A stretch of 64,000 nt of DNA from Arboricoccus pini (GTDB taxonomy: Bacteria > Pseudomonadota > Alphaproteobacteria > Geminicoccales > Geminicoccaceae): NCBI RefSeq assembly GCF_900187945.1, contig NZ_FYEH01000002.1:248001-312000 (forward strand). The letters run 5' to 3'. Each line of letters starts with the position of its first letter. Position 1 is the stretch's first letter. The position numbers and the translations under genes were made by a program. This document shows, one piece after another, positions 1 to 64,000 of the stretch. The notes below the pieces were generated by a model that saw only the letters and a list, made by a program, of their open reading frames with translations, had not been told where the DNA came from and ran no database searches.

Positions 1-285
1 GTCCAAGTGGAAATGCAGGATGTCGAACTCGTGAGCGCGTCGATAGACCTGCTCGAAAAGATAGGCATGCGGTGCGTTCTGGTCGCCCACCTGCGAGAGA
101 CGCAGCGCCTGGGGCCACATGGGCTCGAGCTTGGCCTTGGTCTTCGAATCGGCACTGGCAAAAAGGGTGACATCGTGGCCCAGGGCCACCATCTCCTCGG
201 TCAGGAACGACACGACCCGCTCCGTTCCGCCATAGAATTTGGGCGGCACAGCCTCGTAGAGCGGGGCTATCTGAGCGATCTTCAT
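1..285 (-). CDS. Glycosyltransferase family 4, N-terminal part (cut by window edge)
   Basis: The first 95 residues of a protein that runs off the left edge. It opens MKIAQIAPLYEAVPPKFYGG-, followed by TERVV and a Rossmann-like stretch (LGHDVTLFASADS). This is the typical donor/acceptor cleft start of GT4 retaining glycosyltransferases, which move sugars from nucleotide-sugar donors to cell-surface glycans or small molecules. The ATG at 283-285 is the only good start for this frame. It is divergent from the ABC exporter at 637. The acceptor cannot be told from this fragment, and the C-terminal catalytic half is outside the window. Confidence 0.8.
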   Translation of the reverse strand, partial: MKIAQIAPLYEAVPPKFYGGTERVVSFLTEEMVALGHDVTLFASADSKTKAKLEPMWPQALRLSQVGDQNAPHAYLFEQVYRRAHEFDILHFHLD

Positions 286-636
286 CCGTTTGCGTTCCCT
301 TTGCGTGAGCGATCGTTGCCGGCTGGGCCCCATGTGCCGGACACCCTGCCATGGCGCAAGATATCCGCAACGTTTGAGGCGCGCGCTGGTTGCCAATACC
401 GGGCGCAAGGGGATCGGGCGCCGCACTTGGCGAAAAGAAGTGTACAAAAACCTATCGAGATCACACCTGGCGAAGACACCATGGTGACGGATGGATTGCG
501 AACCTGTAGCTAACAGGATCGATCTCAACGATGCGTTTTTGTGGTGGAGCCTTGGCTTGCCGATGATCGTTGGGTTCTGTGGTGAACCGGGTTCGGTTCC
601 ATCGCACGTCGTTGTTGATGAAGGAGCGACTCACGG
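286..636. other. Divergent intergenic region with a small palindrome
   Basis: About 350 bases between two divergent genes; no convincing coding sequence. A perfect 6-bp inverted repeat, GAACCG-GGTT-CGGTTC, lies at 584-599, about 37 bases before the ABC exporter start, and could be an operator. No strong sigma70 promoter was recognised by eye. Confidence 0.4.
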
Positions 637-2478
637 ATGATTGGCGGCGAGGACCGGCCCACCCAGGGTCGCCGGAGCGATGACCGCGCCGACGCAAGCG
701 GGACGGATCTAACCCAGTTCGCCGGCCATCCCCTGCGCTTCATGCTCCATTATGTTCGCCGGCGGCCACGGGCGCATTTCTTCGTCTTGCTCGCGGTCCT
801 GGCAGCGGTCGGCTGCTCGGTCGGCTCGCAATACGCCATCAAGACCCTGGTCGACGTGCTCTCGAGCCCGGATGCCAAGAGCCTGATCTGGTGGGCCTTC
901 GTCTTCCTGGCCCTCTTGATCGCCGCCGACAATCTGCTCTGGCGCGTGGCCGGATGGATCGGCGCATCGATGTTCCCGGCCGTGACCGGTGATCTTAGGC
1001 GCGATCTCTTTGACCACCTCACGGGGCACAGCCCCCGCTATTTTGCCGACCGCTTGCCCGGCACCCTGGCCAGTCGCATCACGGCCACCTCGAACGCGGT
1101 CTTCCAGGTCGAGAACATGTTCTGCTGGAACGTGCTGCCGCCCTGTGTGGCCGTGATCGGCGCCATCCTGATCCTCGTCTCCGTCAACCCGCTCATGGGC
1201 CTGGGCTTGGTGGCGATCTCGGCCGCCATGGCGTTCATCATCGCCCGCCTCGCCATCAAGGGCGGCGGCATGCATCACGAATTCGCCGCCAAGGCCGCGG
1301 CCGTCGATGGCGAACTCATTGACGTCATCGGCAACATGTCGCTGGTCCGCGCCTTCGGCGCGATCGGTCGTGAGCGCCGGCGTTTCAGCCAGACGGTCGA
1401 GATGGAGGTGGGCGCCCGCGAGCGCAGCCTCAAATACCTGGAAAAGCTTCGCCTTCTGCATGCGATCATGACGGCAGGCCTCACCGCCGTCGTCCTCGCC
1501 TGGTCGATCATTCTCTGGGAGGCCGGCAAGGTGACGACCGGCGACGTCGTCCTGACCTGCACGCTGGGCTTTACGATCATGCACGGCACGCGCGACCTTG
1601 CCGTGGCCCTGGTCGACGTCACGCAGCATGTGGCAAGGCTGGCCGAGGCGGTCACGACGCTGCTTGTCCCGCACGACCTGCCAGACCATCCAAAAGCCAC
1701 CGTTCTGGCCTCGAGGCGAGGCCAGGTGACGTTCGATCACGTCACCTTCAATTATCCGAACGGCGGCGAGGTCATGCGGGACTTCTGCCTCGACATCCCG
1801 GCCGGCCAGAAAGTGGGCCTGATCGGCCGCTCGGGTGCCGGCAAGTCGACGGTCATCGCCCTCCTACAGCGCTTCTACGATGTCGATGGTGGCCGAATCA
1901 TGATCGATGGCCAGGAGATCAAGCTGGCAACGCAGGAGAGCCTGCGCGCGACGATCGCCATCGTGCCGCAGGACGTTTCACTCTTTCAGCGCTCGATCAT
2001 GGAGAATATCCGCTACGGCCGACCGGACGCCAGCGACGAGGATGTCATGGAAGCGGCCCGTGCCGCCTCGGCCTTCAGCTTCATCGAAGGCCTGCAGGAC
2101 GGGTTCGATACAGAGGTCGGAGAGCGTGGCACGAAGCTGTCGGGCGGCCAGCGCCAGCGTATCGCCATCGCCCGGGCCTTCCTTAAGGATGCGCCGATCC
2201 TCATCCTCGACGAGGCGACCTCGGCCCTGGACAGCGAATCCGAGTCGCAGGTGCAAGAGGCCCTGGAGCGGCTGGTCAAGGGCCGCACCGTCATTGCCAT
2301 CGCCCACCGTCTCTCGACGCTGCGGAACTTCGATCGCATCGTCTCGATGGACAAGGGTCATGTAATCGAGGATGGCTCGCCGCTCGAGCTCATGCATCGT
2401 CCGGGCCTCTATCGCGAGCTACTCGATCTGCAGGCGGGACGCCAAGCAAACCCTAGTGACCCCCGCATTGCTGCATGA
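637..2478 (+). CDS. ABC exporter, fused permease and ATPase (MsbA/lipid-exporter type)
   Basis: A 613-residue half-transporter expected to act as a homodimer in the inner membrane. Residues about 30-330 carry the hydrophobic helices. The nucleotide-binding domain follows, with Walker A GRSGAGKST near residue 399, signature LSGGQRQR near 501 and Walker B ILILDEATSALD near 521, then the H-loop AHRLSTL. The ATG has a good ribosome binding site (AAGGAG). The N-terminal 25 residues are polar and rich in R and D. Substrate is unknown. The neighbouring glycosyltransferase suggests a lipid or glycan, but that is inference only. Confidence 0.88.
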   Translation: MIGGEDRPTQGRRSDDRADASGTDLTQFAGHPLRFMLHYVRRRPRAHFFVLLAVLAAVGCSVGSQYAIKTLVDVLSSPDAKSLIWWAFVFLALLIAADNLLWRVAGWIGASMFPAVTGDLRRDLFDHLTGHSPRYFADRLPGTLASRITATSNAVFQVENMFCWNVLPPCVAVIGAILILVSVNPLMGLGLVAISAAMAFIIARLAIKGGGMHHEFAAKAAAVDGELIDVIGNMSLVRAFGAIGRERRRFSQTVEMEVGARERSLKYLEKLRLLHAIMTAGLTAVVLAWSIILWEAGKVTTGDVVLTCTLGFTIMHGTRDLAVALVDVTQHVARLAEAVTTLLVPHDLPDHPKATVLASRRGQVTFDHVTFNYPNGGEVMRDFCLDIPAGQKVGLIGRSGAGKSTVIALLQRFYDVDGGRIMIDGQEIKLATQESLRATIAIVPQDVSLFQRSIMENIRYGRPDASDEDVMEAARAASAFSFIEGLQDGFDTEVGERGTKLSGGQRQRIAIARAFLKDAPILILDEATSALDSESESQVQEALERLVKGRTVIAIAHRLSTLRNFDRIVSMDKGHVIEDGSPLELMHRPGLYRELLDLQAGRQANPSDPRIAA

Positions 2479-2568
2479 CCGAGCGCATGCCGCTGCCCCG
2501 GCGCCCTCGCGGCGACCGGGCGATGACGGCTGGGCACACGGTCGCCCTTCTTTGGCCTGACCTACCGG

Positions 2569-4776
2569 CTAAAAGAAGCTCTGGGGGTCAATGTCGACGG
2601 TCAGCATGACCTTGGAGGAGAATTTCTGCGCGCCCAGCCAGCCGCGGAGATAGGCCTGCAGGTCGACCTCGGCCGACGCCTTGACGAGCAGGCGCTCGCG
2701 CCACCGACCGCGCAGGAGCGCTATCGGCGCCTGGGCCGGCCCCAAGACCCGGATGTCGGGATCAAAGGGTGCCGCCCGCGCCAGCTCACGCGCGGCCTTT
2801 TCCACCAGGGGTCGTTCGGGACCTGAAAGGATCAACGCGGCAAGGCGGCCCAAGGGCGGCATGCCCGCCTCCTGGCGCTCGGCCAGCTCGACTTGAAGGA
2901 AGCGGTCGCGGTCGCCAGACGCCAGCGCCTGGAGGACGGGATGGTCAGGGACATGGGTCTGGACGAGAACACGGCCGGCCCGGGCCTCGCGTCCGGCCCT
3001 GCCCGCCACTTGGTAAAGGAGCTGGAAGGTACGCTCCGAGGCGCGAAGGTCGCCGCCGGCCAGGCCCAGATCGGCATCGATGACACCCACGGTCAAGAGA
3101 TCGGGAAAATGATGGCCCTTGGCCACCATCTGCGTGCCGATCAGAATGTCCACTTCGCGGGCGGCCATGGCCGCCACCAGAGCCTCGGCGGCATTGGCCG
3201 TGCCGACGGTGTCGCTCGTCATGACGGCGATGCGGGCCTCGGGCAGCAGCTGGCGCACCTCCTCGGCGACCCGCTCGACGCCGGGGCCCGAAAGCGCCAG
3301 CGAATCCACCGTGCCGCAGGAAGGACAATGCGCCGGCTCGGGCATGCCATAGCCGCAATGATGACATTGCAGCCGCCGCCGCAGGCGGTGAGCCGTCAGC
3401 CAGGCCGAACAATTGGGGCAGCGGAAGCGGTGGCCGCAGGCGCGGCAGAGCGCCAAGGGCGCGTAGCCGCGACGATTGAGGAAAAGGAGCGACTGCCCAT
3501 CGCGCTCGAGCGTATCCTGGAGGGCCTGGCGCAAGCGGACTGAGAGAAAAGCGCCGCGCGGCGGTCGCTGGCGCCGCAGATCGATCAGTTCCAGGGCGGC
3601 CGCGGGCGCGGTACCGTGGCGGGCCGGCAGGTGCAGATGCCGCCAATTCGCCTCGGGCTCCACGTGGCCACCGAGACCGGCCGCAAGGATCGTCTCCAGC
3701 GAGGGCGTGGCGCTGGCCAGCACGATCGGGCATCCCTCGATCGCCGCCCGGCGGATCGCCATGTCGCGGGCGTGGTAGATGCCGCCCTCCTCCTGTTTGA
3801 AGCTCTGGTCGTGCTCCTCGTCGACGACGATGAGGCCGAGGTCGGTGAGGGGCAGGAACAAGGCCGAGCGGGCGCCGACGACGACCTTCGCCTGGCCGCG
3901 CGCGATCCAGCGCCAGCGATCGCGTCGCTGCGCCGAAGTCAGGCCCGAATGCCAGGCGACCGGCACCTCGCCGAAGCGGCGGACGAAACGCTCCAGCCAC
4001 TGCGCGCTCAGCGCGATCTCGGGCAGAAGCACCAGGACCTTGCGCCCGGCCCTGAGAGCGGCCGCCACCGCCTCGAAATAGACTTCCGTCTTGCCCGAGC
4101 CGGGCACGCCGTCCAGGAGCGCCACGCCGCTCTTGGCCTCGACCATCGCCACGAGCTCGGCCGCCGCTACCTCTTGCTGCGGATCCAGGGCCAAAGGCGG
4201 CCGCTCGGGGTCGGGCGACGCCGGCCCACCGTCGGTGTCGACCTCGACCGCTTGCAGGAGACCGTCCAGGGCCAGCTGGCGCAAGGCCGCCGCCGAGGCC
4301 TTGGCGCGCTTGCCGAGCTCGGCTGCCACGATCGGCGCCTCGCCCGGAACCTCGCCGACTGCCGCCAGGACGCGTGCTGTCACGATGCTGGGCTTGACGG
4401 GCATGGGCGCGGGACCACGCCGGTAGGCGAGCTTCAAGGGTGCGGGGGCCAGCGCACTCGTCGAGGCGATGGCGAGCCGCAATACCTGACCCAAGGGGGT
4501 CAGCGTGTGGTCCGCCACCGTCTGCATGAAAGCAAGGAGCGTCGGTGGCAAGGGCGGTGTGTCCAGCACCGTCTGGACGCTTTTAAGCCTGGCGGTAGCC
4601 ACCGGACGCGGGCTGCGCCTGGACCAGACGATGCCCAGCAACTCCCGCGGACCGAAAGGTACGACGACGAAGCTGCCAGGCGACGGCGCATCTCCGTTGG
4701 CGAGAAGATAGTCGTAGGGCTGATCGAGCGGCAAAGGCAGCAGGACCGGAACGATGACGGGTACCGGGAACGCCAT
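2569..4776 (-). CDS. priA: Primosomal protein N' (replication restart helicase PriA)
   Basis: PriA is a 3'-5' superfamily 2 helicase that reloads the replisome at repaired forks. The 735-residue protein has the N-terminal 3'-DNA-binding domain (LPLDQPYDYL, PFGPRELLGIVW), Walker A GVPGSGKTE, a DEEH box (VDEEHDQSFKQEEG) and the zinc-binding insert with eight cysteines beginning CRACGHRFRCPNC. The open frame extends further upstream, but the ATG at 4774-4776 is preceded by GGAGAGA and begins the family's normal N-terminus, so it was chosen. It is divergent from xerC. Confidence 0.95.
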   Translation of the reverse strand: MAFPVPVIVPVLLPLPLDQPYDYLLANGDAPSPGSFVVVPFGPRELLGIVWSRRSPRPVATARLKSVQTVLDTPPLPPTLLAFMQTVADHTLTPLGQVLRLAIASTSALAPAPLKLAYRRGPAPMPVKPSIVTARVLAAVGEVPGEAPIVAAELGKRAKASAAALRQLALDGLLQAVEVDTDGGPASPDPERPPLALDPQQEVAAAELVAMVEAKSGVALLDGVPGSGKTEVYFEAVAAALRAGRKVLVLLPEIALSAQWLERFVRRFGEVPVAWHSGLTSAQRRDRWRWIARGQAKVVVGARSALFLPLTDLGLIVVDEEHDQSFKQEEGGIYHARDMAIRRAAIEGCPIVLASATPSLETILAAGLGGHVEPEANWRHLHLPARHGTAPAAALELIDLRRQRPPRGAFLSVRLRQALQDTLERDGQSLLFLNRRGYAPLALCRACGHRFRCPNCSAWLTAHRLRRRLQCHHCGYGMPEPAHCPSCGTVDSLALSGPGVERVAEEVRQLLPEARIAVMTSDTVGTANAAEALVAAMAAREVDILIGTQMVAKGHHFPDLLTVGVIDADLGLAGGDLRASERTFQLLYQVAGRAGREARAGRVLVQTHVPDHPVLQALASGDRDRFLQVELAERQEAGMPPLGRLAALILSGPERPLVEKAARELARAAPFDPDIRVLGPAQAPIALLRGRWRERLLVKASAEVDLQAYLRGWLGAQKFSSKVMLTVDIDPQSFF

Positions 4777-4849
4777 TCTCTCTCCAGGCAATGACGTGCT
4801 GGCGATACCATGCGGGACCGGCCTTGACCTAGGGTATGCTGGCCGATCT

Positions 4850-4882
4850 TTGGCTGTGACCGCTCCCCATGCACACAGCCAA
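4850..4882. repeat. 9-bp inverted repeat between priA and xerC
   Basis: TTGGCTGTG at 4850-4858 and CACAGCCAA at 4874-4882 are perfectly complementary, with a 15-base loop. There is no T tract on either side, so it is not a normal terminator. It lies in the divergent priA/xerC promoter region and may be an operator or an mRNA leader hairpin. Confidence 0.45.
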
Positions 4883-5016
4883 GGCGCGCAAAGGGCGACC
4901 AAATCGCCACGCTCGTACCACCATCGCGCAACCCTGCCCGCCGTTCGCGCTTCCGTCGACCCCGACGATCCGCTAACCCTTCAGGAACCTCCTTGTCTTA
5001 ATGAGAGGAAATTCCT

Positions 5017-5955
5017 TTGCTGCTTTTGCATGCCGCCGACGATCTGGCCCAGCTGGCAAAGGCCTGGCTGGACAGCCTGCGGCATGAACGACGGCTCTCG
5101 CCCCGCACGCTCGCGGCCTACCAAAGTGACCTCGCCGATTTCGTCGGCTTCATGCAGGAGCATCTGGCCGAGGAGGTCAGCGTGGCGTCGCTGATGGCGT
5201 TGCGACCGGCCGATTTTCGCGCCTGGCTGGCAAAGCGGCACAATGAGGGGCTGGCCAAGAGCTCGACGGCGCGCTCGATGGCCGGCGTGCGCGGCTTCTT
5301 CGCCTGGATGGACAAGCGCCACGGGCTGCACAATCCCTCCTTGAAGGCAATCCGCACTGCCAGTTTCCGCCGGCCGCTGCCGCGGCCGCTCGCAGCCTCG
5401 CAGGCGATCGCGGTGACGGAGATGGCGGGCGATCTTGGCGCTACGGGCTGGATCGCCGATCGGGACCGGGCGGTCCTGGTCCTTCTCTATGGCGCGGGGT
5501 TGCGCATCGGCGAGGCGATCGGCCTCGATCGGCGGGCCGTGGGCGTCGATCCCACGGCCCTGGTCGAGCTCAGGGTCGTCGGCAAGGGGCAAAAGGAGCG
5601 CATCGTCCCGATCCTGCCGGTGATCGCCGCCGCGATCGCGCAATATCTTGCGAGCTGCCCCTTCGTCCTGCCGGCAGATGGCCCGCTTTTCGTCGGGGCT
5701 CGCGGCGGTCGCCTCCAGCCTTCCCTGGTGCAAGCCCAGATGCGCCGCCTGAGGCAGCATCTGGACCTGCCCGAGACGGCGACTCCGCATGCGCTTCGCC
5801 ATAGTTTCGCAACTCACCTGCTCAGTGCCGGCACGGATCTTCGCGCGATCCAGGAACTCCTAGGTCACAAGAGCCTGTCGACCACCCAGATCTATACGGC
5901 CGTCGACGGCAGCCGCCTGCAAGCGGTCTTCGCCAAGGCCCATCCACGCGCGTGA
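5017..5955 (+). CDS. xerC: Site-specific tyrosine recombinase XerC
   Basis: XerC works with XerD and FtsK to resolve chromosome dimers at dif. The 312-residue protein has the N-terminal SAM-like core-binding domain (residues about 10-105) and the catalytic domain with the expected residues: R163 (GAGLRIGE), K190 (VGKGQKERIVP), H258 and R261 (HALRHSFATHLL), H284 (LGHKSLS) and the nucleophile Y293 (TQIYT). The start is a TTG preceded by GAGAGGA; no in-frame ATG would give a full N-terminal domain. Its stop overlaps the start of the AsmA-like gene by 4 bp. XerD-type alternatives exist, but the motif context fits XerC best. Confidence 0.88.
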   Translation: MLLLHAADDLAQLAKAWLDSLRHERRLSPRTLAAYQSDLADFVGFMQEHLAEEVSVASLMALRPADFRAWLAKRHNEGLAKSSTARSMAGVRGFFAWMDKRHGLHNPSLKAIRTASFRRPLPRPLAASQAIAVTEMAGDLGATGWIADRDRAVLVLLYGAGLRIGEAIGLDRRAVGVDPTALVELRVVGKGQKERIVPILPVIAAAIAQYLASCPFVLPADGPLFVGARGGRLQPSLVQAQMRRLRQHLDLPETATPHALRHSFATHLLSAGTDLRAIQELLGHKSLSTTQIYTAVDGSRLQAVFAKAHPRA

Positions 5956-8873
5956 GAACGTTCCTCTGGTGCCTCGGCCTGCTTCTTGGCCTCGCCGCCT
6001 GCGGGATCGCGGCCCTGCCTCTGGTGATCGACAAGGACGCCATCCGCGATATCGTGCAAGCGCGGGTCCAGGCACGCTTTGGCCAGGACCTGACCATCGA
6101 GCATGGCCTGTCCTTGCGCCTCCTGCCGACGCCTGTCCTCTCGCTGCATGACGTGCGCTGGACAACGACGCTGGAATCGGGCGCGCCGATCGAGCTCGAG
6201 GCACCGCGCGTCGACCTGCATCTCTCGCTTCTGCCCTTGCTGCAGGGCCGCATCGGCATCGAACGACTGACCGTGCAGCGGCCGGATCTCGAGCTCGGCC
6301 AATTGGCGCCGCTCGACCTGCTGCGCTCGCTTGCCGACACGATTGCCAGGACAGACGATGTCGACCGCGTGACGATCGAGGATGGGCAGATCCGGGCACC
6401 CCTGGCCCTCAATGTCGGCGACGTGCCCGGCAACAACGAGGCGCAAAGCGAGAATGCCGATCTGGCCGAACGCCAATTCCTCTTGGATTCGATCGTTGGC
6501 GATTTGTGGCTGGACCGGGCCACAGGTGCGATCGAGGCCAGGATGAGCGGGGCGCTGGCGGGGCAGCAACTGGATGCCGAGGTTTCGAGCGTGCTACGCG
6601 TCGCCCCCGGCGTTCCCATACCCTTTCGCGGCCGGCTGCGGGCGTCGGGTGACCGCCTCGACATGCGATTTAGCGGCAGCGCCACGGCGCAGCCGTCGGG
6701 CCTCGGCGCCGAGCTCGACCTGGATGGGAGAGCCCCGGACCTTGCGGCTCTCGTCGTCTTGCTAGAGCCGCTCCTGGACGACTCCTGGGCTGCCGCCGAC
6801 TTCCCGACCGTAGATACGCGCCTGAAGGCGCATTTCTCCATGGACCCAGCGGGCTGGCGCCTGAGTGACATGGCCTTGGCCCTGGCTGGCACCAGCATGA
6901 CGGGCAGTCTAGGTCGCGCCTGGAGCGATGGCGGACTTTCGGTCGATCTCGAGGCGGCACGACCGGACTTGGCTGCTGGCGCGCCCTTGCGGCACATTCA
7001 GGCGGGGCCGATTGGCCGGGCATTGGCCGCGATACCGGCACAAGGCACCTTGCGCGTGACCGACCTTGCCTGGGGTGGCCAGACCCTGCGCGAAGTCAAG
7101 ACGGGCTTTGCCTGGACGCCCAATGGCACGCTGACGCTGGAGGGCATGAGCGCAACGCTGCCTGGCAATAGCCGGTTGGACCTCGCCGGCACGTTGAAGG
7201 ATCGCCAACTGCAAGGGCGGGTGACTTTGGCCACGGCGGATCTGCCTGCACTTTTGGACTGGCAGGGACTGAAGCTGCCGGGGCTGCCAGAGGGTCGGCT
7301 GCGCATTGCCTCCATCGAAGGCGCCATTGAGGCGGACTCCGAGCACGCCGTCGTCGAGGGCGCGCGCCTGCGGCTGGATGCCGCCCAGGGCAGCGGTCGG
7401 CTCGAATGGCGATTTGGTCAGCCGGGCACGCTCAACCTGCAGGCCGCACTCGACCGGCTGGATTTCGCCTTCTATCGGTCCCTCCTGCAATCAGCACCGG
7501 CCGGCTTCGGCCTCGACCTTTCGATCGACCGAGCAAGCCTGGATTCAATCGGCCTCGGCCGGGTCCACCTGGTGATCGACGGGATCAAGGGACAGCAGGA
7601 GCTTAGCGCGCTGACGATCGAGGACGCGGCCGGACTGCATCTTGCCATCGGCACGCCGGAGGCGGATGGCGCCCAGGCGGTCAGCCTGGCGGTCGACCGG
7701 CCTGCCCGCCTGGCCGCTGCCTTCGGCCGGGACCGGCTGGCGGACCTCCTGGTACGCGCCAGCGCCCTCGCCTTTCGTGGCTCGCTTCGTCAGGATGGCG
7801 GGGCGATTCGCCTGACGCTTGCGGGTGGACAAAGCTCTAGCGGTCCTGCCGGCTGGCAGGCAGATATCTCCGCCGAGGCGGATGCCCTGGCCGATCTTGG
7901 GCGTGCGCGACTGAACCTGGCGCTTCGTGCCCCTACGGCGGCAATCCTGCTGGACGAGTTCGGCGCGCCTGTCGCAGCACTCGGGCCAGGCAATGTGCTG
8001 GCGACGGCGCCGCTGGAGGCCAATCTCGCTGTGACTCCGTCCGAGACCGGTTCAGGCCGGAGCCTGGAGACGTCGCTGACCCTTGGGCCGATGACCGAAC
8101 CGACCCGTCTTGTCAGCCATGCGCCGCTCAGGCTCGAGGAAGACGACCAAGGGCGCCTGACCGTCACCGGCGGCCTCGATCTTGTCGACCTGGGTCCGGC
8201 GGGACCGCAGATGCTGCGGCTGGCGGCGGCATCGACGTCCCTGCCGACCGGCCCGGCCGCAGCATGGCTGGGAAGCTGGCCGACCAGCACCTTGACGGTC
8301 GATTGGGAGGACCTGCCTGTGCTGGCGCTCGGTCTCGACGGCGTCGCCAGCATCAAGACGCTGCGGCTTGGCCCCGAGGGGCTGGCGATCGAGGGCATGG
8401 ACGTGCCGCTCATGGAGGGTCGCCTGGGCGGCGGTTTCCAGGTGACGCCGGACGACGGTGCCGGACTTGCGCTCGCGGCCGATCTGCGGCTTCGCGCCGT
8501 CGAGGCACGCTCGCTTCTGGCCTCGGCCGACCTGACGGAGGCCCTTGCCGGCCGCATCGACCTCGACATGAGCCTCAAGGCAAAAGGCCCGACGCTGGCA
8601 GCCCTCGTCGCCAGTACCGAGGGCAAGGGGCACGTGGACGGCGTGGATGGCACGCTCCTCCTGGGTCCGGAGGCACCCGTTTCCTATGGCGGGCTCGTCG
8701 GCGGCATCCTGCTCAACCGGGGCATTCTCAGCCTGCAGGAAGGCGGCCTGGCGCTGGGCGGGGAACCGCCTTTGCCGCTCTCGGCCCGAATCGACCTGCC
8801 GGCCTGGCTCCTCGATCTGAAGCTGGGAGATCGCGAGGTGAGCGGAACGCCCAGGAGCGCCTACCTGCAATAG
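5952..8873 (+). CDS. AsmA-family envelope protein
   Basis: A 973-residue protein with one N-terminal membrane anchor (residues about 3-25, LWCLGLLLGLAACGIAALPLV). A long beta-rich periplasmic region follows that starts with the AsmA-type signature region (RFGQDLTIEHGLSLRLLPTPVLSLHDV). The C-terminal part contains the AsmA_2-like stretch (AGRIDLDMSLKAKGPTLAAL, VDGTLLLG). AsmA-like proteins are thought to move or organise phospholipids between the membranes. The GTG start overlaps the xerC stop by 4 bp, indicating translational coupling. It ends 14 bases from the convergent fumC. Confidence 0.8.
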   Translation: MRTFLWCLGLLLGLAACGIAALPLVIDKDAIRDIVQARVQARFGQDLTIEHGLSLRLLPTPVLSLHDVRWTTTLESGAPIELEAPRVDLHLSLLPLLQGRIGIERLTVQRPDLELGQLAPLDLLRSLADTIARTDDVDRVTIEDGQIRAPLALNVGDVPGNNEAQSENADLAERQFLLDSIVGDLWLDRATGAIEARMSGALAGQQLDAEVSSVLRVAPGVPIPFRGRLRASGDRLDMRFSGSATAQPSGLGAELDLDGRAPDLAALVVLLEPLLDDSWAAADFPTVDTRLKAHFSMDPAGWRLSDMALALAGTSMTGSLGRAWSDGGLSVDLEAARPDLAAGAPLRHIQAGPIGRALAAIPAQGTLRVTDLAWGGQTLREVKTGFAWTPNGTLTLEGMSATLPGNSRLDLAGTLKDRQLQGRVTLATADLPALLDWQGLKLPGLPEGRLRIASIEGAIEADSEHAVVEGARLRLDAAQGSGRLEWRFGQPGTLNLQAALDRLDFAFYRSLLQSAPAGFGLDLSIDRASLDSIGLGRVHLVIDGIKGQQELSALTIEDAAGLHLAIGTPEADGAQAVSLAVDRPARLAAAFGRDRLADLLVRASALAFRGSLRQDGGAIRLTLAGGQSSSGPAGWQADISAEADALADLGRARLNLALRAPTAAILLDEFGAPVAALGPGNVLATAPLEANLAVTPSETGSGRSLETSLTLGPMTEPTRLVSHAPLRLEEDDQGRLTVTGGLDLVDLGPAGPQMLRLAAASTSLPTGPAAAWLGSWPTSTLTVDWEDLPVLALGLDGVASIKTLRLGPEGLAIEGMDVPLMEGRLGGGFQVTPDDGAGLALAADLRLRAVEARSLLASADLTEALAGRIDLDMSLKAKGPTLAALVASTEGKGHVDGVDGTLLLGPEAPVSYGGLVGGILLNRGILSLQEGGLALGGEPPLPLSARIDLPAWLLDLKLGDREVSGTPRSAYLQ

Positions 8874-8887
8874 GCGCTCCCGCGGAT

Positions 8888-10294
8888 TCAGTCGGAGGGG
8901 CCCAGCATCTTTTCCGGCCGCACCCATTCCTTGAACTCCTCGGCCGTCAAAAGGCCCAGCGCCATGGCGGCCGCCTGGAGGGTCGTCCCCTCTTTATGCG
9001 CCTTCTTGGCGACCTTGGCGGCATTGTCATAGCCGATCTTGGGATTAAGCGCGGTCACCAGCATGAGGCTCTCATGCAGCAATTTCTCGATCCGCTCCCT
9101 GTCCGCTTCGATCCCGCTGACGCAGTTCTCGACGAAGCTCCGGCAGCCATCGGCGATCAGGCGAATGGAGTGGAGGACGTTGTGGATGATGACCGGCTTG
9201 AAGACGTTAAGCTCGAAATGGCCGTTGGCGCCGGCCACCGTCACGGCCACATGGTTGCCCATGACCTGGGCTGCGAGCATCGTCAGGGCCTCGCACTGGG
9301 TCGGGTTGACCTTGCCCGGCATGATCGAGGAGCCGGGCTCGTTCTCCGGCAGCTTCAATTCGCCAAGGCCGCATCGCGGCCCGGAGCCCAAAAAGCGGAT
9401 GTCGTTGGCGACCTTCATGAGTGAGGCCGCGATGGTATTGAGAGCACCGGAGAGCTGGACCAGCGCGTCGTTGGCGGCCAGTGCCTCGAACTTGTTGGGA
9501 GCCGTGACGAAGGCCAGGCCCGTCAGGGCCTCCATCTCGGCGGCGAACGCCTCGGCGAAGCCCTTCTTGGCGTTGAGGCCGGTGCCGACCGCCGTGCCGC
9601 CCTGTGCTAGCTGCAGGATGCGCGGCATCGCCGCCTCGACCCGTTCGATTCCGTAGGCCAGCTGGGTGGCATAGCCGCTGAACTCATCGCCGAGAGTCAG
9701 GGGCGTCGCATCCTGCGTGTGGGTCCGGCCGATCTTGATGATGGACGCGAACTCGGCGGCCTTGGCCTCCAGCGCGTCCTTCAGTTCCTGCAAGGCCGGG
9801 ATGAGATTGGTCGCCACCTCCTGGGCGGCGGCCACGTGCATGGCGGTCGGGAAGGTGTCGTTGGAGGACTGGCCGCGATTGACGTGGTCGTTGGGATGAA
9901 CCGGCGTCTTGCTGCCTCGCGGCGCGCCCAAAAGCTCGTTCGCCCGGTTGGCGATGACCTCGTTGGCGTTCATGTTGGTCTGTGTGCCGGAGCCTGTCTG
10001 CCAGACCACCAGTGGGAAGTGCTCGTCGAGTTCGCCGTCGGCCACCTGACGGGCGGCGGTCTCGATCGCCTCACCGACCTTCGCATCGAGTTGGCCAGTC
10101 CGGACATTGACGCGCGCCGCCGCCAGCTTCACGAGGCCCAGTGCATGGACCAGCGGTAGAGGCATCCGGTCGCCGCCGATCTTGAAGTTCTGCAAGGAGC
10201 GCTGCGTCTGCGCGCCCCAATAGCGTGACGCCTCGACCTCGATCGGACCGAACGTGTCGGTCTCGGTGCGCGTCTCCGCGGGCTTCTCGCTCAT
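8888..10294 (-). CDS. fumC: Class II fumarate hydratase
   Basis: FumC interconverts fumarate and malate in the TCA cycle as an oxygen-stable homotetramer. The 468-residue protein contains the superfamily signature [10 protein letters not shown], the [15 protein letters not shown] segment and the [14 protein letters not shown] active-site region. The open frame continues upstream, but the ATG at 10292-10294 begins the normal N-terminus ([20 protein letters not shown]) and was preferred. It lies downstream of sspB on the same strand, with a 136-base gap. Confidence 0.95.
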
Positions 10295-10430
10295 CGCCTC
10301 TCTCCGCTTCGCCTCAAGCGCGGGCTCACCCCGCTGGCTGCGGACAAATGACGCATGCGGAAGGCTTGTCAATCGCCCCAGGCGATGATCGGGCGCCCAC
10401 CTGGGGCATGCCGCCCCCCGAGCGAGCCGA

Positions 10431-10964
10431 CTATTTCTTGCGGAACCGGTCGAGGGCCACGACCTTAGCGCCGTCGTCTGGCGCCCCCTCGTTCTCCTCG
10501 GCCTCGTTTTTCTCGTCGGCCGTATCGGCGCTCGGCGGCGCGCCGTCCTTGAACCCATGAACGATCGCATCACGCGGAGCAGTTGGCAGGCTCACGACCT
10601 GTTGGTCGGGCTCGATCGTGAATTGCAGGCCAAACTCGGCCCCGGGGTCGGCGAAGACCTTGATGGCGCTGAAGGGGATGCGAAGGCGCTCGGGCTGGTT
10701 GTTGAAGCTGAGCGTGACGGCAAAGCCCTCGTCGTCCACTTCCAGCTCCCAGAACTGGTATTGAAGGACGATGGTCATCTCGCCCGGATAGCGCTCCTTG
10801 AGATAGTCGGCGATGTCGACACCAGGATCGCCCGTGCGGAAGGTGATGTAGAAATGATGCGAGCCGACCATGCCCTCGGCGGCCACGCGCTGCAGCACGT
10901 CGCGCACCACGGTCCTGAGCGCTTGCTCCACCAGCCGTCCATATTCGAGTTGCCGCTTCGACAT
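10431..10964 (-). CDS. sspB: SspB-family ClpXP adaptor (stringent starvation protein B homologue)
   Basis: This 177-residue protein matches the alphaproteobacterial SspB/DUF1321 type: [20 protein letters not shown], then [17 protein letters not shown], and [23 protein letters not shown]-. An acidic linker (residues about 140-165) leads to a short basic/hydrophobic tail [11 protein letters not shown], the conserved C-terminal module that docks on ClpX. SspB binds the N-terminal part of the ssrA tag and tethers it to ClpXP. The ATG at 10962-10964 has AAAGGTGG upstream. The gene sits just downstream of the tmRNA gene on the same strand, which fits its role. Confidence 0.88.
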
Positions 10965-11084
10965 CCCGGCCGAACCACCTTTAGCTGCTGACAACGGCCC
11001 CCATGTCGGCATCGACGAGGAGGCGCCATCCCTTCTGCGACATCCAAGCCCTGGGCCGGTCACGGCCATGAGGGTTCGGCAACG

Positions 11085-11381
11085 AGTGGGGGGCTTCTGT
11101 TGCCCGGCGCCCCCCGAGCCGCGCTTTTCACTGCTGATTAGGCAGCGAGAGCGGTGACCGAACGGTTATCGTTGGCACTTGTATTCGGCCCGATAACGGC
11201 GGAACCATGCCGGGCAAAAGCCGTCCCTTTACCACGCACGTCGATCCTAATTCGCCCCCTCGGTCCCAGCCGAGCAATCACCTCGGCCTCAGTCAAGGAT
11301 GGTGGAGGCGCCGGGCTCTGCCCCCGGGTCCGTAACGCTTATTCTGAACGGCGTTTATCGCCATAGCCGGAGCTACCGGCG
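11085..11381 (-). ncRNA. ssrA: tmRNA, circularly permuted two-piece type
   Basis: On the minus strand the acceptor piece comes first and ends at 11300 with an encoded CCA (CGCCTCC-A-CCA). Its 3' strand pairs perfectly (one G-U) with GGGGGCG at the 5' end of the coding piece, 11259 down to 11253. About 40 bases (11260-11299) form the spacer removed in maturation. The coding piece has the usual GGATCGACG segment and a tag frame at 11176 down to 11138 reading ANDNRSVTALAA-stop. A 7-bp hairpin (11088-11094 with 11109-11115) lies near the 3' end. Outer ends are approximate, the 5' end being placed from the promoter. tmRNA rescues stalled ribosomes and tags the nascent chain for ClpXP. Confidence 0.9.
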
Positions 11382-11387
11382 TCTTTG

Positions 11388-11415
11388 AATATAAGCGGTT
11401 CCGAGGTGCATGCAA
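11388..11415 (-). promoter_or_regulatory. Probable sigma70 promoter of ssrA
   Basis: On the minus strand, -35 TTGCAT (11415-11410), a 16-base spacer and -10 TATATT (11393-11388). This places the start of transcription near 11381, just before the GC-rich hairpin that opens the acceptor piece. Confidence 0.6.
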
Positions 11416-11523
11416 CGGCCGTGGTACCGCATGGGGCGTCAGGCTATCCAACTCTCGACGTCCGGCCTCGCGATGGCCTAGTAGAAGGGCCGCATTGCTC
11501 ATTTCTCACAACCGGAGATAATC

Positions 11524-12555
11524 ATGGCGTTGGACGCGCAAAAAGAGGCCGAGATCGACGCGCTCCGCGCGGAGAGCCAGGAGACCAGGCGCGCCACCGT
11601 CCCAGCCCTCGAGGCACTGCTCTACAAACCTCTGCCCGTCCTCGACCACGGTTTCATCCGCGTCATCGACTATATGGGCGACGATCCCGGCATCGTACAG
11701 GCTGCCCGCGTCAGTTACGGCCGCGGCACCAAACAGGTGAGCAATGACAAAGCGCTCATTAACTATCTCATGCGTCGTCACCACACCTCGCCCTTCGAGA
11801 TGTGCGAAATCAAGCTGCACGTGAAGCTGCCGATCTTCGTAGCCCGGCAGTGGATCCGCCACCGCACCGCCAACGTCAACGAGTACTCGGCGCGCTATTC
11901 GGTCCTGGATCGCGAGTTTTACGTGCCCGACCGGAAGTTCATGAAGCTCATGCAAGTCGAGCGCCAGCAGCAGAGCAACCAAGCCGGCCTCTTCGGTGCC
12001 CTGGACGCCGCTACGCCCGAGCACACGGCCCAGCAATCGACCACCAACAAGCAGGGTCGCGAAGCAGTTCTTGAGAGCGAGGCAGCGGCCCAGGTCCTGC
12101 GCAACATCAAGCGCGTCTCCGAGAGCAGTTTCACGGCCTACGAGAAGCTCCTGGGCGAGGATGGCGAAGGCGGCGTCGAGGGCTTCGGCATCGCCCGCGA
12201 ACTTGCGCGCATGGTGCTGCCGCTCAATACCTACACCCAGTGGTATTGGAAGATCGATCTTCACAACCTCTTGCATTTCACCCGCCTGCGCGCCGATGGC
12301 CACGCGCAGTACGAGATCAGGGCCTATGCCGACCGCCTGATCGAGATCCTGCAGGCTTGGGTCCCGCTGACCTACGCGGCCTTTGCGAACTATCGCAAGG
12401 ACGCGGCCGTCCTCTCGTCCAACGCGCAGGAATTGCTGCGCCGTCATCTGGCCGGTGACACGAATGTCACATTTTCGGATGTGGGCATGACTAAACGGGA
12501 GTGGCTCGAGCTGGTCACATTGTTTCCGGCGCTGGACAAGACCGCGAATACCTGA
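11524..12555 (+). CDS. thyX: Flavin-dependent thymidylate synthase ThyX
   Basis: ThyX makes dTMP from dUMP using FAD, NADPH and methylene-tetrahydrofolate. The signature [13 protein letters not shown] is at residues 112-124, with upstream [20 protein letters not shown] and downstream [14 protein letters not shown] contacting flavin and dUMP. At 343 residues it is much longer than the usual 220-260. The excess is an N-terminal helix of about 30 residues and a Q/A-rich insertion after [10 protein letters not shown]. The ATG has CCGGAGAT upstream. It is divergent from ssrA. No thyA is seen in the window. Confidence 0.93.
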
Positions 12556-12936
12556 CCGCCAAGGTCTTCGCGCACACCTTTGCCACGTTCTATTGGCGCG
12601 TTCAGGCAACAGGCCGGTGCTTTTCCATCCACTCCACGTGGAACTTGGCTTGCCGCGCAAGATTAAACCTCGCACATGAGGCGGGACGGCAGACCCATCG
12701 CGTGGTCCTCGCGGGCCTTGAGGTGGACTGCTGAATGATTGCCCGCTCGGAAACCGACGAAGGTCGATTGTATTGAAAGAGCCGACGCCATGCCTTCGAC
12801 AGACTTTCGCCCTTGAGGCGAAAATCGACAGGCCATGCATGGAGTCGATCGTCCGGCTTGAATTCGAGTCGCGATTGAGGGGGCCTTGTCCTGTGATCTT
12901 TATAACCTCGCTTTGAAAGAGGGGAGCTCTGCTGCG
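12556..12936. other. Intergenic region before the OmpA-type lipoprotein
   Basis: About 380 bases with no convincing coding sequence. It holds a perfect 7-bp hairpin, TTTCGCC-CTTGA-GGCGAAA, at 12805-12823, perhaps a weak terminator for thyX although the T tract is missing. A TATAAC box near 12900-12905 could be the -10 of the following gene; no clear -35 was found. Confidence 0.35.
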
Positions 12937-13833
12937 ATGAAGAAGCTTCTGTCCACCGTCTCGGTGATGAGCGCGCTGACGCTCCTTGCTGCTTGCGGCA
13001 GCCAGCCGCCGGGCTACACCAACCTGTTCGGCAAGTGGGGCATGCAGTTTCCCGCCGACCGCGACTACAAGGAAGCGACGGCGGCCGGCAGTTCGGTCTC
13101 GGGTGGCGCCTATAATGAGGCTCTCTACAAGGAGACCATGGAGAACGCCGCCTACGAGCATGACAAGATGCAGGACTGGCGGAGCACTATCATCTACTCC
13201 GATCAGGCCAAGAACGTCGCGGCTGGCGGCACCTACGAGCCTTTCGTCCTTAGCGAGTGGCAGCTTCCCGCCGACAAAGTGGACGAGCTCTCCTCGGCCC
13301 GTGCGCGCCTCGTGACGGCGCTTGCCAACGGCTCGACCACCAGCAAGCCCGACGCGGCCGCCCGCGCGCTCGCCAAGTTCAATTGCTGGGTCGAGCAGCA
13401 GCGCGAGAACTTCCAGCCCAAGGACATCGCCTATTGCCGCGATGCCTTCCTGGCGGCTCTCGAGCAGATCGAGACCCAGAAGTCCGAGTTCCCCGAGGTT
13501 GTCTCGCTGAACGCCGACGTGTTTTTCGACTTCGACAAGTCGAAGATCCGCTCCGACGCCCTGCCGGTCCTGAACGACGTCGCCAAGATGCTGGTCGAGG
13601 ACACCAGCACCCAGGTCTTCGTCTGGGGCTTCACCGACACGGCCGGCTCGGCGGCCTATAATCAGCGCCTCTCGGTGCGTCGCGCCCAGTCCGTCGCCGG
13701 CTACCTTGAAAAGCAGGGTGTCACGGCCAACCGCCTGACCATCCAGGGCTTCGGCGAGACCCGTCTGGCCGTACCCACCAAGGACAACACGCCCGAGCAG
13801 GCCAATCGTCGCGTGGAAATCCGTCGCCGCTGA
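12937..13833 (+). CDS. OmpA-family outer-membrane lipoprotein
   Basis: A 298-residue protein with a lipoprotein signal (MKKLLSTVSVMSALTLLAAC, lipid-modified Cys20). Residues about 30-180 form an unassigned domain. A C-terminal OmpA-like peptidoglycan-binding domain follows (VFFDFDKSKIRSDALPVLNDV, then SVRRAQSVAGYLEKQGV and the closing QANRRVEIRRR). It would anchor the outer membrane to the cell wall. The ATG at 12937 gives the clean signal peptide and has GAGGGGAG upstream; an earlier GTG-type start would bury the signal. It is not Pal, because of the large N-terminal domain, and stands alone without tol genes. Confidence 0.85.
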   Translation: MKKLLSTVSVMSALTLLAACGSQPPGYTNLFGKWGMQFPADRDYKEATAAGSSVSGGAYNEALYKETMENAAYEHDKMQDWRSTIIYSDQAKNVAAGGTYEPFVLSEWQLPADKVDELSSARARLVTALANGSTTSKPDAAARALAKFNCWVEQQRENFQPKDIAYCRDAFLAALEQIETQKSEFPEVVSLNADVFFDFDKSKIRSDALPVLNDVAKMLVEDTSTQVFVWGFTDTAGSAAYNQRLSVRRAQSVAGYLEKQGVTANRLTIQGFGETRLAVPTKDNTPEQANRRVEIRRR

Positions 13834-13841
13834 TCCTTGCG

Positions 13842-13889
13842 GCCGTCGTGGCCTGGAACCGCTCATGGGCGGCACCGGGCCACGACGGC
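13842..13889. repeat. 12-bp perfect inverted repeat
   Basis: GCCGTCGTGGCC at 13842-13853 pairs exactly with GGCCACGACGGC at 13878-13889, leaving a 24-base loop. It sits between the lipoprotein stop and the true terminator and probably forms a stabilising 3' UTR hairpin. Confidence 0.6.
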
Positions 13890-13918
13890 ACGAGGACGGA
13901 ACTCTCGTCGCGGCGATC

Positions 13919-13950
13919 AAGGGTGCTTTTCATCAAGCACCCTTTTTCTT
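13919..13950 (+). terminator. Rho-independent terminator after the OmpA-type lipoprotein
   Basis: A 10-bp perfect stem, AAGGGTGCTT / AAGCACCCTT, with a 6-base loop (TTCATC), followed by TTTCTTT. It closes the transcription unit and shields the convergent imuB. Confidence 0.9.
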
Positions 13951-14000
13951 TGCCCGCCGGCTGGCCGATCTCAGTTTCTTCGCTCGGCGCCGGGCCGTCC

Positions 14001-15533
14001 TCAGTCGAAGCGGCCATGCACCACCCAGCCCCCCCAGGCGAGGCTTTGGCTCGCATCCTCGCGACAAAGCCAGAAGCGGCGCCCGTCGCGCAGGATCGCC
14101 ACGACATAGTCCCTGGGAGGCGCCGTCGCGTCCTCCGGCCGCCACCATTCGGGCAGGATTCGCTCCGGCCCCTCCAAAATCCCCACCTCTTCCGGCCGCA
14201 GGCCCAGCGCCTCAGGCCTTGGGCGGGCGGCTAACAGCCGAAGCGGCCGCGGCGAAAGAGGAGGCCAGGCGGTCGCCGTCGCAGGCTCCGCCAGCCGCCG
14301 CTGCCGCACCGCCCGCTCTGGCACGTGGCTGGCCACAGGCTCGAGCCGCACCACCCGGTCAGCCCCCAGCCTGAGCTCCAGTTGATCGGCCAGGCGCGCC
14401 AGATCGGCCGACCTGTCCACACTCTCGCCGGTCCCTCCGGTCTGCGCGGGCTTGAGCGGCATCATCTCCATGATCTGGAGTTCCAGCCTCTCGATACCCT
14501 CCTCCGAGCGCAGCAGCAGGTCCTCCAGTCGTAACCGCAGGAGGCGGCGCAGATGCGCCAGCTCCCGCGTCGGCCGGCCGAGCCCGATCTCCAGCCGTTT
14601 CGCCTGGCCGTGTGGCCGGGTCAACACCAGCACCAGCCGCAAGGCCCCCTGTTCGGCATGCTCGAGCCGCTGGCAGAGAAGCTCCAAAAGCCCCAGCGCC
14701 ACCGCCTCGATATCCTCCGTCCGCCCGATCGGCTGGGCAAAATTCCTGGCCTCGGCCAGAGCGAACGTCTCGGCCACCGGCCGCAGCGGCCAGGGTCGCC
14801 GACCTTCGAGCTGATCCAGCCGGTGCACGATGTCCGCCCCGTAGCGCCGCGCCAAAGCCGCGCGCGGCATCGCCATGACCTGTGCCAGCCGGTGAAAGCC
14901 CAGCCGGTGCAGGGCCCGCCCGGTCCTGGGCTGCAACCGCAAGGCCGCCAGTGGCAGATGCTGCAGCCGCGGATCGGCGGTCTTCAGGATCCGGCGATCA
15001 CCAGCACCGAAACGCGCCCAGGCCCAGGCGGCCAGGGGATCGGCCGCCAGGGCGACCCGCGTCGTCAGGCCCCGCCGTGCCAGAACATCTTGAACCTGCC
15101 AGAGCAAGGCGCGCGCACCGCCAAAGAGATGCAGACAGCCCGCCATGTCGAGGAGCAGGCTGGCACCGCCGCCTTCCTCGCGGGCCTCGATCGCCGCATC
15201 CGCCACGACGATAGGCGACCAGCGCTGGCACCAGCGCGCCAGGGCCTCCAATCCTTCCCGCTCGACCTGCAGGTCGGCCTCGGCGCTAACCAGCGCCGGG
15301 CAGAGCCCGTAGGCATCGGCCAGCCGCATACCGGGCCGCAGCCCCGCCGCCCGCGCGCCGGCATCCACCGCCCGCAGGACCGGCATGCCCGCCTCGGGGG
15401 CTACGAGGACAAAAGGCGCAGGCTCGCCCGGCGTGCCTTCAAGTGCGAGCGAAGCTTTGCCCGTCCTCCGCCGCCTTTGCCACAGCTCCAGGGACCAATG
15501 GCGAAGCCAGATCGAAAGCCAGGGTCCGCTCAT
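14001..15533 (-). CDS. imuB: ImuB, Y-family polymerase-like protein for SOS mutagenesis
   Basis: A 510-residue protein of the DNA polymerase IV/V fold (start SGPWLSIWLRHWSLELW). The usual catalytic D-x-D of Y polymerases is absent at the N-terminus, as in known ImuB proteins, which act as a hub linking ImuA, the beta clamp and DnaE2 rather than as enzymes. The fingers/little-finger region follows (LPLAALRLQPRTGRALHRLGF). The C-terminal half binds partners in known homologues. It overlaps imuA by 95 bp, an unusually long overlap that supports co-translation. The dnaE2 gene that often follows is missing here; the next gene is the convergent OmpA-type lipoprotein. Confidence 0.85.
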   Translation of the reverse strand: MSGPWLSIWLRHWSLELWQRRRRTGKASLALEGTPGEPAPFVLVAPEAGMPVLRAVDAGARAAGLRPGMRLADAYGLCPALVSAEADLQVEREGLEALARWCQRWSPIVVADAAIEAREEGGGASLLLDMAGCLHLFGGARALLWQVQDVLARRGLTTRVALAADPLAAWAWARFGAGDRRILKTADPRLQHLPLAALRLQPRTGRALHRLGFHRLAQVMAMPRAALARRYGADIVHRLDQLEGRRPWPLRPVAETFALAEARNFAQPIGRTEDIEAVALGLLELLCQRLEHAEQGALRLVLVLTRPHGQAKRLEIGLGRPTRELAHLRRLLRLRLEDLLLRSEEGIERLELQIMEMMPLKPAQTGGTGESVDRSADLARLADQLELRLGADRVVRLEPVASHVPERAVRQRRLAEPATATAWPPLSPRPLRLLAARPRPEALGLRPEEVGILEGPERILPEWWRPEDATAPPRDYVVAILRDGRRFWLCREDASQSLAWGGWVVHGRFD

Positions 15534-16320
15534 TCCAGCTTACCGTCCAAAAGCTCGGCTGGGCACCTTTGGCCCGCCACAAAGAGAGCCGGAAGGACGG
15601 CCCGCGCGGCCGCAACCGCCAAGGAGCCGGATCGTCCGCCGCCAGGATCGCCCTCGGCATCGGCTCGGCCCAAAATCGCGTCAACGCTGCATTGGGCGCG
15701 CTCTCCAGCGCACCATGCCGCAAAACCAGCCCGGCCCCACCGCCTGATTCCAGGGCTATCTGCAGCCTTCGACTCGTCACCAGATCGAACGCCTCCGTCT
15801 CGACGACCGTGCACGCCACCGCCTGCGAGCGCATCGCCATCGACGCCGCCCAGAACGTCTCCTCGGCGTCCCGTGCACGGATATGGATGAGCCTTGCCGG
15901 ATCGATCCCGTAGGGCCGCAGGCCCGGCCCATAGAGCTCGCCCTGCAGCCGCGCCAGCCCGTCGCTGCGGCACCAGACCAGGGCACCCTTGCGATCCAGG
16001 AAGCGGCGCGCCATGCCGGCCGTAACGGCGGTCGCCGACGGCCCCGCCACCTCGTGCAGCGCCATGGTCGGCAGCCCGTTCCAAGGGAGCGCCCGGTCGA
16101 TCGGCGCGCCCAGCCTCGCCACCGGCCGTCCATCCACACGGTGGGCCACGCCGCCGCCGCCTTCGATGGCACGAATCCGCGCCTTCAAACCCTCGAGGTC
16201 GACGGCCTGTCCGCATCCATCCCTCTCTTTGGCATTGGCAGCATGGTCATGACCCGAAGGACGGTCATGACCGGCGAAGCGATCATGGAACGACTCTGTC
16301 GACATAGGCTCCAGCCTCAT
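15439..16320 (-). CDS. imuA: ImuA, SOS mutagenesis protein (RecA-like fold)
   Basis: A 293-residue protein resembling ImuA: GLPTMALHEVAGPSATAVTAGMARRFLDRKGALVWC, GRY/GLYGPGL-type segment LYGPGLRPYGIDPARLIHI and the C-terminal RPRGPSFRLSLWRAKG. ImuA is needed with ImuB and DnaE2 for damage-induced mutagenesis. Residue runs resemble a degenerate RecA/SulA core. Either the ATG at 16318-16320 or the one 15 bases in (16305), which has GGAG just ahead, may be the start. A LexA box lies 35 bases upstream, so it is very probably SOS-controlled. Confidence 0.8.
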   Translation of the reverse strand: MRLEPMSTESFHDRFAGHDRPSGHDHAANAKERDGCGQAVDLEGLKARIRAIEGGGGVAHRVDGRPVARLGAPIDRALPWNGLPTMALHEVAGPSATAVTAGMARRFLDRKGALVWCRSDGLARLQGELYGPGLRPYGIDPARLIHIRARDAEETFWAASMAMRSQAVACTVVETEAFDLVTSRRLQIALESGGGAGLVLRHGALESAPNAALTRFWAEPMPRAILAADDPAPWRLRPRGPSFRLSLWRAKGAQPSFWTVSWNERTLAFDLASPLVPGAVAKAAEDGQSFART

Positions 16321-16354
16321 GGAAGAGGAATATCCCGGCGAATGCCCGGTTAAT

Positions 16355-16369
16355 GTTCTCCTTTTGTTC
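16355..16369. promoter_or_regulatory. LexA box (alphaproteobacterial GTTC-N7-GTTC type)
   Basis: GTTC at 16355-16358, seven bases, and GTTC at 16366-16369. This is the direct-repeat operator used by alphaproteobacterial LexA. It lies 35 bases before the imuA start, which places imuA-imuB in the SOS regulon. Confidence 0.85.
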
Positions 16370-16453
16370 TATAAGCCTTGATAAGAGTCAAGCACCTCGG
16401 ACGACCGCGGTCTGCCCGCCTGCCAGGAGCATGTAGCTCGAAGCCGCCATGAC

Positions 16454-17350
16454 TCAGGGCGGCCGACCCGCCCGACCCAGTGCGGTCGACAGCCCTGCCC
16501 GCAGATCGGGCGGCCAAGCTGCCGCATTGAGGTCGACTGGCCGGCCTTCCCGTGCCTGGCGCCGCAAGGCTTCAAGTCGCCTGGCGGCCGCAAAACCGCC
16601 CTCAGGATCGGTCTGCGCCCGTCGTGCCACGGCGTCGAGCAAAGCAAGATCGCAGCCTTCCGCCGTTCCGATCCGCTCTGCCTCGTTCATGACGAGATCG
16701 CGCAGGCGACGGGCCGCCTGGCCGAGCACGCTCGCCTCGCGGCGCGCCGCCCGGCGGATCACGCTGCATGCGAGCTCGGGCGAGGCGCAGGTGCCGGCCC
16801 ACCAGCCGAATTCACCCTGGCCCTGCCGCTCCTCCATCTCGAGAAAAGGATCTGGTCCCTCCGGAACCGCTCCCATGGCCGGCGCGTAAGGCGCGAGCCT
16901 TGCCGCCTCGGCGACATCCGCATCCTGCTGGCGCCGCCATCGGCGCTCCAGCACCTTGGCCGATGGCGGGCGCCGGATCGGCGGCGGATCGGCGGCCATG
17001 GCCCTCATCTCGCCGGCAACCGCTTCGGCCAGTTCCGTCGCCGGATGCTGCCCAGCCCTTACCGCGCCCAGCACGAACGTGACGGCGCGAAGATCACCTC
17101 CCGCCACGGCCAGTTCCAGCATCTCCATGGCCAATTCCGCCAAACGGGCCAGACGCTCGGCCGCCGGCAAGGCCAGCATGGCGCGATAATGGCTGACGAG
17201 GTTGGCAAAGCCACGGTCACGCAAAAGGGCACTTATCGCATGCGGCTCGGCCCGTTCGATAGCGCCCACCTCGGCCGGTGTCGCGCCAGCCGCCAGCCGC
17301 ACGGCCATGCGCCGGCGATCACCGCGTCGCCTGAAGGTGTAGTGCCGCAT
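16454..17350 (-). CDS. Unknown protein with an N-terminal helix-turn-helix-like region
   Basis: A 298-residue soluble protein not recognised. Residues about 15-45 (MAVRLAAGATPAEVGAIERAEP) resemble the DNA-binding helix-turn-helix of small terminase subunits or resolvases. The next 60 residues are a leucine/alanine-rich helical block (ERLARLAELAMEMLELAVAGGDLRA). The rest is helical and rich in A, R and E, with two cysteines (CASPELAC). The ATG at 17350 was chosen because the probable -10 box (17386-17391) would make the other ATG at 17377 leaderless. It could be a regulator; no phage genes are nearby. Confidence 0.5.
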   Translation of the reverse strand: MRHYTFRRRGDRRRMAVRLAAGATPAEVGAIERAEPHAISALLRDRGFANLVSHYRAMLALPAAERLARLAELAMEMLELAVAGGDLRAVTFVLGAVRAGQHPATELAEAVAGEMRAMAADPPPIRRPPSAKVLERRWRRQQDADVAEAARLAPYAPAMGAVPEGPDPFLEMEERQGQGEFGWWAGTCASPELACSVIRRAARREASVLGQAARRLRDLVMNEAERIGTAEGCDLALLDAVARRAQTDPEGGFAAARRLEALRRQAREGRPVDLNAAAWPPDLRAGLSTALGRAGRPP

Positions 17351-17385
17351 GCCGCAACTGCTCGAGGACCAAGTCATACAGGAAT

Positions 17386-17405
17386 GTTATAGGAAATTGT
17401 TCCTA
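17386..17405 (-). promoter_or_regulatory. Candidate promoter overlapped by a palindrome
   Basis: A TATAAC -10 box on the minus strand (17391-17386) abuts and slightly overlaps a perfect palindrome TAGGAA-ATTG-TTCCTA at 17390-17405, with a weak -35 (CTTGTA) 16 bases further upstream. The arrangement suggests a self- or co-regulated promoter for the unknown HTH-like protein. Confidence 0.4.
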
Positions 17406-17602
17406 ATTACAAGCGGCGAACTTAGCCCGTTGCCGGCGCTAGGATCCCACTCTTCTAGCGGCTGGCACCTCGAAAGGCCCATGCCCCATGGCTTAACGCC
17501 AGGGCCACGGGCGACGAGTGCGAAGTCCGGCCAATCTCCCACATTGAACCCGCAGCGTCGTCCCGATTGGCAGGCGCCGACGCAGGTGACCCCTTTGCCG
17601 CC

Positions 17603-18295
17603 CTAGCCCTTCGGGGTGCGCACCAGCCGATAGCCGTCAGGCTCGGTCACCAGAATTGTCACCGTCCCGGCCACGGGCTCGATCTTCTGCCGCAGCCGGT
17701 AGACGTGCGTTTCGAGCGTATGGGTGGTCACGCCGGCATTATAGCCCCAGACCTCGCCCAGGAGCGTCTCGCGCTTCACCGCGCGATCGCCCGCCCGGTA
17801 GAGATATTTCAAGATCGCGGTCTCCTTCTCGGTGAGATGGATCCGCTTGCTGCCCTGGGTCAGCATCTTGGCGGCCGGCCGGAAGCTGTAGGGACCAATC
17901 TCGAAGCTCGCATCGTCGGAGAGCTCGAATTGACGAAGCTGGGCGCGCAGCCTCGCCATCAATACCCCCAGCCTGACGGGCTTGGTAATATAGTCGTTGG
18001 CGCCGCTATCGAGCCCTTCAATCTGGTCGGCGTCGCCGTCATGCCCGGTCAACATGATGATAGGGGCCTTGATTCCCGTCTGACGGAGTTCGCGGCAAAG
18101 GTCGCGGCCGTCGCCATCGGGCAGACCCACATCGACGACAATGCCGTCATAGGGATCGCGCATGAGGTCGCGCGCCTCGGCACAGCTGCCGGCCTGGTCG
18201 ACTGCGAACCCTTCCGTCAAGGCAAGCTGGCCTGCGAGTTCGGCACGGAAAGGCTCGTCATCGTCGACGATGAGGAGACGGTACTGAATAGCCAT
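17603..18295 (-). CDS. OmpR/PhoB-family response regulator
   Basis: A 230-residue two-domain regulator. The receiver (residues 1-120) has the acidic pocket D11/D12, phosphoacceptor D55 (DGIVVDVGLPDGDG), Thr in IMLTGHDG and Lys in ITKPV. The C-terminal winged-helix domain (FEIGPYSFRPAAKML; THTLETHVYRLRQKIEP; TEPDGYRLV) binds DNA. No histidine kinase lies beside it, so it is an orphan and its signal is unknown. It is divergent from the cfa operon, which it might control, but that is only a guess from position. Confidence 0.88.
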   Translation of the reverse strand: MAIQYRLLIVDDDEPFRAELAGQLALTEGFAVDQAGSCAEARDLMRDPYDGIVVDVGLPDGDGRDLCRELRQTGIKAPIIMLTGHDGDADQIEGLDSGANDYITKPVRLGVLMARLRAQLRQFELSDDASFEIGPYSFRPAAKMLTQGSKRIHLTEKETAILKYLYRAGDRAVKRETLLGEVWGYNAGVTTHTLETHVYRLRQKIEPVAGTVTILVTEPDGYRLVRTPKG

Positions 18296-18627
18296 CTTTT
18301 TTTTCGCGCCTTCAGACTGGTGCTACAATTCTTGACCACAGCGATCTGGCAGGCCGCAGGCATGTGTCGCCAGGCAATAATTCCTTAAGCAACACTATCT
18401 GGACGGCACACACCAGATCAGGCTGATCCAAAAGTGGTTGAGAACCGCTTTGGTGCCACAAAAACATCAATTAGAATCCCTTGAGAAGGAGTGTTGCACG
18501 CACTCGCCTTGACGATGCCGCATGTTTGTGGCGGGCGTTCTTCATGTTCGGCGCGCAATCGTGGGCGCGCTTGGTGAACCGTTCTTTGTTGCGACGACGA
18601 TGCAAGCGTCGTCTCCTGAGAGGCTCG
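18296..18627. other. Divergent regulator/cfa intergenic region
   Basis: About 330 bases without a supported gene; the frame of cfa stays open back to 18481 but the extra residues are R-rich and unlike the family. An imperfect palindrome (AAAG-T-GGTT, loop GAG, AACC-G-CTTT) lies at 18431-18451. A run of eight T occurs at 18297-18304, immediately upstream of the regulator start. Confidence 0.4.
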
Positions 18628-19878
18628 ATGTTACTGGATCCAATGTTGCGCCGGCTTATCAAGATCGGCGATTTGACCGTGATCGATGCCGAAGGCGCCA
18701 CGCACCGCTTTCAAGGCGAAGGTGGCCCCAAGGCGACGATCAGGCTGCACGACAAGGCGCTGGAGCGTGAAATCCTGCTCCGCCCCGATCCGACCGTGGG
18801 CGATGCCTATATGGATGGCCGGCTCACGATTGAGGAGGGCGATCTTCTCGATTTCATCATGATCGCCTTCGAGAACAGCCAGCGCATCAACTGGAATTTC
18901 GGCGGCGTGGCCGGCGCAAAGTCCTTTCTCGACCGATTGTTGCGGCGTTTCCACAGTTGGAATTCCAAGCGCGCTGCGCAGAACAATATCAGCCGGCACT
19001 ACGATCTTTCGGGCGCGCTCTACGAGCTGTTCCTCGACGAGGAGCGGTCCTACACGATGGCCTATTTCCCGACCGGCCGAGAGACGATCGAGGAGGCGCA
19101 GCGGAACAAGGAGTTGCATCTGGCCTCGAAGCTCGCCCTCAAACCCGGCCACTCGGTCATCGATCTCGGCTGCGGCTGGGGCACGCTCGGCCTCTTCCTC
19201 GCCCGCAACTACGACGTCGAGGTCACCGGCGTAACGCTCTCGATCGAGCAGTGCCGCTGGGCGAACGACCGCGCCCGCGCACTTGGCCTCGAGAAGCGGG
19301 CCCGCTTCCTGCACCAGGATTATCGCGACGCAGAGGGCCGCTTCGATCGCGTCGTCTCGGTCGGCATGCTCGAGCATGTGGGCATCAGCGACTTCCCCAC
19401 TTTTTTCAGCAAGACCAGGGACCTCCTCAAGGATGACGGCGTCGCCGTCATCCACTCGATCGGCCGGGCCGCTGGACCGGGTTTCACCAGTCACTGGATC
19501 AGGAAGCACATCTTCCCCGGCGGCTACATACCGGCCCTCTCGGAGGTTGTACCCTCGATCGAGCGCCTGGGCCTTTGGATCACCGACGTCGAGATCTTGC
19601 GGCTGCATTATGCCGAGACGCTGCGCCTCTGGCGGCAGAAATTCCACCAGAACGAGGACAAGGTCAAAGCGCTCTACGACGAGCGCTTCGTACGCATGTG
19701 GGATTTCTACCTCGCCGGGGCCGAAGGCTTCTTTCGCGCCCAGGACGGCATGAATTTCCAGATCCAGATGACCCGGGAGCGCAGCACCCTGCCCCTGACT
19801 CGCGACTACATGCTGGACCATGAACGCAGCCGCCTGCGCCAGAATGGGGCCCCGGACGTGCGCGTCGCCGCCGAATGA
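18628..19878 (+). CDS. cfa: Cyclopropane-fatty-acyl-phospholipid synthase family methyltransferase
   Basis: CFA synthases add a methylene from S-adenosylmethionine across double bonds of membrane lipid acyl chains. The 416-residue protein has the N-terminal lipid-binding domain (residues about 1-125) and the SAM-binding motif VIDLGCGWGTLGLFLA near residue 178, followed by ISRHYDLS-type substrate segment (upstream) and the C-terminal GGYIPALSE and FARTLRLWR-like region (YAETLRLWRQKF). The ATG at 18628 has GAGAGG ahead. The stop overlaps the next gene (ATGA), so they are coupled. Related unsaturated-fatty-acid methyltransferases cannot be excluded. Confidence 0.88.
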   Translation: MLLDPMLRRLIKIGDLTVIDAEGATHRFQGEGGPKATIRLHDKALEREILLRPDPTVGDAYMDGRLTIEEGDLLDFIMIAFENSQRINWNFGGVAGAKSFLDRLLRRFHSWNSKRAAQNNISRHYDLSGALYELFLDEERSYTMAYFPTGRETIEEAQRNKELHLASKLALKPGHSVIDLGCGWGTLGLFLARNYDVEVTGVTLSIEQCRWANDRARALGLEKRARFLHQDYRDAEGRFDRVVSVGMLEHVGISDFPTFFSKTRDLLKDDGVAVIHSIGRAAGPGFTSHWIRKHIFPGGYIPALSEVVPSIERLGLWITDVEILRLHYAETLRLWRQKFHQNEDKVKALYDERFVRMWDFYLAGAEGFFRAQDGMNFQIQMTRERSTLPLTRDYMLDHERSRLRQNGAPDVRVAAE

Positions 19879-20663
19879 CCGTCGAACTCGCGAGCCGGGC
19901 CTTCGGGCCCGACGATCCGGGGCTGCCGCTGACGTCGATCCTGCACGGGCTGCTCGGCCAGGGCCGCAACTGGCAAGCGATCGCCAAGCGCCTGGCGCAT
20001 GGGCGTCGCGTCCTCGCCGTCGACCTGCGCAATCACGGCCACAGCCCGCACGATCCCCTCATGACCTACGAAGCCATGGCCGGCGACCTCGCGGCCCTGA
20101 TCGTCAAGTCGGGCGGCAGGGCCTCGGTCATCGGCCACAGCATGGGTGGCAAGGTCGCCATGATGCTGGCGCTGACGGCTCCCGAGCGCGTGGATCGCCT
20201 GGTCGTCATCGACGTCGCGCCGGTCACCTACAAGCACCGGGAATTCGCGCATTATCTGAGCGCCATGGCAAAGATCGACCCCGCCGGTTTTTCCCGCCGC
20301 GCCGACATCGAGGTGGCCCTGGCCGAGGTCGATCCCGACCCGCGCATCCGCGCCTTCCTGGCCTCCAACATCGAGGGCGCGCCCGGTGCGATGCGCTGGC
20401 TTCCCGACCTCTCGGCCCTCCAAGCGGGTCTGGACGACATACTGGGCTTCACACCGCCCGCCGGAGCAAGCTTTACCGAACCTTGCCTTTTTCTCGTCGG
20501 CGGCAAATCCGCCTATGTCCAGGAGCAACAGCGCGCGGTAATCCTGGATCTGTTCCCCAAGGCCACCATCAAGACGATCGCCGATGCCGGCCACTGGGTG
20601 CATGCCGACAAGCCGGCCGAGGTCTTGGAAGCACTCGAGGGGATCCTGCCTAGCGCCAACTGA
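19875..20663 (+). CDS. Alpha/beta-fold hydrolase (YbfF-like esterase)
   Basis: A 262-residue cytoplasmic hydrolase. It has the oxyanion HG motif (SILHGLLGQGRNW, about residue 24), the nucleophile elbow GHSMGG with Ser89, and the catalytic His near the end (DAGHWVHADKP). The VDLRNHGHSPHD segment is typical of the YbfF/ABHD11 group of acyl esterases. Its start overlaps the cfa stop by 4 bp, so it is co-expressed with lipid modification. The substrate is unknown. Confidence 0.85.
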   Translation: MTVELASRAFGPDDPGLPLTSILHGLLGQGRNWQAIAKRLAHGRRVLAVDLRNHGHSPHDPLMTYEAMAGDLAALIVKSGGRASVIGHSMGGKVAMMLALTAPERVDRLVVIDVAPVTYKHREFAHYLSAMAKIDPAGFSRRADIEVALAEVDPDPRIRAFLASNIEGAPGAMRWLPDLSALQAGLDDILGFTPPAGASFTEPCLFLVGGKSAYVQEQQRAVILDLFPKATIKTIADAGHWVHADKPAEVLEALEGILPSAN

Positions 20664-20673
20664 GGAGCCGCTT

Positions 20674-21318
20674 ATGGCGACTGAACTCGATCACCTCGTC
20701 GTCGGGGCCTCAAGCCTCGAACAGGGCATCGCCTACGTCGAATCGCAGTTGGGCGTCCAGGTCCCGCGCGGCGGCCGCCACGAGGCGATGCTGACGCACA
20801 ACGCCGTCATGAGCCTGGGCCCCAACAATGTCTATTTCGAGATCCTAGCCATCGAGCCCGGCGCACCCGCCGCCGATGCGCCGCGCTGGTTCGGCATGGA
20901 CGACCCGGCACTTGCCAGCCGCCTGGCCGAGCGCCCGCGCTTGATCGCCTGGGTAGCGCGCACCGACGAGCTGGCGATGCGCCTTGCCGCGGCCGGCGGC
21001 CGGTTCGGCCAGCCGGCCGATTTTCGCCGCGACTCGCTCTCCTGGAAATTCGGCTTGCATCCGACCGGCCTGAACGAGGGTGCGCCCGCCACGCCGGTCC
21101 TCATCGAATGGCCAGCCAACGTCCACCCGGCGCCGGGCCTGGCCGACCTTGGCGTCAGGCTCGAGGAGATCATCCTCCATCATCCCGATCCGGCCTGGTT
21201 GCGCTCTGAACTCAATGCCCTAGATTTCGATGATGCGGTCACGATCGAGGCAGGACCAGCACCCGCGCTCAGCGCCCGCTTCAAACGGCCCGACGGCTCA
21301 ACCATCCTCATGGATTGA
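20674..21318 (+). CDS. VOC-superfamily protein (glyoxalase-like domain)
   Basis: A 214-residue protein starting MATELDHLVVGASSLEQGIAYVE, typical of the glyoxalase-like (PF13468-type) family with two beta-alpha-beta-beta-beta modules. Possible metal ligands are the His in ELDHLVV, His in GGRHEAMLTHN and E in YFEILAIEP. Function is unknown. It follows the hydrolase by 10 bases, with a ribosome binding site TGAGGAG, and is the last gene of the cfa operon. Its 3' end overlaps the convergent acetyltransferase by 21 bp. Confidence 0.78.
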   Translation: MATELDHLVVGASSLEQGIAYVESQLGVQVPRGGRHEAMLTHNAVMSLGPNNVYFEILAIEPGAPAADAPRWFGMDDPALASRLAERPRLIAWVARTDELAMRLAAAGGRFGQPADFRRDSLSWKFGLHPTGLNEGAPATPVLIEWPANVHPAPGLADLGVRLEEIILHHPDPAWLRSELNALDFDDAVTIEAGPAPALSARFKRPDGSTILMD

Positions 21319-21861
21319 GGGATTAGCCAGCCGAAACAGCCGGTGCGGCCGCAGGGGATGCCCTTCGGGCACCATAGGCATGGCAAAATCGTCCTTGGGA
21401 TCACGGCGCATGCCCAGATGCCGCATCAGCCCCTGCGAGGGCTCGTTCAAGGCCGCGGTGAAGGCCACGATCTCGGATAGCCCCAACTCGTTAAAGCCGA
21501 AGGCCAGGGCCGCCCGCGCCGCCTCGCTGGCCAGGCCTTGCCGCCAATAGCGCCTGGCCAGCCGCCAGCCTATCTCTACGCAGGGCGTAAAATGGGCGGT
21601 GAAACCCGGGTATGAGATCCCGACCATACCGATCAAGGGCGCCACACCCACATAGTCGACAGCCCAAAAGCCGAACCCGTTTTTCTCAAAGCCCGCCTCG
21701 ATCCGCTCGATGATAGCGTCGCTGGCGTCAGCACCTATCGGCCCCAAGAGATAGCGCGTCACTTCGGGGTCCGCGTTAATGGCAGCAAACGGCGCCCGAT
21801 CCGCCGCCGTCCAACGTCGAAGGCGGAGTCGTGATGTACGAAGTTCGGGCCCGCGGCACAC
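21298..21861 (-). CDS. GNAT N-acetyltransferase (RimJ/RimL type)
   Basis: A 187-residue acetyl-CoA-dependent transferase: N-terminal LRTSRLRLRRWTAADRAPFAAI, then VEIGWRLARRYWRQGLASEAARAAL (the acetyl-CoA pyrophosphate loop is RRYWRQGLASEA) and LNEPSQGLMRHLGMR. The substrate, a protein N-terminus or small amine, is unknown. The GTG start at 21859-21861 lies 6 bases after the xth stop, so the two form an operon. TAAGGAAC is the ribosome binding site. Confidence 0.82.
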   Translation of the reverse strand: MCRGPELRTSRLRLRRWTAADRAPFAAINADPEVTRYLLGPIGADASDAIIERIEAGFEKNGFGFWAVDYVGVAPLIGMVGISYPGFTAHFTPCVEIGWRLARRYWRQGLASEAARAALAFGFNELGLSEIVAFTAALNEPSQGLMRHLGMRRDPKDDFAMPMVPEGHPLRPHRLFRLANPSIHEDG

Positions 21862-21867
21862 CGTTCC

Positions 21868-22665
21868 TTAGACTTCCAGCTCTATCGTGACTGGCACATG
21901 GTCGGAGGGTTGCTCCCAGCCCCGCGCCTCGCGCTTGACCTCCATGCCCCTGAGCGCCGGTGCCAGCGCCGGCGACAGCCACACATGGTCGAGCCGACGC
22001 CCCCGGTTCGAGGCCGCCCAGTCCCGATTACGATAGGACCACCACGTATAAAGGCGCTCTTCGGGCGGGACGATCGCGCGCATCGCGTCGACAAATCCGT
22101 AGGCCGCCTGCAGGCGCTTCAGGCCGTCGGTCTCGACTGGCGTGTGCGAGACGACGTCCAAAAGCTGCTTGTGGCTCCAGACGTCGGTCTCGAGCGGCGC
22201 GATGTTAAGATCGCCCACCAGGATCATCTTCTTCCCGTCGCCCTCGCGCGCGCCATAAAAACCGGTCAGAGCCTCCAGCATGTCGAGCTTATGCTTGAAT
22301 TTCCGGTTGACCTCGGGGTCGGGCACGTCGCCGCCCGCCGGCACGTAGAGATTATGCACCTCAATCCCGCCCGGCAATTCAACCACCGCATGCCGGCAAT
22401 CATCGACATTGCACCATTTATGCGCGCGCGGCGCCTCCAGCGGCAGTTTCGACAGGACGGCCACGCCGTGATAGGCGCGCTGACCGTGGATATAGGCGTG
22501 ATTGAAACCCAGCTCATGAAACAGGGCCATGGGGAAGAGCCCATCCTCGACCTTCGTCTCCTGCAGGCACAACACGTCGGGATTGATCTCCGCCGCGATG
22601 CGCCGAAGCAACTGGCCACGGATGCGGACGGAGTTGACATTCCAGGTAGTGAGCTTCAGCCGCAA
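21868..22665 (-). CDS. xth: Exodeoxyribonuclease III (AP endonuclease)
   Basis: Xth cuts at abasic sites in base-excision repair. The 265-residue protein begins LRLKLTTWNVNSVRIR and carries the catalytic Glu in LQETK, the VGDLNIAPLETDVW pair (D and N), DAMRAI and the final SDHVPV His. The TTG at 22663-22665 is preceded by AAGGAGGA at proper spacing. An earlier ATG would add an unrelated hydrophobic tail read from the end of the upstream pseudogene. It overlaps that nth-like remnant by 10 bp, a base-excision-repair operon arrangement. Confidence 0.92.
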   Translation of the reverse strand: MRLKLTTWNVNSVRIRGQLLRRIAAEINPDVLCLQETKVEDGLFPMALFHELGFNHAYIHGQRAYHGVAVLSKLPLEAPRAHKWCNVDDCRHAVVELPGGIEVHNLYVPAGGDVPDPEVNRKFKHKLDMLEALTGFYGAREGDGKKMILVGDLNIAPLETDVWSHKQLLDVVSHTPVETDGLKRLQAAYGFVDAMRAIVPPEERLYTWWSYRNRDWAASNRGRRLDHVWLSPALAPALRGMEVKREARGWEQPSDHVPVTIELEV

Positions 22666-23343
22666 GATCGCCTGTCCTCCTTCATAAGCCCGAGCGGCAT
22701 AAAGGAAGAGCCCCAATAGGGCCAGCGCACGATGCGCTCAGGTCGGACGACGCCGCGCCGTTCGCAAAGATCGAAGAGTTCGCATCGCCGGCAGACAGGC
22801 AGTCGCGTCCGACAGACCTGCTTGCCGTGATTGAGGAGCCAGATATGAGCCACAGTCGCCAGGCCGCGGGAATGCAGTACGCCAACTGGTCGGCTACCCG
22901 CGCCGCGCTCCGGTCCCTTACGAGACCGAGCCGGCCAACCACGCGAAAGACATGCGTGTCGACCGGCACGACCGGCTCCTCCAGACGAAGCGCAGCATGA
23001 TGTCGGCACATTTGCGCCCTATGCCCGGAAGACTGATGAGTTGCGCGCGGGTGCGCGGCAGCCGGCCGTCGAACCGCTCCTCCAGGGTTTTGAGCATCCG
23101 GCGAATGTTCCAGGCCTTCAGGCGATAAAGCCCAGACGGACGGATCAGCAGCAGCGGTGTCGCGATCCAGGGCCTGGGTATTCAGCATACAGGCTCGCAG
23201 ACTTTCCCAGGCTTCATCCTTGATCTCTTGATCTTGACGCCCACCTGGGCGCCCCGCCGGATCGATACATTCTCCTCAGGCGCCTTGGCGGCTAGCCGCG
23301 CAAGAACCGTCTCGATCACCGTCTCAATCAGCGCCTCGGTCAT
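22656..23343 (-). pseudogene. Frameshifted endonuclease III (nth-like) gene
   Basis: Endonuclease III pieces lie in order but in different frames. EIKDEAWESLRACMLNTQ is near 23220-23165. LIRPSGLYRLKAWNIRRMLK, then LPGIGRKCADIML (helix-hairpin-helix with the catalytic Lys), run to about 22985. VVPVDTHVFRVVGRLGLV (catalytic Asp) follows in a second frame. The cluster motif VCRTRLPVCRRCELFDLC, a perfect CX6CX2CX5C, is in a third. Frames change near 22983, between about 22880 and 22860, and near 23230. About 25 residues before LIRPSG seem deleted. The catalytic Lys and Asp and the iron-sulfur ligands survive, so decay looks recent. The 5' limit (ATG at 23343) is uncertain. Confidence 0.75.
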
Positions 23344-23683
23344 ATGGCGCGGCCGACTGCACGATGTTGAGCAGCGCCACGTCCAGCTTCGTCGCGATCA
23401 TGCCCGGCCTCGTAGCGATGAGCCACAACTATGAAGGACGACAAAGCGACGGGGCGGGCGATCGTTCGGCCAAGATCGCCGACGAGCCCCGTCGTCTAGG
23501 CGTCGCGGCAGAGATTGCTGCATCGCGGTGCGCCAGCCGAGCTTTCCCGGCGTCGGCCTTGTCGGCGACACGCGAATGCTCTTGCATGCCGCTATCGATT
23601 CTCTCACAGTTGTCCTGGTGCCCGACGCATGCCAGGCACGACAAAGGGTCGTTGATCCGTCGACCGGATCGGGAGGTCCGCCG
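23344..23683. other. Gene-free stretch between nth remnant and anti-sigma-like gene
   Basis: About 340 bases. A short minus-strand frame opens MIATKLDVALLNIVQSAAPY but stops after 25 codons, and may be more of the decayed upstream DNA. No sigma factor gene, promoter or repeat could be supported. Confidence 0.4.
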
Positions 23684-24565
23684 ATGCAGTGTGCCGATCT
23701 CGAGCGCTACCTCGAGGCCTATCTGGACGGCCGGCTTGGCCGCACCCGGGCGGCTCTCTTAAGGCGGCATCTCAATCATTGCGGTCATTGCCGGCAGCGT
23801 GTCGACGAGCTCAGGCAATTCGAGCACGACATGCAGATTCGCATCCAGGCTCGGCAGCCGGCGATGTCGGTCTGGAGCGGCCTCGACCTCGACCTCGTGC
23901 GCACGCATGTGGTCCCGCAAGGCGGGATGATGCCGCCAACCCGCTTTTTCCAGCCGCCGCCGCACCCGACCAACCTCGTCAATGGCCTGGGCATCGCGTC
24001 ACGCCTGCCCATGCAGGCGTCGCCCGCCAAGGCGCACATGGCGAGCCGCAGGCTGATGCCCAAGATCATTTTCGCCATCGTTGCGCTGGCCACGGCCGGA
24101 ACCATGGTCATGAGCGCCGTGCGCCTGTTCAAGGCGCCTCCGCCCATCGGCTCGGCGGCGTATCGCATGATTGTCGAGACCGACGAGCCCCTGCCCTTGC
24201 AAAGCAGCGACCCCGTGCGATTGCAGCATTGGCTGACCTCGCAAAGCGGCCTGGCGATTCCGGCCCTGCCGCTGCCGGCGGGCTTCGCACTAGCCGGGGC
24301 TCGCGTCGAGCGCTCGGATGGCCAGGCGCATCCCGTCATCGTCTACCGGCAGGCCGGCAAGCCCCTGCTTTTGACCCTGACGCCGCTCCCCGACGCCGCG
24401 TCCGCGAGGAAGCCGGATATGGCCCCAATATTCATGCACGAGGACGGCTTCACGAAGATGACCTGGCGCGCCGACGGGTTCATCCACGAGGTGATCAGCG
24501 AAGCTTCGCCCAGCCAGCTCATGCCTTTTGATTCGAACGCGCCCGCAAGCTTGACCCCGCTTTAA
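23684..24565 (+). CDS. Zinc-finger anti-sigma-like membrane protein
   Basis: A 293-residue protein. The N-terminal 45 residues hold an anti-sigma zinc-finger motif, HX3CX2C (HLNHCGHC), preceded by LERYLEAYLDGRL. A single membrane helix (IIFAIVALATAGTMVMSAVRL, about residues 127-148) leads to a periplasmic domain of about 140 residues that is not recognised (GFALAGARVERSDGQAHPVIVYRQ). Such proteins hold an ECF sigma factor inactive until a signal arrives. No sigma factor gene lies next to it. The ATG at 23684 has GGGAGG ahead. The ECF partner, if any, must be encoded elsewhere. Confidence 0.78.
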   Translation: MQCADLERYLEAYLDGRLGRTRAALLRRHLNHCGHCRQRVDELRQFEHDMQIRIQARQPAMSVWSGLDLDLVRTHVVPQGGMMPPTRFFQPPPHPTNLVNGLGIASRLPMQASPAKAHMASRRLMPKIIFAIVALATAGTMVMSAVRLFKAPPPIGSAAYRMIVETDEPLPLQSSDPVRLQHWLTSQSGLAIPALPLPAGFALAGARVERSDGQAHPVIVYRQAGKPLLLTLTPLPDAASARKPDMAPIFMHEDGFTKMTWRADGFIHEVISEASPSQLMPFDSNAPASLTPL

Positions 24566-24652
24566 CCGGGACCAAGCAGTGCAAGGCGCGGTAGCCTCAG
24601 GCGAAGCCGTGTTCAGGCAGGGAGCGGCCCGGTCCCGTCTGAGGGATTTTAC

Positions 24653-25840
24653 TCAGCGACGCGCCGAAAGACGGTCCAGGTCGTCGATGCGGCGTCCCAG
24701 CAAATCGCGGCGACCGGCGTTCAGGCCGCGCATGGCCTTCATCGCCTCATCAAGCTTGCGCTCGGCCAGAAGCGCTTCCTGATCATAGGCATCCCATGCG
24801 GTCCTGAATGCCAGGATGGCGTCGGCGAGCTCGCGGGCGTTGCGGCCGACCTCAAGCGCCCCACTGGTCTGGCGGATGACCGACAAGACCGCAAAAAGGG
24901 TGAGCGGCGCCGCCAGCACGACACGTTTGGCCAGTGCTTCGTCGAAGAGCTGAGGCGCGGTCTCGGCGATGACCTCGAAGACCCGCTCGTTCGGGATGAA
25001 AAGGATGGCCAGGTCGAGCGTGCCTTCCTCTGGCGCGATATAATTGCGCCCCGCCACCTCGGCGATCCTTGCCCGCACGTCGCGGATGAAGGCCTGGGCG
25101 GCCCTAGCCCGGACGTCCGCCTCCGGCGCGTCCTGGCTTTTCTGATAATTGTCGAAAGGAAACTTGACGTCGATGTTGAGGCGATAGTCGCCCGGCAGGA
25201 GGATCGTGAAGTCCGGCCGGCGACCATCTTCGGCGGCCTGCTGCCGCCTGAAGCTTATTCCCTCGACCAGACCGGCGCCACGCAGCACGTCTTCCGCCAG
25301 TCGCTCGCCCCATTGGCCCCGCGCCCGGGCACTGGCCAGCGTGCGACCCAACTGATGCGTGGTGGCGATCAGCGCCTGAGCCCGCTCGCCGGCCGTGCGC
25401 AGCTCTGCCTCCAGCTTGGCGAACTTGCCCTCACGGTCACGTTCCAGTTGCTGGACGAGTTGCCGCATGCGCTCCATCTGCTCCAGCACGGTACGCAGTC
25501 GCGCATCCAGTTCCCCACGCTCGGCTGCTTGTTGATGGCTCTGCAGCCGGCGTTCGCTCGACAAGGCGGTCGAAGTCTGCTGACCCAATTGTTCGGCCAG
25601 GCGGGCGAAGGTATTGAGCGAGATATCGCCAAAGGCCAACTTCACGCCGTCCAGGAGGGCCTCCGTCTCGGCCTGGCGCTGCCGCTCCGCCTCCATGAGC
25701 ATGGCACGGCTTCGGGCGGCGACACTGCGCCGCCATATCCCCACCGAAAGCCCCCCCAGAAGGGCGCCCAGGAGGAAAACCGTGCCAAGGAGGAATGCCA
25801 GTCCGCCCGCGGTCGCCGTGTTCAAGCCCAGAACGATCAA
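24653..25840 (-). CDS. rmuC: DNA recombination protein RmuC
   Basis: A 395-residue protein with an N-terminal membrane helix (GLAFLLGTVFLLGALLGGLS) and a long coiled coil (residues about 45-165). The RmuC domain follows, with the nuclease-like core GQWGERLAEDVLRGAGL, NIDVKFPFDNYQ and FIPNERVFEVIAE. RmuC limits inversions at inverted repeats; its biochemical activity is poorly known. The start is a TTG with GAAGG ahead, chosen since it gives the membrane anchor. It is convergent with the anti-sigma-like gene. Confidence 0.9.
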   Translation of the reverse strand: MIVLGLNTATAGGLAFLLGTVFLLGALLGGLSVGIWRRSVAARSRAMLMEAERQRQAETEALLDGVKLAFGDISLNTFARLAEQLGQQTSTALSSERRLQSHQQAAERGELDARLRTVLEQMERMRQLVQQLERDREGKFAKLEAELRTAGERAQALIATTHQLGRTLASARARGQWGERLAEDVLRGAGLVEGISFRRQQAAEDGRRPDFTILLPGDYRLNIDVKFPFDNYQKSQDAPEADVRARAAQAFIRDVRARIAEVAGRNYIAPEEGTLDLAILFIPNERVFEVIAETAPQLFDEALAKRVVLAAPLTLFAVLSVIRQTSGALEVGRNARELADAILAFRTAWDAYDQEALLAERKLDEAMKAMRGLNAGRRDLLGRRIDDLDRLSARR

Positions 25841-26198
25841 ACGCCGCCTTCCCGGTTAAGGCCACGAGAAGGGCTCCTCATAGCCGAGAAGGTACGCCAG
25901 GGACATTCTCAGCCCCGCCGCTACCTCCGGTGGAGGTCGCTTTCATTTCGCGCTGGCTACCAGGTGCGCGACGCGATCACGCGCTTTGGCAACGGCCTCG
26001 ACGGACGCCGGACCCTGGTGGCGGGATCGACCCTAGCCGGGCTGGTCCACGCAGCTTGTCATCGGGTCGACCTGGAAGACCATTGGCCCATGGTCGCCAA
26101 CTTGCTCGATGGTCGGCCGCGAGTTTGGAAGAACCGCCGATTTACGGGTAGCCCGCGAGTGAGACCGGCGGGTTCCCCGGCGATCTCGCTGGAAGGAC
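25841..26198. other. Gene-free stretch upstream of rmuC
   Basis: About 360 bases between rmuC and tRNA-His. A perfect palindrome ACCTCC-GGT-GGAGGT lies at 25923-25937, 83 bases upstream of the rmuC start, and may be an operator or leader hairpin. Long frames here are unlike any protein recognised. No T-rich terminator was found after the tRNA. Confidence 0.4.
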
Positions 26199-26276
26199 TG
26201 GGGCGAGCGATGGGGATCGAACCCACGACCTCCAGTGCCACAAACTGGCGCTCTAACCAACTGAGCTACGCTCGCC
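26199..26276 (-). tRNA. tRNA-His (GTG)
   Basis: A complete cloverleaf on the minus strand: acceptor GCGAGCG/CGCTCGC, D arm GCTC/GAGC, anticodon stem CCAGT/ACTGG with loop TTGTGGC (anticodon GTG), T arm GTGGG TTCGATC CCCAT, discriminator C73 and encoded CCA. The extra G at position -1 opposite C73, the identity element of tRNA-His, is encoded at 26276. Confidence 0.97.
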
Positions 26277-26927
<651 letters not shown>

Positions 26928-26956
26928 GGGAGCGCAACTGGTGGCTTGAACCGAAA

Positions 26957-26974
26957 GGCGGCCTTCCGGCCGCC
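26957..26974 (+). repeat. GC-rich hairpin after glnB
   Basis: A perfect 7-bp stem GGCGGCC / GGCCGCC with loop TTCC, 30 bases after the glnB stop. There is no T tract, so it is more likely an mRNA stability or processing element than a terminator. Confidence 0.6.
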
Positions 26975-26992
26975 GGCGGTGCGTCCTGACGA

Positions 26993-27144
26993 GCCCGAGA
27001 GATTGACCGGCCGGTGCCGAAAGGGCGATACGGGTGCGAAAGCGCCCGGTCGTTGCCCAACGGCACGGCCGGTTTTCGGTTTCTCGGGCCAAAAGCCGAC
27101 CTACCTTTCATCGGCGGTCGGCACTAATGGGAGGCAAGGTCGGC
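26993..27144 (+). promoter_or_regulatory. Structured glnB-glnA intergenic leader
   Basis: A long nested stem can form: GCCCGAGA (26993-27000) with TCTCGGGC (27082-27089); ACCGGCC (27006-27012) with GGCCGGT (27067-27073); GTGCCG (27014-27019) with CGGCAC (27061-27066); and an inner GGGTGC-GAAA-GCGCCC tetraloop hairpin. Downstream, GCCGACC (27095-27101) can pair with either of two GGTCGGC copies, at 27116-27122 or at 27138-27144. The second lies between the glnA Shine-Dalgarno (GGGAGG, 27129-27134) and the start codon. The folds are read by eye. They suggest control of glnA separately from glnB. Confidence 0.55.
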
Positions 27145-27145
27145 C

Positions 27146-28576
27146 ATGACATTGGGTTGCAAGACGTCTGCGGACGTCATCAAGGCGATCAGGAGCGAAG
27201 CCGTCGACATGGTCGACGTGCGGATGACGGACATGCTGGGCGCCTGGCAGCATATCTCCTACCCTGCCAAGTTCTTCGAGCAGGATCAGATCGACGAAGG
27301 CCTGGGCTTCGATGGGTCCTCGCTGCGGGGCTTTAAGGAGATCAACCAGTCCGACATGCTCCTTATGCCGGACCCCACCACCGCCTTCATCGATCCGTTC
27401 CTCAGCCGCAAGACGCTGGTGATGATCGCCGACGTCAAGGATCCGGTGACGGGCGAGCTCTATAACCGCGACCCGCGCGGCGTCGCCAAGAAGGCGCGCG
27501 ACTATCTAAAGAGCACCGGCATCGGCGATACCGCTTATTTCGGCCCCGAGGCCGAATTTTTCGTCTTCGACGACGTTCGCTACGGCACCGGCCAGCATTT
27601 TGCCCATTTCGAAGTCGATTCCGCCGAGGGCCATTGGAATACCAATCGCGACGAGGGGCCCAACCTCGGCTACAAGATCCGCGCCAAGGAGGGCTATTTC
27701 CCCTGCCCGCCCACGGATACGCTGATGGACCTGCGTTCCGAGATGGCGCTGGAAATGATCAAGATCGGCCTCACGGTCGAGTGCCAGCACCACGAGGTGG
27801 CAACGGGCGGCCAGTGCGAGATCGACATGAAGTTCGACGAGCTGCTGGCGATGGCCGACCATCAGATGAAATACAAATACGTCGTCAAGCAGACGGCGCG
27901 TAAATTCGGCAAGACCGCCACCTTCATGCCGAAACCGCTCTTTGGCGATAATGGCTCGGGCATGCACTGCCACCAGTCCATCTGGAAGGGCAAGACGCCG
28001 CTTTTTGCTGACAGTGCCGGCTATGCGGGCCTCTCGGACATGTGCCGCTGGTATATTGGCGGCCTGCTCAAGCATGCTGGCGCCATCCTGGCCTTCGCCG
28101 CTCCCACCACCAACTCCTATCGCCGCCTGGTGCCGGGTTACGAGGCACCGGTCAATCTCGCCTGGTCCTTGCGTAACCGCTCGGCCGCCTGCCGCATCCC
28201 GATGTATTCCGACAGTCCCAAGGCCAAGCGCGTCGAGTTCCGCTGTCCCGATCCCTCGGCCAATCCCTATTATGCCTTCTCGGCCATGCTGATGGCGGGC
28301 TTGGACGGCATTAAGAACAAGATCGAGCCGGGCGATCCCATCGACAAGAACATCTACGACCTGCCGCCCGAGGAAGCAGCCCTGATCAAGACCGTGCCGG
28401 GCTCCCTGGCCGACGCCCTGATCGAGCTCGAGAACGATCACGAGTTCCTGCTCGAGGGCGACGTCTTCACCCCCGACCTGATCGAGACGTATATCGCCTA
28501 TAAGCGCGCGAACGAGCTCGATCCGATCCGGCTCCGCCCGCATCCGCACGAATTTTTCATGTATTACGACTGCTGA
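27146..28576 (+). CDS. glnA: Glutamine synthetase type I
   Basis: GlnA joins ammonia to glutamate with ATP as a dodecamer. All key residues are present in the 476-residue protein: E135/E137 (GPEAEFF), H216/E217 and E225 ([11 protein letters not shown]), H274 (GSGMHCH), E333 (PGYEAP), R345 (NRSA) and E364. The adenylylation site Y404 (NIYDLPPEE), target of GlnE, marks it as the regulated alpha-I-beta type. It follows glnB by 218 structured bases with a strong GGGAGG site. A terminator separates it from a diverged paralogue. Confidence 0.97.
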
Positions 28577-28616
28577 GATCAGGCGAGCGTCAAAAGGGCG
28601 CTCTCCTTGCATGTGC

Positions 28617-28642
28617 CCCCCGCTTCGACAGGCGGGGGTTTT
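28617..28642 (+). terminator. Rho-independent terminator after glnA
   Basis: A 7-bp stem CCCCCGC / GCGGGGG with an 8-base loop, followed by TTTT-G-TC-TTT. It should end the glnB-glnA transcript before the GS paralogue. Confidence 0.85.
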
Positions 28643-28764
28643 GTCTTTCCGCCAAGAGCTGGCTACGGGAGCATGGCCACCCACTTGGCCCTATCCCACC
28701 TGTTGGTTAAAAAGCCATCCGGCATCATCCCCACGCCAGGGGACTCAAACAGGCTAGACGCATC

Positions 28765-30174
28765 ATGAGCCACGCAGAGAGCATCATCGAACGCCTGCAG
28801 GCGGAAGGGGTGCGAGTGGTCGATTTCCGCTTTACCGACCTGGCTGGGCACTGGCGACACACCTCGATCGATGCCGCCAGCCTCGATGCCCGCCAACTCG
28901 AGCAGGGCTTCATGATCGACGGCTCTTCCATACCCGGCTGGCGCGATCCCACCGAGGCCGACGTGGCGCTCAAGCCCGATCTCACGTCGGCGCGCCAAGA
29001 TCCCTTCGCCGCCCAGCCCACCTTGATCCTCTTGGCCAACGTCGTCGATCCGGCGACGGGCCAAGGCTATGAGGGTTGCAGCCGCTCGGTCGCCGCACGA
29101 GCGGAGGCCTGGCTTGCGGGTCATGCCGCGGCCGACCGGATGACCACCAGCGTGGCGACCGGCTATTTTATCTTCGACGATGTCCGCATCGAGACGAGTG
29201 CCGCCCGCAACGCCATCGAGATCAATGGCAGCGAGAGCGAAGCCGCCGGCGGCCAGGCCTATGCGAGCGGCAATCCAGGCCACCGGCCTCAGCCCTGCGC
29301 CGCCCGATATGCGCTCTCCCCGGCCGACCACCAGAGCGACATCCGCGCCGAGATCACAAGTATCCTCGCCAGCCTGGGCTTTACCGGCATCCGCCATGAC
29401 CATGGCCAGTCGCCCATGCAGGGTCGCCTCGCCTTCAAGGGCGACCACCTGACCGGCACGGCCGATCGCATCCAGCTCATGAAATATGTGGTGCAGCACG
29501 TGGCCGCCTCCTACGGCAAGAGCGCCAGCTTCATGCCTCGCCCCATGCCCGAAAGCATGGGCAGCGGCATGAGCCTGCAGCACAGCCTCTGGAAGCGGGG
29601 CAAGCCGGTCTTCGCCGGCTCGGGCTATGCCGATCTCAGCCCGCAGTGCCTTTCCTTCGTGGCCGGCATCATGCGCCATGCCCGCGCTCTCAATGCCTTC
29701 ACCAACCCGACAACCAACAGCTATCGACGGCTGCGCAAAAAGGCGAGCGAGCCCGTCTATCTAGCCTATGCCGCCTATAATCGCTCGGCCGCGGTCCGCA
29801 TTCCCTTCGCCGCCGAACCGGCCGCGAAAACCGTCGATATTCGTTTCCCCGATCCGGCGGCAAACCCTTATCTGGCGCTCGCCGCCATCATGATGGCCGG
29901 TATCGATGGCATTGAGCAAAAGCTTGAGCCCGGCGACGCCATGGATCGTAATCTCTACGATCTGGGCCCGGACGAGGTCGATGACCTGCCAACCGTTGCG
30001 CTCTCGCTGCGCGAGGCTCTGGACGCGCTGGAGCACGATCAGGATTTCCTTCTGCGCGGCGACGTCATGAGTGAGGATCTCATCGCCAGCTATGTCAGCC
30101 TGAAACGCCAGGAGATTGAGCGGATCAGCCAGGCCGTCATCCCGCTTGAATACGAGCTTTATTACGGCAGCTAG
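28765..30174 (+). CDS. Glutamine synthetase-like pseudoenzyme
   Basis: A 469-residue paralogue aligning end to end with glnA, but lacking the catalytic metal site. Replacements, glnA to this protein: E135 to A131, E137 to G133, E217 to H213, E225 to R221, H274 to S270, H276 to Q272, E333 to S328 and E364 to D358. Kept are the FDGSS-type loop (IDGSSIPGW), NRSA Arg (R340), FPDPAANPYLA and the adenylylation site NLYDL with Y398. The frame is intact with normal base composition, so it is maintained as a protein. It could join mixed dodecamers, bind PII or GlnE, or bind a ligand. A role in synthesis of gamma-glutamyl amides seems unlikely without metal ligands. It follows the glnA terminator and has no clear promoter. 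Confidence 0.8.
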   Translation: MSHAESIIERLQAEGVRVVDFRFTDLAGHWRHTSIDAASLDARQLEQGFMIDGSSIPGWRDPTEADVALKPDLTSARQDPFAAQPTLILLANVVDPATGQGYEGCSRSVAARAEAWLAGHAAADRMTTSVATGYFIFDDVRIETSAARNAIEINGSESEAAGGQAYASGNPGHRPQPCAARYALSPADHQSDIRAEITSILASLGFTGIRHDHGQSPMQGRLAFKGDHLTGTADRIQLMKYVVQHVAASYGKSASFMPRPMPESMGSGMSLQHSLWKRGKPVFAGSGYADLSPQCLSFVAGIMRHARALNAFTNPTTNSYRRLRKKASEPVYLAYAAYNRSAAVRIPFAAEPAAKTVDIRFPDPAANPYLALAAIMMAGIDGIEQKLEPGDAMDRNLYDLGPDEVDDLPTVALSLREALDALEHDQDFLLRGDVMSEDLIASYVSLKRQEIERISQAVIPLEYELYYGS

Positions 30175-30581
30175 ATCTGCCCGTCCGGCCGTGGCCTGAA
30201 GAAGAAGCCGCCACGATCGAAATGCCTGAACCCGGGCCCGCCCGGCCGGCTCCAGCCGCCATCGTTGCCGCTCCAGCCTCGTGGCCGTCCCCAGCCGCGG
30301 CTGCCGCCCCAGCCCTGCCCGCGACTATCATGGCGGCGGTCATTCCAGCCATCAAAGCCGCCGCCCCTCTCGCGGCCACGCCGGCCATGAGAATGTCCGC
30401 CCAGCCGATCGTTCCGACTGCGGCCATCTCGCCTATCATTGACCGGCCGCCAGTCATGAGGCCAGCGACTGTCGTGAGCCGCGTGGATGCCGTCGAGGCG
30501 CAATGATTCGGCGCTGGCAGGCAGGCACACGGGTCCGAGCAATCCACCCAGAAGAATGAGCACCTTCAGATGGTGCCGCAT
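30171..30581 (-). CDS. Small secreted Gly/Arg-rich protein, unknown
   Basis: A 136-residue protein with a clear signal peptide (MRHHLKVLILLGGLLGPVCL, cleavage after about PASA). The mature part is low-complexity, rich in G, R, W, H and D (SRGWGRPRGW, GFRHFDRGGFFF). No domain was recognised. It resembles small periplasmic G/R-rich proteins of unknown role. Convergent with the GS paralogue, with a 4-bp overlap of stop codons. The composition makes an accidental frame possible, but the signal peptide supports it. Confidence 0.55.
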   Translation of the reverse strand: MRHHLKVLILLGGLLGPVCLPASAESLRLDGIHAAHDSRWPHDWRPVNDRRDGRSRNDRLGGHSHGRRGRERGGGFDGWNDRRHDSRGQGWGGSRGWGRPRGWSGNDGGWSRPGGPGFRHFDRGGFFFRPRPDGQI

Positions 30582-30688
30582 GGCCCCGCGCCTCCAATCG
30601 CTGTTGGACTTTTTAACACACCAGGGGGCCAGGAAGGTTCACGCCATGTCTTGACGCGCAGGGCCAAACGGCACCTAAAGCGCCATCG

Positions 30689-30706
30689 GCTGCACCTTGG
30701 TGCAGC
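30689..30706. promoter_or_regulatory. 18-bp perfect palindrome upstream of the nucleoside hydrolase
   Basis: GCTGCACC-TT-GGTGCAGC, every base paired, 31 bases before the start codon. The size and position fit a repressor operator. It is not a NtrC site, because the spacing between TGCAC and GTGCA is too short. Confidence 0.55.
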
Positions 30707-30737
30707 GTCGTCCACCGGTGAGGAAGGAACCGCGGCC

Positions 30738-31703
30738 ATGACCAGGCAAGCCATCATCATCGATACCGACCCCGGCCAGGACGATGCGATCGCCATCCTG
30801 ACGGCGCTTGGATCGCCCGAGGCAATCGAGATCCTGGGCATCTGCGCCGTGGCCGGCAACGTCCCCCTGGCACTCACCCTCGACAATGTCCGCAAGCTCC
30901 TGGAATTGGCCAATCGGCGCGACGTGCCCGTCTTTGCTGGAGCCGAGGCCCCCCTGACGCGCCCATTGGTGACGGCTGAGCATGTTCACGGCATGACGGG
31001 CATGGACGGCCACGATTTTCCACCGCCTACCATGCCCGTACAGGACCGGCATGCGGCGACCTTCATCGTCGAGGCGGTGATGTCCCGGCCAGCCAAGTCG
31101 GTCACGATCTGCGCCCTGGGGCCCGCCACCAACCTCGCTCTGGCGCTGGCCTTGGAACCGCGCATCGCCCAGCGCCTGCGCGAAATCGTCTGGATGGGCG
31201 GGGCGGCCGTCGAGGGCGGCAACATTACTCCCGCCAGCGAATTCAACGTCCATGTCGACCCCGAGGCGGGTGCGAAGCTCCTGGCATCGGGGGCCGAGAT
31301 CGTCATGATGCCCCTGGACGTCACCCACAAGGCCCGCGTCACCCATGCCTGGATGGAAGAGATCAGGGCAATCGGCGGTCCCGTCGGCATCGCGCTTGGC
31401 AACCTCATGACGTTCGCCAAGGGTGCTGACGAACGCAAGTTCGGCAAGGATCGCTCGCCGCTGCATGATCCGACGACGATCGCCTACGTGCTCCAGCCGG
31501 AGCTCTTCGCGGGCCAGCGCGTCAATGTCGAGATCGAGACGGGCGGCTATTACACTCGTGGCATGACCGTAGTCGACTGGTGGGGTGTAGCCGGCCGACC
31601 GGTCAACGTCACCTTTATGCGCGACATCGATGCCCCAGGGTTTTTCGCCCTTCTCACCGACAGGCTGCGCCGTCTGGCGACCGATCTTGCCGCCACGGCC
31701 TAG
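30738..31703 (+). CDS. Inosine-uridine preferring nucleoside hydrolase
   Basis: The enzyme splits purine or pyrimidine ribosides to base and ribose. The 321-residue protein has the calcium-binding N-terminus IIIDTDPGQDDAIAIL, the VTICALGPATNLALAL strand, the EFNVHVDPEAG motif and the late Asp (LHDPTTIAYV). The ATG at 30738 follows GAGGAAGGA; the longer upstream reading is R-rich and lacks homology. A strong palindrome just upstream suggests substrate-dependent regulation. It is a stand-alone gene. Confidence 0.93.
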   Translation: MTRQAIIIDTDPGQDDAIAILTALGSPEAIEILGICAVAGNVPLALTLDNVRKLLELANRRDVPVFAGAEAPLTRPLVTAEHVHGMTGMDGHDFPPPTMPVQDRHAATFIVEAVMSRPAKSVTICALGPATNLALALALEPRIAQRLREIVWMGGAAVEGGNITPASEFNVHVDPEAGAKLLASGAEIVMMPLDVTHKARVTHAWMEEIRAIGGPVGIALGNLMTFAKGADERKFGKDRSPLHDPTTIAYVLQPELFAGQRVNVEIETGGYYTRGMTVVDWWGVAGRPVNVTFMRDIDAPGFFALLTDRLRRLATDLAATA

Positions 31704-31730
31704 ACCACGCCTGAACGAGGGCGGTCGGGA

Positions 31731-32114
31731 TCAGGCGGCAGGCGGCAAGGGGCGCGGCTTGCGCTCCTCGGTCAGGGCCACATAGATAAAGCGGCCTTCG
31801 GTGACCCGCACGGTCTCGCCGGTCCGCCCCCGCATCGCCCAGGCCTCGATATCGATGGTCAACGAGGTGGTGCCGGTCTTGACGATGTTGGCATAGAAGC
31901 TGACGAGGTCGCCCACGAACACGGGTGCCTTGAAGGTCATGGCCTCGATGGCCACTGTCGCGATTCGTCCCTCGGCCCGCTCATAGGCGAGCACGCCGCC
32001 CGCCAGATCCATCTGCGACAGGAGCCAGCCGCCAAAGATGTCGCCGGTCGAGTTCGTGTCCGCCGGCATCGCCACGGCCTTGATCGCGGGTACCCCGCTT
32101 GGAAGGTCGCTCAT
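31731..32114 (-). CDS. Acyl-CoA thioesterase (YciA-like hotdog fold)
   Basis: A 127-residue hotdog-fold protein: AVAMPADTNSTGDIFGGWLLSQMDLAGG contains the N-x-x-G-D-I-F-G-G-W active-site segment with the catalytic Asp, then VAIEAMTFKAPVFVGDLVSF. YciA-type enzymes hydrolyse medium to long acyl-CoAs. A much longer frame continues upstream through the antisense of parE, but the ATG at 32112-32114 gives the normal family N-terminus. Divergent from parE. Confidence 0.88.
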   Translation of the reverse strand: MSDLPSGVPAIKAVAMPADTNSTGDIFGGWLLSQMDLAGGVLAYERAEGRIATVAIEAMTFKAPVFVGDLVSFYANIVKTGTTSLTIDIEAWAMRGRTGETVRVTEGRFIYVALTEERKPRPLPPAA

Positions 32115-32381
32115 CAAGCAGCAACTCCTGTGGTAGAAGACGGAAGCGGACTTGACGACGGGGCAGCCACTCGCCATCGAACCTGATGAGCAAACGGACG
32201 GCCGCCAGTCGTGCTGGATGTAACCATTCCAGGGTGGCTCATGAAAGGCCGATGACTGGGACGCATCGACGCTGCGTATCCCGAGGGGCGGCTGAGGCCA
32301 ATCGTGGCTGTCTCTTGGAATGAAGAAAAGCAGGAACGACGAGCGGCGGCGGCAGCCTCTCGCACTCATCTTGGAGTTGGG

Positions 32382-34355
32382 ATGTCGGATCTTTTGGACC
32401 TCGCGGGTGGGAATGCTTCCGCCAAAAGCTATACGGCGGAAGATATCGAGGTCCTGGAGGGACTTGAGCCGGTAAGGCGACGGCCCGGCATGTATATCGG
32501 CGGCACCGATCTGCATGCCATGCATCATCTGGTGGCCGAGATTCTCGACAATGCGATGGACGAGGCGGTCGCCGGCCACGCCAGCCGGATCGAGATCGAG
32601 CTCGAGCAGGGCAATCGAGTCACGATCCGCGACAATGGCCGCGGCATCCCCGTCGACCCGCATCCGCGCTTTCCCGACAAAAGCGCACTCGAGGTCATCA
32701 TGACCACGCTGCATTCCGGCGGCAAATTTGGCGGCAAGGCCTATGCGACCTCGGGAGGCCTGCACGGCGTCGGCGTATCGGTCGTCAACGCGCTCTCGGC
32801 CGATCTCCTGGTCGAGGTGGCGCGCAATCGCATGCTCTGGCAGCAGCGCTTCGAGCGTGGCCAGCCGCTGGGGCCAGTTGAGGCCGCTGGAGCGGCACCC
32901 AACCGTCGCGGCACCACGGTCATCTTTCGGCCCGATCCCGAAATCTTCGGAACCGACAAGGAGTTCAAGCCCGCACTCCTGCATCGGATGGCGCGCAGCA
33001 AGGCCTATCTCTATCGCGGCGTGGAGATCCGCTGGAAATGCGATCCCGCTCTCCTTGATCCCAAAGACGGTGTGCCGGCGAGCGATACCTTTCATTTTCC
33101 GGCCGGGCTCGAGGATTTCCTCAAATCGCTGCTCTCCGAACGCGAACTCGTGGTCGATGAGCTTTTCACTGGCGAGGCCGAGCTCGAGCAGGGCGGCCGG
33201 GTGGAATGGGCGATCGGCTGGCCGCTGGATGAGGAAGGCTATCAGGGCTGGTACTGCAACACGGTGCCAACACCGCTGGGCGGAACGCATGAGAACGGCC
33301 TGCGCAATGCACTGGCCCGCGCCTTTCGTGCCCATGGCGAGCGAACGGGCATGAAGAAGGCGACCACGCTTACCGCCGACGATGCCTGCGGTGGTGCTGC
33401 CATCCTGCTCTCGCTTTTCATCCGCGAGCCGCAGTTCCAGGGCCAGACCAAGGAAAAGCTGGTCAATACCGAGGTGACGCGCATCGTCGAGGCGGCCATC
33501 AAGGACCGCTTCGAGCTCTGGCTCGGCGAACATGGCGGCACGGCGACCAGGCTCTTGGAGCATGTCGTCAACCGGGCGGAGGAACGCCTGGCCCGTCGGA
33601 AGGCCAAGGAGGAGGTCGGCCGCAAGTCGGCGACCCGCCGGCTCAGGCTGCCCGGCAAGCTCGCCGACTGCTCCAACGACGAGCGCCAGGGGACCGAGAT
33701 CTTCCTGGTCGAGGGTGACAGCGCGGGCGGCTCGGCCAAGCAGGCACGCCAGCGCGAGATCCAGGCGATCTTGCCGCTGCGCGGCAAGATCCTCAATGTC
33801 GCCAGCGCCACGGCCGACAAGCTCAAGGAAAACAAGGAGCTCCAGGACCTGACGACGGCGCTCGGCTGCGGTGCTGGCAAGCATTTCCGCTCGGAGGACT
33901 TGCGCTACGAGCGCGTGATCATCATGACCGACGCCGATGTCGACGGGGCGCACATCGCAGCGCTCCTCATCACCTTCTTCTATCGCGAGATGCGGCCCTT
34001 GATCGAACGCGGCCATCTTTATCTGGCCCAGCCACCGCTCTATCGCCTCGCACATGGTGGCACGATCGCCTATGCGCGCGACGAGCGCGACCGGCAGCGG
34101 CTGACCGAGACCGTCTTCAAGGGCAAGAAGAATATCGAGGTGGGCCGGTTCAAGGGCCTGGGCGAGATGAACCCCTCGCAGCTCAAGGAAACCACCATGG
34201 ACCCGAGAAAACGCCAATTGCTGCAGATCAGGATCGAGGATGTGGAAGGCAAACCCACCTACGAACTGGTCGACGATCTCATGGGCAAGAAGCCCGAGCT
34301 GCGGCTGGCCTTCATCCAGGACAATGCCAAGCTGGCGCCCACCCTGGATGTGTAA
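32382..34355 (+). CDS. parE: DNA topoisomerase IV subunit B
   Basis: ParE is the ATPase half of topoisomerase IV, which decatenates daughter chromosomes. The 657-residue protein has the GHKL motifs EILDNAMDEA, DNGRGIP and SGGLHGVGVSVVNALS, the TOPRIM EGDSAGGSAKQAR and DADVDGAH metal site, and the closing FKGLGEMNP. The residues LEGLEPVRRRPGMYIGGTD open the ATPase domain. The ATG at 32382 follows TTGGAG; a GTG at 32304 would add 26 unconserved residues. parC is not in the window. It is followed closely by chorismate mutase. Confidence 0.93.
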   Translation: MSDLLDLAGGNASAKSYTAEDIEVLEGLEPVRRRPGMYIGGTDLHAMHHLVAEILDNAMDEAVAGHASRIEIELEQGNRVTIRDNGRGIPVDPHPRFPDKSALEVIMTTLHSGGKFGGKAYATSGGLHGVGVSVVNALSADLLVEVARNRMLWQQRFERGQPLGPVEAAGAAPNRRGTTVIFRPDPEIFGTDKEFKPALLHRMARSKAYLYRGVEIRWKCDPALLDPKDGVPASDTFHFPAGLEDFLKSLLSERELVVDELFTGEAELEQGGRVEWAIGWPLDEEGYQGWYCNTVPTPLGGTHENGLRNALARAFRAHGERTGMKKATTLTADDACGGAAILLSLFIREPQFQGQTKEKLVNTEVTRIVEAAIKDRFELWLGEHGGTATRLLEHVVNRAEERLARRKAKEEVGRKSATRRLRLPGKLADCSNDERQGTEIFLVEGDSAGGSAKQARQREIQAILPLRGKILNVASATADKLKENKELQDLTTALGCGAGKHFRSEDLRYERVIIMTDADVDGAHIAALLITFFYREMRPLIERGHLYLAQPPLYRLAHGGTIAYARDERDRQRLTETVFKGKKNIEVGRFKGLGEMNPSQLKETTMDPRKRQLLQIRIEDVEGKPTYELVDDLMGKKPELRLAFIQDNAKLAPTLDV

Positions 34356-34369
34356 GGAGGAGATCTCGC

Positions 34370-34699
34370 ATGGATGACAGCGATTGGCCGCATGGCGCAC
34401 CCGCCCATCCCGAACTGCTGCGCCTGCGCGACAGCATCGACAATATCGACGCCGCGCTCATCCATCTCCTGGCGGAGCGCTTCAAATGCACTCAGGCCGT
34501 GGGTGAGCTCAAGGCGAGAGAGAAGCTTCCTCCCGCCGATCCGGCCCGAGAGAAGATCCAGGTCGAGCGCCTGCGCAAGCTAGCCCTGACGGCCAAGCTC
34601 GATCCGGCCTTCGCCGAAAAATTCCTGGCCTTCATCATCGAGGAGGTCATCCATCACCATAACCGGATCGCGAAGAGCGACGGTCAGTCGCCCAGATAG
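34370..34699 (+). CDS. Chorismate mutase, AroQ type
   Basis: A 109-residue all-helical protein: LRDSIDNIDAALIHLLAERFK with the first active-site Arg, then VGELKAREKLPPADPARE and IIEEVIHHHNRI. It converts chorismate to prephenate for Phe and Tyr. Size and motifs fit the stand-alone type; a salicylate-forming isochorismate lyase of the same fold is less likely. It lies 14 bases after parE with a perfect AAGGAGGA site, so it is co-transcribed. Confidence 0.85.
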   Translation: MDDSDWPHGAPAHPELLRLRDSIDNIDAALIHLLAERFKCTQAVGELKAREKLPPADPAREKIQVERLRKLALTAKLDPAFAEKFLAFIIEEVIHHHNRIAKSDGQSPR

Positions 34700-34777
34700 A
34701 GCGCAAGGAACGGAGTGCCGGCCGAATGCCGGCCGGGGCAAGAGGGACGGCGAAGACGCATCCCGGAGGAATTGCCC

Positions 34778-35254
34778 ATGCCCGCCTTTCGCTGCCTGCC
34801 GATCCCGAGCGAGACCGCCGCGCGCTTTCGCGAGACCGATCGAGACGATCGAGGCCAGGCGCTGCGCCGTCTGGTCGCCGATGGCGGCAGCGGCTACCCC
34901 TGCCGCCATTGCCTGGACCTGGGCAAGCCCGGCCAGACCATGCTGCTTGGCTCCTACAACCTGCCACGGCCGCTCGGGATCTATTGGACGCCCAGTCCCA
35001 TCTTCGTCCACGCGGATGACTGCAGGGCTTTCACCGCGACGAACGCAATCCCCCCGGCCCTGAGCGCGAACGGCCTCGTTTCGATCCGCGCCTATGATGC
35101 CGACGATCAGTGCCTCTACGAACTGGGTCAGGTTTGCACCGGCTCGGCCATGGAAGCTCCCCTGCTACGCGCGCTGAGCGCGCCGCGTACTGCCTTCGTC
35201 AACGTCCACACCGCCCGGCCCGGGTGCCTGCTTGCCGCCGTCCGGTTGATCTAG
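34778..35254 (+). CDS. DUF1203 family protein
   Basis: A 158-residue protein of unknown function. Conserved features seen are YPCRHCLDLGKPGQTMLLGSYN near residue 40, PSPIFVHADDC and an AFVNVHTARPGCLLAAVR ending. Cys pairs in CRHC suggest metal or thiol chemistry, though this is speculation. It follows the chorismate mutase by 78 bases with CGGAGGA as the ribosome binding site. Its stop overlaps the convergent next gene by 4 bp. Confidence 0.78.
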   Translation: MPAFRCLPIPSETAARFRETDRDDRGQALRRLVADGGSGYPCRHCLDLGKPGQTMLLGSYNLPRPLGIYWTPSPIFVHADDCRAFTATNAIPPALSANGLVSIRAYDADDQCLYELGQVCTGSAMEAPLLRALSAPRTAFVNVHTARPGCLLAAVRLI

Positions 35255-36015
35255 ATCCGACGCAGCGCGTTCGCGAGGACGAGACCCAGGACTGGACGCG
35301 GCACCGTGGCGTCGTCCAGGCCACGTACCAATCGGGCTGCCGACTTACGGACCAGGAGAGCGGGCAGCAAAGCCGGCATGGCGCTTCGCGGCGGCCTACG
35401 GCCGCGCAGGCCCGCTGCATCGAGCAGGGCTAGTGCCCGCCCGACCAAGGGCGCGGGGTCCGGTCGCTGTTCCTCGGGCACGGCGTGCCGGCCCGCCAAA
35501 AGCCCATGCGCCGTGCCGACCGCGATGGCCGCATCCAACCAACGGCCCTCGTGCGTACCGGCGGCCTCGGCCAGGAGGCGATGAAGAAGCCCGCTGGTCG
35601 CCTTTGCATAGGCCTCGGGCTGGGCTGCAACCTCGCTTTGCACCCGCTCCATTTCCGCTTCGTGAGCGTCGATCAAGGCATGCAAGGAGCCCGAATCGAT
35701 GCGGCCTGCGCGCAGCGTGGGGGCGAGAGCACGCAGGACAGGCTCCTGGCGCGCCTGGCCAGCCGCGATCTCGGTTATCGCATCCCGCCACCATTGATAA
35801 CGGATATAGCCCGCCATGGGCTGGGTGATCAGCCTCGGCACCCTGGCTAGTTCGCTGTCCAGCAGCAGGAGGGCCAGGAGAGGCTGGCGCTCCTTTTTGG
35901 CGCCCAGGATGACGCAAATAGCCCGGCCCGGATCGCGTGTGCGGACCTCGTCCAGGAGGAAATCCACTGGTTCGAGAGCATTCAAGGAGAATGAGAGCCT
36001 TTCTTCGGACGCCAA
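35251..36015 (-). CDS. Squalene/phytoene synthase-fold protein (NDUFAF6-like)
   Basis: A 254-residue protein with the all-helical isoprenoid synthase fold. IRYQWWRDAI (about residue 72) is typical of the NDUFAF6 subgroup, which helps assemble respiratory complex I, rather than of true phytoene synthases that carry two DxxxD motifs. Here only partial acidic motifs (IDAHEAEMERV) remain. In many alphaproteobacteria this gene follows the Mth938/NDUFAF3-like gene of the secDF operon. Here they are separated by sodB and an acetyltransferase. Confidence 0.72.
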   Translation of the reverse strand: MASEERLSFSLNALEPVDFLLDEVRTRDPGRAICVILGAKKERQPLLALLLLDSELARVPRLITQPMAGYIRYQWWRDAITEIAAGQARQEPVLRALAPTLRAGRIDSGSLHALIDAHEAEMERVQSEVAAQPEAYAKATSGLLHRLLAEAAGTHEGRWLDAAIAVGTAHGLLAGRHAVPEEQRPDPAPLVGRALALLDAAGLRGRRPPRSAMPALLPALLVRKSAARLVRGLDDATVPRPVLGLVLANALRRI

Positions 36016-36081
36016 GCGCCCCTATCTACGACAAGCAAGCGGAATTATTCGCGTGTCACGACTACAAGGCTAGAGGACACC

Positions 36082-36681
36082 ATGGCTTTCACCCTTCCCG
36101 ACCTGCCTTACGCTTATGACGCGCTCGGCCCGTATATGAGCAAAGAGACGCTCGAGCTGCATCACGACAAGCATCATCAGACCTACGTGACGAATCTCAA
36201 CAACCTCGTCACGGGCAAGGATTACGAGGGCAAGTCGCTCGAGGAAATCGTGAAGCGCTCTTACGGCAACAGCGCGGACCAGGCTATCTTCAACAATGCC
36301 GGCCAGCATTGGAACCACAACCTCTTCTGGCGGATCTTGAAGAAGGGCGGTGGCGGCAAGCCCGGCGGCGAAATCGCCAAGCGAATCGATCATGATTTCG
36401 GCAGCTACGACGCCTTTGCAGAGCAGTTCAAGCAGGCGGCCGTCGGCCAGTTCGGGTCCGGCTGGGCTTGGCTCGCCCTCGATGGCGACAAGCTCAAGGT
36501 CCTCAAGACCCCGAACGGCGAGAACCCGCTGATCTACAACATGAAGCCGATCCTTGGCATCGACGTCTGGGAGCACGCTTATTACGTGGACTACCGCAAC
36601 AGGCGTCCCGACTATGTTGCGGCCTTCTTGAACAACCTCATCAATTGGGAAGAGGTCGAGGCCGAGCTCGCCAAGGCCTGA
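36082..36681 (+). CDS. sodB: Superoxide dismutase [Fe]
   Basis: SodB turns superoxide into hydrogen peroxide and oxygen in the cytoplasm. The 199-residue protein has the metal ligands H27 (LELHHDKHHQTYV), His in AGQHWNHNLFW, and Asp and His in DVWEHAYYVDYRNRR. The AGQHWNH sequence, with Gln where Mn enzymes have Gly, points to iron. It has its own promoter region (66 bases) and a strong terminator, so it is monocistronic. Confidence 0.94.
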   Translation: MAFTLPDLPYAYDALGPYMSKETLELHHDKHHQTYVTNLNNLVTGKDYEGKSLEEIVKRSYGNSADQAIFNNAGQHWNHNLFWRILKKGGGGKPGGEIAKRIDHDFGSYDAFAEQFKQAAVGQFGSGWAWLALDGDKLKVLKTPNGENPLIYNMKPILGIDVWEHAYYVDYRNRRPDYVAAFLNNLINWEEVEAELAKA

Positions 36682-36709
36682 ACCTTTCGTCTCTTCGAGA
36701 TCGAAGCGG

Positions 36710-36735
36710 GGCCGGTCCAATGGACCGGCCTTTTT
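36710..36735 (+). terminator. Rho-independent terminator after sodB
   Basis: An 8-bp perfect stem GGCCGGTC / GACCGGCC with loop CAATG, followed by TTTTT. It ends the sodB transcript and lies against the stop of the convergent acetyltransferase. Confidence 0.92.
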
Positions 36736-36739
36736 CCTT

Positions 36740-37192
36740 CTATCGCGGCCGCCAATAATGGATGAAGCCCGAGCGCTGGCCGATCCGGTCGTAAAGGCGC
36801 TGTGCCGTGGCATTATCGCCTTCGGTCAGCCAGTAGACATTGGTGGCTCCGGCAGCATGGGCCGCATCGTAGACATGCTGGATCAACGCCCGGCCATATC
36901 CCCCGCCTCTGGCCTCCGGCGCCACGAAAAGGTCTTCCAAATAGCAATAGAAGGTGGGTGACCAGGTCGAAAGATGGTGCAGGTAGTGGACGAGGCCAAC
37001 AGGCGTATCGGCCGGGCCGATCGCCACCGCACCGAAAACCGGCAGGCCGGGGTCCAGGAGGCGGGCAAAGGTCAGCGACGTCATCTCCTCGGTGAGACTC
37101 TTCCGGTAGAATGTCAGGTAGCCCGCCCACAGACGTCGCCAGACATCCTCGTCCTTAGCCTCGATCATCCGAACTACGATCTCGCTCGCCAC
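36740..37192 (-). CDS. GNAT N-acetyltransferase
   Basis: A 150-residue acetyl-CoA-dependent transferase. It carries the beta4-alpha3 region YLEDLFVAPEARGGGYGRALI (acetyl-CoA loop R-G-x-G-Y-G-R) and the closing NATAQRLYDRIGQRSGFIHY. The closest family resemblance is to small-molecule amine acetyltransferases such as spermidine/diamine types. Substrate unknown. It lies on its own between sodB and the Mth938-like gene. Confidence 0.85.
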   Translation of the reverse strand: MASEIVVRMIEAKDEDVWRRLWAGYLTFYRKSLTEEMTSLTFARLLDPGLPVFGAVAIGPADTPVGLVHYLHHLSTWSPTFYCYLEDLFVAPEARGGGYGRALIQHVYDAAHAAGATNVYWLTEGDNATAQRLYDRIGQRSGFIHYWRPR

Positions 37193-37288
37193 GTTTCCCC
37201 GCTCGCCCGACTATCGACTGGCCAAGGCTAGCGCCGAAGAAGCGCTTCCTGCGAGCGAATTCGCGGCAGACGGCGGACAGGCTCTTCC

Positions 37289-37675
37289 TTAAGCGACCGC
37301 GATCAGGGCGGCGGCGACGCGACGATCCTCGGCCAAAAGGATGTTATAGGTACGGCAAGCAGCCGGCGTCGTCATCATGTCGAGCCGCAGCCCCTTGTCC
37401 TTCAGTGCCGCCTGCAGCGCCCGGTCGGGCAAGACTGGCAACGTACCGCAGCCGAGGAGAAGGATATCGAGCGCGCCAGCATGCTCAAAGAGCGGCACGA
37501 AGGCCTCCAGCGCCAGACCGCTCAAGGCAGCAACGGGCCAATCCTGGACGGCCGCCGGCAGGATGATCTGCGAGCCCTGGCGACGCTGGCCACCGATACG
37601 AAAGCCGCCTTCGCCATAGCCCTCGATGAAGAGCCGTCCCTGGGGTCGCGACGTGGCGGCGAGTTCGCTTGGCAT
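37289..37675 (-). CDS. Mth938-like domain protein (NDUFAF3/DUF498 family)
   Basis: A 128-residue protein of the Mth938 family: GRLFIEGYGEGGFRIGGQRRQGS near the start and LDILLLGCGT in the middle, followed by MTTPAACRTYNILLAEDRRV. Its human relative NDUFAF3 assembles complex I. The ATG overlaps the secF stop (TAATG), so it is part of the yajC-secD-secF operon, the usual position in alphaproteobacteria. Confidence 0.85.
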   Translation of the reverse strand: MPSELAATSRPQGRLFIEGYGEGGFRIGGQRRQGSQIILPAAVQDWPVAALSGLALEAFVPLFEHAGALDILLLGCGTLPVLPDRALQAALKDKGLRLDMMTTPAACRTYNILLAEDRRVAAALIAVA

Positions 37676-38655
37676 TATTGAGCCGGATGGGCCAGCGACT
37701 TGCCCTTGGTCTTGTCCTTGCCGGCACCCTCACCTGCCTTGGCCTTTTGCGCAGCGCTGCGCAGGTTGAAATAGATGAGGACGGGTGCCGCGATGAAGGT
37801 CGTTGAATAGGTGCCGATGAAGACCCCCCAGAGCATAGCGACCGTAAAGCCACGGAGCACCTCGCCGCCGAAGATCACCAGCGCCAGGAGGGCCAGGGCC
37901 GTGGTGGCCGCGGTCATCATCGTCCGGCCCAGCGTCTCGTTCAGGCTGCGGTTCAGCAATTCCTCGAGCGACATCGCCTTGTAGAGGCGCAGATTTTCGC
38001 GAATCCGGTCATAGACGATGACCTTGTCGTTCAGGGAATAACCGACAATCGTCAGCACCGCCGCGACCGAGGAAAGATCGAACTCGATGCCGGTGATGGC
38101 GAAGAAACCAACCGTGGCCGCGATATCGTGGACGACCGAGATCATCGCCCCCAGGCTGTACTGCCACTCGAAACGGAACCAGACATAGGCCGTGATCAGC
38201 GCCAGGGCGACGACGGTGGCGAGAATGCCGTCGTGCAGCAGTTCGCTGCTCACCTGCGGACCGACAAAGTCCGCACGATCGAACTGGATATCCTGCCCGA
38301 GCCGCCCCGTCAGCGCGCCCTTGATGCGATCGATCTGCACCTGCGCCTCGCTCGCGACCTCGCTTGGTGCCGCGATCCGGACCAGGACATCCGTCGGATC
38401 GCCGAACTGCTGCAGTCTGATGCCGTTGGCACCCGTGCTCTCCAGGGCCGCACGCATGGCGGCGAGGTCGGCCGCCTGCGGCGTCTTCACCTCGAGGACG
38501 ATGCCGCCCTCGAAATCGACGCCCCAATTGATGCCCTTGATCGCGACCAGCCCGATCGAGGCCAGAATCACGATGATCGAGGCCACGAGGGCCGCCATGC
38601 GAAACCGCATGAAAGGAAAATTGGTGTTGTCGGGGACAAGGCGCGGATGACGCAT
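37675..38655 (-). CDS. secF: Protein translocase subunit SecF
   Basis: SecF works with SecD and YajC to pull secreted proteins across the inner membrane using the proton gradient. The 326-residue protein has the first membrane helix and the SecDF motif GVDFEGGIVLEV, then a periplasmic domain and five further helices, with EFDLSSVAAVLTIVGYSLNDKVIVYDRIREN the hallmark. The C-terminal tail is Lys-rich and soluble (KAKAGEGAGKDKTKGKS). It is 10 bases after secD. Confidence 0.95.
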   Translation of the reverse strand: MRHPRLVPDNTNFPFMRFRMAALVASIIVILASIGLVAIKGINWGVDFEGGIVLEVKTPQAADLAAMRAALESTGANGIRLQQFGDPTDVLVRIAAPSEVASEAQVQIDRIKGALTGRLGQDIQFDRADFVGPQVSSELLHDGILATVVALALITAYVWFRFEWQYSLGAMISVVHDIAATVGFFAITGIEFDLSSVAAVLTIVGYSLNDKVIVYDRIRENLRLYKAMSLEELLNRSLNETLGRTMMTAATTALALLALVIFGGEVLRGFTVAMLWGVFIGTYSTTFIAAPVLIYFNLRSAAQKAKAGEGAGKDKTKGKSLAHPAQ

Positions 38656-38665
38656 GGGAGGCAGC

Positions 38666-40252
38666 CTAGAGCGGGATGGTGGCCGGCCGCGTGCGGCGGT
38701 GCCAATAGAGGATGACGACGCGGGTGACCGTCACGGCCGTGAACATCGTCGTCAGGACGCCGATCGAGAGCGTGATGGCGAACCCCTTGATGGGGCCCGT
38801 ACCGAACTCGAAGAGCACGAGGCTGGCGATCAGATGCGTGACGTTGGCATCGATGACGGCGCGCATCGCCTTGTCGAAACCCGCCTGGATCGAGCTGACG
38901 GGTCCCCTGCCGTGCTTCATCTCCTCGCGAATACGCTCGAAGATGAGGACGTTGGAATCGACCGCCATACCGATCGTCAGGACGATACCGGCGATGCCCG
39001 GCAGCGTCAGCGTCGAGCCCAGGAGCGAGAGACCGGCCAGGATCAAGATGATGTTCACGACCAGCGCCAAATTGGCGAAGACGCCAAAGAGCCCGTAATA
39101 GATCATCATGAAAATCACGACGGCGACCACCGCCACACCGCTGGCGATGGCACCGGCACGGATCGAATCGGCACCAAGCTCTGCGCCGACCGAGCGCTCC
39201 TCGACGACGGTAAGCGGTGCCGGCAGAGCGCCGGCACGCAGCAGCACCGCCAGTTCGTTGGCGCTTTCGACGGTAAAGCTGCCCGAGATGACGCCCGCCC
39301 CGCCCGTGATCGGCTCGCGGATGCGCGGGGCGGAGATCACCTTGTCGTCGAGAACGATCGCAAAGAACTTGCCCACATTGTCCTGGGTGACCTGGGCGAA
39401 CTTGCGCGAGCCGATGCTGTCCAGGCGGAAGGAGACGACGGCCTCATTGTTCTGGAAGGTCGGCTGCGCGTCGGTGAGATTGTCACCCTGCAACTCCGCG
39501 CGACGATTGAGCACATATTGCTGCGGGCCAGGACTGCCCGGCACTCCTGGCAGGACGAAGTCACCCGGCGGGGGTTGAGAAGGATCGGCGTTCATGTCGA
39601 CCATGTGGAACGACAGGCGTGCCGTCTGGCCGAGCAACCGCTTGATGTTGGCCGGATCCTTTTCACCCGGCACCTGCACCAGGATGCGGTCAGCGCCTTG
39701 ACGCTGGATCGTCGGCTCGCGCGTACCGAGCTCGTCGATACGCCGGCGGACGACCTCGAGCGACTGGGTCACGGCCGAGCTCACCCGTGCCGTCACGGCG
39801 GCGTCGTTCAGCTTCAAGGTAACCCGGTTACCATCGCCGGTGATGTCGAGCTCGGTCGTGCCGACACCGACGAACGCACTGCCGCCCACCGTCTGATTGA
39901 TGCTCTTTAGCCGCTCAAGCGCTGCCTGGAGCTGGCCTGCATCAGTCAGCGTGGCAACGACCGACTGCCCCTGCAGGCCTATGCCGCTATAGCCGATCCG
40001 CGCCTCTCGCAGCTGGCTGCGCGTCTCGTTGGAGAGCGTGTCCAGGCGATCCTTGACGACGGCCGCGGTATCGACCTGGAGCAGCATGTAGGAGCCGCCC
40101 TGGAGATCGAGGCCCAGGGTGATACGCTGCTTGGGCACCCAGCCGGGAAGCGCGTCCAACGTCTTCTCGGGGATCAGGTTCGGCACGATGAGCACGATGC
40201 CGAACACGACCGCGGCCCAGACGAGTATGACCTTCCAGGTCGGGTTGCGCAT
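38666..40252 (-). CDS. secD: Protein translocase subunit SecD
   Basis: A 528-residue inner-membrane protein. One N-terminal helix is followed by GLDLQGGSYMLLQVD, the large periplasmic P1 domain, and five helices at the C-terminus with TLPGIAGIVLTIGMAVDSNVLIFERIREE. The conserved Asp in GMAVDSNV is the proposed proton-relay residue. Gene order yajC-secD-secF with short gaps (6 and 10 bases) shows an operon. Confidence 0.95.
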   Translation of the reverse strand: MRNPTWKVILVWAAVVFGIVLIVPNLIPEKTLDALPGWVPKQRITLGLDLQGGSYMLLQVDTAAVVKDRLDTLSNETRSQLREARIGYSGIGLQGQSVVATLTDAGQLQAALERLKSINQTVGGSAFVGVGTTELDITGDGNRVTLKLNDAAVTARVSSAVTQSLEVVRRRIDELGTREPTIQRQGADRILVQVPGEKDPANIKRLLGQTARLSFHMVDMNADPSQPPPGDFVLPGVPGSPGPQQYVLNRRAELQGDNLTDAQPTFQNNEAVVSFRLDSIGSRKFAQVTQDNVGKFFAIVLDDKVISAPRIREPITGGAGVISGSFTVESANELAVLLRAGALPAPLTVVEERSVGAELGADSIRAGAIASGVAVVAVVIFMMIYYGLFGVFANLALVVNIILILAGLSLLGSTLTLPGIAGIVLTIGMAVDSNVLIFERIREEMKHGRGPVSSIQAGFDKAMRAVIDANVTHLIASLVLFEFGTGPIKGFAITLSIGVLTTMFTAVTVTRVVILYWHRRTRPATIPL

Positions 40253-40258
40253 CGTCGA

Positions 40259-40654
40259 TTACTTCTTGAAGAGCCGTCCGAACAGGCCGCCAGCTGTCTT
40301 CTGGCCGGTCTTGGCGGCATTGTCGTTGCTGGTATTGGCGGGCACCGGCTTGTTGACGATGTCGGATATGGTGGCCCGGGCGACTTTGACGACGACTCCC
40401 TGCGCGATCTCCACCATGATTGTCTTTTCGTCCTCGACTCGCGTGACCTTGCCAATGATCCCGCCCGAGGTAAGGACCTGATCGCCCTTCTTCAGGTTGT
40501 CGATCAGTTGTCGCTGCTGCTTGGCCTTCGCCTGCTGCGGCCGGATCAGGAGGAAGTAGAAGACCACGAAGATCAGGACGAGCGGCAGAATGGAGACGAA
40601 CATGTCGCCGCCAGGCGCGGCAGCGGCCTGCGCATAGGCCGGTGAAATCAGCAT
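40259..40654 (-). CDS. yajC: Preprotein translocase subunit YajC
   Basis: A 131-residue small membrane protein: a membrane helix (ILPLVLIFVVFYFLLIRPQQ), then the typical KQQRQLIDNLKKGDQVLTSGGIIGKV segment. YajC binds SecDF. The ATG at 40652-40654 follows AGAGGG and gives the family-size protein; the frame opens earlier but with no membrane signal. First gene of the secDF operon. Confidence 0.93.
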   Translation of the reverse strand: MLISPAYAQAAAAPGGDMFVSILPLVLIFVVFYFLLIRPQQAKAKQQRQLIDNLKKGDQVLTSGGIIGKVTRVEDEKTIMVEIAQGVVVKVARATISDIVNKPVPANTSNDNAAKTGQKTAGGLFGRLFKK

Positions 40655-40841
40655 GATGCCCTCTGGAACGAGACTGCGTTCAACGCAAGCTGGGGCGCGA
40701 GCGGGTGCCCGGCCAGTTGGCCGTGGACTATACCGGCCAAGACTTGCATTGCAACAAGCGCCGACTCCAAGGGTGGCGTCGACGAAGGCCAACAGGTATG
40801 CGGGGGCCAGCTTCTAACCATCTTTTACCGATGTGACGGCC

Positions 40842-41705
40842 ATGACCCTCGACAGATCGGATCTCGCTCCCCTTCTCACGCGTATCGCCCAGGCCCTGGA
40901 GCGCCTGGCTCCGCCACCGCCGCCGCCCTTGCGGCTGGAAGGCGCGGATGCCTTTGTCTGGGAAGCGAAGGAAGGTCGTCTGCGCCCCGTGCCGGCAGTG
41001 GCCAGGGTGGAGCTGGAACTGCTGCGCGGCATCGATCGTGTCGCCGATATTCTGCTCGACAATACGCGCCGCTTTGCCAACGGGCTTCCCGCCAACAACG
41101 CGCTCCTCTGGGGCTCGCGCGGCATGGGAAAGAGCTCGCTCGTCAAGGCTGCGCACGCCAAGGTCAATACCGAGCGACCGGGCAGCCTGCTCCTGATCGA
41201 AATCCACCGGGAGGACCTCGAAAGCCTGCCCCGGCTCCTACACGAGCTCGGCCAGAGCGGCCGGCGCTGTCTGCTCTTTTGCGACGATCTCTCCTTCGAC
41301 GAGAGCGAGACGTCCTATAAGTCGCTAAAAGCCGTCCTTGAGGGCGGCCTCGAGGGTCGTCCAGCCAACGTCCTGTTCTACGCGACCTCTAACCGCCGCC
41401 ACCTGATGCCGCGCAAGATGATCGACAATGAACGCGCCGATGGGATCAATCCCGGCGAAGCGGTAGAGGAGAAGGTATCGCTCTCCGATCGCTTCGGTCT
41501 CTGGCTGGGCTTTCATCCCTGCAACCAGGACACCTATCTGGCCATGATCGAGGGCTATGCCGCGCATCATGGTCTAGCCGGTACGGCCGAGGAGCGGCGG
41601 CGCGAGGCCTTGGAGTGGGCGCAGACGCGCGGCAACCGCTCGGGTCGCGTCGCCTGGCAGTTCGTTCAGGACCTGGCCGGACGCCAGGGCAAAGCGCTGG
41701 CCTAG
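40842..41705 (+). CDS. DUF815-family AAA ATPase
   Basis: A 287-residue predicted ATPase with Walker A GSRGMGKSS near residue 92 and Walker B CLLFCDDLSFDE near 142. LFYATSNRRHLMPRKM and LSDRFGLWLGF are the sensor and arginine-finger regions of the DUF815 family. Function is unknown. In related bacteria this gene lies between nlpD and yajC, as roughly here. ATG at 40842 was taken; a GTG 9 bases earlier is possible. Neither has a strong ribosome binding site. Confidence 0.82.
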   Translation: MTLDRSDLAPLLTRIAQALERLAPPPPPPLRLEGADAFVWEAKEGRLRPVPAVARVELELLRGIDRVADILLDNTRRFANGLPANNALLWGSRGMGKSSLVKAAHAKVNTERPGSLLLIEIHREDLESLPRLLHELGQSGRRCLLFCDDLSFDESETSYKSLKAVLEGGLEGRPANVLFYATSNRRHLMPRKMIDNERADGINPGEAVEEKVSLSDRFGLWLGFHPCNQDTYLAMIEGYAAHHGLAGTAEERRREALEWAQTRGNRSGRVAWQFVQDLAGRQGKALA

Positions 41706-41732
41706 CGCCGCAGACCGGCTAAGTCTCTCTCG

Positions 41733-43532
41733 ATGCGGACCGCTCAAGCCTTTCTGCCAGCGAGGTCGCGCATCCGCGCGTGGCTCCGCCTGCGGCGGCC
41801 ACGCGGGCTCGACGTCGTCAACACGTTGATCGCCGGCCTCATCGGGGCCGGGATCGGCAGTGTGGTCCTGCTGTTGAGCAGGCTCGCACGGCTGAGCCAG
41901 AAGTTGCTCCTCGGCATCGTCTTCCATAACCGCGATGCACTCGACGTCACGCTCGAACTCATGCGTTTCGCCCCGGGATTCCTTGTGGGCGCCTTGGCCT
42001 GCGGCGTTGGCTTCTGGCTCGCCTCGCGTTTCGCGCGCGACGTCGTCGACGTCATCGAGGCCAATGCGCTTCATGGTGGCAACATTCCCTTTCGCTCCAG
42101 CCTGGCCTTCGCGCTTTTGAGCGCCCTCGCCGTTGGCACTGGCGCCTCGGTTGGCCAAGAGGGCGGCAGCACCCAACTGGCCGGTGCGCTTGCCAGCTGG
42201 GTTGCCAATTTGATCAAACTCGACCGGCGCACCCGCCGTGTCTTCGTCGCCGCCGGTGCCGCGGCGGCGATCACCGCCCTCTTCGACGCGCCGATCGCCG
42301 GCACGCTCTATGCCCTGGAACTCGTGTTGGGCGGCTATGCAGTGCGTGCGGCACCGATCGTCGGCGCCGCTGCCGCCGGCAGCGCTCTGGCCACCGGCCT
42401 GCTGGGGGGCGAAAATCAGCCCTTCGCGGCGATGCCGGCCAGCGTCGGGCCGATCAACTTCATAGCGGCCCTGCCGCTCGGCCTGCTGGCGGCCATAGCC
42501 GGCATTGCCATGATGCAGGCAACGCCCCTGGTCGAAAACAGCCTTCGCCGTCTGCGCATTCCCGCCTGGCTGCGCCCGCTGGCGATCTCTGCTTTGCTCA
42601 TCCCGCTACTCTTCATGGTGCCTGCCGCAGCCGGCAGCGGGCATCGCACGCTGACGTTTCTATTAAACGTGGACCTTCCGGTCTCGGTCGTCCTTGGCCT
42701 CTTCCTGGCCAAGAGCATCGCCACCGCGCTCAGCCTAGGGGCTGGATTCAAGGGCGGTATGTTCAGCGCCTCACTCTTCGTCGGCGGCTGCCTCGGCGGC
42801 CTCTTTGCACATCTGGCTCCGCATCTCCTGCCGAGCGCCACAGCGCCCGACGGCGTCGCCATGGTGGTGATCGGCATGGCGGCGATGGCGGCCTCGGTCA
42901 TTGGCGCGCCCTTCGCCATCGTGGCCCTCGCGATCGAAACGACGGGCAATCTCGATCTAGCACCCATGGCGATCATAGGAGTCGCCATAGCCTCGACCGT
43001 GACCACCATGTTCTTCGGCTATAATTTCGCCACTTGGCGCTTTCACCTGCGTGGTCTCTCGGTGCGCGGCCCCTACGATGTCGGTCGCCTCGCCGCCCAT
43101 CACGTGCAGGATATCGTCGATGGCTCGATCACCAGACTTCATGTCGACGCCGATTTGGCGGCGATGACGGAAGCGACCGGTCGCCCGTCAGGGTTGATTG
43201 CGGTCCTCGATCGGCAGGGCCGACCCTTGAACCTCATCCATCGCCAGGCACTTCGCATGGCTCTCGAGGCAGCACCCGAGCGACTCGAGGCAACCGGCCT
43301 CCTGGCGGGCGAGCCGCCGCCCAGCATCGAGACGACGGCACCACTGAACGCCTTCGTTCGCATGCTGGACCGGACCAATTCCCATCTGGCGATGGTTGTC
43401 GATCCGCTCAGCGGGAGCTTCATCGGTCTCGCCCGCGAGGAGGATGCACTCAAGCGCCTCCTCGCCACCATGGAGGCGATCCGCCAGGACGATCTCGGCC
43501 CGGCGCCCGCCGCACGTCCCGAGAGAGCGTGA
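41733..43532 (+). CDS. ClC-family chloride channel/transporter with a C-terminal cytoplasmic domain
   Basis: A 599-residue protein with about 10-12 membrane helices and a C-terminal region resembling CBS repeats (AAHHVQDIVDGSITRLHVDAD; LNAFVRMLDRTNSHLAMVVD). The gating glutamate is kept (E143 in GASVGQEGGSTQ). The usual selectivity motifs differ: GNIP in place of GSGIP, GQEGG in place of GKEGP. AGFKGGMFSASLFVGG stands for GxFxP. Whether it is a channel or antiporter, and for which anion, is open. It lies 27 bases after the DUF815 gene. Confidence 0.85.
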   Translation: MRTAQAFLPARSRIRAWLRLRRPRGLDVVNTLIAGLIGAGIGSVVLLLSRLARLSQKLLLGIVFHNRDALDVTLELMRFAPGFLVGALACGVGFWLASRFARDVVDVIEANALHGGNIPFRSSLAFALLSALAVGTGASVGQEGGSTQLAGALASWVANLIKLDRRTRRVFVAAGAAAAITALFDAPIAGTLYALELVLGGYAVRAAPIVGAAAAGSALATGLLGGENQPFAAMPASVGPINFIAALPLGLLAAIAGIAMMQATPLVENSLRRLRIPAWLRPLAISALLIPLLFMVPAAAGSGHRTLTFLLNVDLPVSVVLGLFLAKSIATALSLGAGFKGGMFSASLFVGGCLGGLFAHLAPHLLPSATAPDGVAMVVIGMAAMAASVIGAPFAIVALAIETTGNLDLAPMAIIGVAIASTVTTMFFGYNFATWRFHLRGLSVRGPYDVGRLAAHHVQDIVDGSITRLHVDADLAAMTEATGRPSGLIAVLDRQGRPLNLIHRQALRMALEAAPERLEATGLLAGEPPPSIETTAPLNAFVRMLDRTNSHLAMVVDPLSGSFIGLAREEDALKRLLATMEAIRQDDLGPAPAARPERA

Positions 43533-43537
43533 CGCGC

Positions 43538-44035
43538 TTATCTGGCAGCCAGCGTCGTCGGCGAGGGCTGCACGGCCTCGGCGGCCTTGATCTCAGCGGC
43601 CTTGTCCAAAAGCTCGGAAAAGGCCTTCTTGGCCTTGCCCATCTGCTTGACCTGCCGGGCCGCCTCGAGATTATGCGTATCCTTGCCGACGACGATCAGG
43701 CCCACCATGCCCATGCCATAATGGGGCTCGCATTTATAGCCGTAGATGCCGGGCTTATCGACGACCACGCTGATCTCCTGACTGAGCCTGCCTTTCCATT
43801 CGGCGGCCCCCTCGGGCAGCATGCCCTTCATCGACACCGAATCATGCCCCTGGTCCGCTGCGACGAACTTGATGGTGTCGCCAGGGGCCGCCTCGACGAA
43901 ATTGGGCTCGAAGACCATGTAACCACCGTCGGCGCCTTTGTTCAGCATCTTAATTTCGATCTCGGCCGCCTGCAACGGTGAACCCACGCCCAACATAATG
44001 CCGGCCGCGAAAAGCGCATTGCGAATATTGATCAT
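43538..44035 (-). CDS. Pseudoazurin-type blue copper protein
   Basis: A 165-residue periplasmic cupredoxin with a signal peptide (cut after about SPLQA). The copper ligands are in place: H64 (DQGHDSV), C102, H105 and M110 (KCEPHYGMGM), the spacing of pseudoazurins that feed electrons to nitrite or other reductases. It is longer than usual, by about 20 residues of K/A/E-rich tail. No denitrification gene is visible in the window. Between the SecDF and NlpD sections it interrupts an otherwise conserved block. Confidence 0.9.
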   Translation of the reverse strand: MINIRNALFAAGIMLGVGSPLQAAEIEIKMLNKGADGGYMVFEPNFVEAAPGDTIKFVAADQGHDSVSMKGMLPEGAAEWKGRLSQEISVVVDKPGIYGYKCEPHYGMGMVGLIVVGKDTHNLEAARQVKQMGKAKKAFSELLDKAAEIKAAEAVQPSPTTLAAR

Positions 44036-44238
44036 CTAGTACCGTCCATCTTGCCGGCCGGCAATCCAAGTTATCTTAGGAAATACGTCGATATCCAGCG
44101 CCGTTTCTTAAGAATTGGATTGTTCTAAGTTAAGCCGGTTCTTATTGTTGACGGCATGACTTAAAGTATTCTTTCGCCATCGGCCACCTGACGATTGGCC
44201 GCAGGCAATCCCCTGAAGAGCGTGGGATAGAAAAGACC
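44036..44238. other. Upstream region of the pseudoazurin gene
   Basis: About 200 AT-richer bases with a 10-bp palindrome TTCTTAAGAA at 44106-44115. No FNR-type TTGAT-N4-ATCAA site was found, and no confident promoter boxes. Confidence 0.4.
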
Positions 44239-45264
44239 TCAGCGGCTGGCGATCTGGTCCGGGGGGCGATCGGTCAGTTGCGTCGTGGGATCCAACGCCT
44301 TGCGGCCGGCGCGAAGTTCGAAATGCAATTGCGGACTGGTGACCGCCCCCGTAGCACCCGACCGGGCGATGATCTGGCCTCGTTTCACGGATTGGCCGAT
44401 CGAGACAAGCAAGGTCTCGTTATGGGCGTAGGCTGTCGTAAAGCCACTCGCGTGCTGGATCAGCAACATATTGCCGAAGCCGGCGATGCTGTCGCCGGCA
44501 AAGACGACGATGCCATTTTCCGCGGCGACTACCGGCGTTCCTTCCGGTACACCGATATTGATGCCGTCATTGCGCTGCCCGTTTGCCTTCGGCCCGAAGG
44601 TCTGCACGATCTTGCCGTTCGCCGGCCACATGAACCCCTCGCCCGAAAGCGGCGGCGGCTTGGTGACGGCCGCCTTGCGCAGGGCTTTGGAGTCAGCCGG
44701 CGCCACGGGAACGGGTGTTGGCGCCGCTGCCGTCCTGGTCCTGCCGGTCAAGCGCACGGGAGCAGCCTCGGCACTGGCTACCTGTTCGGACTGCAACCGC
44801 GTGAATGCCGGCCGCGAGGCTGGCGGCAACGGGTTCACTGCTGGCGCCGTCGCGGTACTGGCGGTCGTCCTAGGAGTGCTCATCGGCGCAGGACGGCTCG
44901 CCGGCTTGAAAGCCGCGGGCACCGCACGCGAGACCGCGGGCCGGGCGGCCACCATGCCGCCAGCACGCCCCGGGATCCGCAACGCCTGCCCAACCAGAAT
45001 CCGGTCGGGATCGCTCAAAGCGTTGACGGCGATCAATCGTTCGGGCGCTACCCCATGGGCAGCCGCAATCGTTCCGATCGTATCGCCGGCACGGACGAGA
45101 TAGAGATCGGATGAACCGGCGCCCCCACCGGCGGCAGACCAAGTGCGCGGCTCGTAGGTCGTGCAACCGACTAACAGTGCCAGGAGTTGCACTACCAGGA
45201 TGAGCCTAGCGGGCTTACCGACCAGCCGGCCGGCCTGCGGCGACGTCGCGTGCCTGGTTCTCAT
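44239..45264 (-). CDS. nlpD: NlpD-like lipoprotein (LysM and degenerate LytM/M23 domain)
   Basis: A 341-residue lipoprotein (lipobox LLVGC, Cys34) with a LysM peptidoglycan-binding domain (LVRAGDTIGTIAAAHGV..., about residues 55-100), a long P/A-rich linker and a C-terminal M23 domain. Zinc ligands are degraded: the H-x-G-I-D motif is N-D-G-I-N and the HxH is Q-L-H. It is therefore probably an activator of an amidase at the division site, as NlpD is, and not a peptidase. It lies after surE, the usual context. Confidence 0.85.
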   Translation of the reverse strand: MRTRHATSPQAGRLVGKPARLILVVQLLALLVGCTTYEPRTWSAAGGGAGSSDLYLVRAGDTIGTIAAAHGVAPERLIAVNALSDPDRILVGQALRIPGRAGGMVAARPAVSRAVPAAFKPASRPAPMSTPRTTASTATAPAVNPLPPASRPAFTRLQSEQVASAEAAPVRLTGRTRTAAAPTPVPVAPADSKALRKAAVTKPPPLSGEGFMWPANGKIVQTFGPKANGQRNDGINIGVPEGTPVVAAENGIVVFAGDSIAGFGNMLLIQHASGFTTAYAHNETLLVSIGQSVKRGQIIARSGATGAVTSPQLHFELRAGRKALDPTTQLTDRPPDQIASR

Positions 45265-45410
45265 CGCGCTTTCGATGCCTGCCGGTGTGCCATCAGCATA
45301 AATTATGACCAGATGGCTTAAGGCTTCAAGGTAAAGAGCGGCAAATCAAGGGTTTTTACGCGTTGTGCGGCGTGGGTGTTGCACACACGCGTCGCCATCG
45401 ACGCATGCCA

Positions 45411-46175
45411 CTAGCCGCGTAGCGCCTTTTCGACGACCTGCAGGCTCGGATAATGCGTCATGTTGAGGTGGATCGGGGTCACGGAAATCCAGCCTTCATT
45501 GACAGCGGCAATGTCAGTACCGTCCCGCCAGGCATCGTCCTCCCGCTGCAAGCCGATCCAGACATAGGGTACGCCGCGCGGGTCCAGCCGCTCGATCAAT
45601 TCATCGCCGAGCTTGCGCTTGCCCTGCTCCGCGACCTTGACGCCCTTGACCTCACTGGCGGCGCAGTCGGGAAAATTGATGTTAATGAGCACATCGTCAG
45701 GCCAGGGCATTGCCGTCAGCCTGGAAATCAGATCTGGGGCGTGTGCCAATGCCAGCGACCAGTCGATCTCCTCCTGCCGGCGCCAGACCTGGCTGAAAGC
45801 GATGGCCCTGGTCTTGAAAAGCGTGGCCTCCATGGCAGCTGCGATGGTGCCGGAATAGGTAACGTCCTCACCGATATTGCTGCCGTGATTAACGCCCGAG
45901 AGGACGAGATCGACCGGCTTGCCCGGGATGAGATGCTGGAGGCCCAGAAGCACGCAGTCGGTGGGTGTACCGTCGACCGAGAAGCGCTGCTCGCCACGAT
46001 GCCGATAGCGGAGCGGCCGGCGCAGCGTCAGCGAATGCGCGGCACCGCTATTGTTGAGATCGGGTGCAATCGTCCAGACATCGTCGCTGATGCGGTGCGC
46101 GATCTCCTCAAGCGCCTCGATGCCGGGTGCCTCGATGCCGTCATCGTTAGTGACAAGAATGCGTGGATCAGGCAT
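45411..46175 (-). CDS. surE: 5'/3'-nucleotidase SurE
   Basis: A 254-residue metal-dependent phosphatase acting on nucleoside monophosphates and short polyphosphates. The N-terminal metal site [31 protein letters not shown], and [12 protein letters not shown] are all present. The ATG overlaps the 3' end of serS by 8 bp. The pcm gene, often the next gene, is absent, leaving a 146-base gap to nlpD. Confidence 0.95.
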
Positions 46176-47436
46176 GGGGCACCAGCCGATCGAAGCCCGT
46201 ATAGGGTCTGAGCGCGTCGGGAATGGTCACGGAACCGTCCGCCTCCTGGTAATTTTCGACAATGGCGACGAGGGTACGGCCGACGGCTAGGCCCGAACCG
46301 TTTAGCGTATGCACGAAGCGCGTCTGCTTGCTCGACGCTTGGCGATAACGCGCATTCATCCTGCGCGCCTGGAAATCGCCGCAATTGGAGCAGGAGGAAA
46401 TCTCGCGATAGCTGTTCTGCCCCGGCAGCCAGACCTCAATGTCATAGGTCTTGCGTGAGGCAAAGCCGGTATCGCCGCCGCAAAGAAGGACGACGCGGTA
46501 GGCCAGCCCCAACTTCTTGAGGATCGATTCGGCACTGGCCAGCATACGCTCATGCTCCTCCGCCGATTGCTCCGGCGTCGTGATGCTGACCAGTTCGACC
46601 TTGGGGAACTGGTGCACGCGGAACATGCCGCGCGTGTCCTTGCCGGCCGCCCCCGCCTCCGAGCGAAAGCAGGGCGTCAGGCTCGTGAAGCGCAGCGGCA
46701 GGAGCGCCTCATCGACGATCTCCTCGCGGACGAGATTGGTAAGCGGCACCTCCGCTGTGGGAATGAGCCAAGGGCCAGCCGTCGTCCTGAACAGGTCCTC
46801 GGCGAATTTCGGCAACTGGGCCGTGCCGAAGAGCGCCTCGTCGCGGACGAGGAATGGAACGGAGGTTTCGCTATAGCCGTTTTCAGTGGTCTGCACGTCC
46901 AGCATGAGTTGGCCAATGGCGCGCTCAAGCCGTGCCATTTGGCCGCGCAGGACGGCAAAGCGCGCCCCGGAGAGCTTGGCGCCGGCCGCCATGTCGAGGC
47001 CCAGCGACTGGCCCAGATCGGCATGGTGGGCGGCCTTGTTGACTAAGAGCGGACTACCCTCACGTCTGAGCTCGACATTGTAGCTATCATCCGGTCCGTC
47101 CGGCACCTCATCCATGAGGATGTTGGGATAGGAGGCCAGAGCCTCGTCCAGCCTGGCCTGGGCCTGACGCTGTTCCTCTTCGCCGAGGCGCAGCCCGTCC
47201 TTGAGGGAGGCGACTTCCGCCATGAGTGCGCCAGCATCCGCACCCGTCCGCTTCAACTCGCCGATTTCCTTGGAGAGCCGGTTGCGACGCTGCTGCTCGT
47301 CCTGCAGGCGGGTCTCGACCTGCCGTCGTTCCTGATCGAGTGCCAGCAGCAACGCGGCCGCCGGCCCCTGCCCCCGACGTGCGAGGGCACGGTCGAAGGC
47401 ATCGGGGTTCTCGCGCAGCCATTTGAGATCGAACAC
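46168..47436 (-). CDS. serS: Serine-tRNA ligase
   Basis: A 422-residue class II synthetase charging tRNA-Ser and tRNA-Sec. It starts with the GTG giving (M)[20 protein letters not shown], the normal N-terminus. A coiled-coil tRNA-binding arm spans about residues 30-100. Motif 2 ([26 protein letters not shown], given here as a landmark region) and motif 3 ([15 protein letters not shown]) follow. The frame is open further upstream but those residues are not conserved. Usual tatC-serS-surE order. Confidence 0.95.
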
Positions 47437-47524
47437 GGGCTGAAGATCTTTCGTACAGGCGTGGCCAAAAAGCGGGAGCCCTTTTAAAGGGCGCCCCGCC
47501 TTGTCGATCAAAACCTCTTCAAGC

Positions 47525-48367
47525 TCAATCCTTGTAGAGGTCGTCGTCCTTGGGCTCGCCGCCCAGGGCCTCGCCGAGTTCACGCGCGGCCGTCGCCAAG
47601 TCACGCTCGCGCTTCTTTTCGAAGCGAGCGACCAGGAGGATCGAAATTTCGTAGAGGAGAAGCAGCGGGATCGCCATGCCACACTGACTGATGACGTCAG
47701 GCGGCGTCAGGACGGCGGCGGCGATGAAGACGCCGACCACCGCATAGCGTCGGTTCCGCCTGAGGCCAGCGGCCGTAATGATGCCGACACGGCCCAGTAA
47801 GGTCAGTGCCACCGGCAACTCGAAGGCGATGCCGAAGCCGAAGATCAGCTTCATCACCAGATCGAGATATTCGCTAACCCTGGCCTCGAGCTGGATCGGC
47901 AGTGAGCCATCGACACCCGCCGTCTCGAAGCTGACGAAAAAATGCCAGGCCATCGGAAAGACGAAATAATAGACAAAGGCGCCGCCCATGAAGAAGAGGA
48001 TGGGCGTGGCGATCAGGAAAGGTAGGAAGGCCTGCTTTTCGTGCCGGTAGAGGCCGGGCGCAATGAACATCCAGATCTGGATGGCGATGAAAGGAAAGGT
48101 AATGAAGGCGCCAGCGAAAAAGGCCACCTTCAGGTAAGTGAAAAAGGCTTCCGTGAGGCCCGTATAGATCATGCGCCGACCGGTTTGGCCCTCGTAGACC
48201 ACCGCCAGGGGATGCACGAGGAACGCATAGATCTTGTCGGAGAACAGATAGCAGACGACGAAGCCGATCGCGAGGGCGCCCACGGCGTACATCAGTCGAT
48301 TGCGCAGCTCGAGCAGATGCTCGATCAGCGGCATTTCGCGATCGTCAATGTCCTTGATGATGTTCAT
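47525..48367 (-). CDS. tatC: Sec-independent protein translocase TatC
   Basis: TatC is the twin-arginine signal receptor in the inner membrane. The 280-residue protein has six helices and the marker segments [14 protein letters not shown] at the N-terminus, [12 protein letters not shown]-like segment [19 protein letters not shown], and [19 protein letters not shown]. The C-terminal tail is charged and about 40 residues long. It begins 6 bases after tatB; serS follows. Confidence 0.95.
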
Positions 48368-48373
48368 CCTGGC

Positions 48374-48919
48374 TCAGCTCGGCTTCTTGTCTTCGACATG
48401 ATGCGGGAGCGACACACTCTCCCGCTCAGTGCTGGCCATGATGGTATCCTCCGGTTCCGGCGAGGTTTTGTCCGGTGCCGCCGGCTGATATCGGGGGGCA
48501 TCGATGGTGGGATCCTTGTCGCTCGCCACGGTTTCGGGCGGCGGCGAACCCGGCAGATGCTCGGGCGGCCCGGCCTCGATCGCCTTCGATGCCTCAGCCT
48601 TGGGAGCACCCTCGACCGGCTTGGCCGGTCCCTCCTTGAGGTCGAAAGCCCGCTTGAGCTCGCCGTCCGGATCAACCATGTCGCGGATCGTGTTCTTCAG
48701 ATTGCTCGGCCTTGCCTTATCGAGCGACTGACGGATCTCGTCCAGTTCGGCCTCCCGCACCATGTCATCGAATGAGCGCTGGAAATCGCGGGCGATGCTG
48801 CGCGCCTTGCCCGTCCACTTGCCAACTTCACGAATCACCTTGGGCAGATCCTTGGGGCCGATGACGATGAGCGCCACGACCATGATCACCAGGATTTCCG
48901 ACCAGGACATATCGAGCAT
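48374..48919 (-). CDS. tatB: Sec-independent protein translocase TatB
   Basis: A 181-residue protein with the N-terminal membrane helix MSWSEILVIMVVALIVIGP (containing the conserved E and GP hinge), then an amphipathic helix and a long P/E-rich cytoplasmic tail. Assigned as TatB, not TatA, by its length and the DLPKVIREVGKWTGKARS segment. The GGAGG ribosome binding site is good. The tatA gene usually found before it is absent. Confidence 0.9.
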   Translation of the reverse strand: MLDMSWSEILVIMVVALIVIGPKDLPKVIREVGKWTGKARSIARDFQRSFDDMVREAELDEIRQSLDKARPSNLKNTIRDMVDPDGELKRAFDLKEGPAKPVEGAPKAEASKAIEAGPPEHLPGSPPPETVASDKDPTIDAPRYQPAAPDKTSPEPEDTIMASTERESVSLPHHVEDKKPS

Positions 48920-49101
48920 GGATCAGGGCCTCCTTCAGGCCCGGTACCGAAGGTCGTCGCGCACGCGCATCGACCCATTCAGGACGAAAGACCAGGGTTA
49001 GACCTCATGTGAAGCAAGAGATGCAAGACCGCCAGACCGACCAACCGCCTTTTGACAAAAATCCCCTGAATCCGCAATGTCACGGCTCTTGCACCTGAGC
49101 C

Positions 49102-49686
49102 TCACGCGGAGGGCTCGGCGGGCGGATTGAACAGCCCCGCGCCCTCCAGTTCCTCGAGCCTTGGCAGGTCCGAGAGCGACTGAAGGTCGAAATGATCGAG
49201 AAAGCCCGGCGTCGTCACCCAGGTGACCGGCCGGCCAGGCGCATCGCGTCGCCCTTTGGGCGTCACCCAGCCCGTGTCGACCAGCAGATCCAGCGTGCCG
49301 GCGCTTATCGCCACGCCCCTGATCGCCTCGATCTCAGCGCGGGTGACCGGCTGGCGATAGGCGATGATCGAGAGCGTCTCCATGGCGGCCTTGGAAAGCC
49401 GCCGCTTCGGCCGTAGGACGCGGGTGAGATGAGGGGCAAGCTCGGGAGCGGTGCGAAAGGCCCAGCGCCCTTCCCGTCCCTCCAGTCTGATTCCGCGACC
49501 GACATAATCCGCCCGCAGGCTATGGAGCAGGGTCAAGGCATCGCCCAGGGCGCCCAGTTGAGCTTGAATTTCACGCTCGCTCAGAGGCTCTGGGCTGGCA
49601 AACAACAGGGCTTCGACGATCGCCTTGGCGTCGACCTTCGCCGGCTCGCCGGCTGCTTCGGTCTCCACCAGGTGAATGGCGCTCAT
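49102..49686 (-). CDS. scpB: Segregation and condensation protein B
   Basis: ScpB forms the Smc-ScpA-ScpB condensin with paired winged helices. The 194-residue protein carries VEALLFASPEPLSEREI near the N-terminus and the LSIIAYRQPVTRAEIEAIRGVA motif with GRPVTWVTTPGFLDHF. Its start overlaps the scpA stop by 4 bp. It sits before tatB with a 182-base gap. Confidence 0.93.
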   Translation of the reverse strand: MSAIHLVETEAAGEPAKVDAKAIVEALLFASPEPLSEREIQAQLGALGDALTLLHSLRADYVGRGIRLEGREGRWAFRTAPELAPHLTRVLRPKRRLSKAAMETLSIIAYRQPVTRAEIEAIRGVAISAGTLDLLVDTGWVTPKGRRDAPGRPVTWVTTPGFLDHFDLQSLSDLPRLEELEGAGLFNPPAEPSA

Positions 49687-50441
49687 GGTCGACGGCGCAC
49701 CAGGATCGGCCCGAAAGCCTGCTGCTGCAAAAGCTCGATCTCGCCCGAGCGGGCCAGTTCGAGCGAAGCCACCAGACTGGTGGCCACCGCCGCCCGCCGT
49801 TCCACCGCCGAGGCCAGCTCGGGCGGCAGGAAGGAGCGTAATTCACGCCAATCGCTGCCGGTCAGGAGCTGAGACAGCCGGGCCAGCGCGACGTCGACGG
49901 TCATGAAACGGTGGCGCGGCAGGCGGATCCTCGCGACCTCCTGGCGCTTGGCAGTGACCCCATAGGCTCGAAGCAACGCACCGAGCTCAGCCACGAAGAC
50001 GGGAACGGTCTCCTTCGGCAGCGGCTCCTCCGCCCCGCGCGCGAACCGTGCCGTTCCCAGTGCTGCCCGCTCCTCCAGCCAGAGTGCAGCGTGGCGGATG
50101 GCCTCCAGCGCGCGCAGACGGGCCGCCAATGCCTCGGCCATCGTCGCGGCATCGGGATCGGCGTTGGCATCACGAGGCAAGAGCAGTTGCGATTTCAAGT
50201 AGGCCAGCCAGGCTGCCATCACGAGATATTCAGCGGCAATTTCGAGCTGCTTGGCCCGGGCTGCCTTCAGGTAATCCAGATATTGATCGGCCAGGGCCAC
50301 GAGCGAGATCTTCTTCAGATCGAGCTTTTGCGCCCGTGCCAGTTCAAGGAGGAGGTCGAGCGGTCCTTCGAACTCGTCGAGCGCCACTACGAAAGCGCTG
50401 ACATCGCTCTTGGCCGCCTCGCTCTGGCCCAAGGCTACCAT
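49683..50441 (-). CDS. scpA: Segregation and condensation protein A
   Basis: ScpA is the kleisin that bridges Smc heads. The 252-residue protein has the N-terminal EFEGPLDLLLELARAQKLDLKK motif and the EYLVMAAWLAYLKSQLLLP segment. The winged-helix C-terminus includes SGEIELLQQQAFGPI. The ATG at 50439-50441 overlaps the stop of the M50 protease gene (ATGGTAG), so the two are coupled. Earlier codons in the open frame are not conserved. Confidence 0.93.
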   Translation of the reverse strand: MVALGQSEAAKSDVSAFVVALDEFEGPLDLLLELARAQKLDLKKISLVALADQYLDYLKAARAKQLEIAAEYLVMAAWLAYLKSQLLLPRDANADPDAATMAEALAARLRALEAIRHAALWLEERAALGTARFARGAEEPLPKETVPVFVAELGALLRAYGVTAKRQEVARIRLPRHRFMTVDVALARLSQLLTGSDWRELRSFLPPELASAVERRAAVATSLVASLELARSGEIELLQQQAFGPILVRRRP

Positions 50442-51124
50442 CCAGCGATCCGAAAGATCAGGCTCGATACATAGTCGACGACCGGCAAAAGAACGCTCGC
50501 GAGCGGATTGAAGCTGCTGCCCATCTGGCTCGCCAGAAAGGGGATGATGAAGACGAGGCCGATGACGATCGGCAGGCCATAGCGCTCGAGCTGGGCATAG
50601 CGCCAAGCATAGACAGGGGGCAGCACACCCACCACGACCCTACCGCCGTCTAGGGGCGGGATCGGAATCATATTGAAGCAGGCAAGGACAACGTTGATCA
50701 GGACAGCGTTGGCAAGGTTGCTGGCCACCCAGGCAGCCAGCGTTCCTGGCAGCAGGAACGCCGGATGCAGAAGGATGGCAGCTGCCAGGGCCATGAGGAC
50801 GTTGATCCCGGGCCCGGCCAGCGCCACCCATATCATGTCGCGCTTGGGCTGCCGAAGACGGCCGAAATTGACCGGCACGGGCTTGGCCCAGCCGAAAGCC
50901 ACTGTCCCGCCCGAGAGCAAAAGCAACAGGCCCGGCAGGATGAGCGTGCCAAAGGGATCGACGTGGCGGATCGGGTTGAACGTCACCCGCCCCAGTTGCC
51001 GCGCCGTGTCGTCGCCGAATTTCTCCGCCATCCAGCCATGCGCTGCCTCATGCAGCGTGATTGCCGTCACCATCGGCAAGAGCCAGACGGAAAGTGCCTG
51101 GCCGATCTGCGTTAGCGTCATCAT
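50435..51124 (-). CDS. Site-2 protease family (M50) membrane metalloprotease
   Basis: A 229-residue membrane protein with about six helices. HEAAH in TAITLHEAAHGWMAEKFG is the zinc HExxH motif, and PIPPLDGGRVVVG supplies the third ligand (Asp) in place of NPDG. It is a short form without PDZ domains, distinct from RseP. The substrate is not known. It is between nagZ and scpA, as in many alphaproteobacteria. Confidence 0.9.
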   Translation of the reverse strand: MMTLTQIGQALSVWLLPMVTAITLHEAAHGWMAEKFGDDTARQLGRVTFNPIRHVDPFGTLILPGLLLLLSGGTVAFGWAKPVPVNFGRLRQPKRDMIWVALAGPGINVLMALAAAILLHPAFLLPGTLAAWVASNLANAVLINVVLACFNMIPIPPLDGGRVVVGVLPPVYAWRYAQLERYGLPIVIGLVFIIPFLASQMGSSFNPLASVLLPVVDYVSSLIFRIAGW

Positions 51125-51161
51125 CGCTTGTTCGACCGCTTTCTCGGCTGCCCTAAGCCGT

Positions 51162-52214
51162 TCATGCAGCGATCGCCAGAAGGGCCTGAAGACGCTCGAA
51201 GTCTGCCTCGAGCATTGTGCTCGGCGCTAAAGCGACACTGGGAGCCGGAACCGCTTGTCGCCAGAGGGCAGCACGAGCACTGGGCATGAAGGGAGCCTCG
51301 TTCAATATCCGCGTCGATTCCGACAGTCGCCCATGGCAATAGAGGGCAAGGTCGCACCCTGCGGCGACAGCCAGGGAGGCTCGCTCCTCGAGCGACCCGG
51401 ATAGCGCCTCCATGCTCAGATCGTCGCTGATCAGGATGCCGGCAAAGCCGATCTCGCCCCGGATGATCTCGCTGATGATCGCGGGGGATTGCGTCGCCGG
51501 CCGATCGGCGTCCAAGGCCTTGAAGAGCAGATGCGCCGTCATCGCCAGCTTGGCGTCGTGGCACATCTTGAACGGCACGAAATCATGCTCTCGCAATGCT
51601 GCCAGGGACGCGGTGACGACCGGCAGCTCCATATGGCTGTCGCTCTCCGCCCGACCATGGCCCGGCAGATGCTTAATGACCGCCGCAACACCAGACGAGC
51701 TCAGACCGGTCATCAAGGCCCGGCCAAGCTCGCCGACCAGCACTGGGTCACTGGCGAAGGCGCGATCGCCGATCGCCTTGGTCGTCGTGGGGCCGGAGAC
51801 ATCCAGGACAGGGGCGCAGTCGACCGTGATGCCCGCCATGGAAAGGTCGCCGCCGATCAGGGCGCCTGCAAGGCGTGCTGCCTCCAGGCCAGCCTGCCTG
51901 TCGACCGACGCCAGTCGACCGATCGTCCCCATAGCCGGGAGCGGACGCCAGCGGGGCGGACGAAGGCGCATGACCCTGCCGCCTTCCTGATCGATCAGGA
52001 TCGGCAGATCCGTGTCGCCCGCAGCGATGCGCACGGCGTCGCAGAGTTCGCGCAATTGGCGTGGATCCACGCAATTGCGGCCAAACAGGATCACGCCTGC
52101 CGGCTGTCCACGGCCCAAAAGATCATGCTCTTCGGCCAGCAGCCTGGGACCGGCCAATGAGACGACGACCGCCCGCATCGGCCGCGGATTCGCAGGCGAT
52201 GCCAAGGCTGTCAA
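51162..52214 (-). CDS. nagZ: Beta-N-acetylhexosaminidase NagZ
   Basis: NagZ removes GlcNAc from recycled 1,6-anhydro-MurNAc peptides in the cytoplasm. The 350-residue GH3 protein has VIKHLPGHGRAESDSH with the catalytic His, the nucleophile Asp in GILISDDLSMEAL, and ILIDQEGGRVMRLRPP. The TTG start overlaps the SPOR gene stop (TTGA); the ATG at 52178 is a possible shorter start (MRAVVVSLAG). Part of the conserved argS-SPOR-nagZ-M50-scpAB run. Confidence 0.93.
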   Translation of the reverse strand: MTALASPANPRPMRAVVVSLAGPRLLAEEHDLLGRGQPAGVILFGRNCVDPRQLRELCDAVRIAAGDTDLPILIDQEGGRVMRLRPPRWRPLPAMGTIGRLASVDRQAGLEAARLAGALIGGDLSMAGITVDCAPVLDVSGPTTTKAIGDRAFASDPVLVGELGRALMTGLSSSGVAAVIKHLPGHGRAESDSHMELPVVTASLAALREHDFVPFKMCHDAKLAMTAHLLFKALDADRPATQSPAIISEIIRGEIGFAGILISDDLSMEALSGSLEERASLAVAAGCDLALYCHGRLSESTRILNEAPFMPSARAALWRQAVPAPSVALAPSTMLEADFERLQALLAIAA

Positions 52215-53815
52215 CGGGTCGCACCAACGACGAAGCAGTCAGAACCGGCGGCGCGCAGGATCTGGCATGTCTGGGCCGCCTCATCTCGCGCTGCAAATGC
52301 GCCCGCCTGCACGCGCACGACGTGGGCCGTGCCGATCTGGGCCTCGACATAGTTGACCGGCAATGTCGCGACCGCTGGATTGCGCTGGCGAATGATGCGC
52401 CAGGCATCCTCAGCCGCCTGACGACTGCCTACGGCCGCCAGTTGGACACGCCAAGCACCTCCCGCCGGAAGCGGTGCCGGTGCCGGTGCCGAAGGCGCGG
52501 GCAAGGCAGCAACCTGCGTCGACGGCGAGGCGGTAGCGGGCGTTGGGGTCCGGCCATTGGATGGAAAGAGGCTGCGCGGTGCGCTGGCACCACCGACCGT
52601 CGCCTGCGATGATGGACGGACGGTAAGCGAAGGCGTCGGCGGCGGTGTCGTGGCTTGCGAGGGCGCCGCGGATGCCGTTCCCGAGGACCCGGCGGGAGCC
52701 GGTTGCTGCCGCGGGGAGACCGGCATCGCAGAGGTGGTTGTCGCGGGATTGGTGCGCGACGCGCTGATATCGGCGCGCGATGGCGCTGGCGATGCGGGCG
52801 TGCTCGCCTGCTGGCTTCCAACTGCGGCGGGCTGCGGCGCAGCGCTCGCGGGTGCAGCCGGGACGGGACCGAGTGGCGGCGGCTCGAGGAGGGCCAGGTC
52901 AACCTGGCTGTCGGCCCGCTCGCGCAGCCCGGGATCCGCTTGATCGAGACTCATGGGTGCGGGCCCTCCACGCGGCATGATCTTCTCCACCCGGGCATCG
53001 TCGCCACGACCGGAGAAGACCCCCATGACGTTGGAGCCTTCGCTCGCGAGGTCGGCGCCGCCACCCGCATCTGGCGGCTCTTTGTAGGGTTTGTCAGGGG
53101 CGCGCACGAGCGGCACCTCGCCGGAGAAGCCCAATGTTTGACGATAGCCCAGATAGACGACGGTGCCGAACAGACCGAACACCAGCGCGGCCAAGACGCC
53201 CACGATGATCGTCTTGCGTCCGATGAGCGGCCGCGATCGGTCCTCGGCCATGATGTGACGCACGCCGCTGGCCGTACCTTGCTCGAGGCCGCGCAGGCCT
53301 GGATTGCCTGTGAGCTCACTTTGCGCAGCGCCGACCGGCTCGACGGAGCGGCTGCGAGGATCGCGGCCATAGGGCGCAGCACCGGCAGGGCTCCCCATCT
53401 CGCGCGGGCCCGTCTCGCCCTCGCCCAGGCGTCCTGGCGCGGCTTGCCCCCTTGCCGCATCTGCCCGGCGCTGTGCGCCCCGGGCGAAGATATTCTGTCG
53501 CAAAGCCGGGGATGGTGTCGCGGGACCGGAGAGGCCTGGACGACGCGGGGCGTCGTCGAGCGCTCTGTCCTGGCGAGCAATGTCGCCGGCACCGGGCGGA
53601 CGCATGTTGGCGGCATGACGCGGGCGAAAGCCGCCGACACCAGGGGCCGGTCCGTCCACGCCCTGAGAGGGCCGGCCGGACGCCTGTCGGAAGCCATCGG
53701 CGTGGGAACCTTGATCAGACGGACGACTCTCTTGGCTTGAGGACTCCTCATCCTGCCGACCTGCTTCCCGCCGATAGCGGGCAAAGGCGGGCGGCTTGTT
53801 TCTGTTCTCCTCCAT
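52211..53815 (-). CDS. SPOR-domain membrane protein
   Basis: A 534-residue protein: an R/G/P-rich cytoplasmic part (residues 1-200), a single membrane helix (about 202-224) and a periplasmic linker rich in P, A, S and T. A C-terminal SPOR domain (about 455-534; AWRVQLAAVGSRQAAEDAW, then VRVQAGAFAARDEA) binds denuded glycans at the septum. The ATG at 53813-53815 with GAGGG upstream was chosen. The order argS-SPOR-nagZ is typical of this class. Confidence 0.88.
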   Translation of the reverse strand: MEENRNKPPAFARYRREAGRQDEESSSQESRPSDQGSHADGFRQASGRPSQGVDGPAPGVGGFRPRHAANMRPPGAGDIARQDRALDDAPRRPGLSGPATPSPALRQNIFARGAQRRADAARGQAAPGRLGEGETGPREMGSPAGAAPYGRDPRSRSVEPVGAAQSELTGNPGLRGLEQGTASGVRHIMAEDRSRPLIGRKTIIVGVLAALVFGLFGTVVYLGYRQTLGFSGEVPLVRAPDKPYKEPPDAGGGADLASEGSNVMGVFSGRGDDARVEKIMPRGGPAPMSLDQADPGLRERADSQVDLALLEPPPLGPVPAAPASAAPQPAAVGSQQASTPASPAPSRADISASRTNPATTTSAMPVSPRQQPAPAGSSGTASAAPSQATTPPPTPSLTVRPSSQATVGGASAPRSLFPSNGRTPTPATASPSTQVAALPAPSAPAPAPLPAGGAWRVQLAAVGSRQAAEDAWRIIRQRNPAVATLPVNYVEAQIGTAHVVRVQAGAFAARDEAAQTCQILRAAGSDCFVVGATR

Positions 53816-53991
53816 CTCGGCCCTCATGCAAGGTCCCGTCGTCCCGCGTGGCAGCGACGACAACGAGACCACATCCTCAACTCCACGCGGCGGCGACCGC
53901 TCGGCATCTGCTCCTAGGCGACCTTAGCACAATTCTCGGCCAGGGCATCTTTCGCGGTAGTAGTCGGCCCTACGGCTACCCGGCTGCAGGC

Positions 53992-55740
53992 TCAGTGCAT
54001 CTCCTCGACCGGCTCGACGCCAATCAGCTTAAGCCCCGCCGCCAGCACGGTCTGAACAGCAGCCAGCATCGCCAGTCGCGCGGCGGTAAGACCGGCATCC
54101 TCCGCCACGATAAAACGCAGTTCCTGCCGTTCCTTGCCCGTCGTCCAAAGAGCATGGAACTGGCCGGCAAGCTCGTGCAGGAAGAAAGCGATGCGATGGG
54201 GCTCCCTCGCCTCCGCTGCCTGCGTCACGATCCGCGGAAAGCCCGCCGCCTGTCGGATAAGGGCCAATTCCAGCGGATCACTCAAGCGGTCGAGATCGGC
54301 AGCCATGAGGGCGGGCGGCCCGGTCTCGATCCCCTCGCCCGCCGCGTTACGGAAGACGGAGCTGATGCGCGCATGGGCATATTGGACGTAGAAGACGGGA
54401 TTGTCCTTGGACTGCTCCTTGACCTTGACGAGGTCGAACTCCAGAGCGGCGTCGTTCTTGCGGGTCAGCATGATGAAACGAAAAACGTCCTTGCCGACCT
54501 CGTCGACGACATCCTTCAAAGTGACGATACGACCCGCGCGCTTCGACATCTTGAGCGGCTGACCGCCGTCCATCAGCTTGACGAGCTGACAGAGCATCAC
54601 GTCCAGGCGGGCCTCCTCCTTGGACAAGGCCCGCACACCCGCCTGCATCCGCTTGACGTACCCGCCATGATCGGCCCCTAGGACATCGATCATGGCGTTG
54701 AAGCCACGCTCGTACTTGTCGAAGTGATAGGCAAGGTCAGCGGCGAAATAGGTCCAGGCGCCATTCGAGCGCTTGAGCGGGCGGTCGATATCGTCGCCAT
54801 AGGCAGTGGCGCGGAAAAGCAGTTGCGGCGTTGGCTCCCAGTCCTCGATGGGCTTGCCCTTGGGGGCCGGCAGCACGCCCTCATAGATCAGCCCCTGCTC
54901 ATCGAGCCTGGCCAGCGCCGCGTCGACCTCGCCACCGCTGCGCAGGCGCCGCTCGGAACTGAACACGTCGTGATGGATGCCCAGAGCCGCGAGATCCCCC
55001 TTGATGCGCCGCATCATGGCCTGCACGGCTTCCTGGCCGAAAGCCTCGAGCCATTCTTCTTCTGGCGCCATCACCCAACGATCGCCATCGCGCCTGGCAA
55101 TGGCCTCGGCGACGGGCACGAGTTCGGCCAGCGGGTAGTAGCCGGCGGGCAACGGGCCGACATCCATGCCCAATGCCTCGCGGTAGCGATGGTGGATCGT
55201 GCGCGCCAGGGTGTCGATCTGCGCACCGCCATCGTTGATGTAATATTCGCGCGTGACCTCGTAGCCGACATGCTGAAGGAGGCTGCTCAAGGCATCGCCA
55301 AAGACGGCGCCGCGCGCATGGCCGACATGAAGGGGGCCGGTCGGGTTGGCGGAACAAAACTCGACATTGACCTTCTGGCCGCCGCCCTGATCGCTGCGGC
55401 CATAAAGTGCACCTGCCGCCAGGATATCCGGCACGCGCCGCAGCCAGAAGCTCCGGCGCATCGAGAGATTGACGAAGCCGGGGGCTGCCGCCACTGCGGC
55501 ATCCACCTCGGGTGCTCCTTCCAGGGCAACGGCTAGTGCAGCGGCTATGTCCATGGGCTTGGCACCCGCCGCCTTGGCCAGGATGAGAGCCGCATTCGTC
55601 GCGGCATCGCCATGCGCGGCGTCACGTGGTGGCTCGACCTGGACGCGCGCCAAGTCCTGTCCTTCCGGCAGGACACCCTGCGCCTGAAGCTGGCCTAGGG
55701 CTGCCGTTACCAGAGCCGAAAGATCGTCGAAGGGGTTCAT
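53992..55740 (-). CDS. argS: Arginine-tRNA ligase
   Basis: A 582-residue class I synthetase. The HIGH-type motif is HVGH in NPTGPLHVGHARGAVFGDALS, preceded by VNVEFCSAN; KMSK occurs as LKMSKRAG. The N-terminal Add-1 domain and C-terminal DALR-type helical domain (YAHARISSVFRNA) are present. The ATG overlaps the dgt stop (TGATG), so translation is coupled. Confidence 0.96.
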   Translation of the reverse strand: MNPFDDLSALVTAALGQLQAQGVLPEGQDLARVQVEPPRDAAHGDAATNAALILAKAAGAKPMDIAAALAVALEGAPEVDAAVAAAPGFVNLSMRRSFWLRRVPDILAAGALYGRSDQGGGQKVNVEFCSANPTGPLHVGHARGAVFGDALSSLLQHVGYEVTREYYINDGGAQIDTLARTIHHRYREALGMDVGPLPAGYYPLAELVPVAEAIARRDGDRWVMAPEEEWLEAFGQEAVQAMMRRIKGDLAALGIHHDVFSSERRLRSGGEVDAALARLDEQGLIYEGVLPAPKGKPIEDWEPTPQLLFRATAYGDDIDRPLKRSNGAWTYFAADLAYHFDKYERGFNAMIDVLGADHGGYVKRMQAGVRALSKEEARLDVMLCQLVKLMDGGQPLKMSKRAGRIVTLKDVVDEVGKDVFRFIMLTRKNDAALEFDLVKVKEQSKDNPVFYVQYAHARISSVFRNAAGEGIETGPPALMAADLDRLSDPLELALIRQAAGFPRIVTQAAEAREPHRIAFFLHELAGQFHALWTTGKERQELRFIVAEDAGLTAARLAMLAAVQTVLAAGLKLIGVEPVEEMH

Positions 55741-56912
55741 CAGCGGTCGCGCGTGGTTCGAAATAAACGATCGTATTCATCGAAGGCGTAACGGTCCGTC
55801 ATGCCGGCGATATAGTCGCGCACGGCATCGGCCGTCTGCTGCGGCTCACCACCTTCCGGCTGCCAATGGGTAGGCAAGCAGTCCGGCTCGGCCATGAAGA
55901 GCTGGACCAGATTCCGGACGATGGACCTTGCCTTCGACGACATGCGATTGACCTTGTAGTGGCGATACATCCGCTTGCGCAAGAAGGCGCGAAGAGCGGC
56001 AATTTCGGCCGCCATGCCGGGCGAGAAGGCAACAACGGGTGATGAGGCCGCGCGTATCGCCGCGAGGTCGGGCGAAGGCGCGCCGCCCAGTGCGGCGAGA
56101 TTATGTCTTGTCCGCACGATGATGTCGGTCACCATCTGGTCGATCAGGCGGCGTATGACCTCATGATGAAGCCGCCGCTGGTCGATCGGGCCATAGAGGC
56201 CCCGAACGGTTGTCGTCGTCTCGGCGACGAGAGCTACGTCTCGCAGGTCGTCAAGGTCGAAAAAGCCGGCGCGCAGCCCGTCGTCCAGGTCGTGATTACA
56301 GTAGGCGACATCGTCCGCCAGCGCTGCCGCCTGTGCCTCGACGGGACCTTGCTGCCGCAGCAAGCCCGCGGCGGCAACCGGATGACGCGCTATGGCGCCA
56401 GGCAAGGGTTCGGCCAGCGGGCCGTTATGCTTGAGCACCCCTTCCAGGGTCTCGAAGGTCAAGTTCAGCCCGTCGAAGCTCGCGTAACGCTGCTCGAGCC
56501 GGGTCAAGACCCTGAAGGTCTGAACATTGTGATCGAACCCGCCATACGCCGCCAATTCCTCCGCCAGCGCCCGCTCGCCTGCGTGGCCAAAAGGCGGATG
56601 GCCGAGATCGTGGGCCAGCGCTACGGCTTCGCCGAGATCGGTGTCGCAACCAAGGGCGCTGCAAAGCGTGCGGGTTATCTGCGCGACCTCAAGCGAGTGG
56701 GTCAGCCGTGTGCGGAAATGATCGCCCTCACCCGAGACGAAGACCTGGGTCTTGTTCTCGAGGCGGCGAAATGCCGTCGAATGGACGATGCGGTCGCGAT
56801 CCCGCTGAAAGCAGCTGCGCAGGCCCTGTCCCGGCTCGACCAAGGCGCGTCCGGCACTTGCCTCGGCAAGGCAGGCGAAGCTGGCTAGCGTCAATGGAAG
56901 ATGCCTTTGCAC
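55740..56912 (-). CDS. dgt: Deoxyguanosinetriphosphate triphosphohydrolase-like protein
   Basis: A 390-residue HD-domain dNTP triphosphohydrolase. H in FRTRLTHSLEVAQI, HD in AVALAHDLGHPPFGHAGE and the later Asp (CNHDLDDGLRAG region, DDVAYCNHDLDD) make the metal site. It begins with FRRLENKTQVFVSGEGDHF. Such enzymes trim dNTP pools. It is divergent from erpA, the normal arrangement in alphaproteobacteria, and precedes argS. Confidence 0.92.
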   Translation of the reverse strand: MQRHLPLTLASFACLAEASAGRALVEPGQGLRSCFQRDRDRIVHSTAFRRLENKTQVFVSGEGDHFRTRLTHSLEVAQITRTLCSALGCDTDLGEAVALAHDLGHPPFGHAGERALAEELAAYGGFDHNVQTFRVLTRLEQRYASFDGLNLTFETLEGVLKHNGPLAEPLPGAIARHPVAAAGLLRQQGPVEAQAAALADDVAYCNHDLDDGLRAGFFDLDDLRDVALVAETTTTVRGLYGPIDQRRLHHEVIRRLIDQMVTDIIVRTRHNLAALGGAPSPDLAAIRAASSPVVAFSPGMAAEIAALRAFLRKRMYRHYKVNRMSSKARSIVRNLVQLFMAEPDCLPTHWQPEGGEPQQTADAVRDYIAGMTDRYAFDEYDRLFRTTRDR

Positions 56913-56990
56913 GGCCTGCGACAGAGCGAGTCTTCAACAGACCGAGGCTTGCGCCTAGATATAGGGTTCAGGCTCATGGGACAGGAACGC

Positions 56991-57341
56991 ATGACGACCA
57001 CTCTCGAAAGGCCAGCACCGCTGCTCGTCACGGCCAATGCCGCGCGGCGCATCAAGACGATCCTGGAGGCCGAAGGACGGCCGGGGCTCAGGCTGCGCAT
57101 CGCGGTCTCTGGTGGCGGTTGCTCGGGCTTTCAATATGGGTTCGATCTCGACGACAAGGAGGAGCCCGGCGATATCGTCATCGAAAAGGCGGGTGCCACG
57201 GTCGTCGTCGACGGCATGTCGTTGATGTATGTCCTGGGCGCGGAGCTGGATTTCGTCGAGGACATGACCGGCTCTTATTTCCGCATGGCCAATCCCAACG
57301 CGGCCTCATCCTGCGGCTGCGGCAATTCGTTTGCAATCTAG
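56991..57341 (+). CDS. erpA: Iron-sulfur cluster insertion protein (ErpA type)
   Basis: A 116-residue A-type carrier that passes Fe-S clusters to apo-enzymes. The three cluster cysteines are in GGGCSGFQYGF and the CGCGNSF C-terminus. The ATG at 56991 follows CAGGA at good spacing; an ATG at 56976 is also possible. Divergent from dgt, convergent with bioY. Confidence 0.9.
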   Translation: MTTTLERPAPLLVTANAARRIKTILEAEGRPGLRLRIAVSGGGCSGFQYGFDLDDKEEPGDIVIEKAGATVVVDGMSLMYVLGAELDFVEDMTGSYFRMANPNAASSCGCGNSFAI

Positions 57342-57401
57342 GCGTCAACGCGAAGGAATTGCTGACTGCCGCAGGCCCGTTCATCGTTCGGCCCAGAGAG
57401 C

Positions 57402-57423
57402 GGCCGGGACGTTCTGCCCGGCC
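57402..57423. repeat. GC-rich hairpin between erpA and bioY
   Basis: A perfect 7-bp stem GGCCGGG / CCCGGCC with an 8-base loop, between two convergent genes. No T tract on either side; perhaps a weak bidirectional terminator. Confidence 0.45.
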
Positions 57424-57442
57424 CGCCTCAAGATCGTCGTGC

Positions 57443-58027
57443 TCAAGCTTGGCGCTTGAGGTCCGCTCCGGTCACCTTCACGGCCGCCACCACGAGGGCC
57501 GCCTTCAGGAGGCCGCCCACGACGAAGGGCACAACGCCGGCAGCAAACGCCCGCGACACGTCGCCCAGCAGGACGGCCAGCCACGCAGCGCCGAGAACCA
57601 GGCAAAGCCCCTGGACAGTCGCCATGGCGAAAAACGGCAGCACGATGCCCTTAGTGAAAAGGCCGCGTTCGGCGGCGTAGCCCGAAATCATGGCCATGAC
57701 CGGGAAGGCCAGCAAATATCCTGCGGTCGGACCCATGAAGTGCGGCAGACCGCCGGTACCGCTCGCCAGGACGGGAAGACCCAAAGCTCCTTCGGCCAAC
57801 CAGGCCAGAACCGTGACGCCACCCAGCGCCCACCCGCCCAGCGCACCTACCAGCACCACCGCGAAGCTTTGCATCGTGATGGGCACCGGGAACATCGGCA
57901 CCGAGATCCAGGACGCCGCCGCGAGCAGGGCGGTGCCGAAGAGCACGGCAAAAAACTTCACTGTGTACGAAGCGTCGCTCAAGGCGAACGGATGCGAACG
58001 GCCCGCGGGCGACAATGGCTGACCCAT
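57443..58027 (-). CDS. bioY: Biotin transporter substrate-binding protein BioY
   Basis: A 194-residue membrane protein with six helices, the S-component of the biotin ECF transporter. Landmarks are VPITMQSFAVVLVGALGG and GGLPHFMGPTAGYLLAFP. No bioM, bioN or biotin synthesis genes and no BioR box are nearby; a lone BioY can work by itself or share an energy module. It is divergent from malQ. Confidence 0.92.
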   Translation of the reverse strand: MGQPLSPAGRSHPFALSDASYTVKFFAVLFGTALLAAASWISVPMFPVPITMQSFAVVLVGALGGWALGGVTVLAWLAEGALGLPVLASGTGGLPHFMGPTAGYLLAFPVMAMISGYAAERGLFTKGIVLPFFAMATVQGLCLVLGAAWLAVLLGDVSRAFAAGVVPFVVGGLLKAALVVAAVKVTGADLKRQA

Positions 58028-58317
58028 CTGCGAAAAATCCCTCTTTAAGCGACGGCCATGTTTAGCTGGCGATGATGGGGCGCAAAATCGAGGATGTCAG
58101 GCGCCCGGTCAAGGAGCGATCCGTCGACCCGGCGCCGCATCGCCGTGCTTGCTGTCGTCCCGTGAGCGGGACCTAGGCATTCACAGTTGGAACCATTGAT
58201 CCCCCGACCTGATTCCAGCAGGTGTGGCGTGTCCGACCGGACCTTGCCGAACGAGCATCGCCCGGTTGAAATCGCACAAATGTGGTCATGCCGACCGCCA
58301 ACGGAGGGATCACTCCC

Positions 58318-60528
58318 ATGACCGACATGTCGACCCTCCACAGGCTAGCCAGCCGGGCGGGGGTGCAGCTGACATTCTGGGATGCCCGCGGTCAGGAAAT
58401 GCACGCCACCGATGAAACCCTGCGCGCCTTGCTGGCAGCGATCGGCCTCGATTCACCGGACGAGGCGGCAGCATGTCGGCATCTGGAGGCACTGGATGAG
58501 CGGCAAGATGCTGGCCCAATGCCGCCTGTCATCGTTGCGCGCCTCCTGGGCGATCCGCTGAGGATTGGTCCCGTCGCTTTGACCGAGGGGACGGCCTGGC
58601 GGCTCGAACTCGAGGACGGCCAGTCACTCGAGGGCGAGCTAGCCGGTGGCATCATCACCCTGCCGCCCGACCTACCGCCCGGCTACCATCAGCTCTTGGT
58701 CACCGATGCTCGTACAATGATCATCCTGGCACCGAGCCGATGCTGGCTGCCACCGACGCTCGATAAGGGTGGCAAGACCTGGGGCATCACGGCGCAACTC
58801 TATCTGCTACGTAGCCAGGGCAATTGGGGGATCGGCGATTTCAGCGATCTCGTCCGGCTGACCAAGATCGCAGCGGTAGAAAAGGCCGATGCGATCGGCC
58901 TCAATCCGCTGCACGCCCTGTTCCTGGATACGCCGGAATCGGCCAGCCCCTACTCGCCTGCGTCGCGGCTCTGGCTGAACCCGCTTTATATCGACATTGA
59001 GGGTATTCCCGAATTGCGGGCGGACGAGGCTACGCAAGCGCTGCTGGCAGCGCCGGCATTCAAGGCCAACCTGGCCGAGGCCCGCTCTACCCCGCAAGTG
59101 ACCTATGCGCGGGTCGCCGCCCTTAAATTGGCCGCTCTCCATTCGCTCCACAGGCATTTCGCCGAGACCGCAACGGAGCAGCGCAAGCATGCCTTTGCCC
59201 GTTTCAAGAAGATGCACGGGCAGGACCTGCGCCTTTTCTGCGTCTTCCAGGCGCTCCGACTGCGCAAGGCCGGCCTCGATCCGGCAATGCCCGATTTCAG
59301 CAGCATCGATCACGCCGCGGCCCACTGGCGCAACTGGGAGCCCGAATTGCAGGAGGCGCGAAGCGCTGCGGTCGACGACTTTGCGACGGCCCACGCCGAG
59401 CTCGTCGATTTTATTGCTTGGCTGCAATGGGTGGCAGACGGCCAGCTTGCGGCCGCCGCTGGTATCGCGCATGACCTCAAGCTCGAGATCGGGCTCTATC
59501 GCGATCTGGCCGTGGGCGCCGATGCCGGCGGAGCGGAGACATGGATCGATCCCTCGGTGGTCGTGGCCGGCGCCCATGCCGGCGCCCCGCCCGATATCTT
59601 CAACCCGAATGGCCAGGATTGGGGCCTGCCCCCGTTCAATCCCCGCGCACTCCGGCTCGAGGCCTATCGAAGTTTCATTCAATTGGTGAGCGCCAACATG
59701 CGCCATGCAGGCGGCCTGCGCATCGATCATGTGCTCGGCCTGCAGCGTCTATGGTGGGTGCCAGCCGGCAAGAGCGCCCGGCATGGAGCCTACATGACCT
59801 ATCCATTCGACGACCTGGCAGCGATCCTGGCCCTTGAATCGCATCGGCATCGATGTCTGGTCGTCGGCGAAGATCTAGGAACCGTCCCTGAGGGCTTTCG
59901 CGCCAAGATGGCCGACTATGGCATTCTTTCCTATAAACTCCTGTTTTTCGAGCAGGATAGCGCCGGCAACTACCTGCCGCCCGCGGCCTATGCTTCGGCC
60001 GCCATGGCGACGGTGAGCAGCCACGACCTGCCGACCCTGGCCGGCTGGTGGGCGGCAGAAGACATCAAGATCCGAGAGGATCGGCATCTCTACAGCGATC
60101 CCGAAGAGGGTCCGCGGCAGCGTCGCCAGCGGGAAGCGGACAAGGCTGCTCTCCTCGCGGCCCTGAGCCAAGCGGGCCTGATGACAGGCGATCGTCGGAC
60201 GCGTGGGCTATCCGTCCAGGGTGGGCAGGACGGAGGCAGCACAGCCGGAGCCGAGCTCCAGTCCGGCCAGGATCCGGCCACGCCGGTCGATCCTGACGAT
60301 CTGTCACTGGCCGTGCACAGCTTCCTGGGTCGCAGTCATTCGGCGATAGCAATGGTGCAAGTCGACGAATTGATGCGGGAGACGGCCCAGGTGAACCTGC
60401 CCGCGACAACAGATCAATACCCAAACTGGCGCCGCAAGGCGGCGATGACGCTCGAGGAACTGGAGGAGAGCGGCTGGGCCAGGGAGCTGATGCAGACCCT
60501 GGCCCAGGCCCGCCACCATCAGGATTAG
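58318..60528 (+). CDS. malQ: 4-alpha-glucanotransferase (amylomaltase)
   Basis: MalQ transfers glucan segments between maltodextrins. The 736-residue GH77 protein has the nucleophile Asp in GGLRIDHVLGLQRLWWVP, the acid/base Glu in LVVGEDLGTVPEG and the third Asp in VSSHDLPTLAGWW. A low-complexity Q/G/D-rich insertion of about 30 residues (starting SVQGGQDGGS) lies late in the protein. The ATG at 58318 has GGAGGG ahead; the ATG at 58282 is less well placed. No other glycogen gene is nearby. Confidence 0.93.
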   Translation: MTDMSTLHRLASRAGVQLTFWDARGQEMHATDETLRALLAAIGLDSPDEAAACRHLEALDERQDAGPMPPVIVARLLGDPLRIGPVALTEGTAWRLELEDGQSLEGELAGGIITLPPDLPPGYHQLLVTDARTMIILAPSRCWLPPTLDKGGKTWGITAQLYLLRSQGNWGIGDFSDLVRLTKIAAVEKADAIGLNPLHALFLDTPESASPYSPASRLWLNPLYIDIEGIPELRADEATQALLAAPAFKANLAEARSTPQVTYARVAALKLAALHSLHRHFAETATEQRKHAFARFKKMHGQDLRLFCVFQALRLRKAGLDPAMPDFSSIDHAAAHWRNWEPELQEARSAAVDDFATAHAELVDFIAWLQWVADGQLAAAAGIAHDLKLEIGLYRDLAVGADAGGAETWIDPSVVVAGAHAGAPPDIFNPNGQDWGLPPFNPRALRLEAYRSFIQLVSANMRHAGGLRIDHVLGLQRLWWVPAGKSARHGAYMTYPFDDLAAILALESHRHRCLVVGEDLGTVPEGFRAKMADYGILSYKLLFFEQDSAGNYLPPAAYASAAMATVSSHDLPTLAGWWAAEDIKIREDRHLYSDPEEGPRQRRQREADKAALLAALSQAGLMTGDRRTRGLSVQGGQDGGSTAGAELQSGQDPATPVDPDDLSLAVHSFLGRSHSAIAMVQVDELMRETAQVNLPATTDQYPNWRRKAAMTLEELEESGWARELMQTLAQARHHQD

Positions 60529-60581
60529 CGAGGCTCTAGGCATAGGCCGCTCGGCTCGTGCCTGAAGCGTGAGGACAAGGC

Positions 60582-62390
60582 TCAGGCGCGCTGCAGCTCC
60601 TGCGGCGCCAATTGCTCCGAGATCGCGGCAATGTCCTGCGGCGACGAGACAAGACGGGCCTGGCCGTCCTGGATGCGATAGACGAGATCGGCGACCTCAC
60701 GCCATTTCGGCTGGTGCGAGACGGCCATCACGGTCAGGCCCGTCTCGCGGCAAAGGTCGCGGATACGCTCGCAGATCTGTGCTTCGGTCGCCGGATCAAG
60801 CCCGGTCGTTGCCTCGTCCAGGATGAGCAGACGCGGTTTGTGAAGGATGGCGCGGGCAATCGAGATCCGCTGCCGCTGGCCGCCGGAGAGGAAATTGCCG
60901 CGCTCGCCGACAACGGTCATGATGCCGTCGGGCCGAGCGGTGACGAAATCCCAGGCACCCGCCGCCTTCAACGCTTTCTCGACCTCATCCGCGGTGATCC
61001 CCTCTTCCCAGAGGGCCACGTTGTTAAAGATGGTATCGTGGAAGAGCGTGATCTCCTGCGGCACATAGCCGACCGACCGGCGCCACAGCCGGACATCCAG
61101 TGTCATGAGTTCATCGTCGTCGATCATGACGCGACCAGACTGGGGCTGGTGCAAGGCGACAATCAGATCGACGATCGTCGACTTGCCGATGCCGGAGGGT
61201 CCGGAAATCGCCGTGATCTTGCCCGAGGGAATGAAGAGGTCGAGGTTGCGCAAGACAGGCTGCTGACCGTAGCCGAAGGTGATGCCCTCCAGCTTGATAG
61301 CGCGCTCGAAATGCGGCTGCTTGGTCCCCAGGGTCTCTTCGGCGTGCGATTCGATCTGCTCCAAGAGGCCGCTTAACGACTTATAGCCGTCGAACGCCTG
61401 GTAGAAGCGGGTCAGGTTGCGTTGGATCGGCCCCAGTACCGCCAGCGTCCGCACGAGCAGCAACGACATGATCATGATGGCGGTGGGCGAGAGCGCCATC
61501 TTGTGGAGGGCGAAGAAGAAGCCGAAGGCAAGCAGGATGCCGATAACCGGCTCCTGCAGCTCGGCGGCATACTCGCCACTCATCACGCGCGATTTGAGGC
61601 TTTTGGCCATCATCCGCGCTTGACGTTCGAAGAGCAACGCGAAGCGATCCGTGCGGCCCATGGCGCGGATCTGCTTGAAGCCGATCATGGCGTCGGTAAA
61701 CTGTGCCGCATGCGTGTTCATGCGGCTGCGATGTGCCTTGCCTTCCTCGCGCGCGTTCTTCACGAGCCGGCCAAACGACCCAAACATCATGATCGTAATG
61801 AAGATGATGAGGACTAGAAGCTGCCAGGAAAGCAGGGCCGCAAGTGTAAGGAAGAGCAAGGAAGTGAGGCTGGCGGCGATAATCGTCGTGACGATCGCAA
61901 AGCATTCGCCGATGGCGGCCGCCTCCGAACCGGTCGCGTGGACGAGCCGCCCCAGCGGCTGGCTGATGAAAAAGCCCCAGCGTGCCTCGAGAATGGATTT
62001 GGTCAGACGGATCTGGAAATCGCGGCTGATCCTGCCGACCAGATTGGTCACATGCTTCATGATGAGGATGCCGACCACCGCTTTCAGCGTGAGGCCGACC
62101 ACGACGACGATAAGGATCGCATAGGCGGCAAAGGGCAGGCCCACAGCGGCAAAGAGCTTCTCCACCCCTAGCGAGACGCCCTTGGCCTCCCTGGCACCCG
62201 ACGCCGTGGCGAGCAGCGGAATGATCATACCCATCCCGCATAGTTCGAGGATGCTCGACAGAAAGAGGCCGCCCACGACGATGAAGCGCTGCATCGGTGA
62301 GACGAGCCGCAGCACCTCGAGAAAAGCGCCGAGTCCTGTTAGGAGTCGGCGCAGGCGCCCCACTGGAGCGTTCTGCACAGCGTCGGACAT
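60582..62390 (-). CDS. ABC exporter, fused permease and ATPase
   Basis: A 602-residue half-transporter: six helices in residues about 35-330, then an ATPase domain with Walker A GPSGIGKST, signature LSGGQRQRIS and Walker B LLILDEATTGLDP. The ATG at 62388-62390 (MSDAVQNAPVGRLRRLL) gives the normal N-terminus; upstream codons look unconserved. It is divergent from the glycosyltransferase-like gene, hinting at a polysaccharide or lipid substrate, but this is not proven. Confidence 0.88.
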   Translation of the reverse strand: MSDAVQNAPVGRLRRLLTGLGAFLEVLRLVSPMQRFIVVGGLFLSSILELCGMGMIIPLLATASGAREAKGVSLGVEKLFAAVGLPFAAYAILIVVVVGLTLKAVVGILIMKHVTNLVGRISRDFQIRLTKSILEARWGFFISQPLGRLVHATGSEAAAIGECFAIVTTIIAASLTSLLFLTLAALLSWQLLVLIIFITIMMFGSFGRLVKNAREEGKAHRSRMNTHAAQFTDAMIGFKQIRAMGRTDRFALLFERQARMMAKSLKSRVMSGEYAAELQEPVIGILLAFGFFFALHKMALSPTAIMIMSLLLVRTLAVLGPIQRNLTRFYQAFDGYKSLSGLLEQIESHAEETLGTKQPHFERAIKLEGITFGYGQQPVLRNLDLFIPSGKITAISGPSGIGKSTIVDLIVALHQPQSGRVMIDDDELMTLDVRLWRRSVGYVPQEITLFHDTIFNNVALWEEGITADEVEKALKAAGAWDFVTARPDGIMTVVGERGNFLSGGQRQRISIARAILHKPRLLILDEATTGLDPATEAQICERIRDLCRETGLTVMAVSHQPKWREVADLVYRIQDGQARLVSSPQDIAAISEQLAPQELQRA

Positions 62391-62683
62391 GAGCGGAGCT
62401 TGGAAAACCTCGACCTTGAAACCAGACGTCCTTATTGACGTCTCAATGGAACGGGTGGGCTCTATAAAAGGTTTACGAGCGTCTAGGCCAGCGTTCAGTA
62501 ACGGCAACATAGGGGAACGCCAGCATGGTTCAGTTCCATTCGTAATCATTACGCATAGGTACGCATACCATCGGATGCCCTTAGCCCAGGACCTAAAGGA
62601 TGCGATGTTTGCGCTAATCAACGGTAGACGTCGCGGAACGATCCCGCTACCCCAACCCTATATCGAATTCTGACAGAGGGGCG
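62391..62683. other. Divergent promoter region of ABC exporter and glycosyltransferase-like gene
   Basis: About 290 bases without a supported gene. GACGTC occurs twice, at 62425-62430 and 62438-62443, 13 bases apart, the second within the near-palindrome TTGACGTCTCAA. This might be a regulator site. A TATAAAA run near 62465 may be a promoter element. Confidence 0.35.
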
Positions 62684-63517
62684 ATGACCCGGATAGCTGT
62701 CGTGACGACGTTCAACGAGGCATCCTACGACGGCTACGCAGGCAGGATGCTCGATACGTTCGATCGCTTTTGGCCGGGCGATATCCGCCTTCTTGCCTAT
62801 AGCGAGCAGTTCAAACCGCCCGTTAAGAGCGATCGCATCATTTTCCGCGATCTTCTAGATGCGTCCCCCGAACTTGTCGCCTTTCGCGAGCGTCATCGTG
62901 ACAACCCGCGTGCCAATGGCCGTGCCTCGCGCCGTCTGCGGTTGCGTGTGGAGTGGCGCAAGCCAAAAATTCGCGTCCTTCGGGTCTGCGAGGCAGATTC
63001 GTTCATGTGGCAGGCGGTACGCTTCAGCCATAAGAGCTTCGCGATTTTCCATGCGGCGGCGAATTGCGACGCCGATATACTCTATTGGCTCGACTCCGAC
63101 GTTATCACCCGCCAAGCCATCCCGGACAGCTTCATCGCGCAGATGATGCCGGCCAATGCCATGCTGAGCTACATCGCCCGCCGCAAATTTTCCGATTGCT
63201 GCCTGACCGGCTTCAATCTGCGCCATCCCTTGATGACCAGCTTCATGGCATCATTCCGCCACCTCTATGTGGCGGACGCACTCTTCAAATATCCCCAGTA
63301 TCATGATTCCTACCTCTTCGACGTGATGCGGAAGCGGTATGAGCGCATGGGGGCCGTGAACCATGACTTGGCACGAGGTGTGGGCCAAGCGCACGGCCAT
63401 GTCTTCGACCATTGCGACCTCGGCATCTATCTCGATCACCTTAAAGGGGCGCGAAAGGATATGAACCCGCCGCCCGAGCCGGTCTTCAAGAGCCTAGCCG
63501 GAGCCTCCAGCCTCTAG
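62684..63517 (+). CDS. Glycosyltransferase-like protein with a DxD motif
   Basis: A 277-residue cytoplasmic protein beginning TRIAVVTTFNEASYDGYAGR, a nucleotide-binding-type strand, with a central YWLDSDVITR (DSD). This DxD motif usually binds the metal and nucleotide sugar in GT-A enzymes. LTGFNLRHPLM and QYHDSYLFDVM follow. No close family was recognised. Its setting beside an ABC exporter suggests surface-glycan work; the donor and acceptor are unknown. Confidence 0.6.
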   Translation: MTRIAVVTTFNEASYDGYAGRMLDTFDRFWPGDIRLLAYSEQFKPPVKSDRIIFRDLLDASPELVAFRERHRDNPRANGRASRRLRLRVEWRKPKIRVLRVCEADSFMWQAVRFSHKSFAIFHAAANCDADILYWLDSDVITRQAIPDSFIAQMMPANAMLSYIARRKFSDCCLTGFNLRHPLMTSFMASFRHLYVADALFKYPQYHDSYLFDVMRKRYERMGAVNHDLARGVGQAHGHVFDHCDLGIYLDHLKGARKDMNPPPEPVFKSLAGASSL

Positions 63518-63539
63518 CCGATCCGGCACGCCCGAACGG

Positions 63540-64000
63540 TCAATCCAGCGACAGCAGATCGAGGTTGGCGGTCTCGCGCATGCTGCAGACGGCAAGAAAG
63601 CTCAAGAGCCCTGCCGCAGTCACGTAATAGCCGACATAGCTGAGCCCGCCCCGGTCGACCAGGATCTGCGCGACATAGGGCGCAAGCGAGCCCCCGAGGA
63701 TGCCGCCCATATTGTAGGCGATCGAGGCGCCGCTATAGCGCACACGCGTCGGGAAAAGTTCCGGCAGCAAGGCGCCCATAGGTGCAAACGTCACCCCCAT
63801 GAGGCCCAATTCCAGGACGAGGAAGAGGTAGACGCCAAGTAGGCTGCCGCTACCGAGCAGATACGGCAGCGACAGCCCCGAGAGAGCAGCGGCTAACGAA
63901 CCCACAAGCAGAATTGGCCGCCGGCCGTAGCGATCCGAAAGATGCCCCGAGATCGGCGTGGCGATGGCCATCGCCGGGATGGCAAAACAGAGAAGCGTGA
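63540..64000 (-). CDS. MHS-family MFS transporter, C-terminal part (cut by window edge)
   Basis: The last 152 or so residues of a major facilitator transporter of the metabolite:H+ symporter group. It contains the loop motif GHLSDRYGRRPILLVG, the typical ELFPTRVRYSGASIAYNMGG segment and a final helix ending CSMRETANLDL. The frame is open beyond 64000, so the N-terminal half is outside the window. MHS members carry dicarboxylates, osmolytes or aromatic acids; this substrate is unknown. Confidence 0.82.
   Translation of the reverse strand, partial: TLLCFAIPAMAIATPISGHLSDRYGRRPILLVGSLAAALSGLSLPYLLGSGSLLGVYLFLVLELGLMGVTFAPMGALLPELFPTRVRYSGASIAYNMGGILGGSLAPYVAQILVDRGGLSYVGYYVTAAGLLSFLAVCSMRETANLDLLSLD

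Follow-up and report, generated by a model that had tools for sequence, protein, structure and literature searches.

The window, a 64,000-nucleotide stretch of an Arboricoccus pini contig (NZ_FYEH01000002.1, positions 248,001 to 312,000), carries two neighbouring genes for proteins of the glutamine synthetase (GS) family. GS is one of the central enzymes by which cells assimilate nitrogen, and it serves as a model for how enzymes are regulated. Its gene, glnA, follows glnB in the window, and the second gene, designated here PS for a predicted GS-fold pseudoenzyme, comes next, followed by a nucleoside hydrolase gene and parE. The relevant features are as follows:

26589..26927, plus strand: glnB (PII protein), 112 aa; best NCBIfam match PRK10858 at 180.1 bits, under the equivalog cut-off of 202
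27146..28576, plus strand: active-type glnA (C208 type), 476 aa, with its catalytic residues in place; belongs to a GlnA lineage other than that of PS
28617..28638, plus strand: terminator-like hairpin with a T run, between glnA and PS; a consensus match only
28765..30174, plus strand: PS, predicted GS-fold pseudoenzyme, 469 aa; orthologue of the native alphaproteobacterial glnA by position and phylogeny
32304..34355, plus strand: parE (DNA topoisomerase IV subunit B); TIGR01055 at 772.9 bits, cut-off 723.35

The hairpin is one of eight terminator-like sites in the scanned region, compared with 2.8 +/- 1.5 in shuffled sequences, and hairpins also separate glnA from PS in five other adjacent pairs, as found by a scan of G+C-rich DNA run without shuffled controls. 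Given the terminator-like hairpin between the two genes, PS may be transcribed from its own promoter; a search for a sigma-70-like site upstream of the window PS, on the PS strand, found none. The adjacency of PS and glnA that the first-pass annotation put forward holds in the window but is not general: of the 22 genomes where both genes were located, 6 have PS directly 3' of glnA. Tail to tail with PS, a putative minus-strand frame (30171-30581) could encode a small Gly/Arg/Trp-rich protein with a signal-peptide-like start, and its stop overlaps the PS stop codon.

The PS frame starts with ATG and stays open over 469 codons, and the product matches both Pfam domains of the family, Gln-synt_N and Gln-synt_C. 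As first described, it aligns end to end with the neighbouring GlnA (40% identity over 465 aligned residues); identity to the GlnAs of the window's family as a whole is about 38-43%. On TIGR00653, the model for type I glutamate-ammonia ligase GlnA, PS scores 454.6 bits, above the curated cut-off of 429.15 (the active GlnA of the window scores 661.7). Because PS clears this equivalog cut-off, NCBIfam would still label it an active GlnA, and automatic annotation may fall into the trap of assigning the genome a second working GS. A search of solved structures returned GlnA proteins as the top matches, and the AlphaFold monomer model (mean pLDDT 78.7, pTM 0.84) is that of a GS subunit, with a TM-score of 0.86 to the E. 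coli GS structures 7w85 and 8pvg. Low confidence in some loops of the model was considered as a sign of decay and dropped, since the active GlnA, modelled as a control, is weak in the same loops and in one more; the weak loops of PS are thus uninformative on this point.

The case for a pseudoenzyme rests on the active site. Residues are numbered after E. coli GS, from alignment to its row, and we take R339 and R355 to have roles at the phosphates. Per the excerpted text of PMC6529630, the metal ligands of GS are E129, E131, E212, E220, H269 and E357; glutamate is bound by E131, N264, G265, R321 and R359; H271 and R344 contact the ADP phosphates; D50 and Y179 serve ammonium; and E327 belongs to the flap. 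At the six metal-ligand positions the window PS has, in order, A, G, G, R, S and D. The first-pass annotation had listed replacements at these sites and at E327, and six of the seven were read correctly (A, G, R, S, S and D), the exception being E212, which is replaced not by His but by Gly, within RHDHG. Further losses in the window copy are E327 to S, Y179 to R, N264 to M, H271 to Q and R355 to T, while D50, G265, R321, R339, R344, R359 and the NLYDL motif are retained. The losses of R355, E357 and H271 suggest that the nucleotide site may be gone in this particular copy.

The same kind of loss recurs in orthologues across the order, which argues for more than chance. Among 25 aligned PS orthologues, E212 and N264 are lost in all and E131 in 24, so that no PS copy has the full metal-ligand set of TIGR00653-type enzymes (E212 in 0/25, E131 in 1/25). 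E220 is kept in 13 copies, H269 in 8 and S53 in just 4. The E129 column holds Glu in 16 copies and Asp in 8, the window copy alone having neither, and R355 and E357 are kept in 24/25, with the window copy again the sole exception. Invariant throughout are D50, G265, R321, R339, R344, R359 and Y397. Within the same alignment, every metal ligand is kept in 13 GlnAs of the family and in 11 native GlnAs, by which we mean those of other alphaproteobacterial families. It is thus strongly implied by the sequences that PS lacks GS activity. The genome of the window holds two more GS-like paralogues, L003 (G000:C5) and L004 (G000:C14), in which all six metal ligands are kept and E327 is changed, like substrate-shifted ligases; L003 lacks D50 and E327, and L004 lacks E327 and Y179.

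Orthologues of PS, for which the first-pass annotation had asked, occur in all 24 family genomes that are at least 90% complete, distributed over 14 genera, and GlnE is encoded in each of the 24. A search of the order returned the same 24 genomes as the family search; in this collection the order is therefore one family. When less complete assemblies are included, 25 of 28 family genomes carry a full PS. Of the others, G006 has a PS interrupted by unknown bases and was left out of the 25-copy alignment and later analyses, G012 (86% complete) has the family GlnA and no PS, and G011 (70% complete) gave no GS match. No PS was found outside the order among 387 class genomes searched at 1e-152, a threshold that misses weaker PS-like copies, including divergent ones of the family itself (1e-111 to 1e-146): six genomes matched, five from the window's family and one (G392) with an active-type native GlnA. 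A search for plasmid-borne PS yielded 83 plasmid records matching P0001 at 1e-60, all below 60% identity and none pointing to PS; among the best 25 of the 83, top identity was 46.6% and the feature, where named, was glnA.

Evolutionary rates bear out the earlier proposal of a GS pseudoenzyme under selection, with orthologues order-wide, catalytic residues lost and dN/dS below 1. Nei-Gojobori estimates range over 0.05-0.41 for pairs of related PS genes. Within genera g2 and g6, PS gives 0.05-0.17 and GlnA 0.05-0.13 (for pairs with both available); the values are 0.21 and 0.11 in genus g16, and 0.32-0.41 and 0.11-0.19 in g10/g11. The window copy paired with six relatives gives 0.27-0.43, with GlnA at 0.14-0.28, values obtained near synonymous saturation. 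The reading of PS as a single decaying copy was accordingly rejected, given orthologues throughout the order and dN/dS well under 1, and these ratios indicate that PS is held under purifying selection. The constraint is distributed unusually: relative to active GS, the conservation pattern of PS is inverted. For PS and natives respectively, mean entropy is 1.82 and 0.08 bits at positions 129-131, and 1.53 and 0.24 bits at 208-222. The metal strands are the least kept parts of PS, and the best kept are the D50 loop (0.71) and the stretch 339-360 (0.74), continuing to 387. Several replacements are themselves conserved among the 25 copies (R394 and L199 in 25/25, G212 in 20/25, P264 in 19/25), and we read these residues as probable marks of a new constraint. 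Residues specific to PS include I49, P55, R58, E328, R384 and R394. The PS genes of G009, G010 and G019 (L033, L067 and L066) are shorter (454-456 aa) and faster-evolving, with dN/dS of 0.32-0.41.

The ancestry of PS was approached through trees, indels and gene order. A careful tree of 57 rows, 22 of them PS and with four partial duplicates dropped, places all PS rows in one group (100/100). This group joins the GlnAs of other alphaproteobacterial families (98/82), and the next to attach are E. coli and a row from Rickettsiales (100/100). The active GlnAs of the family fall outside, towards the rows from Ignavibacteriota, Deferribacterota, Acidobacteriota and Bacillota. A larger quick tree, built without eleven rows of close relatives and without L103-L105 (absent through a motif filter), still sets PS apart from the family GlnA, but the attachment point differs, PS branching between the natives and the rest, with E. 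coli nested among the natives. The AU test used a 62-row set from which eight rows had been removed as long or unstable; five of these were PS, the longest PS rows among them. Placing PS together with the family GlnA was rejected (p-AU 0.00014, at a cost of 101 log units), and a branch with SH-aLRT 100 separates PS plus the natives from the remaining rows. Indels agree: 25/25 PS and 24/24 natives lack the residue G217 of E. coli, which E. coli shares with 23/23 family GlnAs. Each of these 23 also has single insertions after 285 and 346, neither of which occurs in any PS or native.

Gene order adds a syntenic marker, parE, which is found 3' of both native glnA and PS. It lies on the same strand 3' of native glnA in 8/14 regions (1.1-6.6 kb) and 3' of PS in 14/26 regions (0.06-5.1 kb), some of the other 12 being short contigs; this latter count omits G023, whose parE-cluster frame missed the filter. 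Regions fetched around family GlnA without PS have parE in 0/14 and glnB upstream in 13/14 (the remaining contig ends there), and where a region holds both genes (nine cases), glnB always lies upstream of the family GlnA. The trees, indels and gene order together identify PS as the native alphaproteobacterial glnA, not a duplicate of the neighbouring glnA. In G018 (L043) and G040 (L112), glnB stands 2.0-2.3 kb upstream of glnA, compared with the usual distance of about 0.1-0.2 kb.

As to the active GlnA, the window protein finds matches in 122 of 144 class genomes at 1e-80, and outside the family only G163 (64%) and G054 (61%) exceed 58% identity; a search of 397 genomes of the phylum adds three with matches beyond 1e-185, 60-64% identical. 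These GlnAs (G331:C104, G341:C1 and G479:C14, corresponding to L103-L105, together with G163:C1, L076, and G054:C1, L077) come from genomes dispersed over other families and a single further class, and they are possible relatives of the glnA donor. The label "foreign" for the active glnA rests on the tree. Two genomes, G056 (L135 and L136) and G082 (L137 and L138), hold two native-type GlnAs each, 53-56% identical to the window GlnA, and one copy of each pair lacks glnB upstream; L135, L137 and L138 have intact catalytic motifs (the motif filter did not return L136).

What the sequences support for PS is thus homology to GS, loss of catalytic residues, order-wide retention, a native origin and constraint. 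From these we arrive at the reading, to which we give a probability of about three in four, that PS is a displaced native GlnA kept under selection as a non-catalytic protein, its partner being left open. PS would have been the order's original alphaproteobacterial glnA; a different GSI-type glnA would have taken up a place between glnB and the old gene and assumed glutamine synthesis; and later rearrangements would have split the glnA/PS pair in many genomes. The old gene, often still 5' of parE, would have lost its metal and glutamate sites yet stayed under purifying selection. Its product most likely still forms a GS-like assembly that retains the Asp50 loop, the Tyr397 loop and a cluster of phosphate-binding arginines, and it would act not in catalysis but by binding nucleotide and a nitrogen-control partner (GlnE, GlnB or GlnA); the oligomer, the nucleotide binding, the partner and the absence of GS activity are what we infer. 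A non-catalytic nucleotide- and partner-binding assembly is favoured because most copies still have the phosphate arginines together with the D50 loop and the 388-410 loop, and because GlnE is universal among the 24 genomes; a fixed partnership with GlnA is not favoured, given that in most genomes PS and glnA are not linked. That PS works through a partner in the nitrogen cascade seems to us to stand somewhat below even odds, and the fullest version, in which the whole order swapped its GS for a foreign one and the old enzyme became a dedicated nucleotide-binding regulator in the GlnE/GlnB nitrogen cascade, is possible but on balance doubtful.

Known systems place this reading in context. In descent, length, both domains, position before parE and the NLYDL loop, PS corresponds to alphaproteobacterial GlnA (GSI, TIGR00653), from which it differs in having lost the metal and glutamate ligands. 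The closest parallel is lengsin (LGSN) of the vertebrate lens, which the excerpted text of PMC2667176 presents as a dodecameric remnant of GSI that lacks catalytic activity; in lengsin too, a class I GS stayed on in a different role once another GS had replaced it. By its sequence PS shows this lengsin-like pattern of a displaced GSI retained under selection with its catalytic residues lost, a likeness of kind and not of descent from lengsin. Unlike lengsin, PS is bacterial and order-wide, its GSI displaced by another GSI and not by GSII; it lacks the changed N-terminal region described for lengsin in that excerpt, and is known from sequence and a monomer model. A survey of open-licence PMC papers by title and the beginning of the abstract, with most subscription papers and all of bioRxiv outside its scope, found no bacterial GS pseudoenzyme. 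If the displacement reading is true, the order offers a natural experiment on a core enzyme that was supplanted and whose old copy survived for non-catalytic use, and it could help to part the non-catalytic roles of GlnA from glutamine synthesis.

Several alternatives must be weighed against a displaced native GlnA with its partner left open. The first-pass annotation had suggested that PS might form mixed rings with GlnA, titrate GlnE or PII, or sense a ligand. One is that PS serves as a decoy or alternative GlnE substrate, or as a PII sink, via its NLYDL loop, and so tunes GlnA adenylylation. The NLYDL site is indeed retained, as first noted: it is present in the window PS, Y397 is found in 25/25 copies, and D393, R394, D398 and L399 stand in columns at least 96% conserved. 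The ubiquity of GlnE and the position of glnB upstream of the active glnA also fit. However, the tyrosine, offered at the outset as a clue to adenylylation, is weakened: of 61 GS-family rows, a set that includes four partial duplicates, 60 have Tyr in its column, among them Bacillota sequences and two paralogues other than GlnA, and the residue is thus not diagnostic of adenylylation. Moreover, position 394 is Arg in all PS but Lys in native GlnA, and the loop, with an entropy of 1.02 compared with the PS average of 1.22, is just somewhat better kept. We consider the decoy unlikely, although it retains some weight.

Alternatively, PS could join mixed rings with active GlnA and alter its activity. 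The shared fold and full length would permit this, the D50 loop, which completes the site of the neighbouring subunit, is among the best-kept parts, and the genes adjoin in those 6 of 22 genomes. Against this stand the separate GlnA lineage, the low identity to the family GlnA (about 38-43%), several indel differences, the rarity of S53 (4/25) and the terminator-like hairpins that part the genes where they are adjacent, and mixed rings seem improbable.

The window copy itself might be relaxing or decaying while its orthologues remain functional. It is alone among the 25 in lacking R355 and E357 and in having neither Glu nor Asp at 129, its branch is long (0.63), and its dN/dS exceeds that of GlnA for the same pairs (0.27-0.43 vs 0.14-0.28). 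Nevertheless, its 469-codon frame is intact, dN/dS is well under 1, and the GlnA of the window is also longer-branched (0.20 vs 0.074 for G005), so local decay is distinctly improbable.

There is a slim chance that PS works as a GS-like ligase on some other substrate. The superfamily is rich in such ligases, and in most PS other than the window copy E129 (or Asp), E357 and the phosphate arginines persist. Known gamma-glutamyl ligases of this kind (PauA7, GlnA3 and GlnA4) are, like PS, GS paralogues annotated as glutamine synthetase or GS-like. Yet in these ligases the six metal ligands are all in place and it is D50, E327 and Y179 that differ, as the excerpted PMC6529630 has it, PauA7 and GlnA4 being cases in point, and L003 and L004 likewise keep all six. 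PS is the reverse, with D50 kept in 25/25 and E212 lost in 25/25, which makes a ligase unlikely.

Finally, an origin of PS from the neighbouring glnA, as the first-pass annotation implied, in the form of a recent tandem duplicate that lost its active site, deserves scarcely any credence: the genes adjoin in the window and five other genomes, but the AU test (p 0.00014) rejects it under the model and sampling used, and the indels, the 40% identity, and the synteny with parE all speak against it.
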